In this document: positions 1 through 64,000 of the stretch, one piece after another
How the letters are laid out: every line of letters begins with the position of its first letter
Position numbering within the stretch: the first letter of the stretch is position 1
Assembly (NCBI RefSeq): GCF_001697225.1
Contig: NZ_CP014671.1
Location: 310,001-374,000 of the forward strand
Source: Immundisolibacter cernigliae
Lineage (GTDB): Bacteria > Pseudomonadota > Gammaproteobacteria > Immundisolibacterales > Immundisolibacteraceae
Length of the DNA stretch: 64,000 bases
Direction of reading: 5' to 3'
Notes under the pieces: model-generated
The model's database searches: none
Told to the model about the DNA's origin: nothing
The model's input: only the letters and a program-made list of their open reading frames with translations
Made by a program: the position numbers and the translations under genes

Positions 1-2
1 GG

Positions 3-1460
3 CGCATGCGCCTCAACCTGGCGCAGGCCCTGATGAGCCCATCGGACCTGCTGCTGCTGGACGAGCCGACCAACCACCTGGACCTTGACGCCATCCTGTG
101 GCTGGAAGACTGGCTCAAGCGCTACCCCGGCACGCTGATCGTCATCTCGCACGACCGCGATTTCCTGGATGGGCTCACCAACGTCATCGCGCACCTGTTC
201 GAAACCAAGCTCAAACGCTACGGCGGCAACTACTCGGCCTTCGAGAAGCAGCGCGCCATCAACCTCTCCGTCGGCCAGGCCGCGTTCGAAAAGCAATCGC
301 GCGAACGGGCGCACCTGAAGTCCTTCATCGACCGCTTCAAGGCCAAGGCCAGCAAGGCCCGACAGGCGCAGTCGCGAATGAAGATGCTGGCCAAGATGGA
401 GGAACTGGCCCCGATCCACGCCACCGCCGCCTTCAGCTTCGAGTTTCGTGAGCCGGAACGCGCGCCCAATCCGCTGCTGGTGCTGGAGGACGCGGTCGCC
501 GGCTATCCGTCCGAGCAGCCCGGCGGCCGGGCGAAGGTCATCCTGTCGCGGCTGAACCTGATCCTGCAGGCCGAGCAGCGCATCGGGCTGCTGGGCGTCA
601 ACGGCGCCGGCAAGTCCACGCTGATCAAGACGCTGGTCGGCGAACTGCCGCCGCTGGCCGGCAGCGTCAACCTGAACAAGGGCCTGTCGATCGGCTACTT
701 CGCCCAGCATCAGATCGAAATGCTGCGCCTGGACCAGACGCCGCTGTGGCACCTGGCCAAGCTGGCCCCGAACGTGCGCGAACAGCAGCTGCGCAGCTTC
801 CTGGGCGGCTTCAACTTCATCGGCGAGATGGCCACGACCCGGGTCGACACCTTCTCCGGCGGCGAGAAGGCACGCCTGGTGCTGGCGCTGATCGTATGGC
901 AACGCCCCAACCTGCTGGTGCTGGATGAGCCCACCAACCACCTGGACCTTGAAACCCGCGAGGCGCTCACCGTCGCCCTGGCGCAATTCGAAGGCACCCT
1001 GGTGCTGGTGTCGCACGACCGGCACCTGCTGCGCGCCACGACCGAAGAATTCATGATCGTCGCCGACGGCAGCCTCAAACCCTTCGACGGCGATCTGGAC
1101 GACTACCGCGACTGGCTGTTCAAGACCAAGCTTGGCAAGCGCACGGATACCGCCGCCGCGCCCTCGCCCGCCGATCGCAAGGAACAGAAGCGCCACAGCG
1201 CCGCCGCCCGCCAGCACCTGTCCGACCAGCGAAAGCCCATCGAAGCGCGCATCAGGCGCCTGGAAACCCAGATTCAGCGCCACACCGCCCGCGCCGCCGA
1301 GCTGCAAAGCCTGCTCAGCGACCCGGCGCTCTACGCCGACGATCAGAAGGACGCGCTCAAGGCACGCCTGTTCGAACAGGCGACGCAGGTCAAGGAGCTC
1401 AAACAGCTCGAAGCCGAGTGGCTGGAGCAGCAGACGGAGCTGGACAGCCTGGGCGGCTGA
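3..1460 (+). CDS. yheS: ABC-F ATPase, YheS-like (5' end outside window)
   Basis: This is the 3' part of a soluble ABC-F protein; members of the family act on the ribosome, not in transport. The window opens inside the first ABC domain: the codons before the first ATG continue the frame and read as the end of a signature motif (RMRLNLAQAL), so that ATG is internal. Visible are the first Walker B (LLLLDEPTNHLDLD), the inter-domain arm rich in K/R/Q, a second Walker A (GVNGAGKSTLIK), second signature (FSGGEKARL), second Walker B (LLVLDEPTNHLDL) and a charged C-terminal coiled coil over about the last 80 residues. The arm and the FAQHQ region resemble E. coli YheS more than Uup or EttA. The family assignment is firm; the YheS subgroup is judged by eye. 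Confidence 0.9.
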   Translation, partial: RMRLNLAQALMSPSDLLLLDEPTNHLDLDAILWLEDWLKRYPGTLIVISHDRDFLDGLTNVIAHLFETKLKRYGGNYSAFEKQRAINLSVGQAAFEKQSRERAHLKSFIDRFKAKASKARQAQSRMKMLAKMEELAPIHATAAFSFEFREPERAPNPLLVLEDAVAGYPSEQPGGRAKVILSRLNLILQAEQRIGLLGVNGAGKSTLIKTLVGELPPLAGSVNLNKGLSIGYFAQHQIEMLRLDQTPLWHLAKLAPNVREQQLRSFLGGFNFIGEMATTRVDTFSGGEKARLVLALIVWQRPNLLVLDEPTNHLDLETREALTVALAQFEGTLVLVSHDRHLLRATTEEFMIVADGSLKPFDGDLDDYRDWLFKTKLGKRTDTAAAPSPADRKEQKRHSAAARQHLSDQRKPIEARIRRLETQIQRHTARAAELQSLLSDPALYADDQKDALKARLFEQATQVKELKQLEAEWLEQQTELDSLGG

Positions 1461-1718
1461 GCCGCTCACTGAGCGCCTCCCGGCGCGCCACAGCGCGAAG
1501 CCAGGCACGGACCCCCGCAACCGGCCAACACCCAGACCGGCACGGCGCCAGGCGATTTGACACCGCTGGTTTCGAATCCGAAAGGGCGGTACCGGGTCCG
1601 TGAACTGAAGGCAGCTTGCGCAGTTCCCCCGCTACCGTCGCAAGGGATGCTGGCATGCGCCACAACCCGAACGCCCGTTATGCTTACCGGAACTTCACTG
1701 CGCGGCCGCCACCTGACC

Positions 1719-2708
1719 ATGCATAACCCACTTTCCACTGTGCTCACCGAGCGCCTGGACATCGCCTACCCGATCTGCCAGGCCGGCATGGGTTTCATTG
1801 CCCGTGGCGAGCTGGCCGCTGCGGTGTCGGCCGCCGGGGGGTTTGGGGTGCTGGGGGCCGAGGGTCTGTCGGCGGACGAGCTGGCCGCCGAGATCGCCAA
1901 GGTGCGCGCGCTCACGGACCGCCCGTTTGGCGTCGACATCCTGTTCGGGCAGGTCAAGAGCGAGCGCAGCGACGCGGTGGCCGAATACTCGGCCCAGGTG
2001 CAGCGCCAGATCGAGGTGGTGCTGGAAGCGCGCGTGCCGGTGCTGATCTCGGGTCTGGGTTCGCCGGCCGGCGTGCTGGACGCCGCCCACGCGCGGGGCA
2101 TGACGGTCATGTCGGTGATCGGCAACGTGCGCCAAGCCAGGCGCCTGGCCGTCGCGGGGGTCGACATGCTGATCGCGCAGGGTCACGAGGCCGGCGGCCA
2201 CACCGGGCGCGTCGGTACCTTCACCTTGCTGCCACAGGTGGTGGACGCGGTCGACGTGCCGGTGCTGGCGGCCGGTGGCATCGGCGACGGGCGCGGCCTG
2301 GTGGCGGCGCTGGCGCTGGGCACCTGTGGCGTGTGGCTGGGCACGCGCTTCGTCGCCGCCGCCGAGGCCTACGCACACGAGGCCTACAAGCAAAAGATCG
2401 TCGCCATCGACGAGGAAGGCACGGTCGTCACCCGCGCCCACAGCGGCAAGCCGTGCCGGTTGGTCAGGAACGCCTTTACCGAGCACTGGGATGCCCGCCC
2501 GCAGGACATCCTGCCCTTCCCGGCCCAGCACATCGCGGTCGGGCGGGATGCGGCGCGGCGCGCCCGCTACGAGGGCGCCGTGGACGACGGCGGCCTGCCG
2601 GCCGGCCAGGTGTCGGGCATGATCCGCGAGGTGCTGCCGGCCGGGCAGATCGTGCGCAACATCGTGGCCGAGGCGCAGGCGACACTGGCGCGCCTGGGCC
2701 GGGCCTGA
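1719..2708 (+). CDS. NAD(P)H-dependent flavin oxidoreductase (nitronate monooxygenase / FabK-like family)
   Basis: A 329-residue FMN-dependent TIM-barrel enzyme of the 2-nitropropane dioxygenase superfamily. The N-terminal IAYPICQAGMGFIARGELA, the His-containing motif GHEAGGHTGRV and the FMN phosphate-binding stretch AGGIGDGRGLVAALALG are all present. The ATG at 1719 is preferred to an in-frame TTG about 160 bases upstream because the family begins just before the LDIAYP motif. A ferredoxin gene follows after 28 bases and a CoA transferase 18 bases after that, which suggests one operon and perhaps an acyl-CoA or nitro/enoyl substrate. Members range from nitronate oxidation to enoyl reduction, so the substrate is open. 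Confidence 0.87.
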   Translation: MHNPLSTVLTERLDIAYPICQAGMGFIARGELAAAVSAAGGFGVLGAEGLSADELAAEIAKVRALTDRPFGVDILFGQVKSERSDAVAEYSAQVQRQIEVVLEARVPVLISGLGSPAGVLDAAHARGMTVMSVIGNVRQARRLAVAGVDMLIAQGHEAGGHTGRVGTFTLLPQVVDAVDVPVLAAGGIGDGRGLVAALALGTCGVWLGTRFVAAAEAYAHEAYKQKIVAIDEEGTVVTRAHSGKPCRLVRNAFTEHWDARPQDILPFPAQHIAVGRDAARRARYEGAVDDGGLPAGQVSGMIREVLPAGQIVRNIVAEAQATLARLGRA

Positions 2709-2736
2709 ATTTCAACAACCCCACGGGAGACAGAAC

Positions 2737-3039
2737 ATGACCGCAAGCAGCGCGCTCGACCAGTGCGAACAAATCGCCGGCAAGTGGCGGGTGCTGATCG
2801 ACCGCAACCGTTGCGAGGGCAAGGAAAAATGCGCGCAGGTGTGCCCGGAGGGCGTGTTCAGCATCCGTCGCCTCACGGACGATGAATTCAACACCCACGT
2901 GAAAGGCTTTCTGCCGCGCCTGAAAGTGCGCGCCCACGGCCGCCGCCAGGCCTTCGCCGACAACGAACAGGACTGCCGCAACTGCCTGCGCTGCGTGGCC
3001 GCCTGCCCGGAAGACGCCATCCAGGTCGTGCCGCGCTAA
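2737..3039 (+). CDS. Dicluster 4Fe-4S-type ferredoxin
   Basis: A 100-residue cytoplasmic electron carrier. The C-terminal half has a classical Cys motif (CRNCLRCVAACPEDAI, CX2CX2CX3CP). The N-terminal motif is atypical, CEGKEKCAQVCPEG, with five residues between the first two cysteines, so the first cluster may be a variant or 3Fe-4S type. A good ribosome-binding site (gggaga) lies before the ATG. It sits between a flavin oxidoreductase and a CoA transferase with short gaps and is probably the redox partner of the former. Confidence 0.9.
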   Translation: MTASSALDQCEQIAGKWRVLIDRNRCEGKEKCAQVCPEGVFSIRRLTDDEFNTHVKGFLPRLKVRAHGRRQAFADNEQDCRNCLRCVAACPEDAIQVVPR

Positions 3040-3057
3040 GCCAGCGGCGACCTGCTC

Positions 3058-4218
3058 ATGCCGCTAACCGGCATCCGCGTCCTGGAACTGGGCAGCATGG
3101 TGGCGGCCCCGCTGGGCGCCACACTGCTGGGCGACATGGGCGCCGATGTCATCAAGATCGAGCCACCCGGCGGCGAGGAAGGCCGCCGGGTCGGCCCGCG
3201 CCTGGGCGACGACACCGGGCTCTACATCGGCGTGAACCGCAACAAGCGTGGCATGGTGCTGGACCTGACCCAGCCGCCCGGCCAGGAGGTGCTGCGCCGC
3301 CTGGTGCAGCAGACCGACATCGTCATCCATAACCAGCGCAGTCCGGCCCGCGAGCGGCTAGGGCTGGACTACGCCGCGCTGGCCGCCATCCGGCCGGACA
3401 TCATCCTGATCACCGTCAGCACCTATGGCGAGAGCGGCCCCTACGCCGGTCGGCCGGGCATTGATCCTTCCGCCCAGGCGCTGGGCGGCCTGATGGCCGG
3501 CACCGGCGAGCCGGGCGGCCCGTCCCTCAAGGCCGGCGCCGCGGTGGCCGACGTGACGGCTGCCACGCTGGTCTCGTACGCGGCCATGCTCGCCCTGTGG
3601 GCGCGCGCCCGCGACCGCCAGGGTCAGGCGGCCGAGGTGGCGCTGATCGACGGCGTAGTGCACCTGCAGGGCGTGCAGCTTGGCGAGTACCTGCTGACCG
3701 GCAGTCCACCGCCGCGGGTCGGCAACCGCAGCCCGTTCTATGCGCCGTACAACAGCTACCGCTGCGCGGACGGCGGCGAAGTGCATCTGGCCGCCTTCAA
3801 CAACAAGTTCTATCGCAATCTGTGTGGGGCGCTGGACGCGCCGGAGCTGATCGACGACCCGCGCTTCGTCAGCCCCGCCTCACGCCTGGAAAACCGCGAC
3901 GCCCTGGACCTGCAAATCGCCGCCTGCTGCGCCCGCCATTCGCGCGCCGAATTGATGGCCCGCCTCGAGCACGCCGACGTCGTTGCCGCGCCGGTCAACG
4001 ACTACCCTGCTGCAGCCGCCGACCCGCAGCTGCGCCACAACGGCATGTTCGTGCCGGTCGAGCACAGCGCTCACGGCCGCCTCGAAGTGCCCGGCATTCC
4101 GCTTCACCTGCTGGGCACACCGGGCGCAGTGCGCCGGTCGCCGCCGATGCTGGGCGAACACACCTCGGAAATCCTGGCAGAACTCGCCTGTCGGGTTGAT
4201 GAGCCGAACGCGCCGTAG
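3058..4218 (+). CDS. CaiB/BaiF (class III) CoA transferase
   Basis: A 386-residue enzyme that moves CoA between acyl-CoA and a free acid via an aspartyl-CoA anhydride. It begins with the family's N-terminal pattern (GIRVLELGSMVAAPLGAT, then GADVIKIEPPGGEE). The expected catalytic Asp lies in AAVADVTAATL near residue 164, and the C-terminal domain has the usual AAPVNDYPAAAADPQ stretch. Length is normal. It is the last gene of the short operon with the flavin oxidoreductase and ferredoxin. The acid substrate cannot be read from the sequence; the aromatic and acyl-CoA genes elsewhere in the window make a catabolic role plausible. Confidence 0.93.
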   Translation: MPLTGIRVLELGSMVAAPLGATLLGDMGADVIKIEPPGGEEGRRVGPRLGDDTGLYIGVNRNKRGMVLDLTQPPGQEVLRRLVQQTDIVIHNQRSPARERLGLDYAALAAIRPDIILITVSTYGESGPYAGRPGIDPSAQALGGLMAGTGEPGGPSLKAGAAVADVTAATLVSYAAMLALWARARDRQGQAAEVALIDGVVHLQGVQLGEYLLTGSPPPRVGNRSPFYAPYNSYRCADGGEVHLAAFNNKFYRNLCGALDAPELIDDPRFVSPASRLENRDALDLQIAACCARHSRAELMARLEHADVVAAPVNDYPAAAADPQLRHNGMFVPVEHSAHGRLEVPGIPLHLLGTPGAVRRSPPMLGEHTSEILAELACRVDEPNAP

Positions 4219-4324
4219 GTGGGCGCCCCGCGGGCCGACCACGTAGCCGGCACCGCAATCGAGTAAGGCTGTCCGCGTTCGCGCGAACGGCTTCAGTCGC
4301 AATGGCCCTGTAGCACAGTCCGCA

Positions 4325-7777
<3,453 letters not shown>

Positions 7778-7824
7778 GGCATCACACCAACCTGCTGCGA
7801 GTGCGTCACCGCTGCCTGAACGGC

Positions 7825-8990
7825 CTAGGCCTGCTGCGGATCATCGCCATCGCGATACCGCCGGGCGATGTCGCGGCAGGTTTCGGCCAGGTCCTGCAGG
7901 GCATCCACCACATCGGGATCGAAGTGCCGACCGCGCTCGGCCTGAATCATCTCCATCGCACGCTGGTGGGAATAGGCCTCCTTGTAGGCACGGCGCGACA
8001 TAAGAGCATCGTAGACATCGGCCGCCGCCATCAGGCGTGCGCTGACCGGAATGTCGTCGCCCGCCAGGCCCTGCGGATAACCCGAACCGTCCCACTTCTC
8101 GTGATGGCAGTGCGCGATCTCGCGCGCGAAGCGCAAGAATGAGCCGCCCTGATCGCCCAACTCGAGTTCGGCCTGGGCAATCGCATCCCGGCCATAGGTA
8201 GGGTGCCGCTTCATGATTTCCCATTCGGCCGGCGTCAGCTTGCCCTGCTTGAGCAGGATCGCGTCCGGAATGGCCACCTTGCCCACGTCGTGCAGGGGCG
8301 CCGACCTGAACATCATGTCGATGGTCTCGTCGTTCAGTTCATGGCAAAAGCGCGGGTGGTCCCGCAAGCGCTCGGCCAGCACCCGCACGTAATGCTGGGT
8401 GCGGCGAATGTGGCCACCGGTCTCGTTGTCGCGCACCTCGGTCAGCGAGCACAGGGCGGTGATGGTCGCCCCTGGGAGGCGATGACTTCCTGCTTGCTGC
8501 GTATCAGCTGCTCGGACTGGCACAGGATCTCGCGCGTGCGCTCGGCCACCAGCCGCTCCAGGTCCTCGTTGCGATCCCGCAGCAGACGGCTGGCGCGGGC
8601 CAGCTTCAGGTGGTTGTTGACCCGCGCCAGCACCACCGGCGGCGAGTAGGGCTTGTGGATGAAATCGTCCGCTCCCAGCGACAGGCCGTATTCCTCGTCG
8701 GCCGCGCTTTCCAGGCTGGTGAGCAGCAGTACCGGCATGTCGCGCAAACCGGGCGCCGCCTTCACTCGCCTGCACACCTCGAAGCCGTCCATGCCGGGCA
8801 TGACGACGTCCAGCAGCATCAGGTCCGGCCGATCGCCATCCGCAAGGCGTGTCAGAGCCTCCTCGCCGTCACAGGCGGCATGCACCGTGTAGTGCCGGCC
8901 AAGCAGATCCTCCAGGATCAGGAGGTTGTCCGGCTGGTCGTCGACAATCAATATCCGGGCCGCGGCCTCATTCATCGTGTTGATGCTCAT
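7825..8990 (-). pseudogene. Response regulator with HD-GYP phosphodiesterase domain, frameshifted
   Basis: The first segment (8990 down to about 8470) encodes a receiver domain (ILIVDDQPDNLLILEDLLG, MLLLDVVMPGMDG, phosphoacceptor Asp present) and a coiled linker. The second (about 8475 down to 7825) is in another frame and encodes a full HD-GYP domain with HDVGKVAIPD, CHHEKWDGSGYP and DVYDALMSRRAYK. HD-GYP domains of this type hydrolyse cyclic di-GMP. The frames would join smoothly (VIAS-Q...ATITALCSLTEVRDNE) if one more base were present in the four-C run at 8469-8472. ATG at 8990 is preferred to a GTG at 9005. It may be a real mutation or a sequencing error in the homopolymer. Confidence 0.85.
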
Positions 8991-9163
8991 ATCCCGTAAT
9001 CGCACGGTGCGGCTGGCAGCCGTTGCTGCGCGCGACGGCCACCCGCATCACTGCAGGGCACGATGACTACATCGGCAGGCGCGGAAAAAAATGAAGCGCT
9101 GCGTAAAAAAACATTCGGCCGGCACGGCCAGAGGCCGGCGACAAGGCGCCCGGCGGGCGTTCT

Positions 9164-9808
9164 TCAGCCCGGCGAGGCGGCGGAATGGCGTTCGCGCCAG
9201 GCGCTCAGCAAGGCCGTGACCTCGGCATCGCTGACCGGCCCGAAATCGCGATAGAACTGGCCAACGGCGCCAAAATCGACCGGCGTCAGCAGGCACACGA
9301 CCTGGTCGGCATGGGCGCGCAATCGGCTCAGTGCATCCGGCGGCGCCACGCCGACGGCCACCACCAGCCGCGCCGGGCGCCGGGCGCGCAGCGCATCCAG
9401 GGCGGCGATCAGCGTGGCGCCGGTGGCGACGCCATCATCCACCACCACCACCAGCCGGCCGGCCGGATCGACCTGCAGCGCACCGTACTGCGCGCGCCGA
9501 CGCCTGATGACGGCCTGCTGGCGGGCCGTTTCCTTGGCCAGGTACTGCGCATCCAGGTCAGCGGCAACATCCGGGTTGACATAGACATGCCCGGCCTCGT
9601 CGACCGCACCGATGGCGTACTCGGGATTGCCCGGCGCCCCCAGCTTGCGCACCAGGATCAGGTCCAGGTCGCCTTCGAGAGCCGTGGCCAGAATCACGCC
9701 CATGGGCACCGCCCCGCGCGGCACCGCCAGAATCAGCGGGCGCTGGCCGCGCAGATGTGCCAGGCGCGCCGCCAGCTCAGTGGCGGCTTGGTCGCGATCC
9801 TTGAACAT
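9164..9808 (-). CDS. Phosphoribosyltransferase-family protein
   Basis: A 214-residue type I phosphoribosyltransferase fold protein. The PRPP-binding motif is clear (VVVVDDGVATGATLIAAL) and the N-terminal ILAVPRGAVPMGVILA and LGAPGNPEYAIGAV stretches match the broad group of predicted phosphoribosyltransferases often found with stress or dienelactone-hydrolase-like genes. The ATG at 9808 is chosen over a GTG two codons upstream because a strong ggagg lies five bases before it. It stands alone on this strand. The nucleobase or other acceptor is not predictable. Confidence 0.88.
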   Translation of the reverse strand: MFKDRDQAATELAARLAHLRGQRPLILAVPRGAVPMGVILATALEGDLDLILVRKLGAPGNPEYAIGAVDEAGHVYVNPDVAADLDAQYLAKETARQQAVIRRRRAQYGALQVDPAGRLVVVVDDGVATGATLIAALDALRARRPARLVVAVGVAPPDALSRLRAHADQVVCLLTPVDFGAVGQFYRDFGPVSDAEVTALLSAWRERHSAASPG

Positions 9809-9915
9809 GCGCACCTCCGGGACGTGCGCCGCGTGCGCGACGCCTGCGGGGTGTCCAGGGCTTCAGGCATTGCCTGATCCGGTCCTGCCGACAGGGCGAC
9901 AGCTTGCCGCGGACT

Positions 9916-10512
9916 CTACAGCCGGTCGATGACCTCGGTCAGGATCTTCTCGCCGGCTTGCGGACCGCGGGCATCCAGTCCCTCGGCGACGACTTCGCTG
10001 TAGCGGCAGTCGATGAACTCGCACAACCAGCGCAGGTAGCTGGTCTGGAAATTCACCTGCGGCAGGTCGGCGTACGCACTACCGCGGGTGGTGACCAGCG
10101 TCAGCGGCTTGCCACCGCACAGGCCATGCGGCCCCTGCGCCGTGTAACGAAAAAGCAAACCCGGCTGCACCACCACGTCCAGGTAGTGCTTGACCGGATA
10201 CGGCAGGCTGAAATTCCACATCGGCGCAGCGATGACCACCTCGTCGGCCGCCAGGAACTCCCTTGCCCACGGCGTTACGGCGTCCCAGGCCCGCTGCTGG
10301 GTCGGCGTCAGCTGCGAACCGGCCGCCACGCTGCCCTTGGCCAAGGCCACCGGGCCGTCGACCAGCGGCAGTTCGGTATTGATCAGATCCACCTCGTCCA
10401 CCGTCAGCGCCGGGTCCGCCGCCCGCCGGCTGGCGAGCCAGGCGTCGAGCAGGCGACGGGTGCGCGACAGCGGTCCCTTGGGCGTGAAAGACACAACCAG
10501 CAGACGCGCCAT
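9916..10512 (-). CDS. azoR: FMN-dependent NADH:quinone oxidoreductase / azoreductase
   Basis: A 198-residue flavodoxin-fold protein resembling AzoR, which uses FMN and NADH to reduce quinones and azo bonds by two electrons. The N-terminal phosphate-binding loop follows LLVVSFTPKGPLSRTRRLLD. The central stretch DEVVIAAPMWNFSLPYPVKH is the hallmark flavin-contacting motif, followed by LVTTRGSAY. It starts five bases after the end of the upstream protease gene, so the two are probably cotranscribed, though a functional link is not obvious. Confidence 0.9.
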   Translation of the reverse strand: MARLLVVSFTPKGPLSRTRRLLDAWLASRRAADPALTVDEVDLINTELPLVDGPVALAKGSVAAGSQLTPTQQRAWDAVTPWAREFLAADEVVIAAPMWNFSLPYPVKHYLDVVVQPGLLFRYTAQGPHGLCGGKPLTLVTTRGSAYADLPQVNFQTSYLRWLCEFIDCRYSEVVAEGLDARGPQAGEKILTEVIDRL

Positions 10513-10517
10513 CGGGC

Positions 10518-11915
10518 TTACTCCTTGGGCACGGTCAGCGCCAGGAACAGCGGATTGCCGCGCCGCTGTACCAGCAGCGGCACCGCCCGCCCGGCGGGCA
10601 ACTTGCCGACCAGCGCCTTGAAGTGCGCCACGTCCTTCACCTCACTGTCGCCCACGCGCAGGATCACGTCGCCGCGGGTCAGTCCCGCCCGCGCCGCCGG
10701 GCCATCGCCCACGGCCATGACCAGCACGCCACCTTTGGGTACATCGAGCTGCTCACGTTGCGCCGCGTCGAGGTCGGCGACCGCCAGCTTCAGCCGGCCA
10801 CCCTGGGCCTGATCGGCCGGCTTGGACGCCGGGCCGCCAGCCTCGTCGCTATCCGAAAGCGCGCCGACCGTCGCCGATACCGTGCGTTCCTTGCCGTCCC
10901 GAAGCACCGTCAGGGACACCTTGTCACCGACCTCGGTATTACCCACCAGCGGCGGCAGGTCCCCGGCATCGGCCAGCGCCCGCCCGTTGAAGGCCAGAAT
11001 CACGTCGCCGGCCTTGATGCCGGCCGTGGCGGCCGGGCTGCCCGCCGTCACATCCGCCACCAGTGCCCCGCGCGCCTTGTCCAGCCCGAAGGATTGCGCC
11101 AAGGCGGGCGTCACCGGCTGGACGGTCACGCCAAGATAGCCGTGCGAGGCGTGGCCGGATTTCTGGATCTGCCCGGCGGCGCGCATCGCCACCTTGATCG
11201 GGATGGCGAACGACAGCCCCATGTAGCCGCCGGAGCGGCTGTAAATCTGCGAATTGATACCGATGACTTCACCGTCGGTATTGAACAGCGGCCCGCCGGA
11301 GTTGCCCGGATTGACCGCCGCGTCGGTCTGGATGAACGGTACGTAGGCGTCGCTGGGCAGGGTGCGACCGACCGCGCTGACGATGCCCGCCGTGGCCGTG
11401 TACTCGAGCCCGAACGGCGAGCCGATCGCCAGCACCCACGCGCCCACCTCCAGCCGGTCCGAGTCGCCGATCTTCACTGCCGGCAGGCCCTTGGCCTTGA
11501 TGCGCAGCACGGCCACGTCGGTGCGCTCGTCCAGCCCCACCAGCTCGGCAGGCTCCTCGCGATGATCGGACAGCTTGACCAGAATCTCGTCGGCGTCCTT
11601 GACCACATGTGCGTTGGTCAGGATGGTGCCGTCGGCGGAAATGATGAAGCCCGAGCCCAGCGATCGGGCCTGTTGCTGGCCGCCGGGCGGCTGACCGAAA
11701 AAGCGGCGGAAGAACTCATTCCGGGGGTCATTCGGATCCATCGGCATGCCCGGAAACAGCTCCTGCGTGCGGGCCTTCTGCGTGGTCGAGATGTTGACCA
11801 CGGACGGACCGACGTCCTTCACCAATTGAGTGAACTCCGGCAACGCCGCATGGACGCTGGACCACCACGGAGTCCACAGCAGCAGCACGGCGAAAACAGC
11901 GCGTAACGCGGTCAT
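10518..11915 (-). CDS. degQ: Periplasmic Do-type serine protease (DegP/DegQ/MucD family)
   Basis: A 465-residue protein with an N-terminal signal peptide (about residues 1-23, ending SSVHA), a trypsin-like domain with triad residues in LTNAHVV (His), DVAVLRI (Asp) and GNSGGP (Ser), and two PDZ domains (GYLGVTVQPVTPAL..., then LPVPKGG-like and VLVMAVGDGPAARAG...). These proteases degrade or refold misfolded envelope proteins. The ATG is supported by ctggag upstream. azoR follows five bases downstream. The family is certain; the choice between degP, degQ and mucD names is not. Confidence 0.93.
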   Translation of the reverse strand: MTALRAVFAVLLLWTPWWSSVHAALPEFTQLVKDVGPSVVNISTTQKARTQELFPGMPMDPNDPRNEFFRRFFGQPPGGQQQARSLGSGFIISADGTILTNAHVVKDADEILVKLSDHREEPAELVGLDERTDVAVLRIKAKGLPAVKIGDSDRLEVGAWVLAIGSPFGLEYTATAGIVSAVGRTLPSDAYVPFIQTDAAVNPGNSGGPLFNTDGEVIGINSQIYSRSGGYMGLSFAIPIKVAMRAAGQIQKSGHASHGYLGVTVQPVTPALAQSFGLDKARGALVADVTAGSPAATAGIKAGDVILAFNGRALADAGDLPPLVGNTEVGDKVSLTVLRDGKERTVSATVGALSDSDEAGGPASKPADQAQGGRLKLAVADLDAAQREQLDVPKGGVLVMAVGDGPAARAGLTRGDVILRVGDSEVKDVAHFKALVGKLPAGRAVPLLVQRRGNPLFLALTVPKE

Positions 11916-12023
11916 ACAGACTCCAGTTGAGGCCAGGGTTTCAGCATTGGATTGCGGCCGGCCGACACGCAGGCCGCGGCGACTGCCGCATGAGACTCGC
12001 AGCGCATGCGATAAGTTCCGGGG

Positions 12024-12089
12024 CTGTTCGGCCCGAGGGCGGGCCTCCCACGCAAAAGACCCGTGGGAGCGGCGCCCCGCCGCGAATAC
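12024..12089. repeat. B-type palindromes, two halves in reversed order
   Basis: The 259 bases between the protease and ligA hold no gene. They contain the two half-elements of repeat B: an inverted gtgggaggcccgccctcggg half, then 13 bases, then a gtgggagcggcgccccgccg half. The heads face each other, unlike the standard copies, where the heads lie at the outer ends. It corresponds to the junction between two neighbouring B units in the tandem array at 41.9 kb. Confidence 0.75.
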
Positions 12090-12174
12090 CCAGGCCGGTC
12101 GCGGGCACGGCCCCGCTGCTGCCGAACAAACGACTTCGTCGGCTCATGGCGCGTACCCCCGAAGCGCGGCCGCA

Positions 12175-17776
<5,602 letters not shown>

Positions 17777-17811
17777 GCCTGACGGTATTCCTGAAGGCGC
17801 CCGGTTGGTCG

Positions 17812-17841
17812 TTGTGGCAGCGTGTCCGCCGACCGGATAAT
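17812..17841 (+). promoter_or_regulatory. queF: Possible sigma-70 promoter for queF
   Basis: In the 95 bases between divergent smc and queF, a TTGTGG hexamer (17812-17817) and a GATAAT hexamer (17836-17841) are separated by 18 bases and point toward queF. This is inference from hexamer match and spacing only. Confidence 0.35.
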
Positions 17842-17871
17842 GCGCGCCCCAAACCCGACCCGGAGACACGC

Positions 17872-18291
17872 GTGGCCAGTTCGCGTCCTGTTCGCTCGAA
17901 AAAGTCGCAAGCCGCCGGCAGCGCACTCGAAACCTTCGCCAACCCCCACCCGGGGCGGGACTACACGGTGCGCATGCGCTGCCCGGAATTCACCTGCCTG
18001 TGCCCGAAAACAGGCCAGCCGGACTTTGCCACCATCCACATCGATTTCGTGCCGGACCGGCTGTGCGTGGAGCTCAAGTCCCTGAAATTATATCTGTGGT
18101 CGTTCCGCGACCAGGGCGCGTTCCACGAGGCCGTCACCGGCAGCATCCTGGACGATCTGGTCGGCGCCATGGCGCCGCGCTTCCTGCGCGTGACGGCCGA
18201 ATTCCTGGTGCGCGGCGGCATTTACACCAGCGTCGTGGCCGAGCACCGGATGCCCGGCTGGACGCCCGCAGCGCCGGTGCTTCTGCCCTGA
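17872..18291 (+). CDS. queF: NADPH-dependent 7-cyano-7-deazaguanine reductase QueF
   Basis: A 139-residue unicellular-type QueF that reduces preQ0 to preQ1 in queuosine biosynthesis. The catalytic Cys44 lies in [11 protein letters not shown], followed by the acid/base Asp51; the QueF motif appears as [20 protein letters not shown]. The GTG at 17872 is preceded by cggag at a suitable distance, and family homology begins soon after, so an upstream TTG is less likely. The partner genes queC, queD and queE are not in the window. Confidence 0.95.
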
Positions 18292-18320
18292 CGCCGGCCC
18301 GCACCCGGCCTGTGATCTGA

Positions 18321-18475
18321 GGGGCACCTCGAAAAACCACTTCCCTGTGGTTTTTCGAGAATATCTTTCGCGGGAAACCCGCGAAAGACTCACGCCATTT
18401 CAATCGCTTGCGCGATTGATGCGTTGGGGCATCCATGCCCCAAGGGGCACCTCGAAAGGTTTTTCGAGGTGCCCT
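18321..18475. repeat. Array of five consecutive hairpins between convergent genes (D-like array)
   Basis: Between queF and the convergent ppsA lie five back-to-back perfect stem-loops: stems 18328-18340/18347-18359 (13 bp), 18364-18374/18378-18388 (11 bp), 18400-18407/18412-18419 (8 bp), 18424-18432/18435-18443 (9 bp) and 18445-18457/18462-18474 (13 bp). The 5' arms of the first and last stems share ggggcacctcgaaa. It may act as a two-way terminator, but five stems are more than termination needs. The architecture matches the array at 30648-30799, with different bases. Confidence 0.8.
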
Positions 18476-18515
18476 GACCGGGCTTGCCCGAAACCCCGCC
18501 GCGAGGCCGGATCGA

Positions 18516-20888
<2,373 letters not shown>

Positions 20889-21099
20889 GCGGCACTCCAG
20901 GAAGTTGAGACAGCAAACATCACAGCGCCCACAGGCAGGCACCCCGGACACACTGCGCACGGAAGCGCAGTCTCGGTCAGGTGATGGGAAACGCCATTTT
21001 GCCAGACCCAGCCCCGACGTCGCCCCCAGTCCGGATTCTGGCTGATCACGCACCCATGCCCCCAACCAGGCATTGCTTGATCGCAATCAGCCGCACCTT

Positions 21100-21127
21100 T
21101 TGCTTTTCTGCAGCACCGGCCTATAAT
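21100..21127 (+). promoter_or_regulatory. Sigma-70 promoter for the lpp-like gene
   Basis: A perfect TATAAT at 21122-21127 is preceded, after 16 bases, by TTGCTT at 21100-21105. Transcription would begin near 21134, giving a leader of about 75 bases before the lipoprotein ATG at 21209. The strong match fits a highly expressed outer-membrane lipoprotein. The rest of the 320-base gap to ppsA holds nothing else recognisable. Confidence 0.75.
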
Positions 21128-21208
21128 TCCGGCCGTGTTGACGTTTGCAGTGCGGGCTTGCGCCGCATTGGTTTGGTTTCAGTTACCTCAGCTTTTCAGG
21201 GGCTCTAT

Positions 21209-21487
21209 ATGCAGAACAAATTGATCATTGGCAAACTTGCGGCCGTTGCGCTGCTGGCGACCCTTTCCGCCGGTTGCGCCACCAAGGGCTACGTGAACGA
21301 GCAGGTTGCTCAGGCCAAGTCGGCCGCCGACAGCGCCCAAGCCACCGCCAGCGCCGCCTCTTCCAAGGCCGACGCTGCCAGTGCCAAGGCCAGCGAAGCC
21401 CTGGCCGCTGCCCAGGCTGCCCAGCAGTGCTGCGTAGACACCAACGAGAAGATCGACCGCATGTTCAAGAAGTCGATGCTGAAGTAA
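21209..21487 (+). CDS. Small helical outer-membrane lipoprotein, Lpp/OprI-like
   Basis: A 92-residue lipoprotein: positively charged N-terminus, hydrophobic segment, and lipobox LSAGC with lipidated Cys23. The mature part is an Ala-rich helix of Lpp type, and the protein ends with a Lys (KKSMLK), as in Braun lipoprotein, whose terminal Lys is linked to peptidoglycan. Unusual is an internal Cys74-Cys75 pair, which could form disulfides between chains. A strong promoter and a textbook terminator flank it. The adjacent convergent gene encodes an L,D-transpeptidase, the enzyme type that makes the Lpp-peptidoglycan link. Confidence 0.85.
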   Translation: MQNKLIIGKLAAVALLATLSAGCATKGYVNEQVAQAKSAADSAQATASAASSKADAASAKASEALAAAQAAQQCCVDTNEKIDRMFKKSMLK

Positions 21488-21510
21488 GCATCCGCTTCTC
21501 CAGGCGTTGA

Positions 21511-21546
21511 AAAAGCGGGGTCAGCCAGGCTGGCCCCGCTTTTTTT
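21511..21546 (+). terminator. Rho-independent terminator of the lpp-like gene
   Basis: A stem of agcggggtca pairing with tggccccgct (10 bp with one G-T pair, extended by one more pair), followed by a run of seven T residues. It begins 23 bases after the lipoprotein stop codon. Confidence 0.93.
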
Positions 21547-21567
21547 ACGTCCGCAACGCGAACTGAC

Positions 21568-21620
21568 TGTAAGCGCCGCTTCGCTGCGCGACCATCGCCC
21601 GGCATGGCCGGGCTCCTGCA
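21568..21620. repeat. Degenerate A-type REP pair
   Basis: Between the lpp terminator and the L,D-transpeptidase stop is a diverged A element: tgtaagcgccgcttcgctgc on one side and cggcatggccgggctcctgc on the other, with the usual gcgaccatcgcc middle. Heads are GTAAG and GCAGG instead of GTAGG, so it is an old copy. Confidence 0.7.
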
Positions 21621-21636
21621 AATCCGCAGTGTCCAA

Positions 21637-22620
21637 TCAGTGCTGGACCGCCACCTGCGCGCCCATATCGTCAACATTTGCGTCCAGCAGCATCACCTCA
21701 TCCGACTGGCTGATCGCCACCGGCATGCCGCTCGGCTTGGCCAGCTCGCGCCGCACCAACACCCAGTCCACGTCGACCGTGGCCACACCGCGGTTCGCAA
21801 GCAGCCGCGCGATCTCGCCAAGCGCCCCTTCCTTGCGGCCCTTCTCTTCCTTCAACGGGTGGTGCACTTCCAGATAGGTGATGCCAAAGGCCTGCCCGAT
21901 CTTGTACGGCTGACTGACAAAATTGACCTTCACGCCCGGCGCCACCTGCCCGAACAACGCGGCGATATCTTCCGGGTACAGGCGCAGGCAGCCATGTGTC
22001 ACGCGCATGCCGATGCCGTAGGGCTTGTTGGTGCCGTGGATCAAATACCCCGGCACGCCCAGCCGCAGCGCGAACTGACCGAGCGGATTGTCCGGCCCGG
22101 CCGGCACCACCGGCGGCAGGATGTCGCCCTTGGCGGCGTGCTCGATGCGAATCGACTCCGGTGGTGTCCAGCTCGGGTTCGGTACCTTCTGCGTGATCCT
22201 GGTCACGCCCAGCGGCGTGCGCCAGTCGAAACGACCGATGCTGATCGGATAGGTCACCACCTGGGGAAAATCCCCTTTCGCCGGCAGGTAGTAGTACAGG
22301 CGCATCTCCGGCAGGTTGATGACGATGCCGTCCCGCGGCGCCTGCGGCAGGATGTGCTGGGTTGGCAGCACCACCTGCACGCCCTCGCCCGGCATCCACG
22401 GGTCAAGGCCACGGTTGGCCATCTTGATCTCCGTATAGCCAAGCCCGCCGCGACGGGCTATGTCCAGCAGCGTGTCCTCGTGACGCGCTGCCACCACCCG
22501 CACCTGACCGACAAGGTCCACGTCCGACGGCGGCAGGGAGACGGTCTCGGCTACCGCGGTCAGCGGCGTCACGGCGAGGGCCGCCAGCATGGGACGAAGC
22601 CAGGTATGGGGGGGATGCAC
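21637..22620 (-). CDS. L,D-transpeptidase (ErfK/YbiS/YcfS/YnhG family)
   Basis: A periplasmic protein of about 327 residues. A short signal peptide (MLAALAVTPLTAVA), a LysM-like segment (VRVVAARHEDTLLDIARRGG) and a YkuD catalytic domain are visible. The active-site signature appears as IHGTN followed by RVTHGCLRLYPEDI, with the catalytic Cys. In enterobacteria such enzymes attach Lpp to peptidoglycan or make 3-3 cross-links. The GTG at 22620 gives a better signal peptide than the ATG at 22590; this choice is uncertain. It converges on the lpp-like gene, its probable substrate. Confidence 0.92.
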   Translation of the reverse strand: MHPPHTWLRPMLAALAVTPLTAVAETVSLPPSDVDLVGQVRVVAARHEDTLLDIARRGGLGYTEIKMANRGLDPWMPGEGVQVVLPTQHILPQAPRDGIVINLPEMRLYYYLPAKGDFPQVVTYPISIGRFDWRTPLGVTRITQKVPNPSWTPPESIRIEHAAKGDILPPVVPAGPDNPLGQFALRLGVPGYLIHGTNKPYGIGMRVTHGCLRLYPEDIAALFGQVAPGVKVNFVSQPYKIGQAFGITYLEVHHPLKEEKGRKEGALGEIARLLANRGVATVDVDWVLVRRELAKPSGMPVAISQSDEVMLLDANVDDMGAQVAVQH

Positions 22621-22702
22621 GCGCGGGGACTCTCTCTGGTGCGGCCAAATAGCCGCGAAGTCTAGCAAATCGAGCCAATACCCCGCCCGCCCGCAGGCCG
22701 AA

Positions 22703-23338
22703 TCAGGCCAGGTTGCCTGCGCGCAAATCCGCCAGAAAAATCTCGTCCTGCCAGGCCGGCCGCTGGCGCAGGGCAGCCAGCCAGCGCCGCAGCGCCGGAT
22801 GGGGCGCGAAATCCACACCCAGCGGCAGCAGCGCCGGCACGCCGGCGCCAAGGGCAATGTCGGCGATGGAATAGGCATCGGCCACCCAGTCCCGGCCGCT
22901 GAGCTGCTGTTCCAGCATGCCGAGCAGAAACTCGACCCGCGCCGCGGCGGCGGCATCCTCGCCGCCACCGATGCGCGCCATGTACAGCGCCATCAGCGCC
23001 GGGATGAAGGTGCTCGCCTCCCAACCGAGCCACTGCAGCACGCGCGCCCGCTGTTTGGACTCGATCGGCAACAGCGGCGTCGGGCCGCGGCTGTCGCACA
23101 GGTACTGCAGGATCGCGGCCGATTCCCACAGGATGAAACCGTCGTCGTCCAGGATCGGGGTCAGGCCGTTCGGGTTCAGGCGCCGCAGCGGTGCCTCGGC
23201 CGGCCGCAGCTCGCGGGCCGGATCGACATCGATCAACTCGAACTCAAGACCCAGCTCGCGCAGCAGCACCGCCACCTTGAGCGCGTTGTGCGAGCCGGGA
23301 TGATCGGCCCGCGGCAGGATGTGATACAGGCGCAGCAT
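22703..23338 (-). CDS. Glutathione S-transferase family protein
   Basis: A 211-residue cytoplasmic protein with an N-terminal thioredoxin-like GST domain (LRLYHILPRADHPGSHNALK, then NPNGLTPILDDDGFILWES, where the Glu-Ser pair binds the glutathione gamma-glutamyl group) and an all-helical C-terminal domain (YSIADIALGAGVPAL). The ATG at 23338 is two bases after the stop of the YciI-like gene, so they are cotranscribed. The electrophile substrate is unknown; detoxification is typical. Confidence 0.92.
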   Translation of the reverse strand: MLRLYHILPRADHPGSHNALKVAVLLRELGLEFELIDVDPARELRPAEAPLRRLNPNGLTPILDDDGFILWESAAILQYLCDSRGPTPLLPIESKQRARVLQWLGWEASTFIPALMALYMARIGGGEDAAAAARVEFLLGMLEQQLSGRDWVADAYSIADIALGAGVPALLPLGVDFAPHPALRRWLAALRQRPAWQDEIFLADLRAGNLA

Positions 23339-23340
23339 GC

Positions 23341-23715
23341 TCAGAACACCCGCTGCCAGGGGTAGATGGTCTCGACCGCGAAGTAGCCGTACCGGGCCAG
23401 CGGATCGGCGTCGTGCAGTACCCGCGCCTCGTCGGCGGAGCCGGCCTCGAAGATATTGATGGCGTTGACGAAACCGGTGCAGGGCCCGCCGCTGACCAGC
23501 TTGCCGCTGCCGCGCAGTTCGGTCAGGTGCGCCAGATGTGCCGCCAGCACGCCGGCCAGACCCGGCGCCACACCCTGCGCCTCGATGTCGGCCTGACTGG
23601 GCACGCGCTGGTGGTGGATGGCCTCGTCGATGTAGGCGAAGGCCGCCGGCGGCAGCTCGCCGCGCAGGCGCGCCACGGCGGCCTCGTCGAAACGGGAAAT
23701 GATCACGTACAGCAT
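23341..23715 (-). CDS. YciI-like (YCII domain) protein
   Basis: A 124-residue ferredoxin-like-fold protein. It begins MLYVIISRFD, has a mid-region GSGKLVSGGPCTGF and ends with ADPLARYGYFAVETIYPWQ, which follow the YciI pattern (early His/Asp, acidic DPxxxxGY). YCII proteins are often small dehydrochlorinase-like or unknown enzymes. It directly precedes the GST gene. Function is not assigned. Confidence 0.8.
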   Translation of the reverse strand: MLYVIISRFDEAAVARLRGELPPAAFAYIDEAIHHQRVPSQADIEAQGVAPGLAGVLAAHLAHLTELRGSGKLVSGGPCTGFVNAINIFEAGSADEARVLHDADPLARYGYFAVETIYPWQRVF

Positions 23716-23821
23716 CGCGTTCTCCTCCGGTGGATGGTTGTCTTACTGCCGGTCGGGCAGCCGGTGCGGCCCATCCATGGGCTTTTTTGTCGATGCTGCG
23801 CCTGCAGCCGGCGCGCGGCAA

Positions 23822-25102
<1,281 letters not shown>

Positions 25103-26029
25103 TTAGTCCTCGAGGGCTTCGATGATCATCTGCGCCGCCTGCACGGTCATGCGGTTCAGCGCCTCGCGCGTGGCGGCGCCGATGTGCGGGCACAGCACCA
25201 CGTTGTCGAGCGTCAGAAGTTCCGGATGATTCGGCGGCTCGGCCTCATAGACGTCGAGCCCGGCGCCGGCAATCTGGCCCGCTTGCAGGGCCGCGATCAG
25301 CGCCGGCTCGTCCACCACTTCGCCGCGCGCGGTGTTGATCAGGATGGCGGTCGATTTCATGCGCCCAAACTGCTCGGTGCTGAACAGGTTGCGGGTCGAG
25401 TCCAGCAGCGGCACGTGCACGGTGATGTAGTCGGCCACGTCGATGATCCCGTCGACCGTCTCCACCTTGCGCACGCCGTGCTCGGCCATGCCGGCCGCAT
25501 CGACGAACGGGTCGTAGCCCACCGGCTGCATGTCGAAGGCCAGCGCGCGCCGGGCCACCAGCTTGCCGATGTTGCCGAAGCCGACGATGCCCAGCGTCTT
25601 GCCGGCCAGCTCCACGCCCGTGAAGCGGTCGCGATCCCAACCCTCGCGGCTGCGCACGTAGCGGTCGGCCGCGGCCAGCTTGCGCGACACCGCCAGCATC
25701 AGCCCGAACACCAGCTCGGCCACCGACACCACGTTGGCCTGCGGCGTGTTGCGCACCGACAGGCCCTTTTCCTTGGCGTAGATCAGGTCGACCTTGTCCA
25801 AGCCACTGCCGGCGCGGGCGACGATCTTCAGTTTCCGGGCGTTGTCGATGACCTGCTTCGAGACCCGCGTGTAGGTCTTGATCATCAGGCCGTCGTAGTC
25901 GCCGATGATCCGGGCCAGGGTTTCCTCGTCGGTGCGCTCACGCACGTCGACCTCGAAGTGCTCGCGCAGCAGGTCGATGCCGGCCTGCTCCAGGGTTTCC
26001 GCCACCAGGACGCGTTTTTTGCTGCTCAT
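25103..26029 (-). CDS. D-isomer 2-hydroxyacid dehydrogenase (phosphoglycerate dehydrogenase-like)
   Basis: A 308-residue NAD-dependent dehydrogenase. The Rossmann motif is GKTLGIVGFGNIGKLVARRA; the catalytic Arg, Glu and His lie in NTARGEVVDE, DVYEAEPP and CPHIGAATRE. It matches the short SerA form without the regulatory ACT domain, so the substrate may be 3-phosphoglycerate or another 2-hydroxyacid. It is packed between a ketopantoate-reductase-like gene (six bases) and serS (three bases), an unusual operon that could tie serine supply to serine charging. Confidence 0.88.
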   Translation of the reverse strand: MSSKKRVLVAETLEQAGIDLLREHFEVDVRERTDEETLARIIGDYDGLMIKTYTRVSKQVIDNARKLKIVARAGSGLDKVDLIYAKEKGLSVRNTPQANVVSVAELVFGLMLAVSRKLAAADRYVRSREGWDRDRFTGVELAGKTLGIVGFGNIGKLVARRALAFDMQPVGYDPFVDAAGMAEHGVRKVETVDGIIDVADYITVHVPLLDSTRNLFSTEQFGRMKSTAILINTARGEVVDEPALIAALQAGQIAGAGLDVYEAEPPNHPELLTLDNVVLCPHIGAATREALNRMTVQAAQMIIEALED

Positions 26030-26035
26030 GTTGGA

Positions 26036-27046
26036 TCAGGCCAGGTAGTGGTCCAGCACCTTGATGATGCGATACGCCGCGGTCACGGTCGGCACCGGTA
26101 TGCCCAGCTCGCGGCCCTTGTCCACGAACGGCTTGACGATGTAGTCGACCTCGGTCTTCTTGCCGCGCACCACGTCCTCGTGCATGGACGTGCGTCCGAC
26201 GTAGTTCTGCTGCTTCATGCGCTCACCGAAGCCCAGGATCAGCTGGACGGCGTCTTCTTCGGTCTTGCACTCGTACACGTCCTTCAGGCGCGACAGCGGC
26301 GCGTAGAAGTTCTGCGGCGAGTAACCGAGCGCCGTGTAGACCGCCAGCAGCTCCAGGGAAATGGCCACGTAGTGCTCGGCGCCCTCGCGCAGGGCCATGC
26401 CGTGCACGAAGGTCAGATCGTTGTTGCCGGCCAGCGTGCTCACCGACCAGGCCGACGCGTTGCAGATCTGCGCCAGCTTTTCCCACAGCACTTGCTGGAT
26501 GCAGTCCACCGCCTTGGCGCCCAGGCCGGCCTTGTTGAATGCGTCGGCTAGCGCCTGCGCGCGCGGGCTGATGGTGCCGTCGAGCTCGCCAAAATAGGCC
26601 GTGGTTGGCACCGTGACGTGGTTCTTGACGAAGCCGGGCGCCTCCAGCGAGCCGCCCTCGATGGTCGAGGCGCCCATCACGCGCGCCGGGTCGCCGATCC
26701 AGTCAGCCAGCACCTGTTCCTTGACGATGGTGTTCTGGATCGAGCAGGCGGTGCGCACCCGCTCGCGCAGGCAATCGGCCGAGGCCAATGCCGTGTCGCT
26801 GTCCTTGGCCTTGGTGGCCAGGATCAGGTAATCGAACTCGCCCGTGGCCTCGGCCGGGTTGCTGATGGCGGTCAGGTTGTCGCGGATCAGGTGCTCGCCA
26901 CGTACGCCCTCGATGCGCAGACCATCGCGGGCGATGGCATCGGCATGCGCCGGGCGGGCGATCAGGGTGGTGTCGACGCCGGTTTTGGCCAGGTAGCCGC
27001 CGATCACCGAACCGAGACCGCCGGCCCCCAGGATGCACACGCGCAT
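26036..27046 (-). CDS. Ketopantoate reductase family (ApbA/PanE-like) dehydrogenase
   Basis: A 336-residue NADP-binding protein starting MRVCILGAGGLGSVIGGYLA (Rossmann GxGxxG). The catalytic Lys region is seen as WEKLAQICNASAWSVSTLAG, and the C-terminal part has HEDVVRGKKTEVDYI, a substrate-binding motif of the family. It is longer than a typical PanE (about 300 residues). With the downstream 2-hydroxyacid dehydrogenase it may serve a catabolic or overflow pathway and not pantothenate synthesis. The ATG at 27046 fits the family start. Confidence 0.85.
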   Translation of the reverse strand: MRVCILGAGGLGSVIGGYLAKTGVDTTLIARPAHADAIARDGLRIEGVRGEHLIRDNLTAISNPAEATGEFDYLILATKAKDSDTALASADCLRERVRTACSIQNTIVKEQVLADWIGDPARVMGASTIEGGSLEAPGFVKNHVTVPTTAYFGELDGTISPRAQALADAFNKAGLGAKAVDCIQQVLWEKLAQICNASAWSVSTLAGNNDLTFVHGMALREGAEHYVAISLELLAVYTALGYSPQNFYAPLSRLKDVYECKTEEDAVQLILGFGERMKQQNYVGRTSMHEDVVRGKKTEVDYIVKPFVDKGRELGIPVPTVTAAYRIIKVLDHYLA

Positions 27047-27129
27047 GTCACGATCTCCACATGTAAGAAAGCTAGAAAAGGGCTCCGAACGGGCCACCGC
27101 TTCCCGCGCCAAGCCGGTGATTGTTCTGG

Positions 27130-27164
27130 CCCGCCGTCGAGGCTGTCAACGTGCCGACGGCGGG
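27130..27164. terminator. Possible hairpin in the 297-base gap between PII and the ketopantoate-reductase-like gene
   Basis: A perfect 10-bp stem (cccgccgtcg at 27130-27139, cgacggcggg at 27155-27164) with a 15-base loop and no T tract. It could be the end of the PII transcript or a leader structure for the next gene. Nothing else was recognised in the gap. Confidence 0.35.
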
Positions 27165-27343
27165 CTCTGGCCGCCACACAGTCTTCGCCGCGTTCCGCGC
27201 GCTGACTGAGGTCGAGGCCGGCAGACAGCGTGCACGCTCAGGCCAATCAGCGCACCGATACCCTGCACAAGCAGGCAGCTTGGCCGCCGCCCTGCCAGCG
27301 GACGGCATGGATACTCGGATATTGCGGAAACGCGCAGCTGCGC

Positions 27344-28682
<1,339 letters not shown>

Positions 28683-28804
28683 CCACGCGGCACGCCAGCG
28701 CCACTTCGTCGTCCCACGTGGTCACGCCCTTACGCGCGCAGGTCACACCATTCGACGACGTCGTTTTAGTGCCTTCGGCTCGCTACCACGAGCCATAAAC
28801 CAGA

Positions 28805-29292
28805 CCCATCATCAGCACGACGCGTCCCGCGCACGGCCCCGTCGCCCTGAGGAGCGCAGCGACGTGAGGGCCTTGCCTTTATGCGTTGCGTCGGCGCTGC
28901 CCGCGTGCAGGCAAGGCAAGGTTGCCGCGGCCGCTGCGCGGCCTCGCAACGACGCGGGGTATGGGGCGTACTGTGGAGAACGGGAGACAGCTGAAGAATC
29001 CCGGATTTCGCTGCGCTGCATCCAGGCTACGTTTGCTGCCACAAACCCAAAATCAGGCCAACCGTCAGCACCACGCGTCCCACGCGGTGAGCCCCCACCC
29101 CGTCGCCCTGAGGAGCGCAGCGACGTGAGGGCCTTGCCTTTATGCGTTGCGTCGGCGCTGCCAGCGTGCAGACAGGCAAGGTTGCCGCGGCCGCTGCGCG
29201 GCCTCGCAACGACGCCGGGATATGGGGCGTGCTGTGGGGAGGGCGAGACAGCTCAAGCATCCCGGATTTCGCTGTGCTGCATCCAGGCTACG
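28805..29292. repeat. Two tandem E units ending in F modules
   Basis: The 617 bases between gluQ and relE hold no gene. Two copies of the E unit begin at 28840 and 29101, a spacing of 261 bases. Each starts with cgtcgccctgaggagcgcag, continues through a palindromic aaggcaaggttgccgcggcc segment and ends with the 36-bp F module (28996-29031 and 29257-29292). A partial tail lies before the first unit at 28805-28839. The second copy stops eight bases before the relE stop codon. Open frames through these units come from the repeat and are not genes. Confidence 0.85.
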
Positions 29293-29299
29293 CTTTTTG

Positions 29300-29566
29300 T
29301 CAGCGGTAAACCTCGCGCCGGTGACCGATGTCCACCACCAGCACCCGCAGAGCGCCATCCTGAATGTCGCAAATGACGCGGCAGTCACCGACGCGATAAC
29401 GCCAGAATCCGCCCAGCGGACCGCTCAGCGCCCTGCCGGTGCTGCGAGGATCATCCGCGGGCGCAACCCGTGCGTCCATGAAATCGACGATGCGCCGGGC
29501 TGTTTGCTTGTCGAGCTTGAGCAGTTGCTTTCTGGCCGTGCCCGTGTAGTCAATCGTCCAGGCCAA
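29300..29566 (-). CDS. RelE/ParE-superfamily toxin
   Basis: An 88-residue toxin, probably a ribosome-dependent mRNA nuclease. It begins MAWTIDYTGTARKQLLKLDK and ends VLVVDIGHRREVYR, the standard RelE pattern with basic residues in FWRYRVGDCRVICD. It uses a TTG start that overlaps the end of the antitoxin gene by 17 bases, so translation is coupled. First of five TA pairs in this island. Confidence 0.88.
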   Translation of the reverse strand: MAWTIDYTGTARKQLLKLDKQTARRIVDFMDARVAPADDPRSTGRALSGPLGGFWRYRVGDCRVICDIQDGALRVLVVDIGHRREVYR

Positions 29567-29777
29567 GGTCTTTTCTCACCTGCTCGGCGGAGTAGACCTC
29601 CTCCTGGCCCGCGCGGACGCGCTCGACCACATCCGCGGCGAGGTAGTAGTCCTCTACGTCTTCCAGTCCCTTCTCGATGATCTGACGCAGGTAGAAGGCT
29701 TTGCTGCGCCCGGTACGCACGGACAGAGAGTGCAGGCGCTGCTCGGTTTTCGCGTCCAGGCGAATTGAAGTGGCCAC
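29550..29777 (-). CDS. Ribbon-helix-helix antitoxin of the RelE-type pair
   Basis: A 75-residue antitoxin. The N-terminal ribbon-helix-helix (MATSIRLDAKTEQRLHSLS, then GRSKAFYLRQIIEKGLED) binds its own promoter, and the acidic C-terminal tail (YSAEQVRKDLGLDD) should neutralise the toxin. The start is GTG at 29777. Upstream lies an E unit, so any promoter must sit in the 30-40 bases before the repeat or inside it. Confidence 0.88.
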   Translation of the reverse strand: MATSIRLDAKTEQRLHSLSVRTGRSKAFYLRQIIEKGLEDVEDYYLAADVVERVRAGQEEVYSAEQVRKDLGLDD

Positions 29778-29811
29778 GTGTCGACCCCGTTTGAATGCGT
29801 GTATTCACCCT

Positions 29812-30054
29812 ACCACGACCCCAAAGTCAGGCCAACCGTCAGCACGACGCCCCCACCCCGTCGCCCTGAGGAGCGCAGCGACGTGAGGGCCTTGCCTTCA
29901 TGCGTTGCGTCGGCGCTGCCGGCAGGCAGGCAAGGCAAGGTTGCCGCGGCCGCTGCGCGGCCTCGCAACGACGGACGGTATGGAACGTGCTGTGGGGAGG
30001 GCGAGACAGCTGAAGAATCCCGGATTTCGCTGCGCTGCATCCAGGCTACGTTTG
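29812..30054. repeat. E unit between two TA operons
   Basis: This fills most of the 337 bases between the RelE-type and MazF-type pairs. It has the tail segment (29818-29858), then a unit starting at 29859 and an F module at 30015-30050. It has the same orientation as the other E units although the flanking operons diverge. Confidence 0.83.
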
Positions 30055-30114
30055 CTGCGTTTGCTATTCTTGGACGAGGCGCTTGATGCCACACTGCACG
30101 CGAGGAACCCAGCC

Positions 30115-30324
30115 ATGGCAACTCACCCGAACCACCTTCGCCGGCTGCACGACAAGATCGACCGACTACCGCCCGAGCGACAGGCCGAGGTCGAGGACTT
30201 CGTGGAGTTCCTGAGCCACAAGGATCGGGATCGCGGCCTGGTCCGGGCGGCCACCAGCGCGTCGCAGTCGAGCTTCGCCAAGGTGTGGGAGAACCCGGAC
30301 GACGCTGTCTATGACGCGCTTTGA
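30115..30324 (+). CDS. Probable antitoxin (DUF2281-like) of the MazF-type pair
   Basis: A 69-residue acidic protein. The start MATHPNHLRRLHDKIDRLPP and EVEDFVEFLSHKDRDRGL resemble DUF2281 antitoxins, and the C-terminus SSFAKVWENPDDAVYDAL is the typical disordered tail. Its last 14 bases overlap the start of the downstream toxin. ATG is chosen at the conserved start; it is preceded by a weak gagga. Confidence 0.8.
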   Translation: MATHPNHLRRLHDKIDRLPPERQAEVEDFVEFLSHKDRDRGLVRAATSASQSSFAKVWENPDDAVYDAL

Positions 30325-30646
30325 GTTCGGCGACGTCGTTTTAATACCTTTTCCGTTTACTGATCAGTCCACCACCAAGAAACGCCCGGCGATTATCGTC
30401 AGTTCGCAGCACTACAACGCGCAGCGGCCTGATCTGATCGCCATGGCGGTGACCAGCCAATTACGGCCGCAAAACCGTTTCGACATCCCGCTTCAGGATT
30501 GGCAACAGGCCGGACTGCTGAAGCCTTCCGTCACGAAACCCGTAATCGCCACGATTGAGAACACGCTCGTCATCCGGTCGTTGGGAAGACTCAGTGATAA
30601 GGATCGACAGATGCTGGCGGAACAATTGCGGACATTTCTTGGCTAA
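30311..30646 (+). CDS. MazF/PemK-family endoribonuclease toxin
   Basis: A 111-residue toxin with the SH3-like MazF fold: FEFGDVVLIPFPFTDQS, the catalytic-loop stretch KKRPAIIVSS, and a later conserved TKPVIATIENTLVIRSLG. It should cleave single-stranded mRNA at short motifs. It overlaps the antitoxin by 14 bases. A hairpin array begins two bases after its stop and probably ends the transcript. Confidence 0.92.
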   Translation: MTRFEFGDVVLIPFPFTDQSTTKKRPAIIVSSQHYNAQRPDLIAMAVTSQLRPQNRFDIPLQDWQQAGLLKPSVTKPVIATIENTLVIRSLGRLSDKDRQMLAEQLRTFLG

Positions 30647-30647
30647 G

Positions 30648-30799
30648 AAAGCGCTGAATAAATCCATCCTGGATTTCTCAGCGCCCACCATCGGAAAAGC
30701 GTGGTTTTCCGATGGCTCACAAAATCAGCGGCTTACCGCCGCTGATTTTGGCAGCGCGTCCCTGCGCTGCGGGAAGCGCTGAATAAATCAGCGCTTCCC
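30648..30799. repeat. D array: five consecutive hairpins
   Basis: Directly after the MazF-type stop codon are five perfect stem-loops: 30660-30666/30670-30676 (7 bp), 30688-30698/30705-30715 (11 bp), 30721-30732/30738-30749 (12 bp), 30751-30757/30764-30770 (7 bp) and 30771-30782/30788-30799 (12 bp). The motif gcgctgaataaatcc at the start recurs near the end and in the copies at 46.3 and 60.4 kb. It may terminate transcription, or it may be a mobile or structural element of its own. Confidence 0.8.
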
Positions 30800-30833
30800 T
30801 AATTCAGGCGGGATATTGAATGTTCGGGCTGCC

Positions 30834-30898
30834 TGTGGGAGGCCCGCCCCGGGCCGAACAGGGCGGCGCAGGATTCGCGGCGGGGGCGCCGCTCCCAC
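30834..30898. repeat. B element
   Basis: A standard 65-bp copy: gtgggaggcccgccccgggc half, a short variable linker, and the inverse gcggcgggggcgccgctccc half ending in cac. Both ends carry GTGGGAG heads facing outward. Confidence 0.85.
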
Positions 30899-30938
30899 GA
30901 TGAGATCAACCCTTTCTACGGCGGGCTGCGAGACCGAA

Positions 30939-30974
30939 GAATCCCGGATTTCGCTGCGCTGCATCCAGGCTACG
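30939..30974. repeat. Solitary F module
   Basis: A 36-bp copy (gaatcccggatttcgctgcg through ggctacg) not attached to an E unit. The ggat and atcc ends can pair across the gcgctgc core. Confidence 0.75.
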
Positions 30975-30994
30975 TTTGCTGTACCCAGCGCAGG

Positions 30995-31110
30995 GTGGGC
31001 AAAGCGCAGCGTGCCCACGCGGACACGGCGCCAGCCCACGTAGGTGGGGTGAGGAACGAACCCCAACGCTTGGCAGCCGGATTTGTTGGGCTTATGGCCT
31101 TTGCCCACCC
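30995..31110. repeat. C element, variant interior
   Basis: It begins with the gtgggcaaagcgcagcgtgc hairpin and ends with cttatggcctttgcccacc, like the other C copies, but the middle differs (a cccacgtaggtggg palindrome replaces the usual gcatgcggttcatcg text). It ends eight bases before the vapC stop. Confidence 0.78.
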
Positions 31111-31118
31111 TGCCCTGG

Positions 31119-31520
31119 CTATTTGTACGGCAACACTTCCTGCAATGCCGTCAGCGGTTCAAATTCGGGGTCTTTGTGCACCAGCACCGCCGACGCCAGC
31201 TGCGCACACGCGCCGATCCAGGCATCGGCCAACGACAGAGCTTGCTGCGCCTTGATCGCAGCCGCCGACTCCAGCAGCTCGGGCGTTTCGTGTACCCATT
31301 CGATGGGCAGCGACTGACATTGCTCGTAAGCCAGGCGCCCAGCCGCTTCACCCTCATCCTTCCAGACCCGATAAAACACCTCCATCAGGCTTATGAAACA
31401 GCCTGAGCAACGCACTTTTCCGTGACCGGACAGGGTCAGAATTTCGGCCACGCGATCCGCCCCCGGTTCATCGTCGCGCAAGGTCAACAGCGCAGAGGTA
31501 TCCAGCAGGTAATGCTTCAT
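31119..31520 (-). CDS. vapC: VapC-type PIN-domain ribonuclease toxin
   Basis: A 133-residue PIN protein with the acidic metal-binding residues in order: LLDTSALLTL (Asp), SLMEVFYR (Glu), LADAWIGACA (Asp) and LVHKDPEFEPL (Asp). VapC toxins cut tRNA or rRNA. The ATG overlaps the vapB stop by four bases (ATGA), so they are translationally coupled. Confidence 0.93.
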   Translation of the reverse strand: MKHYLLDTSALLTLRDDEPGADRVAEILTLSGHGKVRCSGCFISLMEVFYRVWKDEGEAAGRLAYEQCQSLPIEWVHETPELLESAAAIKAQQALSLADAWIGACAQLASAVLVHKDPEFEPLTALQEVLPYK

Positions 31521-31741
31521 TCGTGGGCACGATCCAGCTTGCGGGTGGCGAGCAGACGCGCCGTCGCCCCGCCCTTGCCCTGGCCGCGAAAAGCACGCAC
31601 CGGGTCCTCGCATACCGGGATGACCCGGATGCCGTCAGCCTCGATCACCCATTCCAGGCGCTGCGCGGGCGTGAGCTTGAAGCGGCGCCTTATCTGGGCC
31701 GGTACAACCGTCTGCCCGCGGGCGGTAATGGTGCTTCTCAT
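31517..31741 (-). CDS. vapB: AbrB/MazE-type antitoxin VapB
   Basis: A 74-residue swapped-hairpin DNA-binding antitoxin: MRSTITARGQTVVPAQIRRR is the canonical SpoVT-AbrB start. The C-terminus is basic with acidic ends. ATG at 31741 is supported by ggag six bases upstream; an ATG four codons earlier is less likely. It probably represses its own operon. Confidence 0.9.
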   Translation of the reverse strand: MRSTITARGQTVVPAQIRRRFKLTPAQRLEWVIEADGIRVIPVCEDPVRAFRGQGKGGATARLLATRKLDRAHE

Positions 31742-31815
31742 GGCGAACTCCATTGAACTACGAAATATCGATAATAGTAATTCATTGCGCTTCACCCGTC
31801 CTGCGAATCACCCTC

Positions 31816-31880
31816 GTGGGAGGCCCGCCCTCGGGCCGAACGGGGTGGCGGAGGATTCGCGGCGGGGGCGCCGCTCCCAC
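31816..31880. repeat. B element
   Basis: A 65-bp B copy with both GTGGGAG heads, upstream of vapB. Together with the next element it fills the 327 bases between vapBC and the ParE-type pair. Confidence 0.85.
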
Positions 31881-31898
31881 GATGGGCTTTACCCAAGG

Positions 31899-32006
31899 GT
31901 GGGCAAAGCGCAGCGTGCCCACGCGGACACGGCGCCAGGCGCCGCATGCGGTTCATCGAAACCTCGTCAGAACCGCGTGGGCACGGCCTTATGGCCTTTG
32001 CCCACC
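31899..32006. repeat. C element
   Basis: A standard 108-bp copy. The gtgggcaaagcgcagcgtgc hairpin is at one end and gtgggcacggccttatggcc/tttgcccac at the other, with a conserved middle including catcgaaacctcgtcagaac. It is nearly identical to the copy at 42199-42305. Confidence 0.85.
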
Positions 32007-32068
32007 TACAATGGGCTTCGAGCGGCGGGTGAGCCATTAATAGTGTGATAATAAACATAATCAGCGCG

Positions 32069-32380
32069 TCAGGGCGCGTCTTCGTTCGGCACGTCGAGCA
32101 GGCGCTCACTGCGCCAGACCCGAACGACACGCACGTGCTTCGGGTCACGCCGATAGACGATGCGAAACGGTGGCCGGATCAGCTCGCGCAGAAAAGGCTG
32201 GTCGAACTCGGGGACGATACGCCCCAAGTCCGGATGATCGGCGAGTGCCTCGATGCCCGCTACGATTTCGCCGAGCAAGCGCTCGCCCACCTCCGGCACG
32301 CCCTGTTCGGCGTACCACGCCCGTATCGACTCCAGATCGGCCAGCGCGGATTCGGCGAGCCGGACAGCGACCTTGGCCAC
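32069..32380 (-). CDS. ParE/RelE-superfamily toxin
   Basis: A 103-residue toxin. The start VAVRLAESALADLESIRAWY, the middle LADHPDLGRIVPEF and the end PPFRIVYRRDPKHVRVVRVW follow the ParE pattern, whose members inhibit gyrase or act on mRNA. The start is GTG. It follows the Phd-type antitoxin by four bases. Confidence 0.9.
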   Translation of the reverse strand: MAKVAVRLAESALADLESIRAWYAEQGVPEVGERLLGEIVAGIEALADHPDLGRIVPEFDQPFLRELIRPPFRIVYRRDPKHVRVVRVWRSERLLDVPNEDAP

Positions 32381-32384
32381 GCCG

Positions 32385-32654
32385 CTACTTCAAACTGAGC
32401 CGCGCCTTGGCCTCCGCCAACGACAGCTCTCGGCCCGCCTCGAGGTCGGCGAGACCGGCAACGACCGCCCGCATGAATGCACGTTCCTCCTCGGCCGCCT
32501 CGTAGTCGTGCACCGATTGCACCACGGCCACGCCGCGCCCGCGGCTGGTGAGCAGCACAGGCCGGTGCGCGTCTATCGCATGCTTGACGACGCGGCCGGG
32601 GTTGACCTTCAGGTCGGCCAGCGGAATCACATCCTCGGAGAACTTGGTGCCCAT
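32385..32654 (-). CDS. Phd/YefM-type antitoxin
   Basis: An 89-residue antitoxin: FSEDVIPLADLKVNPGRVV and RPVLLTSRGRGVAVVQSVHD form the conserved Phd/YefM DNA-binding domain, followed by an acidic helix (EEERAFMRAVVAGLADLE). A Phd antitoxin with a ParE toxin is a common combination. The ATG at 32654 has a suitable purine stretch upstream. Confidence 0.9.
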   Translation of the reverse strand: MGTKFSEDVIPLADLKVNPGRVVKHAIDAHRPVLLTSRGRGVAVVQSVHDYEAAEEERAFMRAVVAGLADLEAGRELSLAEAKARLSLK

Positions 32655-32785
32655 GCCGGGATCCTCAGGTCCTGTAGACAGGACCGATAATAGCACCCGT
32701 TCAAGCCCGTTCTCGGTGTGGCTGACGCAGGAAGCCCGACATTCTGCTCCCGCCGCATTCGACGCGGCACGTGTACTCACCCCAC

Positions 32786-32981
32786 CCCGTCGCCCTGAGG
32801 AGCGCAGCGACGTGAGGGCCTTGCCTTCATGCGTTGCGTCGGCGCTGCCCGCATGCAGGCAAGGCAAGGTTGCCGCGGCCGCTTGCGCGGCCTCGCAACG
32901 ACGCCGGGGTATGGGGCGTACCGTGGAGACCGGGAGACAGCTCAAGAATCCCGGATTTCGCTGCGCTGCATCCAGGCTACG
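32786..32981. repeat. E unit with F module
   Basis: An E copy starting at 32788 and ending with F at 32946-32981, first of three repeat types filling the 625 bases between the Phd/ParE and MntA/HepT pairs. It carries a one-base insertion in the gcggccgcttgcgcggcc segment compared with other copies. Confidence 0.83.
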
Positions 32982-32987
32982 CTTGTT

Positions 32988-33099
32988 TGTAGGAGCCCGG
33001 CTGTGCCGGGCGATGGCCGGCGCCGCGTTTCCCTTGTAGGAGCCCGGCTTCGCCGGGCGATCAGCCGAGACAATCGCGCAGCGAAGCTGCGCTCCTACA
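32988..33099. repeat. A-type REP cluster
   Basis: Two same-facing gtaggagcccggct..gccgggc hairpins (32989 and 33034) followed by an inverse gcgcagcgaagctgcgctcc hairpin ending in tac. Heads GTAGGAG mark each unit. The last two form the usual inverted pair. Confidence 0.85.
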
Positions 33100-33130
33100 A
33101 TGGGTTTCACCCATCCCGCGACTTGTGTTC

Positions 33131-33195
33131 GTGGGAGGCCCGCCCCCGGGCCGAACGGGGCGGCGCAGGATTCGCGGCAAGGGCGCCGCTCCCGC
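33131..33195. repeat. B element
   Basis: A slightly diverged copy: the second half reads gcggcaagggcgccgctccc and ends in gcg, not cac. It lies upstream of the mntA-like gene. Confidence 0.8.
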
Positions 33196-33279
33196 GACGG
33201 CCTCCACCCGTCCTGCGACCGGCTGCTAAGCTACGTTTACCGCGATTTCATTCTTCCGGCGCCCGATCTTCCCAACGCC

Positions 33280-33579
33280 ATGCGACTCACCGACGTACAA
33301 AAAACCGTCATCCGCGAAGAAGTGCAGCGCCACTTCGGGGCCGCTGCCCGGGTGCTGCTGTTTGGCTCGCGCGTGCATGACGATGCCCGCGGCGGCGATA
33401 TCGACCTCTACATCGAAGCCGAGGGCGACATCGACCAGACCCTGGCGCAGGAACTCGGCCTTTACGCCGCCCTGCAGCGTCGCCTTGGCGAACAGCGCAT
33501 CGACCTGGTAGTCCATCGCGCCGGCAGTCCCCTGCGCCCGATCGATCGCGCGGCCCTGCAGGCAGGCATCCCCCTGTGA
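33280..33579 (+). CDS. mntA: MntA-like nucleotidyltransferase antitoxin
   Basis: A 99-residue minimal nucleotidyltransferase. The active-site pattern is GSRVHDDARGGDIDLYIEAE (GS followed by the two-Asp DID motif). In the MntA/HepT system such an enzyme adds AMP groups to a tyrosine of the HEPN toxin and silences it. It overlaps the hepT-like gene by four bases. ATG is chosen at the conserved MRLTDVQKTVIREEV start. Confidence 0.88.
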   Translation: MRLTDVQKTVIREEVQRHFGAAARVLLFGSRVHDDARGGDIDLYIEAEGDIDQTLAQELGLYAALQRRLGEQRIDLVVHRAGSPLRPIDRAALQAGIPL

Positions 33580-34076
33580 ACCCGGCACAACAGCGTTGCT
33601 GGCAAACCCTGGGCGTGGTGGAAAAAGAGGCTTTTCACCTGCGTGACGTGGCCGGGCGACTGTTCGACGCACCTGAACTGACCGCAGATTGGCTGCGTCG
33701 CCTGCTCGAAGACCCGGCAGGCCGTGACCGGATGGAGGCTTTCGTCGGCAAGTTTTCCCGCCTGCAAGACACGTTGATCGACAAACTATTGCCGCAGTTC
33801 CTGGCCGCAGTCGGCGAAAAAACCGGCACGGCGCTGGACAACTTGCACCGCGTCGAACGCCTGCAGCTTCTCGCCGACCCTGACCAGTGGCTAGCCATGC
33901 GTCAACTGCGCAACCGCCTGGTGCATGAATACGTGGCGGACCTTGCCGAATTGGCGGCCGCGCTGCGCGCAGCCAGGCCGCTGGTCGACGCGCTGCTGTT
34001 GGCCGCACAGACATTTCGCCGGGCAGCGGAGAACCAATTTCCGCCGCTCCAGAGGGATGGCAGTACAGCCGGCTGA
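33576..34076 (+). CDS. hepT: HepT-like HEPN-domain toxin
   Basis: A 166-residue all-helical protein with the RNase motif RNRLVHEY (R-X4-H-X-Y), the hallmark of HEPN toxins and the site modified by MntA. It is longer than minimal HepT proteins (about 110-140 residues), with an N-terminal helical extension. The start is GTG overlapping the mntA stop. An alternative reading as a nucleotidyltransferase substrate-binding protein of the HI0074 type belongs to the same fold family. Confidence 0.83.
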   Translation: MNPAQQRCWQTLGVVEKEAFHLRDVAGRLFDAPELTADWLRRLLEDPAGRDRMEAFVGKFSRLQDTLIDKLLPQFLAAVGEKTGTALDNLHRVERLQLLADPDQWLAMRQLRNRLVHEYVADLAELAAALRAARPLVDALLLAAQTFRRAAENQFPPLQRDGSTAG

Positions 34077-34229
34077 CACGGATCCGCCGCCGCGTGGCAC
34101 GCGCCCGGGGCACGGCGCCCCGGTCGCGATCATGGGCGCCATTGGGTCTTTATACGAGCCGTGCCCGCCGGCGATGGTGACGACAGCAACTCGCCCCGGA
34201 ACGCGGGCTAATCCCGTCAAGCGAATAAA

Positions 34230-35261
34230 GCATCCCGGATTTCGCTGCGCTGCATCCGGGCTACGCTTGCTGCCACGACCCCAAAACCAGGCCAACCGTC
34301 AGCACGACGCGTCCCACGCGGGGCGCCCCCACCCCGTCGCCCTGAGGAGCGCAGCGACGTGAGGGCCTTGCCTTCATGCGTTGCGTCGGCGCCGCCCGCA
34401 GGCAGTCAAGGCAAGGTTGCCGCGGCCGCTGCGCGGCCTCGCAACGACGCCGGGGTATGGGGCGTACCGTGGAGACCGGGAGGCGGGCTGAAGAATCCCG
34501 GATTTCGCTGCGCTGCATCCAGGCTACGTTTGCTGCCACGACCCCAAAACCAGGCCAACCGTCAGCACCACGCGTCCCACGCGGGGCGCCCCCACCCCGT
34601 CGCCCTGAGGAGCGCAGCGACGTGAGGGCCTTGCCTTCATGCGTTGCGTCGGCGCCGCCCGCATGCAGGCAAGGCAAGGTTGCCGCGGCCACTGCGCGGC
34701 CTCGCAACGACGCCGGGGTATGGGGCGTGCTGTGGAGACCGGGAGACAGCTGAAGCATCCCGGATTTCGCTGCGCTGCATCCAGGCTACGCTCGCTCGTG
34801 GGAGGCCCGCCCCCGGGCCGAACGGGATGGCGGGGGATTCGCGGCGAGGGCGCCGCTCCCACGACGGCCTCCACCCATCCTGCTGCGGGCTGAAGAATCC
34901 CGGATTTCGCTGCGCTGCATCCAGGCTACGTTTGCTGCCACAAACCCAAAACCAGGCCAACCGTCAGCACCACGCGTCCCACGCGGGGCGCCCCCACCCC
35001 GTCGCCCTGAGGAGCGCAGCGACGTGAGGGCCTTGCCTTTATGCGTTGCGTCGGCGCTGCCCGCATGCAGGCAAGGCAAGGTTGCCGCGGCCGCTGCGCG
35101 GCCTCGCAACGACGCCGGGGGTATGGGGCGTGCTGTGGGGAGGGGGAGCCGGTAGCCGGACCTGTGCCCGGCCCCGGATGATGGGCTACGGCCTGGCGGC
35201 CTTCACCCATCCCGCGGCGGTTAAAGAATCCCGGATTCCGCTGCGCTGCATCCAGGCTGCG
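34230..35261. repeat. Tandem E/F array, three E units and four further F copies
   Basis: The 1189 bases between hepT and the pilV-like gene hold no gene. F modules occur at 34230, 34493, 34755, 34895 and 35226 (each 36 bp, same orientation); E units start at 34335, 34598 and 35000. The first spacing is 263 bases, as in the pair at 28.8 kb; the second is 402 because a B element and an extra F lie inside. The last unit has a unique insert (about 35150-35220) before its F. Frames through the array are repeat artefacts. Confidence 0.85.
34798..34862. repeat. B element nested in the E/F array
   Basis: A 65-bp copy sits between two F modules (34755-34790 and 34895-34930) and splits what would be a third regular 263-base period. 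Confidence 0.83.
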
Positions 35262-35265
35262 TTTG

Positions 35266-37383
35266 CTACTCCTCTACCCACACAGTCTGTCCGAGAAGCG
35301 AGGCAGTGATACTGCTGTATGGCTGGAGGGAAAGCGAGCAGTCTGCAATTCCACAATAAGTGAGCGTTGAAGGACTGAACTCGATACGGCCTGACCAACC
35401 CGAGGGCACGATACAGGTGTAGTCCACGCTCGCACCGACCACGTTCAGCGTACATGCGCCGTTGGACGTGCCTGCGAATCGGACCGAGGTGATCAGCAGT
35501 TGCGGGCTGCCAGCGGTCACGTTCGAGGACGGGAAGATGTCGCCGGAAATACCCGGAGAGCCGGGGGGCAGGTACGTTACGAAAACCGAGTCGTCGCGGT
35601 GTTCGAGCGGCGGCGTCGGCTCCGACGCCGGGTCCACGGTAGTAGCGTAGTAGAGCTGCCGATTCGCCGGTGCCCCGCCGGTAGGAAACACAAGCGGAGG
35701 TGTGTCACGGAAATGACCCTCGTCCTCGTTCGGACTGATGGGCGGCGTCGAGGTCACCCCGGTATTGCTCATACGCAGCGAGGCAATGAGCCGCACGTCT
35801 ACCGGAACCGTCGATCCCGATACCGGAGTCGTCCTCGTATCGTATGGCACGCCCTCTGCCCTGCCGCGGCTGTATGCGTCCTGATTGATCGCTTCGGTCC
35901 TGACAGCGGTGCTGGTTACGCGCACCACGGGGCGGTTTCGGGAAGACCAGTCGGCGAGCTTGGTCAGGTTGAGGTCGTAGAACGGGACGCGGTCCAGAAA
36001 ATCTTCGAACTGCCTGCTCGGGTCCTCATTGATGTAGCTCGCCAGCCCGTCTGGGACTTCGACGTACAGGGCACGCGCGAAAAGCTGTTTGTTTGCGCCG
36101 CTACGTACGGATGTGTCCCGCCCGGGTGGTTTTGCCGGCTCCGAGCCGCCCATCACCCGGTATTCTACGTAGTCCTTGACATAGTTGACATAATCTTCTT
36201 GCGTCTCAAGATTTGTAAGAAAGTCTCCCGGCAAAACTGTCAGGGTATCCAGCTTCCAGTCCTTGAACACCTGGAACACGCCGTTGACGCGTTTCAAGCG
36301 GCAGGCTTCGTCGTAAACGGCGCCGATACTGGTGGGCGACACCGGCGTTGTGTTGCTGACGCTCATGCGGTAATGGACATGCGGCGGGGTATCGCTTGGA
36401 TCGCTCGGGTCATCGCTTGGATTGAAAAAATGATCTCCCTCGCCGTCGGAAAAATCGTGATGATCCCGACAGCAGATCTGGCACAGCGGCTGGGCGTTGA
36501 CGCCAGTCTGGGTATCCACCCCGCGCGTTTTGGTTACGACCTTGCCCGGCACGTCCCGGATGGTGCCATTCTGAAACACCGTGCGAGCCGGAGTGCGCGC
36601 CAGACCATCCGCTGCAAACGCGCAGGTGCAGTTCACGGTCACGAACTCTTCACGCTTGTCCACCACGAATCGCGAACCATCCTGGTGGTAGTTGACAACA
36701 TCGAACCGGACCAAATTGCTACCGGAATTACCGATCACGGTGGGCAGGGGCTTAGTGGTTTCGCGCTTGCCGGTGCCGGTGTCGATGGGTACGGAAATGA
36801 TCTCCGGCGCGACGCCCGGCGTGTAGGCAATCTGCGGCCCATCCGGCCGCTCATCCAGCGGCTCGGAGGCCAGTGCGACATTGCCGGGTGGAATCTCGAC
36901 GATGTTGGAAAGCACTTCAACTTCTTGCGTATCCCCAGACTCGTTTACCCATGACACGGTTACCGTGACGTTTTTGGTACGGGACGTGATGAGTGGCGGA
37001 GGAATGGAAGCCGTGAAGTCCAGGTCGCTCACCGTCCAATCAATCTGGAAATTCACGCCGGCTACTTGCCGGGCGGTTTGAGGCGCCAAGCGCCCGCCCT
37101 TGCTGGTATCGATATGCGACCACGCCGGCTCGAAGGTTGGGCTCTGCGCGGCGGCGGCAGTCCATGCGACTACGCTGTCAGTCTTGACGAAGGTACGCAA
37201 GTCTTCGATTTTCTCTTCCGCCAGGCTGAGGGCGATGGTCCGGGCGCGGGCGTCGCTGCTGCCGCGCACCAGGTCCACTTGCAGCTTGGCCAATGCGATC
37301 AGGCCGACGCTCAGGACCAGCAGTGCGACGAATACCTCGACCAGGGACAGCCCGCGTTGCAGGCGATGGGTGTTCACGTACAT
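35266..37383 (-). CDS. pilV: Very large PilV-like prepilin
   Basis: A 705-residue protein with a type IV prepilin leader and helix: short basic leader, then GLSLVEVFVALLVLS with the processing Gly and Glu5. Minor pilins of this family are usually 150-250 residues, so about 500 residues are extra. The middle carries a Cys/His-rich stretch (QPLCQICCRDHHDFSDGEGD), and the C-terminus a likely disulfide domain (several spaced Cys). It probably sits at the pilus tip and may be an adhesin or metal-binding module. It is last in the minor-pilin operon, 28 bases after the broken pilX. Confidence 0.8.
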   Translation of the reverse strand: MYVNTHRLQRGLSLVEVFVALLVLSVGLIALAKLQVDLVRGSSDARARTIALSLAEEKIEDLRTFVKTDSVVAWTAAAAQSPTFEPAWSHIDTSKGGRLAPQTARQVAGVNFQIDWTVSDLDFTASIPPPLITSRTKNVTVTVSWVNESGDTQEVEVLSNIVEIPPGNVALASEPLDERPDGPQIAYTPGVAPEIISVPIDTGTGKRETTKPLPTVIGNSGSNLVRFDVVNYHQDGSRFVVDKREEFVTVNCTCAFAADGLARTPARTVFQNGTIRDVPGKVVTKTRGVDTQTGVNAQPLCQICCRDHHDFSDGEGDHFFNPSDDPSDPSDTPPHVHYRMSVSNTTPVSPTSIGAVYDEACRLKRVNGVFQVFKDWKLDTLTVLPGDFLTNLETQEDYVNYVKDYVEYRVMGGSEPAKPPGRDTSVRSGANKQLFARALYVEVPDGLASYINEDPSRQFEDFLDRVPFYDLNLTKLADWSSRNRPVVRVTSTAVRTEAINQDAYSRGRAEGVPYDTRTTPVSGSTVPVDVRLIASLRMSNTGVTSTPPISPNEDEGHFRDTPPLVFPTGGAPANRQLYYATTVDPASEPTPPLEHRDDSVFVTYLPPGSPGISGDIFPSSNVTAGSPQLLITSVRFAGTSNGACTLNVVGASVDYTCIVPSGWSGRIEFSPSTLTYCGIADCSLSLQPYSSITASLLGQTVWVEE

Positions 37384-37651
37384 GGCGCGTTACCTTGGGA
37401 TTCGGGTGGGCTTACCGTATGGAGTCGTTCCAGCTACCGGCGATCGGTCCGTACTGATCGAAATCGGTGCCCTCACCGATTGCTGCAAAAACGCAGGGGT
37501 CGTAGACCGCGTTATAGGTGCCGGTACCGTCGACCTCGCCCTCAACGATCATCGCGCCATGCAGGGTAAACGTGCCCTGAATATCCGCCGCATTAGGGCT
37601 GACGCTGGTGCAGGTTCCGCCGACGTAGTTGTTCCATCCCGGATCATCATA

Positions 37652-38711
37652 TAGTTCCGTCTCGGTCCCCGCTGCTGCTGGCGCGCGAGGTGTTCCGGGA
37701 GCTGGCAGGGGACGGGAAAGCGGTTGATCGGGAGGTGTCCGCATGCTGATTGCACTGCACAAACAAGCCCGCACCACGCCCCACGTGCGGGCGCAGATCG
37801 CGGCCAGTGATGAGCCGGTGGCGGTGCTGGCCCGCCGCTTTGGCGTCACCGAGCCGACGATCTACAAATGGAAGCGGCGCCCGGATGTCTACGACCGGCC
37901 GCACACCGCGCACCGCCTGCAAACGACGTTGACCCCCGGCCAGGAGGCGATCGTGGTCTACCTGCGCCGGGCCCTGCTGCTGCCGCTGGACGACCTGCTG
38001 GCGGTGACGCGCGAGTTCCTGTGTCCGGACGTGTCCCGCTCCGGGCTGGACCGCTGCCTGCGCCGCCACGGCGTGGGCAACCTGCGCGCCCTGCGCCCGG
38101 CGCCGGACAAAGCGGTCAGCAAGACCTTCAAGACCTACGTGCCCGGCTTTGTGCACGTCGACGTGAAGTACCTGCCGCAGATGGCCGACGAGGACCGGCG
38201 CCGGTTCCTGTTCGTGGCCATCGATCGGGCCACCCGCTGGGTTTACGTGGCCCTGAAAGCCGACAAGAGCGCGCGCTCGGCGCGCGCCTTCCTCAGTGCC
38301 CTGGCCACGGCCTGCCCGGTGCGCATCACGCGCCTGCTCACCGACAACGGCACCGAGTTCACGGACCGGCTGTTCGGGAGCCGGGCGCGGGCCCCGACCG
38401 GGACGCATGAGTTCGATCGCCTGTGCCAGGAACTGGGCATCGAGCACCGTCTGACGCCCCCGCGCCACCCGCAGACCAATGGCATGGTCGAGCGCTTCAA
38501 CGGGCGCATCGCGGACCTGCTGCGCACGCACCACTTCAGGTCCAGCGAGGACCTGGAGCAGACCCTGCACCGCTATGTCACGCTCTACAACCACCACTTG
38601 CCGCAGAAGGCACTGAACGCCCAGACTCCGGCTCAAGCGCTTCAGCACTGGTACGCTTCAAAACCGGAGCTGTTTCATCGAAGGCCAAATAATCGGCCGG
38701 GACGTGACACG
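37652..38711. mobile_element. IS481-family insertion sequence
   Basis: About 1.06 kb with one transposase gene, inserted in the pilX-like gene. Ends were placed from the host reading frame and a short imperfect inverted repeat (gtctcggtcccc on the left, gtcacgtccc on the right strand), with tagt on both sides as a possible target duplication. A 2-bp TA duplication would restore the host frame better. Ends are uncertain by several bases. No second copy is in the window. Confidence 0.75.
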
Positions 38712-38714
38712 TAG
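37743..38714 (+). CDS. IS481-family transposase
   Basis: A 323-residue DDE transposase. An N-terminal helix-turn-helix (VAVLARRFGVTEPTIYKWKR) is followed by the integrase core with catalytic residues in HVDVKYLPQ (Asp), LLTDNGTEFTD (Asp) and NGMVERFNGR (Glu). The gene is intact and could be active. If the IS end at 38711 is right, its TAG stop codon is formed by the target site, which some insertion sequences do. Confidence 0.92.
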   Translation: MLIALHKQARTTPHVRAQIAASDEPVAVLARRFGVTEPTIYKWKRRPDVYDRPHTAHRLQTTLTPGQEAIVVYLRRALLLPLDDLLAVTREFLCPDVSRSGLDRCLRRHGVGNLRALRPAPDKAVSKTFKTYVPGFVHVDVKYLPQMADEDRRRFLFVAIDRATRWVYVALKADKSARSARAFLSALATACPVRITRLLTDNGTEFTDRLFGSRARAPTGTHEFDRLCQELGIEHRLTPPRHPQTNGMVERFNGRIADLLRTHHFRSSEDLEQTLHRYVTLYNHHLPQKALNAQTPAQALQHWYASKPELFHRRPNNRPGRDT

Positions 38715-39955
38715 TAAGGATCTCCGGAACCGCCGCTGCAAGAGCGCTCGATATCCGCGCCCACCATCAAGCCCCAGAAATGGGACGTGCCCTGAAAGTG
38801 CGCATCCTGTTCAAAGACAACGATAGCCGGCGCGAAACGGCTGCCTATTACCTGGTTGTTGGACAGATTGCAATCGCCAGTCACCCAAAAAAGACCCGTC
38901 GAGTTGGCATTCAGACCACTGCAATTCGGTATGACGTTGCCTGCAGAGGCGGCGCTGGCCTTGACCGCCGCCTTGGAACGCCCGAAGACGTAGGCAAATA
39001 TGTCGCCGGGAAAATTGGGATCGTTGTCGACGACATCATCGTTGACCCCCACGTCATTGCCACTGTAGGGGCTTTTCTCGGCGGGATTGACCTGGCATAC
39101 GCACTGGTTCCAGGTCGGCGTGTCGTCCGTCGCAGGGTCTACGATATCGGGGCCGATACAGCGGGTGTCGGTCGGCGAAGGCCCGTCCCGGAAAGAGCCA
39201 AATCCACAGGTTTGCCATGTGCCGCTCGAAGGGAGCGGATCCTCGGACCAGATGGACAGCATCTGCCCGCTGCCGGTGAGGTCATCACAGTTGGATAGAT
39301 TGACCTCCGAGATGTCGAGGTCGTGGTTGGGGTTGCCGACCACGGTGAAGTTGCCCCCAACGGCACCGTCGGCGCCATCAGTGGCGGCACCGGGCCGGGC
39401 TGGGCGATCAAATAGCGCGACATGCTCTGGCGCACCACGGCGCGGCCGGTACCGTCAGCAGAGGATGCCTGCGCCACCAAGGTGACCGGTTGGAAGCTGG
39501 TCGTAGCGGTAATGGGCGTCCCGTCGTTCTGGGTCAGGATGAACGGGCCGTCGGCGGAGTCCCAGGTCAGACCACTCAGAGCGTCGCCGCCACTCAACGT
39601 GTAGACGTTGACCCAGGACCAAGCAGATCCGAACTGGTTGGCCGTGCCATCGCCGCAAGGCGGCGTGGTCTCGGTGCCGGCACAGGCGGTCCAGCCCCAG
39701 CCCGAGAACCCCTGACGGTTGGCAGCCAGGAATGCCTTGGCCCGGTCCAGGCCGGCTTCGGCGGTGGCGAAGGCTTCCTTGTGCCGGTATTCGTTGGCCG
39801 ACATGCGCTGTTCCTGAATGCCCACCTTGGCGGCGAAGAAGGTCAGGAAGGTGGCGGCGATCAGCAGCACGATGGCCACTACCAGGGTGGACACGCCGCG
39901 CTGGTGGGCTTTGGCCGCAAAGCTCTGGATGTGCATGGGCGGTGCTCCGGGCGGG

Positions 39956-40699
39956 TTACAGAACGGCGTCGTTGCGCAGGCGGATTTTTTCCACCAACTG
40001 ACGGCAGACGACGTCGATGTTGGTGCAGTCGGCGGTTGTCGTTGCATTATTCGGGTCGAGACTGCGAGTGTGGGTGGCGGCACGCAGGTTGACGATGACG
40101 GTACGTACCGCAACGCCCGACATGCCCGGCTCGGTAGTGGTGGTGAAGACGAGGCTACGCACCCAGGCAATGTTTCCGTCAGTGACGGGCTGCCAACCGC
40201 CACCGCCGCAACTCCAAGTCCCCGTGTGGTTGTAAGTCTCAATCTCTCCGGCGGTGTTGAGCCGATACCCGAATCGATTAGTCGCAGCGGTATCGTCATC
40301 AGCGGTGCCGTCACCGGTGCTGACGCTATAAGCGAGCCGCACGCAGGAATTGGCGGCCACGCCGGACATGTTGCTGACCGTCCACATGCCAGCAGTGGGG
40401 GCGGTCGAGAACGGATTGTCGGAGCCCAACAGGGACGGCTGCCAGGCAAGGGTGCGCACGCCGGCCCGCCGGATGTCCCGCGTCATCAGGGACATGACGG
40501 CGCGCATTTCCTCGTTCAGGCGCACGGCCTTGATGTTCTGGGCGTTGGCCTGGTAGGTGCTCATGAACACCCCCATCACGCCGCCGATCACGACCAGCCC
40601 CAGCACCAGGGAGACCATCAGTTCGATGAGGGTGAAACCGGCCGAGCGTGCCCGCTGCGGCCGGGCACGGAGATTCTGACGCATTAGGCTCTTGATCAT
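39956..40699 (-). CDS. pilW: PilW-like minor pilin
   Basis: About 247 residues. The prepilin signature is [20 protein letters not shown] with Gly before the cleavage site and Glu5; the region after it (NEEMRAVMSLMTRDIRRAG) is typical of PilW. PilW helps prime pilus assembly. ATG at 40699 overlaps the fimT stop by four bases (ATGA), favouring it over an ATG ten codons upstream. The gene ends 19 bases before pilX. Confidence 0.85.
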   Translation of the reverse strand: MIKSLMRQNLRARPQRARSAGFTLIELMVSLVLGLVVIGGVMGVFMSTYQANAQNIKAVRLNEEMRAVMSLMTRDIRRAGVRTLAWQPSLLGSDNPFSTAPTAGMWTVSNMSGVAANSCVRLAYSVSTGDGTADDDTAATNRFGYRLNTAGEIETYNHTGTWSCGGGGWQPVTDGNIAWVRSLVFTTTTEPGMSGVAVRTVIVNLRAATHTRSLDPNNATTTADCTNIDVVCRQLVEKIRLRNDAVL

Positions 40700-41310
40700 G
40701 GGCAGGGAGGTGGAGATGTTGATGGACATGGCTGATATCCCGGCATGCCAGTGGTAGTGCAAATGAGAACCCGCCCGAGCGGACTGACGCGCACCTGCAA
40801 TTTGTCATTCTTGAGCACAAGGCATGCGGTTCCCGCCACATCCGCTGTTCCACGATGGGGCTCGAATTCAGCTCTTGGCAAAGCCACCGCTGGCGACGTC
40901 GCAGCCTGAAAAGTGACCTTGATAGAGACACCCGGGTAGTCGGTGCTTTGAGTCACTCGCAGCACATTTTCCGGCTGAAGATCACCGGCCGAGTCTCGAT
41001 AGTAAAGCTGGCACGCATTTGCATCACTCAGGGGCACGGAAGGATCGCAGGTGGTTCCAGTTCGTGAGCCGTAGGCCCATGTCGTCGACGGCCCCGCACC
41101 GGAAAACGTGACGGTGACGTCCTGATTGCGCTTGATCGCCTCGGTCCGCGCCAGTTGCAGGTCGTTGTAGACGCTCTCCGCCGCGCCCTTGAGCCGGTTG
41201 CGCTCCAGCATCTTGGTGTACGCCGGCACGGCGATGGCGGCCAGAATGCCGATGATGGTCACCGTCACGAGCAGCTCGATCAGCGTGAATCCGAAACTTT
41301 TTCTCAGCAC
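40696..41310 (-). CDS. fimT: FimT/GspH-type minor pseudopilin
   Basis: A 204-residue prepilin: leader then FGFTLIELLVTVTIIGILAA, and the GspH/FimT block ESVYNDLQLARTEAIKRNQD. The C-terminal half has three or four Cys likely to form disulfides. The start is GTG. It is first in the minor-pilin operon fimT-pilW-pilX-pilV and divergent from pilE. No pilY1 follows. Confidence 0.9.
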   Translation of the reverse strand: MLRKSFGFTLIELLVTVTIIGILAAIAVPAYTKMLERNRLKGAAESVYNDLQLARTEAIKRNQDVTVTFSGAGPSTTWAYGSRTGTTCDPSVPLSDANACQLYYRDSAGDLQPENVLRVTQSTDYPGVSIKVTFQAATSPAVALPRAEFEPHRGTADVAGTACLVLKNDKLQVRVSPLGRVLICTTTGMPGYQPCPSTSPPPCP

Positions 41311-41429
41311 CGCCTAAACTCCCTTCGGTCGCAGCCGATTCTATGACCATGTATCGGCACCCGGAGCGGTGGGTTGACACCGTTCGTCGGGGCACAGGCG
41401 CCGTTGGTCGGAAAGCAGGGTAAACGAGT

Positions 41430-41843
41430 ATGCACGGACACACACGCACACGCGGTTTCACGTTGATCGAGTTGATGATCGTCGTGGCGATGATCGGCAT
41501 TCTGGCCGCCATCGCCGTGCCGGCGTACCAGGAGTACGCCCGCAAGGCGCGGCGGGCCGACGCCAAGCGGGCGTTGATCGCACTGCAGTTGCAGCAGGAG
41601 AAGTGGCGGGCGAGCAATATCAGGTACACCACCACGTTAGCTGACCTGAACTGGCCGAGCACCTCGAACGACGGTTACTACAGACTGAGAATCTTCCCTG
41701 TAGCCAATGTCAGCGCCACTGCCTACAACATGGAAGCCCAGCCCATCGGTCGACAGGCCAACGACCGCTGCCGCACGTTTGCCGTCAACCAGAACGGCAA
41801 CAACACGACCGGCAGTTACGCCGACGCCGACTGCTGGAAATAA
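41430..41843 (+). CDS. pilE: PilE-like type IV pilin
   Basis: A 137-residue pilin with leader MHGHTRTRG, then [20 protein letters not shown] and [22 protein letters not shown]-terminal Cys pair (DRCRTF and DADCWK) forms the D-loop disulfide. It is of the minor PilE class found at the ends of minor-pilin operons; here it is divergent from them, across a 119-base gap that must hold both promoters. Confidence 0.9.
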
Positions 41844-41875
41844 CGCCGGACGACGGGTGACGGCCTGGCGCAGCC

Positions 41876-42169
41876 GTGGGAGGCCCGCCCTCGGGCCGAA
41901 TGCTTGATTCGAAGATTCGCGGCGGGGGCGCCGCTCCCACAGAAAAACTCTCGTGGGAGGCCCGCCCTCGGGCCGAATGCTTGATCTGAAGATTCGCGGC
42001 GGGGGCGCCGCTCCCACGGGAAAACCCTGTGGGAGGCCCGCCCTCGGGCCGAATGCTGGATCTGAAGATTCGCGGCGGGGGCGCCGCTCCCACGGGAAAA
42101 CCCTGTGGGAGGCCCGCCCTCGGGCCGAATGCTGGATTCGGGGATTCGCGGCGGGGGCGCCGCTCCCAC
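41876..42169. repeat. Tandem array of four B elements
   Basis: Four 65-bp copies at 41876, 41953, 42029 and 42105, period 76-77 bases. The 11-12-base spacers are almost identical (gggaaaaccct twice). Within each copy only a central stretch of about 12 bases varies (tgcttgattcgaa, tgctggatctgaa and so on). With the following C element it fills much of the 681 bases between pilE and the ParE-type pair. Confidence 0.9.
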
Positions 42170-42198
42170 GGGGGCACCTGACCGGGCAGCCAGCGTAG

Positions 42199-42305
42199 GT
42201 GGGCAAAGCGCAGCGTGCCCACGCGGACACGGCGCCGGTCGCCGCATGCGGCTCATCGAAACCTCGTCAGAACCGCGTGGGCACGGCCTTATGGCCTTTA
42301 CCCAC
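42199..42305. repeat. C element
   Basis: A 107-bp copy nearly identical to 31899-32006, in the same orientation. The following 219 bases up to the antitoxin start hold nothing recognised apart from a possible promoter region. Confidence 0.85.
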
Positions 42306-42524
42306 CCGCTGGCTGCCTGGGCGTTAAACTCCAGCCTTGAGGGTTCGTTGTTCGAGCCCAGTGAGTTCGCGCCGTAGCGAAGGTGTCTTGCGGCCTCAGT
42401 TCGAAGCAGCGTTGCAACCGTCCGTCAAGGAGAAAACCGTCATCATGGAGCGGATCGGCGGCGTGTTGTTCAAGCATGAGGTGAAACGCTGGTGCAGGCG
42501 TGTTAACACAACGAGGTAGTCCAT

Positions 42525-42710
42525 ATGGCCAACGTAAAAGAAGCGGCGAAGAAGTTGATCGACCATTTGCCGGATCAGGCAACGTGGGACGATGTCATTT
42601 ACGAGATGTACGTAAAGCAGAAAATCGAGATGGGATTGCAGGCGGTGCGGGAAGGCCGCACGATTCCGCATGAACAGATCGAACGCGAATTCCTCGGCGA
42701 TGAAAATTGA
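42525..42710 (+). CDS. Small antitoxin of a ParE-type pair
   Basis: A 61-residue protein (VKEAAKKLIDHLPDQATWDD, then EMYVKQKIEMGLQAVREGRT) of a widespread antitoxin class found beside ParE/RelE toxins. It overlaps the toxin gene by 11 bases. A gaggt lies upstream of the ATG. Sixth TA pair of the window, again between repeats. Confidence 0.87.
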   Translation: MANVKEAAKKLIDHLPDQATWDDVIYEMYVKQKIEMGLQAVREGRTIPHEQIEREFLGDEN

Positions 42711-43008
42711 GTGGTCGCAACCGGCGCGCGATGATCTGGCACAGATTCGCGCTCACATCGCGGCGGACTCGCCGCGTTACGCACGGCAGTTCTCAGAGCG
42801 CATCATCGGGGCCGTGCGCAAGCTGTGCGAGTTTCCGTTGATCGGGCGCAAGGTGCCGGAAGCCGACCTCGACAACGTGCGCGAACTTATTTTTCAAAAC
42901 TACCGGATCATCTACCATGTCGAAGAACACCACCTGTTCGTCTTGAGCGTGACGCACGGCAGCCGCGATCTGACTCGACAATCCAATCAGCCTTGGGAAA
43001 TCGGGTAA
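42700..43008 (+). CDS. ParE-family toxin
   Basis: A 102-residue toxin: MKIEWSQPARDDLAQIRAHI, FPLIGRKVPEADLDNVRELI and FQNYRIIYHVEEHHLFVLSV followed by THGSRDL match the ParE/RelE plasmid-stabilisation family. ATG at 42700 gives the standard start. Confidence 0.92.
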   Translation: MKIEWSQPARDDLAQIRAHIAADSPRYARQFSERIIGAVRKLCEFPLIGRKVPEADLDNVRELIFQNYRIIYHVEEHHLFVLSVTHGSRDLTRQSNQPWEIG

Positions 43009-43194
43009 CAATACCCGGTACTTGCTGGTATCAAATGGCATGACAGCGAGCGTCTACGATTTCCAAAAACAACGACCGCCACGAAAGGTTTATTTAATTT
43101 TGATCCCTGTCTCGAGCGCCCCACGTGCTCCCTCCCCGTCGCTGCCATTGAAGCCAGCCCGGCAGCAGCGCCGGGCTGTGTCAGGGCCGCGGCG

Positions 43195-43473
43195 TCAGGC
43201 AGGGCGATCCGCATGGGCACGCTGCGCTTTGCCCACCCTCGCTGGCTGCACCTCGTCCAGGATGGCGCCGTCGCTGAAGCGCGCCAGAAACCGGCGCGGG
43301 TCGCGTTCGGCGAATTCGCGCTGCTCCGGGTTTTCCAGCGAGACGTAGGCCTTGCCGGCAAAGACCGCCTTGCACAGGGTGGTCTTGCCCGATTGCCGCG
43401 GTCCGGTCACGGCGAGGATCGGAAAGCCCTTGGCCAGACGTTGCAAGGTACTGGCGGCTTGGCGGGGGATCAT
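43195..43473 (-). pseudogene. N-terminal remnant of an AAA (DUF4143-type) ATPase
   Basis: About 75 residues of a family that is normally near 400 long. It begins MIPRQAASTLQRLAKGFPIL, has the Walker A TGPRQSGKTTLCKAVF and reaches Walker B in AILDEVQPA, where homology stops. The frame then runs into a piece of repeat C (RVGKAQRAHA) and ends. Deletion or recombination at the repeat removed the rest. Confidence 0.83.
43207..43241. repeat. Partial C element, inverted
   Basis: The gtgggcaaagcgcagcgtgc hairpin of repeat C on the minus strand, without the rest of the element. It is the breakpoint of the ATPase remnant. Confidence 0.75.
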
Positions 43474-43476
43474 TTT

Positions 43477-43509
43477 TTACAAATCCAAGTTGTTGGTTTG
43501 GATTTGTAA
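43477..43509. promoter_or_regulatory. 12-bp inverted repeat upstream of the ATPase remnant
   Basis: ttacaaatccaa (43477-43488) and ttggatttgtaa (43498-43509) are exact reverse complements around a 9-base spacer, four bases from the ATPase start codon. It is AT-rich against a GC-rich background and looks like an operator or a leader hairpin of the lost gene. Confidence 0.7.
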
Positions 43510-43555
43510 TCATGCGGGTCGCCGGAAGGCATCGCAAGGTTGTGCCGATACGGCC

Positions 43556-43634
43556 GTGGGAGGCCCGCCCTCGGGCCGAATCGGTTGGCCGCAGCGATCG
43601 CGCTCCGGATTCGCGGCGGGGGCGCCGCTCCCAC
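43556..43634. repeat. B element with longer linker
   Basis: A copy of 79 bp; the linker between halves is longer (gttggccgcagcgatcgcgc) than the usual 12 bases. Confidence 0.83.
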
Positions 43635-43651
43635 ACGGGCGATCATCGCGC

Positions 43652-43707
43652 TGTAGGAGCCCGGCTGTGCCGGGCGATCATCGCGCAGCGAAGCTGCGCT
43701 CCTACAA
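43652..43707. repeat. A-type REP pair
   Basis: A complete inverted pair: gtaggagcccggctgtgccg, then gatcatc, then gcgcagcgaagctgcgctcc ending in tac, downstream of the sulfotransferase gene. Confidence 0.88.
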
Positions 43708-43724
43708 GGTTTTTTCCCAAGCTC

Positions 43725-44636
43725 TCAGGCGCCCGTCTCCAGCGCCCGCCGCAGCGCGGCGTAATCGGCAATGCCCAGCGGGCCGGCAATGTGCTGCTGC
43801 CAGGCGGCGTCCAGTGCGGCCCGCACGGTGTCGGTCAGTTCGGTGGTGTTGGCTCCGGCGCGGCCGGCGCGCACCTTGCTGCCGCCGGTGTTGCCCGGCG
43901 GCAGGCCGCAGGCCGCGTCGCGCGCCTCGCGCAGCAGGTGATCGTCGAACTGGCGGGCGTGGGCGCGCATGAACTCGACGCTCGACTGGTCCAGCACCCG
44001 CTGCAGCAGCGCCCCGTCCAGCGGCACGCCGATGAAGCCCGCGATGCGCCGCACGGCGGCCTCGGGATCGGCCAGCATGGACTCGTAGCACAGCATCAGG
44101 GTGTGCGGTTCCCGCCGCTGCGGCCACCAGGTCTGCAGGTGGCGGTAGTAGTTGAACGGCAGGATCTCGTTCAGGAACAGGTCGCGGGCGATGTCCTGGA
44201 CGGTGACGCTGCCGGCCTCGAAGAACCAGCCGTTCCAGAAGTGGAACTGCGACACCAGCACGTCGCCCGGATCGCGCACGGCGACCAGGTACCGGCCGCC
44301 CTTGGGAATCATCGGCCACGGCAGGTGGCATTTGTAGGCCCGCGGCTGGGCGCGCTGCGGGCCGTCGATGTCGAGGCCCAGATCGAGCGCCGTCTCCAGC
44401 CACGGCACGACCTGCGTGATCTCGTCGAATTCCATGTCGCCGCCGGTGCGCAGGCCGTGCACGATCTGCTGCAGCCAGGTGGTGCCGCTCTTGGGAAAGG
44501 TGGCGATGAACACGTCGCTCGGGCGCGGCTGGAAGGCCAGCGCGCGGCCCATGCTCTGCGGCGTGATCATGTGCTGCACGCGTTCGAGCATTTCCTGGAC
44601 CGAGCGCGGGCGCGTCAGGGGTGGGTTGGTGCTCAT
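43725..44636 (-). CDS. Sulfotransferase
   Basis: A 303-residue PAPS-dependent sulfotransferase of the cytosolic type. The 5'-phosphosulfate loop is FIATFPKSGTTWLQQIVHG; the 3'-phosphate motif is seen as YLVAVRDPGDVLVSQFHF, and the C-terminal RAGRAGANTTELTDTV resembles the RKG-type PAPS-binding loop (degenerate). The acceptor, perhaps an alcohol, phenol or lipid, is unknown. It stands alone between repeats, which suggests separate acquisition. Confidence 0.88.
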   Translation of the reverse strand: MSTNPPLTRPRSVQEMLERVQHMITPQSMGRALAFQPRPSDVFIATFPKSGTTWLQQIVHGLRTGGDMEFDEITQVVPWLETALDLGLDIDGPQRAQPRAYKCHLPWPMIPKGGRYLVAVRDPGDVLVSQFHFWNGWFFEAGSVTVQDIARDLFLNEILPFNYYRHLQTWWPQRREPHTLMLCYESMLADPEAAVRRIAGFIGVPLDGALLQRVLDQSSVEFMRAHARQFDDHLLREARDAACGLPPGNTGGSKVRAGRAGANTTELTDTVRAALDAAWQQHIAGPLGIADYAALRRALETGA

Positions 44637-44698
44637 TCGGTGAACTCCTTGGTCGGGGTTGCTGGGTTGCGGAATCGGGGCGCGAGCAGGATGCGGGG

Positions 44699-44781
44699 TG
44701 ATCGCGCTCCTACGGCGCGATGATCGGCCTGTGGGAGCGCAGCTGCGCTGCGCGATCGCCCGGCGGAGCCGGGCTCCTACA
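44699..44781. repeat. A/B hybrid REP cluster upstream of the RAYT gene
   Basis: In the 294 bases between the sulfotransferase and the RAYT gene: a half-REP (gcgctcctac), a unit with head GTGGGAG but an A-type stem (gcgcagctgcgctgcgc at 44736-44752), and an inverse cggcggagccgggctcctac unit. It mixes the heads of A and B. Confidence 0.78.
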
Positions 44782-44930
44782 GGGGGATGATATTGCTTGT
44801 CATCTCGCCACCCGTCGCGCGCGATAATTTCGTTTCCGGCAGGTAAGAATGCGGCGATGATCGCCCACCGCAGGTAAAAATGCCGCGCGGCTTTTCTGCA
44901 TCGCTCGCTGCGCCAGCGCTCAGATCAGGC

Positions 44931-45383
44931 ATGGACCGCATCAGCACGTCTCCACACGGCCGGGATCTGCGAAAAGGCCGCTGGTCGCTATCGGGACAGG
45001 TGTACCTCCTCACGGTGGTTACGGTGGACAGGGCGCCCCGGTTTGCCGAATGGACGGTCGCCCGTCAGGCGGTCCGCGCCTTCCACTCGCCGCCGGTCGC
45101 TGCCCAGGTGACGACCCTGGCCTTCGTGGTCATGCCGGACCATGTGCACTGGCTGGCGCAGCTGAATCACGGCGGCACGGTTTCGGAAGCGGTTCGCCTG
45201 TACAAGGCGACCGTGTCGGTGGCGCTGGGCGGCGGCGCGTGGCAGCGCGGCTTTCATGATCGGGCCTTGCGCCGGCAGGATGATGTGCGTGCGGTCGCGC
45301 GCTATATCGTGGCCAATCCGCTGCGCGCAGGGCTGGTGCGGGATATCGGGGACTATCCTCACTGGGATGCCGTGTGGTTGTAG
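44931..45383 (+). CDS. REP-associated tyrosine transposase (RAYT, Y1/HUH)
   Basis: A 150-residue Y1 transposase-family protein. The HUH motif lies in FVVMPDHVHWLAQL and the catalytic Tyr in AVARYIVANPLRAGLV. RAYTs bind and cut REP hairpins at a GTAG-type tetranucleotide and are thought to spread REPs. REP elements lie on both sides, and its TAG stop codon is part of the GTAG head of the first downstream REP. ATG at 44931 fits the RAYT start (LRKGRWSLSGQVYLLTVVT); an upstream ATG at 44880 is possible. Confidence 0.92.
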   Translation: MDRISTSPHGRDLRKGRWSLSGQVYLLTVVTVDRAPRFAEWTVARQAVRAFHSPPVAAQVTTLAFVVMPDHVHWLAQLNHGGTVSEAVRLYKATVSVALGGGAWQRGFHDRALRRQDDVRAVARYIVANPLRAGLVRDIGDYPHWDAVWL

Positions 45384-45554
45384 GTGGTGATCGCCCGGCA
45401 TAGCCGGGCTCCTACAGGGGGGTACGCAGTGTGGTTGTAGGTGGTGATCGCCCGGCATAGCCGGGCTCCTACAGGGGGATACGCAGCGTTGGCCATCGCC
45501 CGGCGGAGCCGGGCTCCTACAGCGCGATGATCGCCCGGCATAGCCGGGAGCGCA
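45372..45554. repeat. REP cluster with a 57-bp tandem duplication at the RAYT 3' end
   Basis: Bases 45372-45428 are repeated almost exactly at 45429-45485, including the last codons and stop of the RAYT gene (gtgtggttgtaggtggtgat) and an A-type hairpin (ggcatagccgggctcctaca). Two more A hairpins follow (about 45496-45522 and 45529-45554). The cluster fills the 199 bases up to the convergent LuxR-type gene. Confidence 0.87.
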
Positions 45555-45582
45555 CGGCCGCGAGATGGCCAGCGGCGGGGCG

Positions 45583-46242
45583 TCAGTGCGGCCCTGTTCG
45601 CGCGGCGCTGGCGCGCTCGGCGCGGCCGGTGACCAGCAGGGCCAGCTGCAGGCGGCCGGGGATGCCCAGCTTGCTGAACACGGCGCCCAGGTGGGCCTTG
45701 ACGGTGCGCTCGGTGATGTCGAGCCGGCGCGCGATGATCTTGTTGCTGACGCCCTCCCCGACCAGCACGGCGATTTCGCGCTCGCGCGGGGTCAGCGCAT
45801 CGAACGCCGCCGTGTCGATGTTCGAGGGACTGCGCGGCGCCGGGCTGCTGATGATCATCTGCACCAGGCGGTCGATGAGCTTGCGACCGGCCCAGACTTC
45901 GCCCGCCTGCACGGTACTTATGACCTTCGTCAGAAGCCGCGGGTCGATGTAGAGGTTGCAATATCCGCGGGCACCGGCGCGCAGGGCGGCGATGCCCTCG
46001 TCCTCGTTCGGGCTGCGGCTCATGACCACCGTCCGGCAGCCGGCATGGCGGCCGATCAGGTCCGCCACCGCGGCCATGCCGCCGAGACCGGCGAGCTCCA
46101 GATCCAGCAACAGCAGCGGCGCCGGATGCAGCGCCAGCAAGGCCGCCAACTCGACGTTGTGCTGTGCCGACGCGGACCCGTCCGCCACGGCGCCGCTCCA
46201 GCGCTCCCGAACGGCGGCGTCACTGCTGGCCAGAATGATCAT
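45583..46242 (-). CDS. LuxR-type (NarL-family) response regulator
   Basis: A 219-residue regulator. The receiver-like N-terminal domain has the likely phosphoacceptor in LLLLDLELAGLGG; the C-terminal domain is a LuxR helix-turn-helix (FDALTPREREIAVLVGEG, KIIARRLDITERTVKAHLGA). No kinase is adjacent. It lies downstream of and on the same strand as the lapBC-like genes, separated by a D array, so it may or may not control them. Confidence 0.9.
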   Translation of the reverse strand: MIILASSDAAVRERWSGAVADGSASAQHNVELAALLALHPAPLLLLDLELAGLGGMAAVADLIGRHAGCRTVVMSRSPNEDEGIAALRAGARGYCNLYIDPRLLTKVISTVQAGEVWAGRKLIDRLVQMIISSPAPRSPSNIDTAAFDALTPREREIAVLVGEGVSNKIIARRLDITERTVKAHLGAVFSKLGIPGRLQLALLVTGRAERASAARTGPH

Positions 46243-46310
46243 GCCGCGAATCTACCGTTTGAATCCGTGATGTCGTTATCGTCAAAAACGCGCCCTGTCG
46301 AGTCTGTTAA

Positions 46311-46393
46311 GGAAGCGCTGAATAAATCCATCCTGGATTTCCCAGCGCCCGCATCCCCGGGCTGCGGGAAACGCCGAATACTTCAGCGTTTCC
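46311..46393. repeat. D array, short form
   Basis: After ggaagcgctgaataaatcc come the same small hairpin as at 30.66 kb (aaatccatcctggattt), a gcatccccgggctgc stretch and a terminal ggaaacgc...gcgtttcc hairpin. It lies directly after the lapC-like stop codon and probably ends that transcript. Confidence 0.75.
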
Positions 46394-47770
46394 TCAACGC
46401 TCCCGCAGCGCCCGCTCCCTGGCACGGTTGATCGGCCGCAGCAGGTAGTGCAGCACGCTCTTGCGGCCGGTGAGCACGTCGACGGTGGCGGTCATGCCCG
46501 GAATTATCGGCAGGGAGTCGCCATCCTTGATGTAGCCGCGGTCCAGGGTGCGCACCCGGATCAGGAAGAAGCTGCGCTCGCCACCCTTGTCGTCCTCCTG
46601 CGTGATCGAGTCGGCGCTGATGTGCTCCAGGGTCGCTTCGAGTGCGCCGTAGATGGTGGAGTCGTAGGCGGTCAGCTTGACCATGGCGCGCTGGCCGGGG
46701 TGCAGGAAGGCAATGTCCCGCGGCTCGACCTTGGCCTCGACCAGCAAGCTGTCCTCCAGCGGCACGACTTCGACCAGGTCCATGCCCGGCTGCACCACGC
46801 CGCCGACGGTGGTCACTTTCAGGCGCTTGATGGTGCCGCGCACCGGCGAGCGCACCGAGGTGCGCGTGACCCGGTCCAGCGCCGCGGTGTTGTTCTGGGC
46901 CGTGGCGGCCAGCTCTGCCTTGGCGTCGTTGAGCAGCCCCTGGGCCTCGGTGCGGAACTTGATCCTGACGTCCTCGATCTTGTCGCGGCTCTCCTGCAGC
47001 GCCGAGCGGGCCGCCGGCAGGCGCAGGCGGATGCCGTCCAGGTCGCCGCGGACTTCGTTGACCTGGCGCTTCAGGCGCAGCAGTTCGACCTCCGAGATCA
47101 CGCCCTCGGCCGCCAGCGGCGCGGTGCGGTCCAGTTCGTCGCGCAGCAGGGCGTTGCTGCGTTCCAGTTGGCCCAGACGCGACTGCATCTCGAACACTTC
47201 CTGCTGACGCTGGTCGCGCTGCTGTTCCAGGATTTGCACGCTGGAGGCCAGTTCCTGCTGGCGCGTCAGGTACAGCCGGCGCGCGTCTTCGGCCAGTTGC
47301 GGGGCTTCCTGTTCGATTTCCTGCGGCAGGGTCAGGGGTTTGCCCTCGGTCTCGGCGGTCAGGCGCGTGACCTGCGCCAGCAGCGCCAGGTACTTGAGGC
47401 GGCCTTCCTGGTAGGACGAGGCGAAGCGCGTGTCGTCGATGCGCAGCAGGATCTGGTCCTTGGCCACCACGTCGCCTTCGCGGACCAGGATTTCCTGCAC
47501 GATGCCGCCTTCCAGGTTCTGCACGATCTGCACCTGGCTGGACGGGATGATCTGGCCCTCGGCGTGGGTTACCTCGTCCACCTGGGCCAGGGCCGCCCAC
47601 ACCAAGCCCACCACCAGCAGCACGGTAACTGCCAGCAGGATCATGTGCCCGGCCGGGTGGGCGGGATCCAGATCCACGGCCGTGGTGTCGGCCATGTAGT
47701 CCAGGTCGTCGCGGTCGACGTCCCGCCACAGCAGGCGCAGTTCCGCCCAGCGGCGGCGCAGGAAGTTCAT
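46394..47770 (-). CDS. lapC: Type I secretion membrane fusion protein (LapC/HlyD family)
   Basis: A 458-residue inner-membrane adaptor: one membrane segment near residues 42-63 (MILLAVTVLLVVGLVWAALA), a biotinyl-lipoyl-like lobe (GGIVQEILVREGDVVAKDQI), a long periplasmic coiled coil (about residues 140-290) and a C-terminal beta domain (SPVRGTIKRLKVTTVGGVV, PGMTATVDVLTGRKSVLHYL). It bridges the ABC exporter and an outer-membrane TolC-type channel not present here. It overlaps the lapB-like gene by four bases. Confidence 0.93.
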   Translation of the reverse strand: MNFLRRRWAELRLLWRDVDRDDLDYMADTTAVDLDPAHPAGHMILLAVTVLLVVGLVWAALAQVDEVTHAEGQIIPSSQVQIVQNLEGGIVQEILVREGDVVAKDQILLRIDDTRFASSYQEGRLKYLALLAQVTRLTAETEGKPLTLPQEIEQEAPQLAEDARRLYLTRQQELASSVQILEQQRDQRQQEVFEMQSRLGQLERSNALLRDELDRTAPLAAEGVISEVELLRLKRQVNEVRGDLDGIRLRLPAARSALQESRDKIEDVRIKFRTEAQGLLNDAKAELAATAQNNTAALDRVTRTSVRSPVRGTIKRLKVTTVGGVVQPGMDLVEVVPLEDSLLVEAKVEPRDIAFLHPGQRAMVKLTAYDSTIYGALEATLEHISADSITQEDDKGGERSFFLIRVRTLDRGYIKDGDSLPIIPGMTATVDVLTGRKSVLHYLLRPINRARERALRER

Positions 47771-49941
47771 GCCGGCCGCCCGGTCAGGCGACCACCGCGC
47801 AGGGCTTCGAGCACCTGCTCCTTGGGGCCGTCGGCGACGATCCGCCCGCCGTCCATGACGATGACCCGCCCGACCAGCGACAGCAGCGAGGCCCGGTGCG
47901 TCACCAGCAGCAGCGTGCGCCCATCCAGCAGCGGCAGCAGGCGGTTCTTGAATTGCTCTTCGGAGGAGTTGTCCATGGCGTTGGTCGGTTCGTCCATGAT
48001 CAGCACCGGCGGTTCCAGCAGCAGGCCGCGGGCGATGGCCACCGCCTGGCGCTGACCGCCGGACAGGCCCTCGCCGCGCTCGCCGATCTGCTGCTCGAGA
48101 CCGGCCGGATGGCGGGACACGAAGCTCATCACGCCGGCCAGTTCCGCCGCGCGCAGGATCGTCTCGTCATCGGCCTGCGGCGCCGCCAGGGCGATGTTGT
48201 CGCGCAGGCTGCCGAAGAACAGCGTCACGTCCTGCGGCACATAACCGATGTTGCGGCGCACGTCGGCCGGGTCGATCTGGCGCAGGTCGATGCCGTCCAG
48301 CAGCACCGCGCCGGCGGTCGGCTCGTACAGGCCCAGGATCAGTTTCTCGAGCGTGCTCTTGCCGGACCCGATGCGACCGATCACGGCCACCCGCTCGCCG
48401 GGCGCGATCTTGAGTGAAATATTGTCCAGTGCCGCGATCTGCTGGCCAGGGTAGCTGAAACTGACGTTGCTGAACTCGATCGCGCCCTGCAGCACCGGCC
48501 GGTGCAGGAAATTGCGCTCGGGCGGACGCTCCACCGGCAACTGCATGATCTGGTTGACCGAGCGCAGCGCCGCCATCGACTGGTCAAAGCGCACCAACAG
48601 CCCCGCGACCTGCGCCAGCGGCGCCAGCGCCCGACCGGCCAGCATGACGCACGCAATCAGGCCGCCGACGCTCAGATCGCCCTCGATGATGCGATGCACG
48701 CCGTAGACCAGGATGCCCAGCGATGACAGCTGTACGGCAAGACCGGCCACGTTGATGACCGACGCCGACAGCAGCCGCGAGCGCATGCCAAGGCGCGCCA
48801 TGCTGGCGACCACCTGCTCCCAGCGGCGCTGGATGGGTCCGGCGGCGCCGACGCTGCGCAGGGTCTCGAAACCGGTCAGCGTCTCGATCAGCGTGGCCTG
48901 CTTTTGTGAGGCCTGGCGCATGCTCTGCTGCACCAGGTCGCGCAGGCGCACCTGCGCCCGCCAGCCATAGAGAATGACCACCGGCATCAGCACCAGCGGC
49001 ACGAATACCAGCGGCCCGCCGATCCAGGCGATCACGGCCAGGAACAGCAGCGCGAACGGCAGGTCGATCAGCGTGGTCAGCGTGGCCGATGTGATGAACT
49101 CGCGAAAGCTCTCGAACTCCGACAGCTGGTTGGCGAAGGCGCCAACCGAGCGCGGGCGGGCCTCCATGCGCAGCCCCATCACCTGCTCGAACAGGCGCGC
49201 CGACAGCGCCACGTCGAATTTCTTGCCGGCAACGTCCAGAAAATACGCCCGCAGGGAACGCATCAGCACATCGAACAGCGCCACCACTGCCACGCCGATG
49301 GCCAGCACCCACAGGGTTTCGACGGCGCGGTTGGGCACCACCCGGTTGTAGACGTTCATGGTGAACAGCGGCAGTGCCAGGGCAAACAGGTTCACCAGAA
49401 ACGCCGCCAGCAGCACCTCGCCGTAGATCGGCCACAGCTTGCGCAGGGTGCCCCAGAACCAGTGCCCCGAGCGCAGCGCACCGTGGTCGGCGCTGCGCTC
49501 GTCGAACACCGGCGCGGGCCGCACCAGCAGTGCGCTGCCGGCGTACTGATCCAGCAGTTGCTGACGCGGCCAGATATCCTCGCCCATGCCGGTATCCGGA
49601 TCGGCGATGCGCGCCGCGCCGTCGGCCTGCCAGCCCAGCAGCACCACGGCTCGCCGTTCGTGCAGCAGCAATACCACCGGCAACAGCGCGGCGTTGATGG
49701 CATCCAGCGGGCGACGCACCAGGCGGGCGTTGATCCCGGCGCGCGCCGCCGAACGTGCAAACAGCGCCGGCGTGAGGCAGCCATCCTGCAGGGGCAGACC
49801 GGCGGTCAGCGCCTGCGCGGATTTTGGCCGCTGATGCAGGCGGGTCAGGAAGATCAGACAATCCAGCAACGGGTCTTCCGGGCGCTGGGAATCGACCGCA
49901 GCAAGCGGCCAGGCTACCGCCGGCGGGGCTGAATTTTCCAT
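47767..49941 (-). CDS. lapB: Type I secretion ABC transporter (LapB-like) with C39-like domain
   Basis: A 724-residue exporter half-unit. The N-terminal C39-like domain (DPLLDCLIFLTRLHQRPKSA) is of the non-proteolytic docking kind used for RTX adhesins. A six-helix membrane domain follows (from about residue 160), then the nucleotide-binding domain with GRIGSGKSTLEKLI, signature LSGGQRQAVAIARGL and Walker B VLIMDEPTNAMD. ATG at 49941 gives a normal LapB length. It is divergent from lapG; the large adhesin it should export is not in the window. Confidence 0.93.
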   Translation of the reverse strand: MENSAPPAVAWPLAAVDSQRPEDPLLDCLIFLTRLHQRPKSAQALTAGLPLQDGCLTPALFARSAARAGINARLVRRPLDAINAALLPVVLLLHERRAVVLLGWQADGAARIADPDTGMGEDIWPRQQLLDQYAGSALLVRPAPVFDERSADHGALRSGHWFWGTLRKLWPIYGEVLLAAFLVNLFALALPLFTMNVYNRVVPNRAVETLWVLAIGVAVVALFDVLMRSLRAYFLDVAGKKFDVALSARLFEQVMGLRMEARPRSVGAFANQLSEFESFREFITSATLTTLIDLPFALLFLAVIAWIGGPLVFVPLVLMPVVILYGWRAQVRLRDLVQQSMRQASQKQATLIETLTGFETLRSVGAAGPIQRRWEQVVASMARLGMRSRLLSASVINVAGLAVQLSSLGILVYGVHRIIEGDLSVGGLIACVMLAGRALAPLAQVAGLLVRFDQSMAALRSVNQIMQLPVERPPERNFLHRPVLQGAIEFSNVSFSYPGQQIAALDNISLKIAPGERVAVIGRIGSGKSTLEKLILGLYEPTAGAVLLDGIDLRQIDPADVRRNIGYVPQDVTLFFGSLRDNIALAAPQADDETILRAAELAGVMSFVSRHPAGLEQQIGERGEGLSGGQRQAVAIARGLLLEPPVLIMDEPTNAMDNSSEEQFKNRLLPLLDGRTLLLVTHRASLLSLVGRVIVMDGGRIVADGPKEQVLEALRGGRLTGRPA

Positions 49942-50088
49942 GCAAGGCTCAAGGTTCGGGCGCAACGGGCCGTAGACGATACACCAGCTGAAAGGCCGCA
50001 CACGCCGGCCTGTGACACGGGTCACCGGCGTCACGGTCGCTTTGGCGGACACTGGATCAGTTGCCGGGGCAGCTCACGGAAATTCCGC

Positions 50089-50832
50089 TTGCAAAGCCTA
50101 CTGAGCCACATTCGACGAGCGGCCGCAGCGGCCGGTCGCAGCGCGCAACGCAGCCACGGCCGTCGGCGCCGGCGCGCCGGGTTCGGTTTGCTGCTGGCGG
50201 TGTTGTTGCTGCCGGCCAATGCCGTCGGCCCGGCCTTCGACTCCGACGCGCTGCGTGCCATCGAACGCCGCTACGGTCCGGCGGCGGCCCGGCGCGTGCA
50301 GGACTGGCGCCAGCTGATCGACACCACCCGCGACCGGCCGTTGCCGGCCAGACTGCAGGCGGTGAATGAATTCTTCAATCAGATGCTGTTCGTGGATGAC
50401 ATCATCCATTGGAAAAAAAGCGACTACTGGGCCACGCCGGTCGAATTTCTGGCCACTGAAGGCGGTGATTGCGAGGACTTCGCGATCGCCAAATACTTCA
50501 CCCTGCTCGAACTGGGCGTGCCCGAATCACGGCTGCAGATTACTTACGTCAAGGCGCTGCGATTGAACCAGGCGCACATGGTGCTGGCCTACTACGCCAA
50601 CCCCGCCGCCGATCCGCTGGTGCTCGACAATCTGGTGCCGGATGTCCTGCCCGGTTCGTCGCGCGACGACCTTGTCCCCGTGTACAGTTTCAATGGCCAG
50701 GGCCTATGGATTTCGAGGGCTCGCGGGCGCGGCAAACGCGTCGGCGGCTCCGAGCGTCTGAGCCTGTGGCAGGACCTGATAACCCGCATGGAAGCACCCG
50801 CCTCCGCCCCGACCCGCGAGACCGTCCGATGA
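50089..50832 (+). CDS. lapG: LapG-like periplasmic cysteine protease
   Basis: A 247-residue transglutaminase-like protease that in Pseudomonas cuts the LapA adhesin off the cell when c-di-GMP falls. Triad residues by position: Cys128 (EGGDCEDFAIAKY), His163 (NQAHMVLAYY) and Asp180 (LVLDNLVP). A basic N-terminus and hydrophobic segment (FGLLLAVLLLPANA) act as export signal. The start is a TTG and is uncertain. The stop overlaps the lapD-like ATG. Confidence 0.9.
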   Translation: MQSLLSHIRRAAAAAGRSAQRSHGRRRRRAGFGLLLAVLLLPANAVGPAFDSDALRAIERRYGPAAARRVQDWRQLIDTTRDRPLPARLQAVNEFFNQMLFVDDIIHWKKSDYWATPVEFLATEGGDCEDFAIAKYFTLLELGVPESRLQITYVKALRLNQAHMVLAYYANPAADPLVLDNLVPDVLPGSSRDDLVPVYSFNGQGLWISRARGRGKRVGGSERLSLWQDLITRMEAPASAPTRETVR

Positions 50833-52772
50833 CTCTGCTGCGGCAACTGATTCTGGCCATCCTCGCCCTGCTGCTGCTGGTGTTCGCCGGCAGCGTCGCC
50901 ATCAGCGTCGCCAACACGCGCCATTACCTGGACGCACAGCTGCAGTCGCATGCCCAGGACGCGGCCACGTCGCTGGGTCTGTCGCTGTCGACCAGCGCCG
51001 CCGAGGACGATCGCGCCACCATGGAGTCGATGGTCGACGCGCTGTTCGACAGTGGCTATTACCGCTCGATCCGCATCATCGACACCGGCGGCGCGCCGCT
51101 GGTCGAGCGCGAGCAGCCGGTGCGCTTCGACGACGTGCCGGCCTGGTTCGTGCGGCTGATCCCACTGGACACGCCACTGGGCGAGGCCATGCTGATGTCC
51201 GGCTGGCGGCAACTGGGCCGGGTGCAGGTCACCAGCAATCCGGGTTACGCCTACCTCGAACTGTGGCGCACCACGCGCGCCTCGGTGGGCCTGTTCGCGC
51301 TGGTGGCGGCGCTTGCGGTGGCGCTTGCGGTGGTCGGTGTCAACATCATCCTGCGTCCGCTGCGCGCCACCGAGGTGCAGGCGGCGGCCATCGCCGACCG
51401 CGAATTCCCGGTCCAGGAACATCTGCCGCGCACGCGCGAGCTGCGCCGGGTGGTCGAGGCCATGAACCACATGTCGCGCAAGGTCCGGCAGATGCTGGAC
51501 GAACAGATCGCGCTGGGCGAGCGCCTGCGCGAGAAGGCCTACCGCGACCCGGTCACCGGGCTGGGCAACCGGGCCCTGTTCCAGCGCGACCTTGAGCATC
51601 TGCTGGACTCGACCGAGGAGCATTTTCGCGGCCTGCTGGCGCTGGTGCAGTTGCGCGATTTTCGCGACTACAACGAAAGCCACGGCTACAGCGCCGGCGA
51701 CGAGCTGCTGCGCCAGGCGGCGGCGGCCCTGCGCGAGGCCACGGCCCAGTTTCGGCCGCTGTGTCTGGCGCGCCTGGGCGGCGCCGATTTTGGCCTGCTG
51801 TTCCCGCGCGGCGGCGACGATGAAATCGCCGCCATCGGATCGGCCATGAGTCAGGCGCTGGCCAGCCTGCAGGAGCGCGGCGTGATGCCGGACGGCGACG
51901 TGGGACACATCGGCATGGCCGTGCACACGGGCAGCGACACCCTGTCCATGTTGCTGAGCCGTGCCGACGCTGCCCTGCGCCAGGCGCAGGCAACGACCGG
52001 CAACGCCTGGCAGCTGGCGCCGACGAGCGCGAGCCGTGCGCCGCGTCCGGCCATGACCTGGCGCAGGCTGCTGGACGAATCCCTGCAGGGCAAAAAGCTG
52101 GCGCTGTTCGCGCAGCCGGTGCTGCGTCCCAACGATCCGCTCAAGGTGCTGCATACCGAAATTCTGGTGCGCCTGCCGACCGACGAAGGCCTGTTGCCGG
52201 CCGGCGGCTTCATGCCGATGGCCGAGCGCCTGGGCCTGGCCAGCGCCATTGACCGGGCGGTGATCACGGCCGTGCTGGCGCGGGTGCGCCCGTCCGACAA
52301 CGCCAGGCATTTCGCGTTGAACCTGAGTCCGACATCCTTGAGCGACCCGCGCTTTCGCAGTTGGTTGCTCGAAACGCTCGATCAACATCCGGTGCAGGCG
52401 GCCGACCTGACCTTCGAGCTGCCTGAGTACGGCGCCAGCCGGGATCTGCCGGCGCTGCGCGAGCTGGCGATCGGCCTGGCCAAGCGCGGCAGCGGACTGG
52501 CGCTGGACCATTTTGGACGCGGCTTCAATCCGCTGGGCTACCTGGCCGGCCTGAAACTGCGCTATCTGAAGGTCGACGGCCGCTACATCCACGCGCTGGC
52601 GCACGATGCGGACAGTCGCTACTTCATCGCCACGCTGCGGGAAATCGCGCACGGGCTGGACTGCAAGATCATCGCCGAGGCGGTCGAGACCGAAGCACAG
52701 CTGGCCGCCGTCGTCGAGCTGCGCATGGACGGCGCGCAGGGTTACCACCTGATGGCGCCGCGGGCGCTGTAG
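50829..52772 (+). CDS. lapD: LapD-like c-di-GMP receptor
   Basis: A 647-residue inner-membrane receptor: membrane segment (residues 5-27), periplasmic domain (to about 150), second segment, HAMP (ILRPLRATEVQAAAIADREF), a degenerate GGDEF domain (LGGADFGLLF) and a degenerate EAL domain (EILVRL in place of EALxR). The loss of both catalytic motifs fits a sensor that binds c-di-GMP and holds LapG. Translation is coupled to lapG through a four-base overlap (ATGA). Confidence 0.93.
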   Translation: MTLLRQLILAILALLLLVFAGSVAISVANTRHYLDAQLQSHAQDAATSLGLSLSTSAAEDDRATMESMVDALFDSGYYRSIRIIDTGGAPLVEREQPVRFDDVPAWFVRLIPLDTPLGEAMLMSGWRQLGRVQVTSNPGYAYLELWRTTRASVGLFALVAALAVALAVVGVNIILRPLRATEVQAAAIADREFPVQEHLPRTRELRRVVEAMNHMSRKVRQMLDEQIALGERLREKAYRDPVTGLGNRALFQRDLEHLLDSTEEHFRGLLALVQLRDFRDYNESHGYSAGDELLRQAAAALREATAQFRPLCLARLGGADFGLLFPRGGDDEIAAIGSAMSQALASLQERGVMPDGDVGHIGMAVHTGSDTLSMLLSRADAALRQAQATTGNAWQLAPTSASRAPRPAMTWRRLLDESLQGKKLALFAQPVLRPNDPLKVLHTEILVRLPTDEGLLPAGGFMPMAERLGLASAIDRAVITAVLARVRPSDNARHFALNLSPTSLSDPRFRSWLLETLDQHPVQAADLTFELPEYGASRDLPALRELAIGLAKRGSGLALDHFGRGFNPLGYLAGLKLRYLKVDGRYIHALAHDADSRYFIATLREIAHGLDCKIIAEAVETEAQLAAVVELRMDGAQGYHLMAPRAL

Positions 52773-52773
52773 G

Positions 52774-52940
52774 GGAAGCGCCGAACAAATACGTCGTGGA
52801 TTTCCGGGTGGCCGCCATCGGGAAAAAGCCGGGTAGGAGCGCAGCTTCGCTGCGCGATGATCGCCCGGCCCAGCCGGGCTCCTACAACGCGATGGGGTCC
52901 GGCATGGCGATAATCGCCCGGCACAGCCGGGCTCCTACCG
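52774..52940. repeat. D-like fragment followed by A-type REPs
   Basis: ggggaagcgccgaacaaata and a tggatttcc piece of D lie directly after lapD; then gtaggagcgcagcttcgctg with its inverse cggcccagccgggctcctac, and one more inverse unit ending at 52940. The second gene of the convergent pair ends seven bases later. Confidence 0.78.
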
Positions 52941-52946
52941 CAGACG

Positions 52947-53285
52947 TCACAGAATCGCGTCGTCCTCGTCCACCATCGGGTTTATTTCGCCCAGCCGGGC
53001 GCGCAGGCGTTCGCGCAGCAGCAGTTTGCGCTGGGCGCCTTGCGGCAGGTCGGTGAACATGATCACGCCGGTTTCGGCCAACAGGCCGATCAGGTCCTCG
53101 ATCACCCGCGCCAGATTGAGGTCGGTGGCCGCCAGGGCCTGCGCGGCGGCAGCGTCGCCACCGTTGCGCAACAGAAAATCCAGCACCTCGGGATGCTCGC
53201 CGGACAGCGGCGGCTCGGTGCTGCCCTGCGGGCTGACGGAAACCCCGGTCACCCTGCCGTCGGCGCCGCGCTGCACATAGAACAT
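52947..53285 (-). CDS. Conserved hypothetical protein (tryptophan-synthase-beta-like short protein)
   Basis: A 112-residue soluble protein starting MFYVQRGADGRVTGVSVSPQ and containing EHPEVLDFLLRNG and NLARVIEDLIGLLAETGVIM. It resembles short proteins often labelled tryptophan synthase beta-like in databases, although it lacks any PLP site and cannot be TrpB. No function is assigned. Deformylase lies upstream on the same strand, 61 bases away. Confidence 0.72.
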   Translation of the reverse strand: MFYVQRGADGRVTGVSVSPQGSTEPPLSGEHPEVLDFLLRNGGDAAAAQALAATDLNLARVIEDLIGLLAETGVIMFTDLPQGAQRKLLLRERLRARLGEINPMVDEDDAIL

Positions 53286-53346
53286 GTCGATAACCCCGTG
53301 CTCGCAATGGCGGCCATGATACCGGGCACCTGCCGGCCGCGACCGG

Positions 53347-53874
53347 TCAGGCGCCGGTCATCGCGTGCAGGATTTCCGGCTCGAAACCGAACTGGCGCAG
53401 GTCGCCAATGCGCTGCGGGTACAGCACGCCGTCCAGATGGTCGCACTCGTGCTGCACCACGCGGGCGTGAAAGCCGTCGGCCTGCCGCTCGATCAGGTGC
53501 CCACGTTCATCGAAGCCGTGGTAGCGGATGGCGCGCGGGCGCGGCACCAGCCCGCGCAGGCCAGGCACACTCAGGCAGCCTTCCCAGCCGTCTTCCAGGG
53601 TTGGGTCGACGACCTCGATAACCGGATTGATGAGCACCGTGCGCGGCACCGGTTCGGCCTGCGGATAGCGCGGGTTGTGGGTCACGCCAAACACCACCAC
53701 CCGCACCGACACGCCGATCTGTGGCGCCGCCAGGCCGGCCCCGTTGCAGGCGGTCATGGTGTCGAACATGTCCTCGAGCAGCATCGCGACCGCCGGGTCG
53801 CGCACGTCCGCCACCGGCTGCGCCACCTGCTGCAGCAATGGGTGCCCCATGCGCAATACCTGCCTGATCGCCAT
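53347..53874 (-). CDS. def: Peptide deformylase
   Basis: A 175-residue metalloenzyme that removes the formyl group from nascent proteins. The three family motifs are [19 protein letters not shown] (metal Cys) and QHECDHLDG (HEXXH with both metal His and catalytic Glu). ATG at 53874 fits the [14 protein letters not shown] start. fmt is not adjacent, so this may be a second deformylase copy. Confidence 0.95.
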
Positions 53875-54131
53875 CACTCGCCTCAAGATGCTGTCCCGTG
53901 CCGCGGCCAGCGTACCGCAGCAGGCCGCTCGACGACGAATGCCGCGACCGGAACGTCTATCGCGTGGCAAGCACTGTCGCCCGATGCCTGACCGGCCTCA
54001 ACGCCGGCCGGCAGGCCCGACGTATGATTCGCAAGCTCACGAAATCGGACTCGGATGCGGTTTGGCGCCAGCTCGACGGCGACCGGCGACCAGCACCGGA
54101 ACGGGAACTCCCCGCTGACATGGAGACGAGG

Positions 54132-54545
54132 ATGCCCAGGAACCTATGGCTGATCGCTGCGTTGCTGTGCCTGGGCGGCTGTGGCAACGCCCAGCCGCGT
54201 TATGGCGAGGTCATGGTGGGCGACCGCAGCGGCTATGCCCACATCGTGTTCAGCGACAGCGACCGGGTGCTGATCCGCGACTACTATGCAAACCGCTACC
54301 GGGGACTGCCACCCGGCCTGGCCAAGCAGGGCAAGGTACCTCCCGGCCACGCCCGACAGATGCTGCGCGACAGTCGGCTACCGCCCGACCTTGCCTACCG
54401 CTACCTGCCTGCCGAGCTGGAGGGCCGGCTCTCGCGCCTGTCCGATGGCTACGTTCGGATCATCGTCGGCTCGGACATCGGCATCCTGCACACCCGCACC
54501 CGGCTGGTGGCGGATGTGATACACGAAATCGCCGTCCACGATTGA
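54132..54545 (+). CDS. Small lipoprotein of unknown function
   Basis: A 137-residue lipoprotein with signal WLIAALLCLGGC (Cys lipidation) followed by a soluble domain. YRGLPPGLAKQGKVPPGHAR resembles the Pro/Gly repeats of RcnB-like periplasmic proteins, and GYVRIIVGSDIGILHTRTRL the end of that domain. The start at 54132 is the most likely of several ATGs. It is not in an operon. RcnB-like metal or stress roles are only a guess. Confidence 0.68.
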   Translation: MPRNLWLIAALLCLGGCGNAQPRYGEVMVGDRSGYAHIVFSDSDRVLIRDYYANRYRGLPPGLAKQGKVPPGHARQMLRDSRLPPDLAYRYLPAELEGRLSRLSDGYVRIIVGSDIGILHTRTRLVADVIHEIAVHD

Positions 54546-54729
54546 GGCTCGCGGCAGCCTGATACCCGCGGCGAACCGGCAACGGCGCGACGCGCGGCTA
54601 TCCGGTGGCGTGGCTTGCCCGCAGGCCGCCGCCAGCCCCGTGCGAGTGCAGAGCGGCTCGCGGCGCGCTGCGTCGACGCGCGCTCTGCGCCGTTAAACTG
54701 CACGCCCTGCGCACTTTCCCACCCGTACC

Positions 54730-55662
54730 ATGACCGCCCCGCCGCTCGTCCAGCGCACCCGCCTGTACGGCATGCTGTTCGCCCTGCTGGCGGCGTTCGG
54801 TTTTTCGTTCAAGGCGATCCTGGTCAAGCTGGCCTACGCCTGGCAGCCGGTGGATGCGGTCACCCTGCTGGCGCTGCGCATGCTGTTCGCGCTGCCGTTT
54901 TTCGTCGCCATTGCCTGGCATGCGCGCGGCAGCGGCGAACGCACCCCCGTGGCGGCCGTTGACTGGCTGCGCCTGACCTGGCTCGGCCTGACCGGTTATT
55001 ACCTGGCCAGCATTCTGGATTTCTGGGGTCTGGGCTACATCAACGCCGGCCTGGAGCGGCTGATCCTGTTCCTGTATCCGACGCTGGTGGTGCTGCTCGG
55101 GGCCTGGCTCGGCCGCCGTCGGGTGGCGCGGCGCGAAATATGGGCGCTGGCGCTGTCCTATGGCGGCATTGCGGTGGCGTTCGCCAGCGATCTGCACCTG
55201 GCCACCGACCGCGGCGCCCTGCTGCTGGGCAGCGCGCTGGTGTTCGGCTCGGCGGTCGCCTACGCGCTGTACCTGCTGGCCAGCGGCCCCACCATTGCCC
55301 GCGTCGGCGCCCGCCGCGCCGCCGCCTACGCCATGCTGATCTCGACCGGCTTCGTGCTGGCGCAGTTCGCCGCCACGCAGCCGCTCGCGGCGCTGCGCCA
55401 GCCGTGGCCGATCTATGGCCTGGCGCTGGCGATGGCGGTGTTCTCGACCGTGCTGCCGGCCGTCCTGCTGGCGGAGTCCATCAAACGGATCGGCGCCGGC
55501 CAGGTGGCCCTCATCGGCTCGGCCGGGCCCATCATCACCATTTACCTGGGCGTGGTCGTGCTCGGTGAGCCGGCGACCGCCGCGCAGCTGCTCGGCGCCG
55601 CACTGGTGCTCGGCGGCGTGCTGATGGTGACCTTGCCGGGGCGCACCACGCCCGGCACCTGA
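54730..55662 (+). CDS. EamA/DMT-family permease
   Basis: A 310-residue inner-membrane protein with ten predicted segments in two EamA halves (e.g. [20 protein letters not shown]; and the second half from about residue 160). Such permeases export metabolites or amino acids. [19 protein letters not shown] is the characteristic end of the second half. Substrate unknown. Confidence 0.9.
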
Positions 55663-55742
55663 TGCGGCCGGGCGCCAGCTGGACCGGCCAGGCAATTCAA
55701 GGCAAGGTCCACGACCGGGCACTGCACGATGGAGCACAGCGC

Positions 55743-56738
55743 ATGATTCCGTTTTCCGTTCTGGATCTGGCGCCGGTGGCGGTCGGCAGCAATGCCGGGC
55801 AGGCGCTGCGCAACACGCTGGATCTGGCCCGGCACGCCGAACGCTTGGGCTTCAGGCGCTACTGGCTGGCCGAACACCACGGCATGGCCGGCATCGCCAG
55901 TGCCGCCACGGCGGTGGTAATCGGCCAGGTGGCGGCCGCAACCACGCGCATCCGGGTCGGCGCCGGCGGCATCATGCTGCCCAACCACGCGCCGCTGGTG
56001 ATCGCCGAGCAGTTCGGCACCCTGGCGGCGCTGTTTCCGGACCGCATCGATCTCGGCCTGGGCCGCGCGCCGGGCACCGACCAGATCACTGCCCGCGCCC
56101 TGCGCCGCAATCTGGCCGCCAGTGCAGAGGAATTCCCGCAGGATGTGATCGAGCTGATGGCCTACCTGGGGCCGCCCGATCCGGCGCAGCCGGTGCGCGC
56201 CATTCCCGGCGAGGGCACGCAGGTGCCGATATGGATTCTGGGCTCCAGCCTGTTCGGCGCCCAGCTGGCGGCGGCGCTGGGGCTGCCGTTTGCCTTTGCC
56301 TCGCATTTCGCGCCTGCCCAGATGCAGCAGGCCGTCGACATCTATCGCTCGCAGTTTCGCCCGTCGCAGCAGCTGCAATCAGCGTACGTGATGGTCGGCT
56401 ACAACGTGTTCGCCGCCGACACGGACGAACAGGCACAGCTGCTGGCCAGCTCCATGCAGCAGGCCTTCGTGGCGCTGCGCAGCGGGCGGCCCGGCAAGCT
56501 GCCGCCGCCGGTTCCGGGCTACCTGGACAGCCTGTCGCCAATGGAGCGTTCCATGCTCGACCAGGTGCTGTCCTGCAGCGCCATCGGTGCGCCGGACACC
56601 GTGCAGGCGCGCATGGCGAGCTTCATCGAGCGCGTGCAGCCGGACGAACTGATCATCACGTCGCAGATGTTCGAGCACACGGCGCGCCTGCATTCCTACG
56701 AGATCGTCACCGCCGTTCACGCCGCGCTGAGCGCCTGA
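55743..56738 (+). CDS. LLM-class flavin-dependent oxidoreductase
   Basis: A 331-residue luciferase-like monooxygenase of the YhbW type. It begins [20 protein letters not shown], has [20 protein letters not shown] and [20 protein letters not shown], then [15 protein letters not shown]. Such proteins oxidise varied substrates with FMNH2 or F420-like cofactors. The ATG at 55743 matches the conserved start. It stands between the DMT permease and a convergent ABC exporter. Confidence 0.9.
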
Positions 56739-56753
56739 CTGCGGCCTATTCGA

Positions 56754-57785
56754 TCAATCCGCACGCCAGCGGAAAATGCGCGCGCCGATGGCCAGAAACA
56801 CCACGGTCATGGCGCTCAGGGCGGCGATCTGCGGCGCCACCTCGCGCAGCCCGGCGCCGTCCAGCATGATGGCCCGCGCCGCGCCCACCAGATGCGTCAG
56901 CGGAAATACGTCCGCCAGCTGCTGCAACCACGGCTGGCTGCCTTCCATCGAAAACCACACGCCCGACAGCAGCATCATCGGCCAGGACAGAAAGTTCAGG
57001 ATGCCGCCGGCCAGTTCCTCGCTGGTCACGAAAGCCGCCACCACGAAGCCCATTGCAATCATCGCCAGCGCGCCCAGCGTGGTGACCAGCGCCAGCAGGG
57101 CGTGCGAGCCCTCCATGCGAAAGCCGATCACCCAGTCGGTGCCCACGTAGACCACCACCGTGATGGCCATGATCAGCAGCAGGCGCGAGGTCAGCTGCGC
57201 CAGGATGAACTCGATCGGCCGCACCGGCGTGGCGTTCAGGCGCTTCAGAAAGCCGCTCTTGCGGTAGCGCACCACCACATAGCCGACGCCCCACAGGCAC
57301 GAGAACATCATGTTCATGCCAAGGATGCCCGGCAGCAGGAAGTCGATGTAGCGGATCGGCTGCCCCGGCACCGCGCCATGCTCCAGCGGCGGGCCGCCGG
57401 CGGCCTTGAGCAGGCGCTCGAGCACGTAACCCTTGGGCGATTCGGGGTTTATCCAGTAGCGCGGCGCAGCGCCCAGATCGAGCAGCATGTCCAGGCGATG
57501 GCGGCCGACCTTGGCCACCGCCGCCTCGCGCTGGTCGGCCGGCAAGGCGTAAAACTCGGCGTAGCGGGTGGCCAGGAACGGGTGGGCGGTCAGCTCCACC
57601 GGCTCACCGGCGCCGATCACCGCCACCTTGAACAGCGGCCGCGGCGGGCCGCCAAAGATGATCGCCAAGCCGGCCACCATCACCAGCGGGAACAGCAGGT
57701 TCCAGCCCAGCGACGCGCGGTCGCGCAGAAACTCCATGTTGCGGGCATGGGTCAGGGCGAGATAACGGCGCAGCACGGCAGGCAC
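56754..57785 (-). CDS. ABC-2-type transporter permease
   Basis: A 343-residue permease with six hydrophobic segments and a large extracytoplasmic loop (about residues 50-160), ending in a conserved [16 protein letters not shown] block typical of ABC-2 exporters for drugs or lipids. The start is probably GTG. It lies eight bases after its ATPase partner. Confidence 0.9.
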
Positions 57786-57793
57786 TCCAGCAG

Positions 57794-58675
57794 TCAGGCG
57801 CGCAGTTCGCGGCCGGTCAGTTCCAGGAACAGGTCCTCGAGCGTGCGCTCGCGGATGCGCAGGTTGCGCAGGCTGGCGCCCGCACTTTCAAGTCCGCGCA
57901 GGGCGGCCGGGATGTCGCGCGTGGACACCTCCCACAGCTCGCCGGCATCCAGCAGCGGCGCGTCGAACTGCGCCGACGGCTGGAAGTCGGCCTTGGGCAG
58001 AGTCAGGATCACGTCCTCGAAATGCGCCGCCAGCAGCGCGGCCGGCGAACCCTGGGCGATGATCCGGCCGCGGTCCATGATGGCGATTTCGTCGCACAGC
58101 ACGTAGGCCTCTTCCATGTAGTGCGTGGTCAGCAGGATGGTCTTGCCCTGCGCCTTGATGTCCTGCACCAGCTTCCAGAAGCTGCGCCGCGCCTGCGGAT
58201 CCAGACCCGTCGTCGGTTCGTCCAGAAACACGATGGACGGGTCGTTCACCAGCGCGATCGCCAGCAGCAGGCGCTGGCGCTGGCCGCCCGACAGCTTGCG
58301 GTTGTCGCGCTCGAGCAGGTCGCGCAACTGGCACAGATCGATCAGCGTCTCAAGATCGGCCTGCTTCGGATACAGGCTGTGAAACAGCACCAGCGTCTCG
58401 CGCACGGTCAGAAAATCCTGCAGCGCGGTCGACTGGAACTGGATGCCCGCCTCGGCCCGGAACTGCGCGCCCTGCCCTTCGCCGCGATACAGCACCTGGC
58501 CGGCGGTCGGCCGGCAGATGCCTTCCATCATCTCCACGGTGGTGGTCTTGCCGGCGCCGTTTGGACCCAGCAGGCCAAAACAGGTGCCGGCGACGACGCT
58601 GAAACTGACGCCCGCCACCGCCTGCACGCCGGGGTATTCCTTGATCAGGTTGCGGACTTCGAGGATGGCGCTCAT
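57794..58675 (-). CDS. ABC transporter ATP-binding protein (ABC-2 exporter)
   Basis: A 293-residue ATPase: Walker A GLLGPNGAGKTTTVEMMEGI, signature KLSGGQRQRLLLAIALV, Walker B SIVFLDEPTTGLD and an H-loop (TTHYMEEA). A C-terminal extension (about 80 residues) is typical of drug-export DrrA-like subunits. ATG at 58675 gives the conserved start SAILEVRNLIKEYPG. Cotranscribed with the permease. Confidence 0.93.
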   Translation of the reverse strand: MSAILEVRNLIKEYPGVQAVAGVSFSVVAGTCFGLLGPNGAGKTTTVEMMEGICRPTAGQVLYRGEGQGAQFRAEAGIQFQSTALQDFLTVRETLVLFHSLYPKQADLETLIDLCQLRDLLERDNRKLSGGQRQRLLLAIALVNDPSIVFLDEPTTGLDPQARRSFWKLVQDIKAQGKTILLTTHYMEEAYVLCDEIAIMDRGRIIAQGSPAALLAAHFEDVILTLPKADFQPSAQFDAPLLDAGELWEVSTRDIPAALRGLESAGASLRNLRIRERTLEDLFLELTGRELRA

Positions 58676-58763
58676 GACGGCCTGGGCGGTGGGGACTGGA
58701 CGGCCCCGCAGGGTGGGTTTAGCGTGTCGGGCGGCCGGATTATCATCCAAAGGAGGATCGCCC

Positions 58764-58961
58764 ATGCCCCAGCCACGCGTGAACGGTGCCCAGACCCTCG
58801 ACGAACTGCGTCGCCAGCACCGCCTGCTGGACGCCGAAATCGACCACGCCGAGACCGGCCCCGGCCAGGCCTCGCCGCAGATAAAGGAACTCAAGCGTCG
58901 GCGTCTGGAACTGCGCGACCAGATCGTGCGCCTGGAGCAGGACGCGACGCGCCAAGCCTAG
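58764..58961 (+). CDS. Small coiled-coil protein (DUF465-like)
   Basis: A 65-residue charged helical protein (ELRRQHRLLDAEIDHAE, then IKELKRRRLELRDQIVRLEQ) like the short YdcH/DUF465 proteins. A perfect aggagg lies eight bases before the ATG, which supports expression. The next gene, a Rieske oxygenase, is 62 bases downstream. Function unknown. Confidence 0.83.
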   Translation: MPQPRVNGAQTLDELRRQHRLLDAEIDHAETGPGQASPQIKELKRRRLELRDQIVRLEQDATRQA

Positions 58962-59023
58962 ACTGTCAGGAGCCCAGCGGGCCACCAAGAGCCCCGCGGC
59001 CATATCCACAGGAGAAACCTCAC

Positions 59024-60367
59024 ATGAACAAACCGGTCGAATTCCAGGCCGCGCCGGCGCCGGCCACCTACCTGCGCGAAGACCCGGTCCACAACCTGTT
59101 CGCAGTCGACCGGCGCATCTTCACCGACCCCGGCCTGTTTGAGCTCGAACTGAAGCACATCTTCGAGGGCAGCTGGCTGTACCTGGCCCACGAGAGCCAG
59201 CTGCCGCGTCCCGGCGACTGGTTCACCACGCACATGGGCCGCCAGCCGGTGGTGCTGATGCGCGGCGCGGATGGGCAGATTCGCGGCTTCATCAACGCCT
59301 GCGCCCACCGTGGCGCGAAGCTGTGCCGCACCGCGCGGGGCAATGCGAAGTTCCTGACCTGTCCCTACCACGGCTGGGTGTACGACACCCAGGGCCGCAA
59401 CGTCGAGGTCAAGGACCACGCCAGCGGTGCCTACCCGCCGGCCTTCGCCGAACGCGCGCGCGATCTGACCGCCCTGCCGCGCCTGGAGAACTACCGCGGC
59501 TTCCTGTTCGGCTCGCTCGGCGCCGACGTGCCGACGCTCAAGGAACACCTCGCCGCCGCCACCGGCGTCATCGACGCGCTGGTCGATCAATCCCCGGACG
59601 GCCTGGAAGTGCTGCGCGGCAGCACCAGCTATACCTTTCGCGGCAACTGGAAAGTCCACGCCGAGAACGGCCTGGACGGCTACCACGTCAGTACCGTGCA
59701 CGCCAATTACATCGGCATGGTCACGCGGCGCGTGACGGAAGGCACCTCCGACCCGGTCAAGTCCATCGCCGACGACCGCATCATGCAGCAGGCCAGCGGC
59801 GCCTATGACCTGGGCAGCGGCCACATCCTGGCCTGGTCGGCCGTGTCGCAGCCGGAAAACCGCCCGCTGGCACGCCAGCGGCCGCGCCTGACGGAGCAAT
59901 TCGGCCCCGCCAAGACCGCCTGGATGATCGACCGCATCCGCAACATGCTGCTGTTTCCGAATGTGTTCCTGATGGACCAGACCTCGACGCAAATCCGCGT
60001 GTTCCGGCCCATCGCCCCGGACCTCACCGAGGTCAAGATCTACTGCCTGGCGCCGCGCGGCGAGACGCCGGCCGCCCGCCAGCTGCGCGTGCGCCAGTTC
60101 GAGGACTTCTTCAACGCCACCGGCATGGCCACACCGGACGACCTGACCGAGTTCGAGGCCAGCCAGGCCGGCTTTGCCGGCGCGCCGAGCACCGGCCCGC
60201 AGGAATACGCCCGCGGTGCCACCCGCGCGCAGCCCGGCGCCGACGCACTCGCCGCCGGCCTGGGCATCCAGCCGGTGCAAAGCAGCCCGAGCTTCCAGGA
60301 TGAGACCCACCTGCCGGCCATCTTCCGCGAATGGCGGCGCCTGTTGACGATGGGTGCCGGCGCCTGA
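59024..60367 (+). CDS. Rieske aromatic-ring-hydroxylating oxygenase, alpha subunit
   Basis: A 447-residue oxygenase of the benzoate/anthranilate-dioxygenase-like group. The Rieske [2Fe-2S] site is CAHRGAKLC to TCPYHGW (C-X-H and C-X2-H); the mononuclear iron site is in ENGLDGYHVSTVHANY (two His), with a C-terminal Asp. No beta subunit, ferredoxin or reductase gene is adjacent, although a ferredoxin exists at 2.7 kb. ATG at 59024 has ggagaaac upstream. Confidence 0.92.
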   Translation: MNKPVEFQAAPAPATYLREDPVHNLFAVDRRIFTDPGLFELELKHIFEGSWLYLAHESQLPRPGDWFTTHMGRQPVVLMRGADGQIRGFINACAHRGAKLCRTARGNAKFLTCPYHGWVYDTQGRNVEVKDHASGAYPPAFAERARDLTALPRLENYRGFLFGSLGADVPTLKEHLAAATGVIDALVDQSPDGLEVLRGSTSYTFRGNWKVHAENGLDGYHVSTVHANYIGMVTRRVTEGTSDPVKSIADDRIMQQASGAYDLGSGHILAWSAVSQPENRPLARQRPRLTEQFGPAKTAWMIDRIRNMLLFPNVFLMDQTSTQIRVFRPIAPDLTEVKIYCLAPRGETPAARQLRVRQFEDFFNATGMATPDDLTEFEASQAGFAGAPSTGPQEYARGATRAQPGADALAAGLGIQPVQSSPSFQDETHLPAIFREWRRLLTMGAGA

Positions 60368-60393
60368 GCGCGGTCGCCGGTTCCCGTTCATCC

Positions 60394-60570
60394 GGGGAAA
60401 CGCCGAAGTATTCAGCGCTTCCCGCAGCGCAGGGAGGCGCTGCCAGAATCGGTGGTTGTAGGAGCCCGGCTTTGCCGGGCGATCATCGCGCAGCGAAGCT
60501 GCGCTCCTGCCGGGTTTTTCCCGCTGGCAGGCGCCGGGGAATCCAGGACGGATTCATTCAGCGCTTCCCC
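60394..60570. repeat. D array split by an A-type REP pair
   Basis: Between the oxygenase and the SDR gene: ggggaaacgccgaagtattc ... ggcgctgccagaatc, then a complete A pair (60457-60510), then ggcaggcgccggggaatcca and a final cattcagcgcttcccc. The outer arms can still pair, so the REP seems to have inserted into a D element. Confidence 0.78.
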
Positions 60571-60608
60571 AGCATTACCGCGGCCGCTCACAACCACAGG
60601 AATCCATA

Positions 60609-61523
60609 ATGCCCGACACGCTCAAGGACAAGGTCATCATCATCACCGGCGGCGGCGGCGCCATCGGCGGCGGCATCGCGCGCCTGGCCGCGGCGCAGGG
60701 GGCGCGGGTGGTTGTCAACGACATCGGCGGTTCGGTCGGCGGCGAGGGCAGCGACCTTGGCCCCGCCCAGCGCACGGTGGACGAGATTCGCGTCGCCGGC
60801 GGCCAGGCGGTGGCCAGCACAGACAGCGTGGCAACCTGGGACGGCGCGCAAGGCATCGTGCAGACGGCGCTGGACGCCTTCGGCCGTGTGGATGGGGTGG
60901 TCAACAACGCCGGCATCCTGCGCGACGGTATCTTTCACAAGATGTCGCCGGACGATTTCACGGCCGTGATCCAGGTGCATTTGTTCGGCTCGTTCTACCT
61001 GAGCCGCGCCGTGGCGCCGCTGTATCGCGAACAGGGCGGCGGCGCCTTCGTGCACATGACCTCCACCTCGGGCCTGATCGGCAACGTCGGCCAGGCCAAC
61101 TACGCAGCGGCCAAGCTGGGCATCGTCGGCCTGTCGAAGTCGATCGCGCTCGACATGCAGCGCTTTGGCGTGCGCAGCAACTGCATCTCGCCGTTCGCCT
61201 GGAGCCGCATGATCGGCGCCATCCCCACCGACACACCCGAGCAGCAGGCACGCGTCGAGCGCCTGAAGCGCATGACGCCGGACAAGATCGCCCCGGTCGC
61301 CGTATTCCTGCTGTCGGACGCCGCCGCCGAGGTCAACGGCCAGATCTTCGCGGTGCGGGCGAACGAGGTATTCCTGATGTCGCAGTCGCGCCCGCTGCGC
61401 TCGATCCACCGCGACGGCGGCTGGACGCCGGAGCAACTGGCCGAACGCCTGCCGGGCGCCTTCCGGGAACAGTTCTACCCGCTGGCTGTGTCGGCCGACG
61501 TGTTCGCCTGGGACCCGATCTGA
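60609..61523 (+). CDS. Short-chain dehydrogenase (3-hydroxyacyl-CoA type)
   Basis: A 304-residue SDR. The cofactor motif is ITGGGGAIGGGIARLAAAQG; NNAGILRDG and the catalytic set (Ser in HMTSTSGL, Tyr-X3-Lys in GQANYAAAKLG) are present. The extended length and the NDIGGSVGGEGSD stretch resemble the dehydrogenase part of peroxisomal multifunctional enzyme 2, acting on 3-hydroxyacyl-CoA. It overlaps the MaoC gene by one base (TGATG). Confidence 0.93.
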   Translation: MPDTLKDKVIIITGGGGAIGGGIARLAAAQGARVVVNDIGGSVGGEGSDLGPAQRTVDEIRVAGGQAVASTDSVATWDGAQGIVQTALDAFGRVDGVVNNAGILRDGIFHKMSPDDFTAVIQVHLFGSFYLSRAVAPLYREQGGGAFVHMTSTSGLIGNVGQANYAAAKLGIVGLSKSIALDMQRFGVRSNCISPFAWSRMIGAIPTDTPEQQARVERLKRMTPDKIAPVAVFLLSDAAAEVNGQIFAVRANEVFLMSQSRPLRSIHRDGGWTPEQLAERLPGAFREQFYPLAVSADVFAWDPI

Positions 61524-62386
61524 TGGCCATCGACTACCGGCGCCTGCTGGACTGGCCGGTGCCGGAGGTGCGCCAGACCTACAGCGTACGCGACAGCCAG
61601 CTGTATGCCCTGGCGGTCGGCCTGGGCGCCGACCCGGTCGATACCCGGCAACTGCCCTTCGTCTACGAACAGAACCCGCAGGCGCTGCCCACGCAGGCGG
61701 TGGTGCTCGGCTACCCCGGCTTCTGGATGAAGGATCCGGCCACCGGCGTCGACTGGGTGCGCCTGGTGCACGCCGAACAGGGCCTGCGCCTGCACCGGCC
61801 GCTGCCGGCCAGTGGCGAGGTGATCGGCCGCACGCGCGTGGTCGGCATCAACGACAAGGGACCGGGCAAGGGCGCCATCGTCTACAGCCAGCGTACGCTG
61901 CACGATGCGGCGAGTGACGCACTGATCGCGACGCTGGACAGCAGCACGTTCTGCCGCGGCGACGGCGGCTGCGGCGGATCCGATGCCCCGCCGATGCGCC
62001 TCGCACCGACCCCGGAACGCGCGCCGGATACCGTCTGCGAACTGCCCACCCTGCCCCAGCAGGCGCTGCTGTACCGCCAGTGCGGCGACTTCAACCCGCT
62101 GCATGCGGACCCGGCCGTGGCGCGCGCCGCCGGTTTCGAGCGGCCGATCCTGCACGGCCTGTGCACCTTTGCCGTGGCCGGCCATGCCCTGCTGCGCACG
62201 CTGTGCGACTACGACCCGGCACGCCTGACGCAACTGCAGGCGCGCTTCTCGGCGCCGGTCTACCCGGGCGAGACGCTGCGTACGGAAATCTGGCACGAGG
62301 CAGAATCCGTCGCCTTTCGCACCCTGGCGGTGGAGCGCAACGTGGTGGTGCTCAGCCACGGCCGGGCGCACATCGAGCGCACCTGA
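61523..62386 (+). CDS. MaoC-family enoyl-CoA hydratase
   Basis: A 287-residue double hot-dog protein like the hydratase-2 part of multifunctional enzyme 2. The catalytic motif is YRQCGDFNPLHADPAVARAA (Asp and His), followed by PILHGLCTFAVAGHAL. The N-terminal half is the non-catalytic hot dog. With the SDR it would perform two steps of (R)-specific beta-oxidation. A strong palindrome downstream ends the transcript. Confidence 0.92.
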   Translation: MAIDYRRLLDWPVPEVRQTYSVRDSQLYALAVGLGADPVDTRQLPFVYEQNPQALPTQAVVLGYPGFWMKDPATGVDWVRLVHAEQGLRLHRPLPASGEVIGRTRVVGINDKGPGKGAIVYSQRTLHDAASDALIATLDSSTFCRGDGGCGGSDAPPMRLAPTPERAPDTVCELPTLPQQALLYRQCGDFNPLHADPAVARAAGFERPILHGLCTFAVAGHALLRTLCDYDPARLTQLQARFSAPVYPGETLRTEIWHEAESVAFRTLAVERNVVVLSHGRAHIERT

Positions 62387-62419
62387 GCCCACGGATCAGC
62401 GGCATCAGAAAACCCACAA

Positions 62420-62453
62420 GTCGCCTTGCGGCAGCGCGCTGCCGCAAGGCGAC
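62420..62453. terminator. Perfect palindrome between convergent maoC and ubiD-like genes
   Basis: A 16-bp stem (gtcgccttgcggcagc paired with gctgccgcaaggcgac) with a two-base loop. It lies 33 bases after the MaoC stop and nine bases after the UbiD stop. No T tract follows, but position and strength suggest a two-way terminator. Confidence 0.75.
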
Positions 62454-62462
62454 GATCAGCGA

Positions 62463-64000
62463 CTAATCCAGCTTGCGGCGCTCCCCGCGCTGCTTCTGGC
62501 CCGTGACGTAGTAATCGCCACGCGCGGCCAGGGCGGCTTCTTCTTCCTCGTCGGCCGACCAGCTGCCCAGGTTGTAGCCAAACCAGGGCTTGCGCAGCTT
62601 CAGTTCCGGCAGGCCCAGTTCCTGCCACAGCGCGATGGCGCCTTCCATGAACTCCTTGCCGGGCAGGGATACCGGCGGGTACGGCCAGTCGCGCGTGGCG
62701 TCGATCAGCAGGCCCGACATGCGCGGCTTCTCGCCGGTCAGGCCACGATTGGCACCCGGCGGGGCGATGGACGGGTCCAGCGCCATCAGCGGGATGTCCA
62801 CTACGCGCACGTCCCGGTGCGGCTGCATGGCGTAGGACAGGGCCCAGTAGATGGCGTTCGGGTCGTGAATGTCGACGTCCTCGTCGACCACGATGGCCAT
62901 CTTGCCGACGAATTTCTTGGACAGGTGGTCCAGGATGCGCGTGGCGTCGTCGTCCTTCTCGCGGCGGATGCGCACCAGGCAGACGCCAAACGAGCCGGAT
63001 GTCTCCGGGAAGTGGACTTCCTGCACGCAATCGAAACCGGCCGCCTTCAGGTAATCGAAACAGGCCGCCGTCCAGCCGATGCCGCGGATCTTGGACGATT
63101 CGCTCGGCGGGAACTGCGACAAAAAGGCCTGATAAATCGGCTTGTTGCGCATGGTAATTGCCGTGACTTCCATGAACCACGAGTAATCCCGCGCCGCCAT
63201 GTAGCCGGGGAACTCGCCGAACGGGCCTTCCATCTCCTGGATGTTGGTCGGCACGAAGCCCTCCACCACGATCTGTGCCTGCGCCGGCACCAGCAGGTCG
63301 TGCGAGACGCACTGCGTCAGTTCGATCGCCTGCCCGGCCAGGCCGCCGGCCACGTCGTACTCGCACACGTCGTTGGGCAGGCGGGTGACGGCAGCGTAGG
63401 AAATGGCCGGCGGCACGCCAATCACGATCGCCGCCGGCATTTTGTCGTGGCCGCGCTCGCGCCACATTTCGATGTGCCGGCGCATGCCGTAACCGGGCGA
63501 GGCCGGGTACACGCCGATGCGGTCCTCGGCCTTGACCATGCCGCGGTAGTTGCCCACGTTGTGCAGGCCGGTGTCCGGATCCTTGCTGATCCAGTGCGAG
63601 GCGGTGGTGTAGGGCGCGTTGTCGAAACCGGGGGTCGAGATCGGGATCGGCAGGCGCGACAGGCAACGCTCTTTCAGGTCATCGCCGCGCAGGATCTGTT
63701 CGTGCACCGGACCGGTGCCGACGATGACCGGCGCGATCGGATGCGCCTGGGCGTGGTCCCAGCGGCGCGGGATTTCCTCGACCGTGCACTGCAGGCCAAG
63801 CGCATAGATGTCCGACGAGCCGGCCATCGCGCACAGCACCAGCGGCATGTCGTACGTGCGGCCCTTGGCGTCGGTGATGTTCTCGAACAGCCAGGCCTTG
63901 CGGTCCTTTTCTTCAAGACCCCGGAACTGCAACCGCACCAGCGGGTGCATCTGCGTGTCCTTGTCGATCGGCCGGCTGATACGCTGCAGCTTGCCGGCCC
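62463..64000 (-). CDS. UbiD-family prenylated-FMN decarboxylase (5' end outside window)
   Basis: At least 512 residues of a UbiD-like decarboxylase or carboxylase that uses prenylated FMN. The frame continues to the window edge (QRISRPIDKDTQ before the first ATG), so the start is missing. Visible are RLQFRGLEEKDRKAWLFE, the FMN-pocket region VVEGFVPTNIQEMEGPFGEF, and IAIVVDEDVDIHDPN-like metal contacts. In aromatic degraders such enzymes work on aromatic or phenolic acids. A UbiX-type flavin prenyltransferase, needed for its cofactor, is not visible. Confidence 0.92.
   Translation of the reverse strand, partial: AGKLQRISRPIDKDTQMHPLVRLQFRGLEEKDRKAWLFENITDAKGRTYDMPLVLCAMAGSSDIYALGLQCTVEEIPRRWDHAQAHPIAPVIVGTGPVHEQILRGDDLKERCLSRLPIPISTPGFDNAPYTTASHWISKDPDTGLHNVGNYRGMVKAEDRIGVYPASPGYGMRRHIEMWRERGHDKMPAAIVIGVPPAISYAAVTRLPNDVCEYDVAGGLAGQAIELTQCVSHDLLVPAQAQIVVEGFVPTNIQEMEGPFGEFPGYMAARDYSWFMEVTAITMRNKPIYQAFLSQFPPSESSKIRGIGWTAACFDYLKAAGFDCVQEVHFPETSGSFGVCLVRIRREKDDDATRILDHLSKKFVGKMAIVVDEDVDIHDPNAIYWALSYAMQPHRDVRVVDIPLMALDPSIAPPGANRGLTGEKPRMSGLLIDATRDWPYPPVSLPGKEFMEGAIALWQELGLPELKLRKPWFGYNLGSWSADEEEEAALAARGDYYVTGQKQRGERRKLD

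Follow-up and report, generated by a model that had tools for sequence, protein, structure and literature searches.

Two arrays of five consecutive hairpins in a 64-kb stretch of bacterial DNA (G000:C1:310001-374000, from a genome of 3.24 Mb; the whole of this stretch is referred to as the window) are best read as a MITE that is mobilised by an IS5-family transposase and carries an RNA with two predicted CsrA/RsmA-type sites, a reading to which we assign a probability slightly above one half (about 0.52). Both the mobility of the element and its RNA structure are well supported. The arrays – designated A and B – would be copies of a class of non-autonomous transposon (MITE) of about 155 bp; the five-stem elements of this size are dispersed and non-coding.

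Two related arrays of five hairpins

Array A (18321-18475, with the putative RNA on the minus strand) was recognised by a hairpin scan, by its fold and by matches to two covariance models, R1 and R2. Five stems of 13, 11, 8, 8-9 and 13 bp follow one another head to tail between 18322 and 18474, in the space between queF (plus strand, ending at 18291) and a PEP synthase-type gene (minus strand, 18516-21086; neighbours identified by Pfam). The original prediction described five back-to-back perfect hairpins at this site and these are real: a scan of the 64 kb for runs of at least three hairpins returned arrays A and B only, each with five stems, and such runs were absent from five first-order Markov resamplings of the window. 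As single-stranded DNA, the segment spanning array A (18315-18480) folds with z = -13.9 and that spanning array B (30640-30805) with z = -12.4, and in neither case did any of 200 shuffles fold equally well; folds are strong on both strands of both arrays. A chance origin is ruled out by the z-scores, shuffles and resamplings. The common start noted for the outermost arms of array A consists of 15 identical bases (18320-18334 and 18443-18457), and the second five-stem array, previously placed at approximately 30648-30799, is array B, at about 30647-30798 (putative RNA again on the minus strand). No Rfam family reached its gathering score within the window.

Array A is bounded by a perfect 17-bp terminal inverted repeat, all 17 bases of the left arm (18322-18338, plus strand) being complementary to the right arm (18458-18474, minus strand). 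These ends (GGGGCACCTCGAAAAACC...) are unlike those of array B, and the repeat core is absent from the six PF01609 loci checked (L061, L062, L063, L064, L067 and L074). TGA stands outside both ends, a possible 3-bp duplication of array A seen by eye. Read on the minus strand, the loop of stem 1 (18328-18359) is CAGGGAAG and that of stem 4 (18424-18443) is AUGGAU, and each contains GGA. In the minimum-energy RNA fold of array A stem 4 is partly opened and outer pairing is favoured; in the RNA fold of array B all five stems stand. No sigma-70 promoter-like site was found in array A.

Covariance models made without array A nonetheless recover it – R1 (11 sequences: six from the source genome, four from G001 and one from G008) at 64.9 bits (E = 7e-17) and R2 (27 sequences from 27 genomes) at 65.4 bits (E = 5e-14) – and arrays A and B are thus related to each other. 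Array B itself scores 182.6 bits against R1. Elsewhere in the genome array A has one copy at 88% identity and two partial copies. The orthologous site in the congener G001, with flanks 95% and 96% identical, holds a copy in which element positions 71-155 are kept and the first 70 bp are gone: the array A insertion is old, and the same site is occupied, in shortened form, in the congener.

Dispersal, ends and target duplications

Array B is inserted where a PemK-like toxin gene ends, at its stop codon. It is flanked by CTAA on the left (30643-30646, plus strand; the last three bases, TAA, serve as the stop codon for the reading frame 30311-30646) and on the right (30799-30802, plus strand), target duplications that were read from the sequence. 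Its right terminal repeat (30781-30798, minus strand) is identical at 17 of 18 bases to the end of a resident 1.22-kb IS5-family element. The remainder of array B is unrelated to that element, and an origin by plain deletion from this IS is ruled out, since the ends alone match. The IS accounts for 12 of the 14 PF01609 matches in the genome and its transposase is of the IS5 family (NCBIfam NF033581, 325.7 bits against a cut-off of 140). All 12 loci (L062-L073) measure 1219-1220 bp and have identical 4-bp flanks – CTAG (one), CTAA (four), TTAG (four), TTAT (one) and TTAA (two) – in a survey that shows identical-flank pairs only and in which every one of L062-L073 appears. The target duplications of B-type copies are of the same kind, being 4 bp and of YTAR type. 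Given these common ends and duplications, B-type copies would be mobilised by the resident IS5-family transposase.

BLAST-level relatives of array B number at least some 40 in the genome (40 of 104 candidates scored), which rules out a single unique locus, and with R2 there are 69 matches at E <= 0.01 (150 candidates scored; one overlapping pair; many fragments). Once aligned, copies show sharp ends. Within the window there is a shortened copy at 46312-46396 (plus strand; R2 E = 2e-9), from which the middle is deleted and in which both ends are present, and at 60393-60567 (minus strand; R2 match and sequence) a copy of array B that contains a nested REP/BIME-like double hairpin. Canonical sequence is present at both ends of 39 of the 109 elements compared across many genomes, the other 70 being 69 that lack canonical ends and one at an edge. 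Of the 39, 24 have the same 4-bp word on either side (TTAA in 10, CTAG in 4, non-palindromic words in 10). Carriage on plasmids or phages was rejected on the absence of matches, for two elements in PLSDB and for one element in a phage set. REP/BIME sequences as the whole explanation are ruled out by the target duplications and by the GGAA...TTCC ends, REP-like units being merely nested in some copies. Taken as a whole, the arrays are almost certainly a mobile element.

Several features of these loci are recorded separately. The target duplication flanking array B supplies the stop codon of the PemK/MazF-like toxin gene (30311-30646); no counterpart of this gene was found in G001, G002 or G003, and with it no empty site for array B. 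A REP-like hairpin stands beside array B at 30835-30898; the congener G001 has many further copies of it, some of them arranged in tandem. Double hairpins of REP/BIME type occur inside the stem 2 loop of B copies (60393-60567 in the window; L031, L038, L039 and L041), and L041 has an additional hairpin within stem 1, so that hairpins are nested in hairpins. At about position 87800 of G000:C1 (L063/L046) a copy of the IS5-family element directly abuts a MITE copy, with CTAA common to both.

Conservation of the five-stem fold

Elements detected with R1 are present in 51 of the 274 genomes surveyed from the class (38 of 222 genera), and the number of matches per genome often reaches the best 11 candidates scored, that is, at least 11. 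A few of the lowest-scoring R1 matches are likely to be spurious, L252 (G100) and L257 (G189) failing to form five hairpins. With R2, 398 genomes of the phylum were surveyed and 50 contain elements; 47 of the 50 carry labels outside the class, most in one family. Of the 30 loci taken from this survey, those used exclude L273, L274, L289, L291, L293, L294 and L296, as well as L097, which had already been used. Named hosts among the matches listed by a pattern scan include uncultured Pseudomonadales, Thiotrichales, Halothiobacillus and Pseudohongiella. Arrays are thus common in relatives, whereas their absence there was one half of what would have refuted the original prediction.

The architecture, and not the bases, had been proposed to be conserved, and this extends far past the window, to paired changes in the stems across many genomes. 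In the array of G008, which belongs to another family, every stem is rewritten while loops and linkers are retained. Alignment A9 (27 sequences from 27 genomes, obtained from the 31 sequences of A8 by removing L081, whose stems were shifted by the aligner, and L120, L125 and L126) has 90.8% of cells paired, compared with 76.5% in shuffles, and changes on both sides at 44 of 58 pairs (219 such cells); none of 500 shuffles reached any of these measures. Slid structures pair 36-49% of cells, a control that is somewhat favourable because the structure was derived from one row. Five top-level hairpins formed in 99 of the 106 elements folded. The inner layout is constant and the terminal types vary by lineage (GGAA-CTCTGA, GGAA-CGCTGA, GAGG-TGTCGC, GCAGGGCGTTGAAAAA, ACAGGTTGTTGAAAAA and others). 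Selection on RNA structure is, on these grounds, very probable. The original prediction had set a structured RNA and a mobile hairpin cassette side by side as options; each stands, and the two are supported jointly rather than as alternatives. For its third option, a site for nucleoid proteins or a nuclease, the sequences gave no sign.

Two departures from the standard arrangement were seen. At G026:C1:2569116-2569521 and at L133 (1-156) elements follow one another head to tail with a period of 124 bp, neighbours sharing one terminal stem. A variant in G154 (L250, L256 and L261) is about 165 bp long and gives 72 matches (both strands counted), many copies matching on both strands; its two GGA loops are instead in the third and fourth hairpins.

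Strand and loop sequences

Mispairs within stems differ between the strands. In the first set of elements, forward-strand A.C exceeded G.T by 81 to 41 unique events and by 23 genomes to 3, with 5 ties (p = 4e-4 and 9e-5, on the assumption that genomes are independent, which is not quite so). A further set of 45 elements from 28 genomes – short loci repeating first-set elements being omitted, and three of the 28 genomes being common to both sets – gave 45 to 25 events (p = 0.02) and 16 genomes to 4, with 6 ties. Stem 3 contributes 41 of the 81 A.C events of the first set; it is even (8:8) in the further set, where the excess lies in other stems. Since the mispairs are thus enriched for G.U on the reverse strand, this strand is the probable RNA, and judged from the sequences it is likely that the RNA is read in the order stem 5-4-3-2-1. 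What is preserved would be this reverse-strand RNA, its five stems kept by paired changes across genera.

Preservation might alternatively occur in the DNA, either through template switching that corrects quasi-palindromes or through the transposase or another enzyme that reads DNA hairpins, with RNA being irrelevant. Replication template switching can maintain perfect palindromes; moreover, the elements fold equally strongly as DNA and the transposase ends lie within the terminal stems. Upkeep of this kind nevertheless leaves unexplained the conserved loops and the excess of G.U mispairs on one strand, which holds whatever the genomic orientation, and we consider it very unlikely.

The loops were scored on the reverse strand. 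Because 53 of the 106 elements had been retrieved with a pattern in which the stem-4 loop is prescribed, counts refer to the other 53: GGA is present in the loop of stem 1 in 48 and of stem 4 in 50, and among the 45 further elements in 43 and 42, respectively. In the same 53 unselected elements stem 4 has ANGGA in 41 and the strict SELEX core ACARGGAUGU occurs in 9. The elements generally have at least two hairpin-loop (A)NGGA motifs, as is the case for CsrA/RsmA-binding RNA. A GNRA loop in stem 3 was considered as a general feature and dropped (14/53, 28/53 and 10/22 elements).

A predicted link to CsrA/RsmA

The binding site of CsrA has been described as the SELEX consensus RUACARGGAUGU, with an ANGGAN hexaloop (PMC7652899). 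By sequence, the GGA loops of stems 4 and 1 are the signature of CsrA/RsmA binding given in that source, and in many copies stem 4 fits the hexaloop description; the (A)NGGA loops of these two stems would, on this prediction, be bound by CsrA/RsmA. CsrA may bind less readily where a stem is very stable (PMC7652899), and the stems of the elements are more stable than those of typical CsrA sites.

Comparison with Rfam points to the same protein. The full RsmW model (RF02809, clan CL00106; model positions 1-124) aligns to six elements of three genomes among 40 short loci. Every match is on the reverse strand, and the alignment brings the two GGA loops into register. Scores are 45.6, 42.7, 41.7, 39.2, 36.5 and 35.9 bits (E from 1.5e-5 to 1.5e-3), the best of them below the cut-off of 52, and no family of the clan reached its gathering score. 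At the same permissive thresholds RsmW was not matched by the remaining 34 of these 40 loci. Longer scans that include L116 and L286 do not list RsmW for either locus, so that its detection hinges on short scans, in which filters are laxer. RsmV and TwoAYGGAY, of the same clan, also match weakly on the reverse strand; TwoAYGGAY (RF01731) matches the G154 variant at 30 bits, with E of 0.29 and 0.88 in two scans, far below the cut-off. Among 4227 Rfam families it is thus clan CL00106 that recurs, always on the predicted strand. In two copies from G016 (L121/L354 and L359) the entire gyrA RNA model (RF01740) is covered by stems 2 and 1 and their linkers, with scores of 39.5 bits (E = 1.1e-7) and 31.4 bits (E = 4e-5) against a cut-off of 45. 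Several unrelated Rfam families likewise match weakly. A separate observation concerns TD-2 RNA (RF03162), which matches five loci of G391 (L335, L336, L338, L339 and L340) on the putative RNA strand at 28.9-36.8 bits (cut-off 48.7).

Matches to csrA (PF02599) are present in 45 of 51 element-positive genomes and in 190 of 223 others, four csrA-negative genomes being counted from their absence in the list of positives; across the 274 genomes no association of elements with csrA is apparent, and such an association was rejected on these counts. In one genus that has elements with GGA loops, G130 (95% complete) and G244 (55% complete) have no csrA match, and G130 has ten element matches in which the loops are kept.

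The lack of an apparent association with csrA, the genus with elements and no csrA match, the sub-threshold scores of the RsmW matches and the stability of the stems each agree with a conserved reverse-strand RNA that has some other partner, such as the ribosome, by way of Shine-Dalgarno-like GGA loops, or a different RNA-binding protein. Such a partner would leave without explanation the recurrence of a single clan on the predicted strand and the fit of stem 4 to the hexaloop description, and we regard this alternative as quite unlikely. On the basis of the motif, the strand bias and the sub-threshold Rfam matches, the chances that CsrA/RsmA is the partner appear about even.

Placement and likely effect

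The position of 131 elements relative to genes was surveyed with crude in-house ORF calling. Elements lie 18 times in the forward and 17 times in the reverse orientation; a further 31 are between convergent and 18 between divergent genes, 18 are inside an ORF and 29 have no clear neighbour. (A cruder count based on masked flanks, 19 to 25, is superseded by these figures.) Placement in cis in one orientation was rejected on the 18 to 17 count and, orientation being even, an effect on the flanking gene is unsupported.

This distribution bears on a simpler account, in which the element is a MITE of the usual kind with no RNA-binding partner: its tandem hairpins would do no more than stop transcription, or insulate, in both directions and so make insertions harmless. 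It accords with the intergenic location, with the preponderance of convergent over divergent neighbours and with the strong folding of both strands. Array A has one terminator-like site (a G+C-rich hairpin plus a T run) that might serve as such a stop; the expectation is 0.5 (sd 0.9). A terminator, however, has no need of five stems in fixed order across genera, of GGA loops that stay constant in stems 1 and 4, or of a strand-specific G.U bias, and this account is unlikely.

If the element is instead an IS5-mobilised MITE with CsrA/RsmA-type sites, read-through transcripts of many copies would carry a putative two-site platform for CsrA/RsmA, and the likeliest effect would be titration of the protein or the tagging of host transcripts. 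Because orientation relative to genes shows no preference, the effect would be exerted in trans, or selection would act on a few source copies and not on each insertion. The terminal stems would double as the recognition ends of the transposase; with these ends swapped between lineages, one RNA module would have been used with several end types.

A more speculative proposal, which we hold to be possible and less probable than not, is that of a mobile riboregulator: a class of transposon that spreads a two-site, predicted CsrA/RsmA-binding RNA through several classes of Pseudomonadota, exchanges its ends for those of different transposases and has served as raw material for RsmW (stems 4-3-2-1) and for the gyrA RNA (stems 2-1) of Pseudomonas. 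If true, a transposon has a regulatory RNA as its conserved cargo, and dozens of CsrA/RsmA sites could be gained by transposition alone. There would then be a testable origin for many seemingly unrelated Csr/Rsm small RNAs, and a common repeat of uncultured Gammaproteobacteria and their relatives would be an unlabelled layer of global regulation.

Comparison with known systems

No description of a five-stem element, or of a MITE class with a selected RNA fold and exchangeable ends, was found in the open-access papers searched. The closest mobile relatives are IS5-family MITEs, which are likewise short, gene-less and dispersed, and which have terminal inverted repeats and a target duplication in common with a resident IS5-family element. 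Here, in contrast, the interior is a five-stem module with paired changes across genera and classes, and not a piece of the resident IS, and the terminal repeats vary by lineage. QMITE1 and QMITE2 of Coxiella burnetii are also gammaproteobacterial MITEs with strong folds, some of which have turned into small RNAs (PMC5896051); QMITE2 differs in its 7-11-nt duplications and in its GTAG REP, and the word 'CsrA' is absent from the main text of the same paper. REP/BIME palindromes resemble the elements in being dispersed intergenic hairpins, and REP-like ones are nested in some B copies, but the five-stem elements have target duplications and IS5-type ends and are without the GTAG start.

Among RNAs, TwoAYGGAY shares the two GGA hairpin loops; CsrA binding has been proposed for it from the motif, and mobility is not described in the available part of that source (PMC4333381). 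The gyrA RNA, a candidate RNA listed as a Pseudomonas motif (PMC2864571), corresponds to stems 2 and 1, but this is half of the element only and the match is below the cut-off; the gyrA leader of Pseudomonas may be a fossil of a five-stem element. RsmW of Pseudomonas aeruginosa binds RsmA with a Kd of 11.5 nM and derives from the 3' UTR of PA4570 (PMC4950607). Its four hairpins come in the order that stems 4-3-2-1 have when the reverse strand is read, the first and the last having GGA loops. It differs in that the elements score below its gathering cut-off and in that RsmW is a single locus, for which the available part of PMC4950607 describes neither a stem 5 nor dispersal. Tentatively, RsmW or the gyrA RNA could descend from elements of this type.
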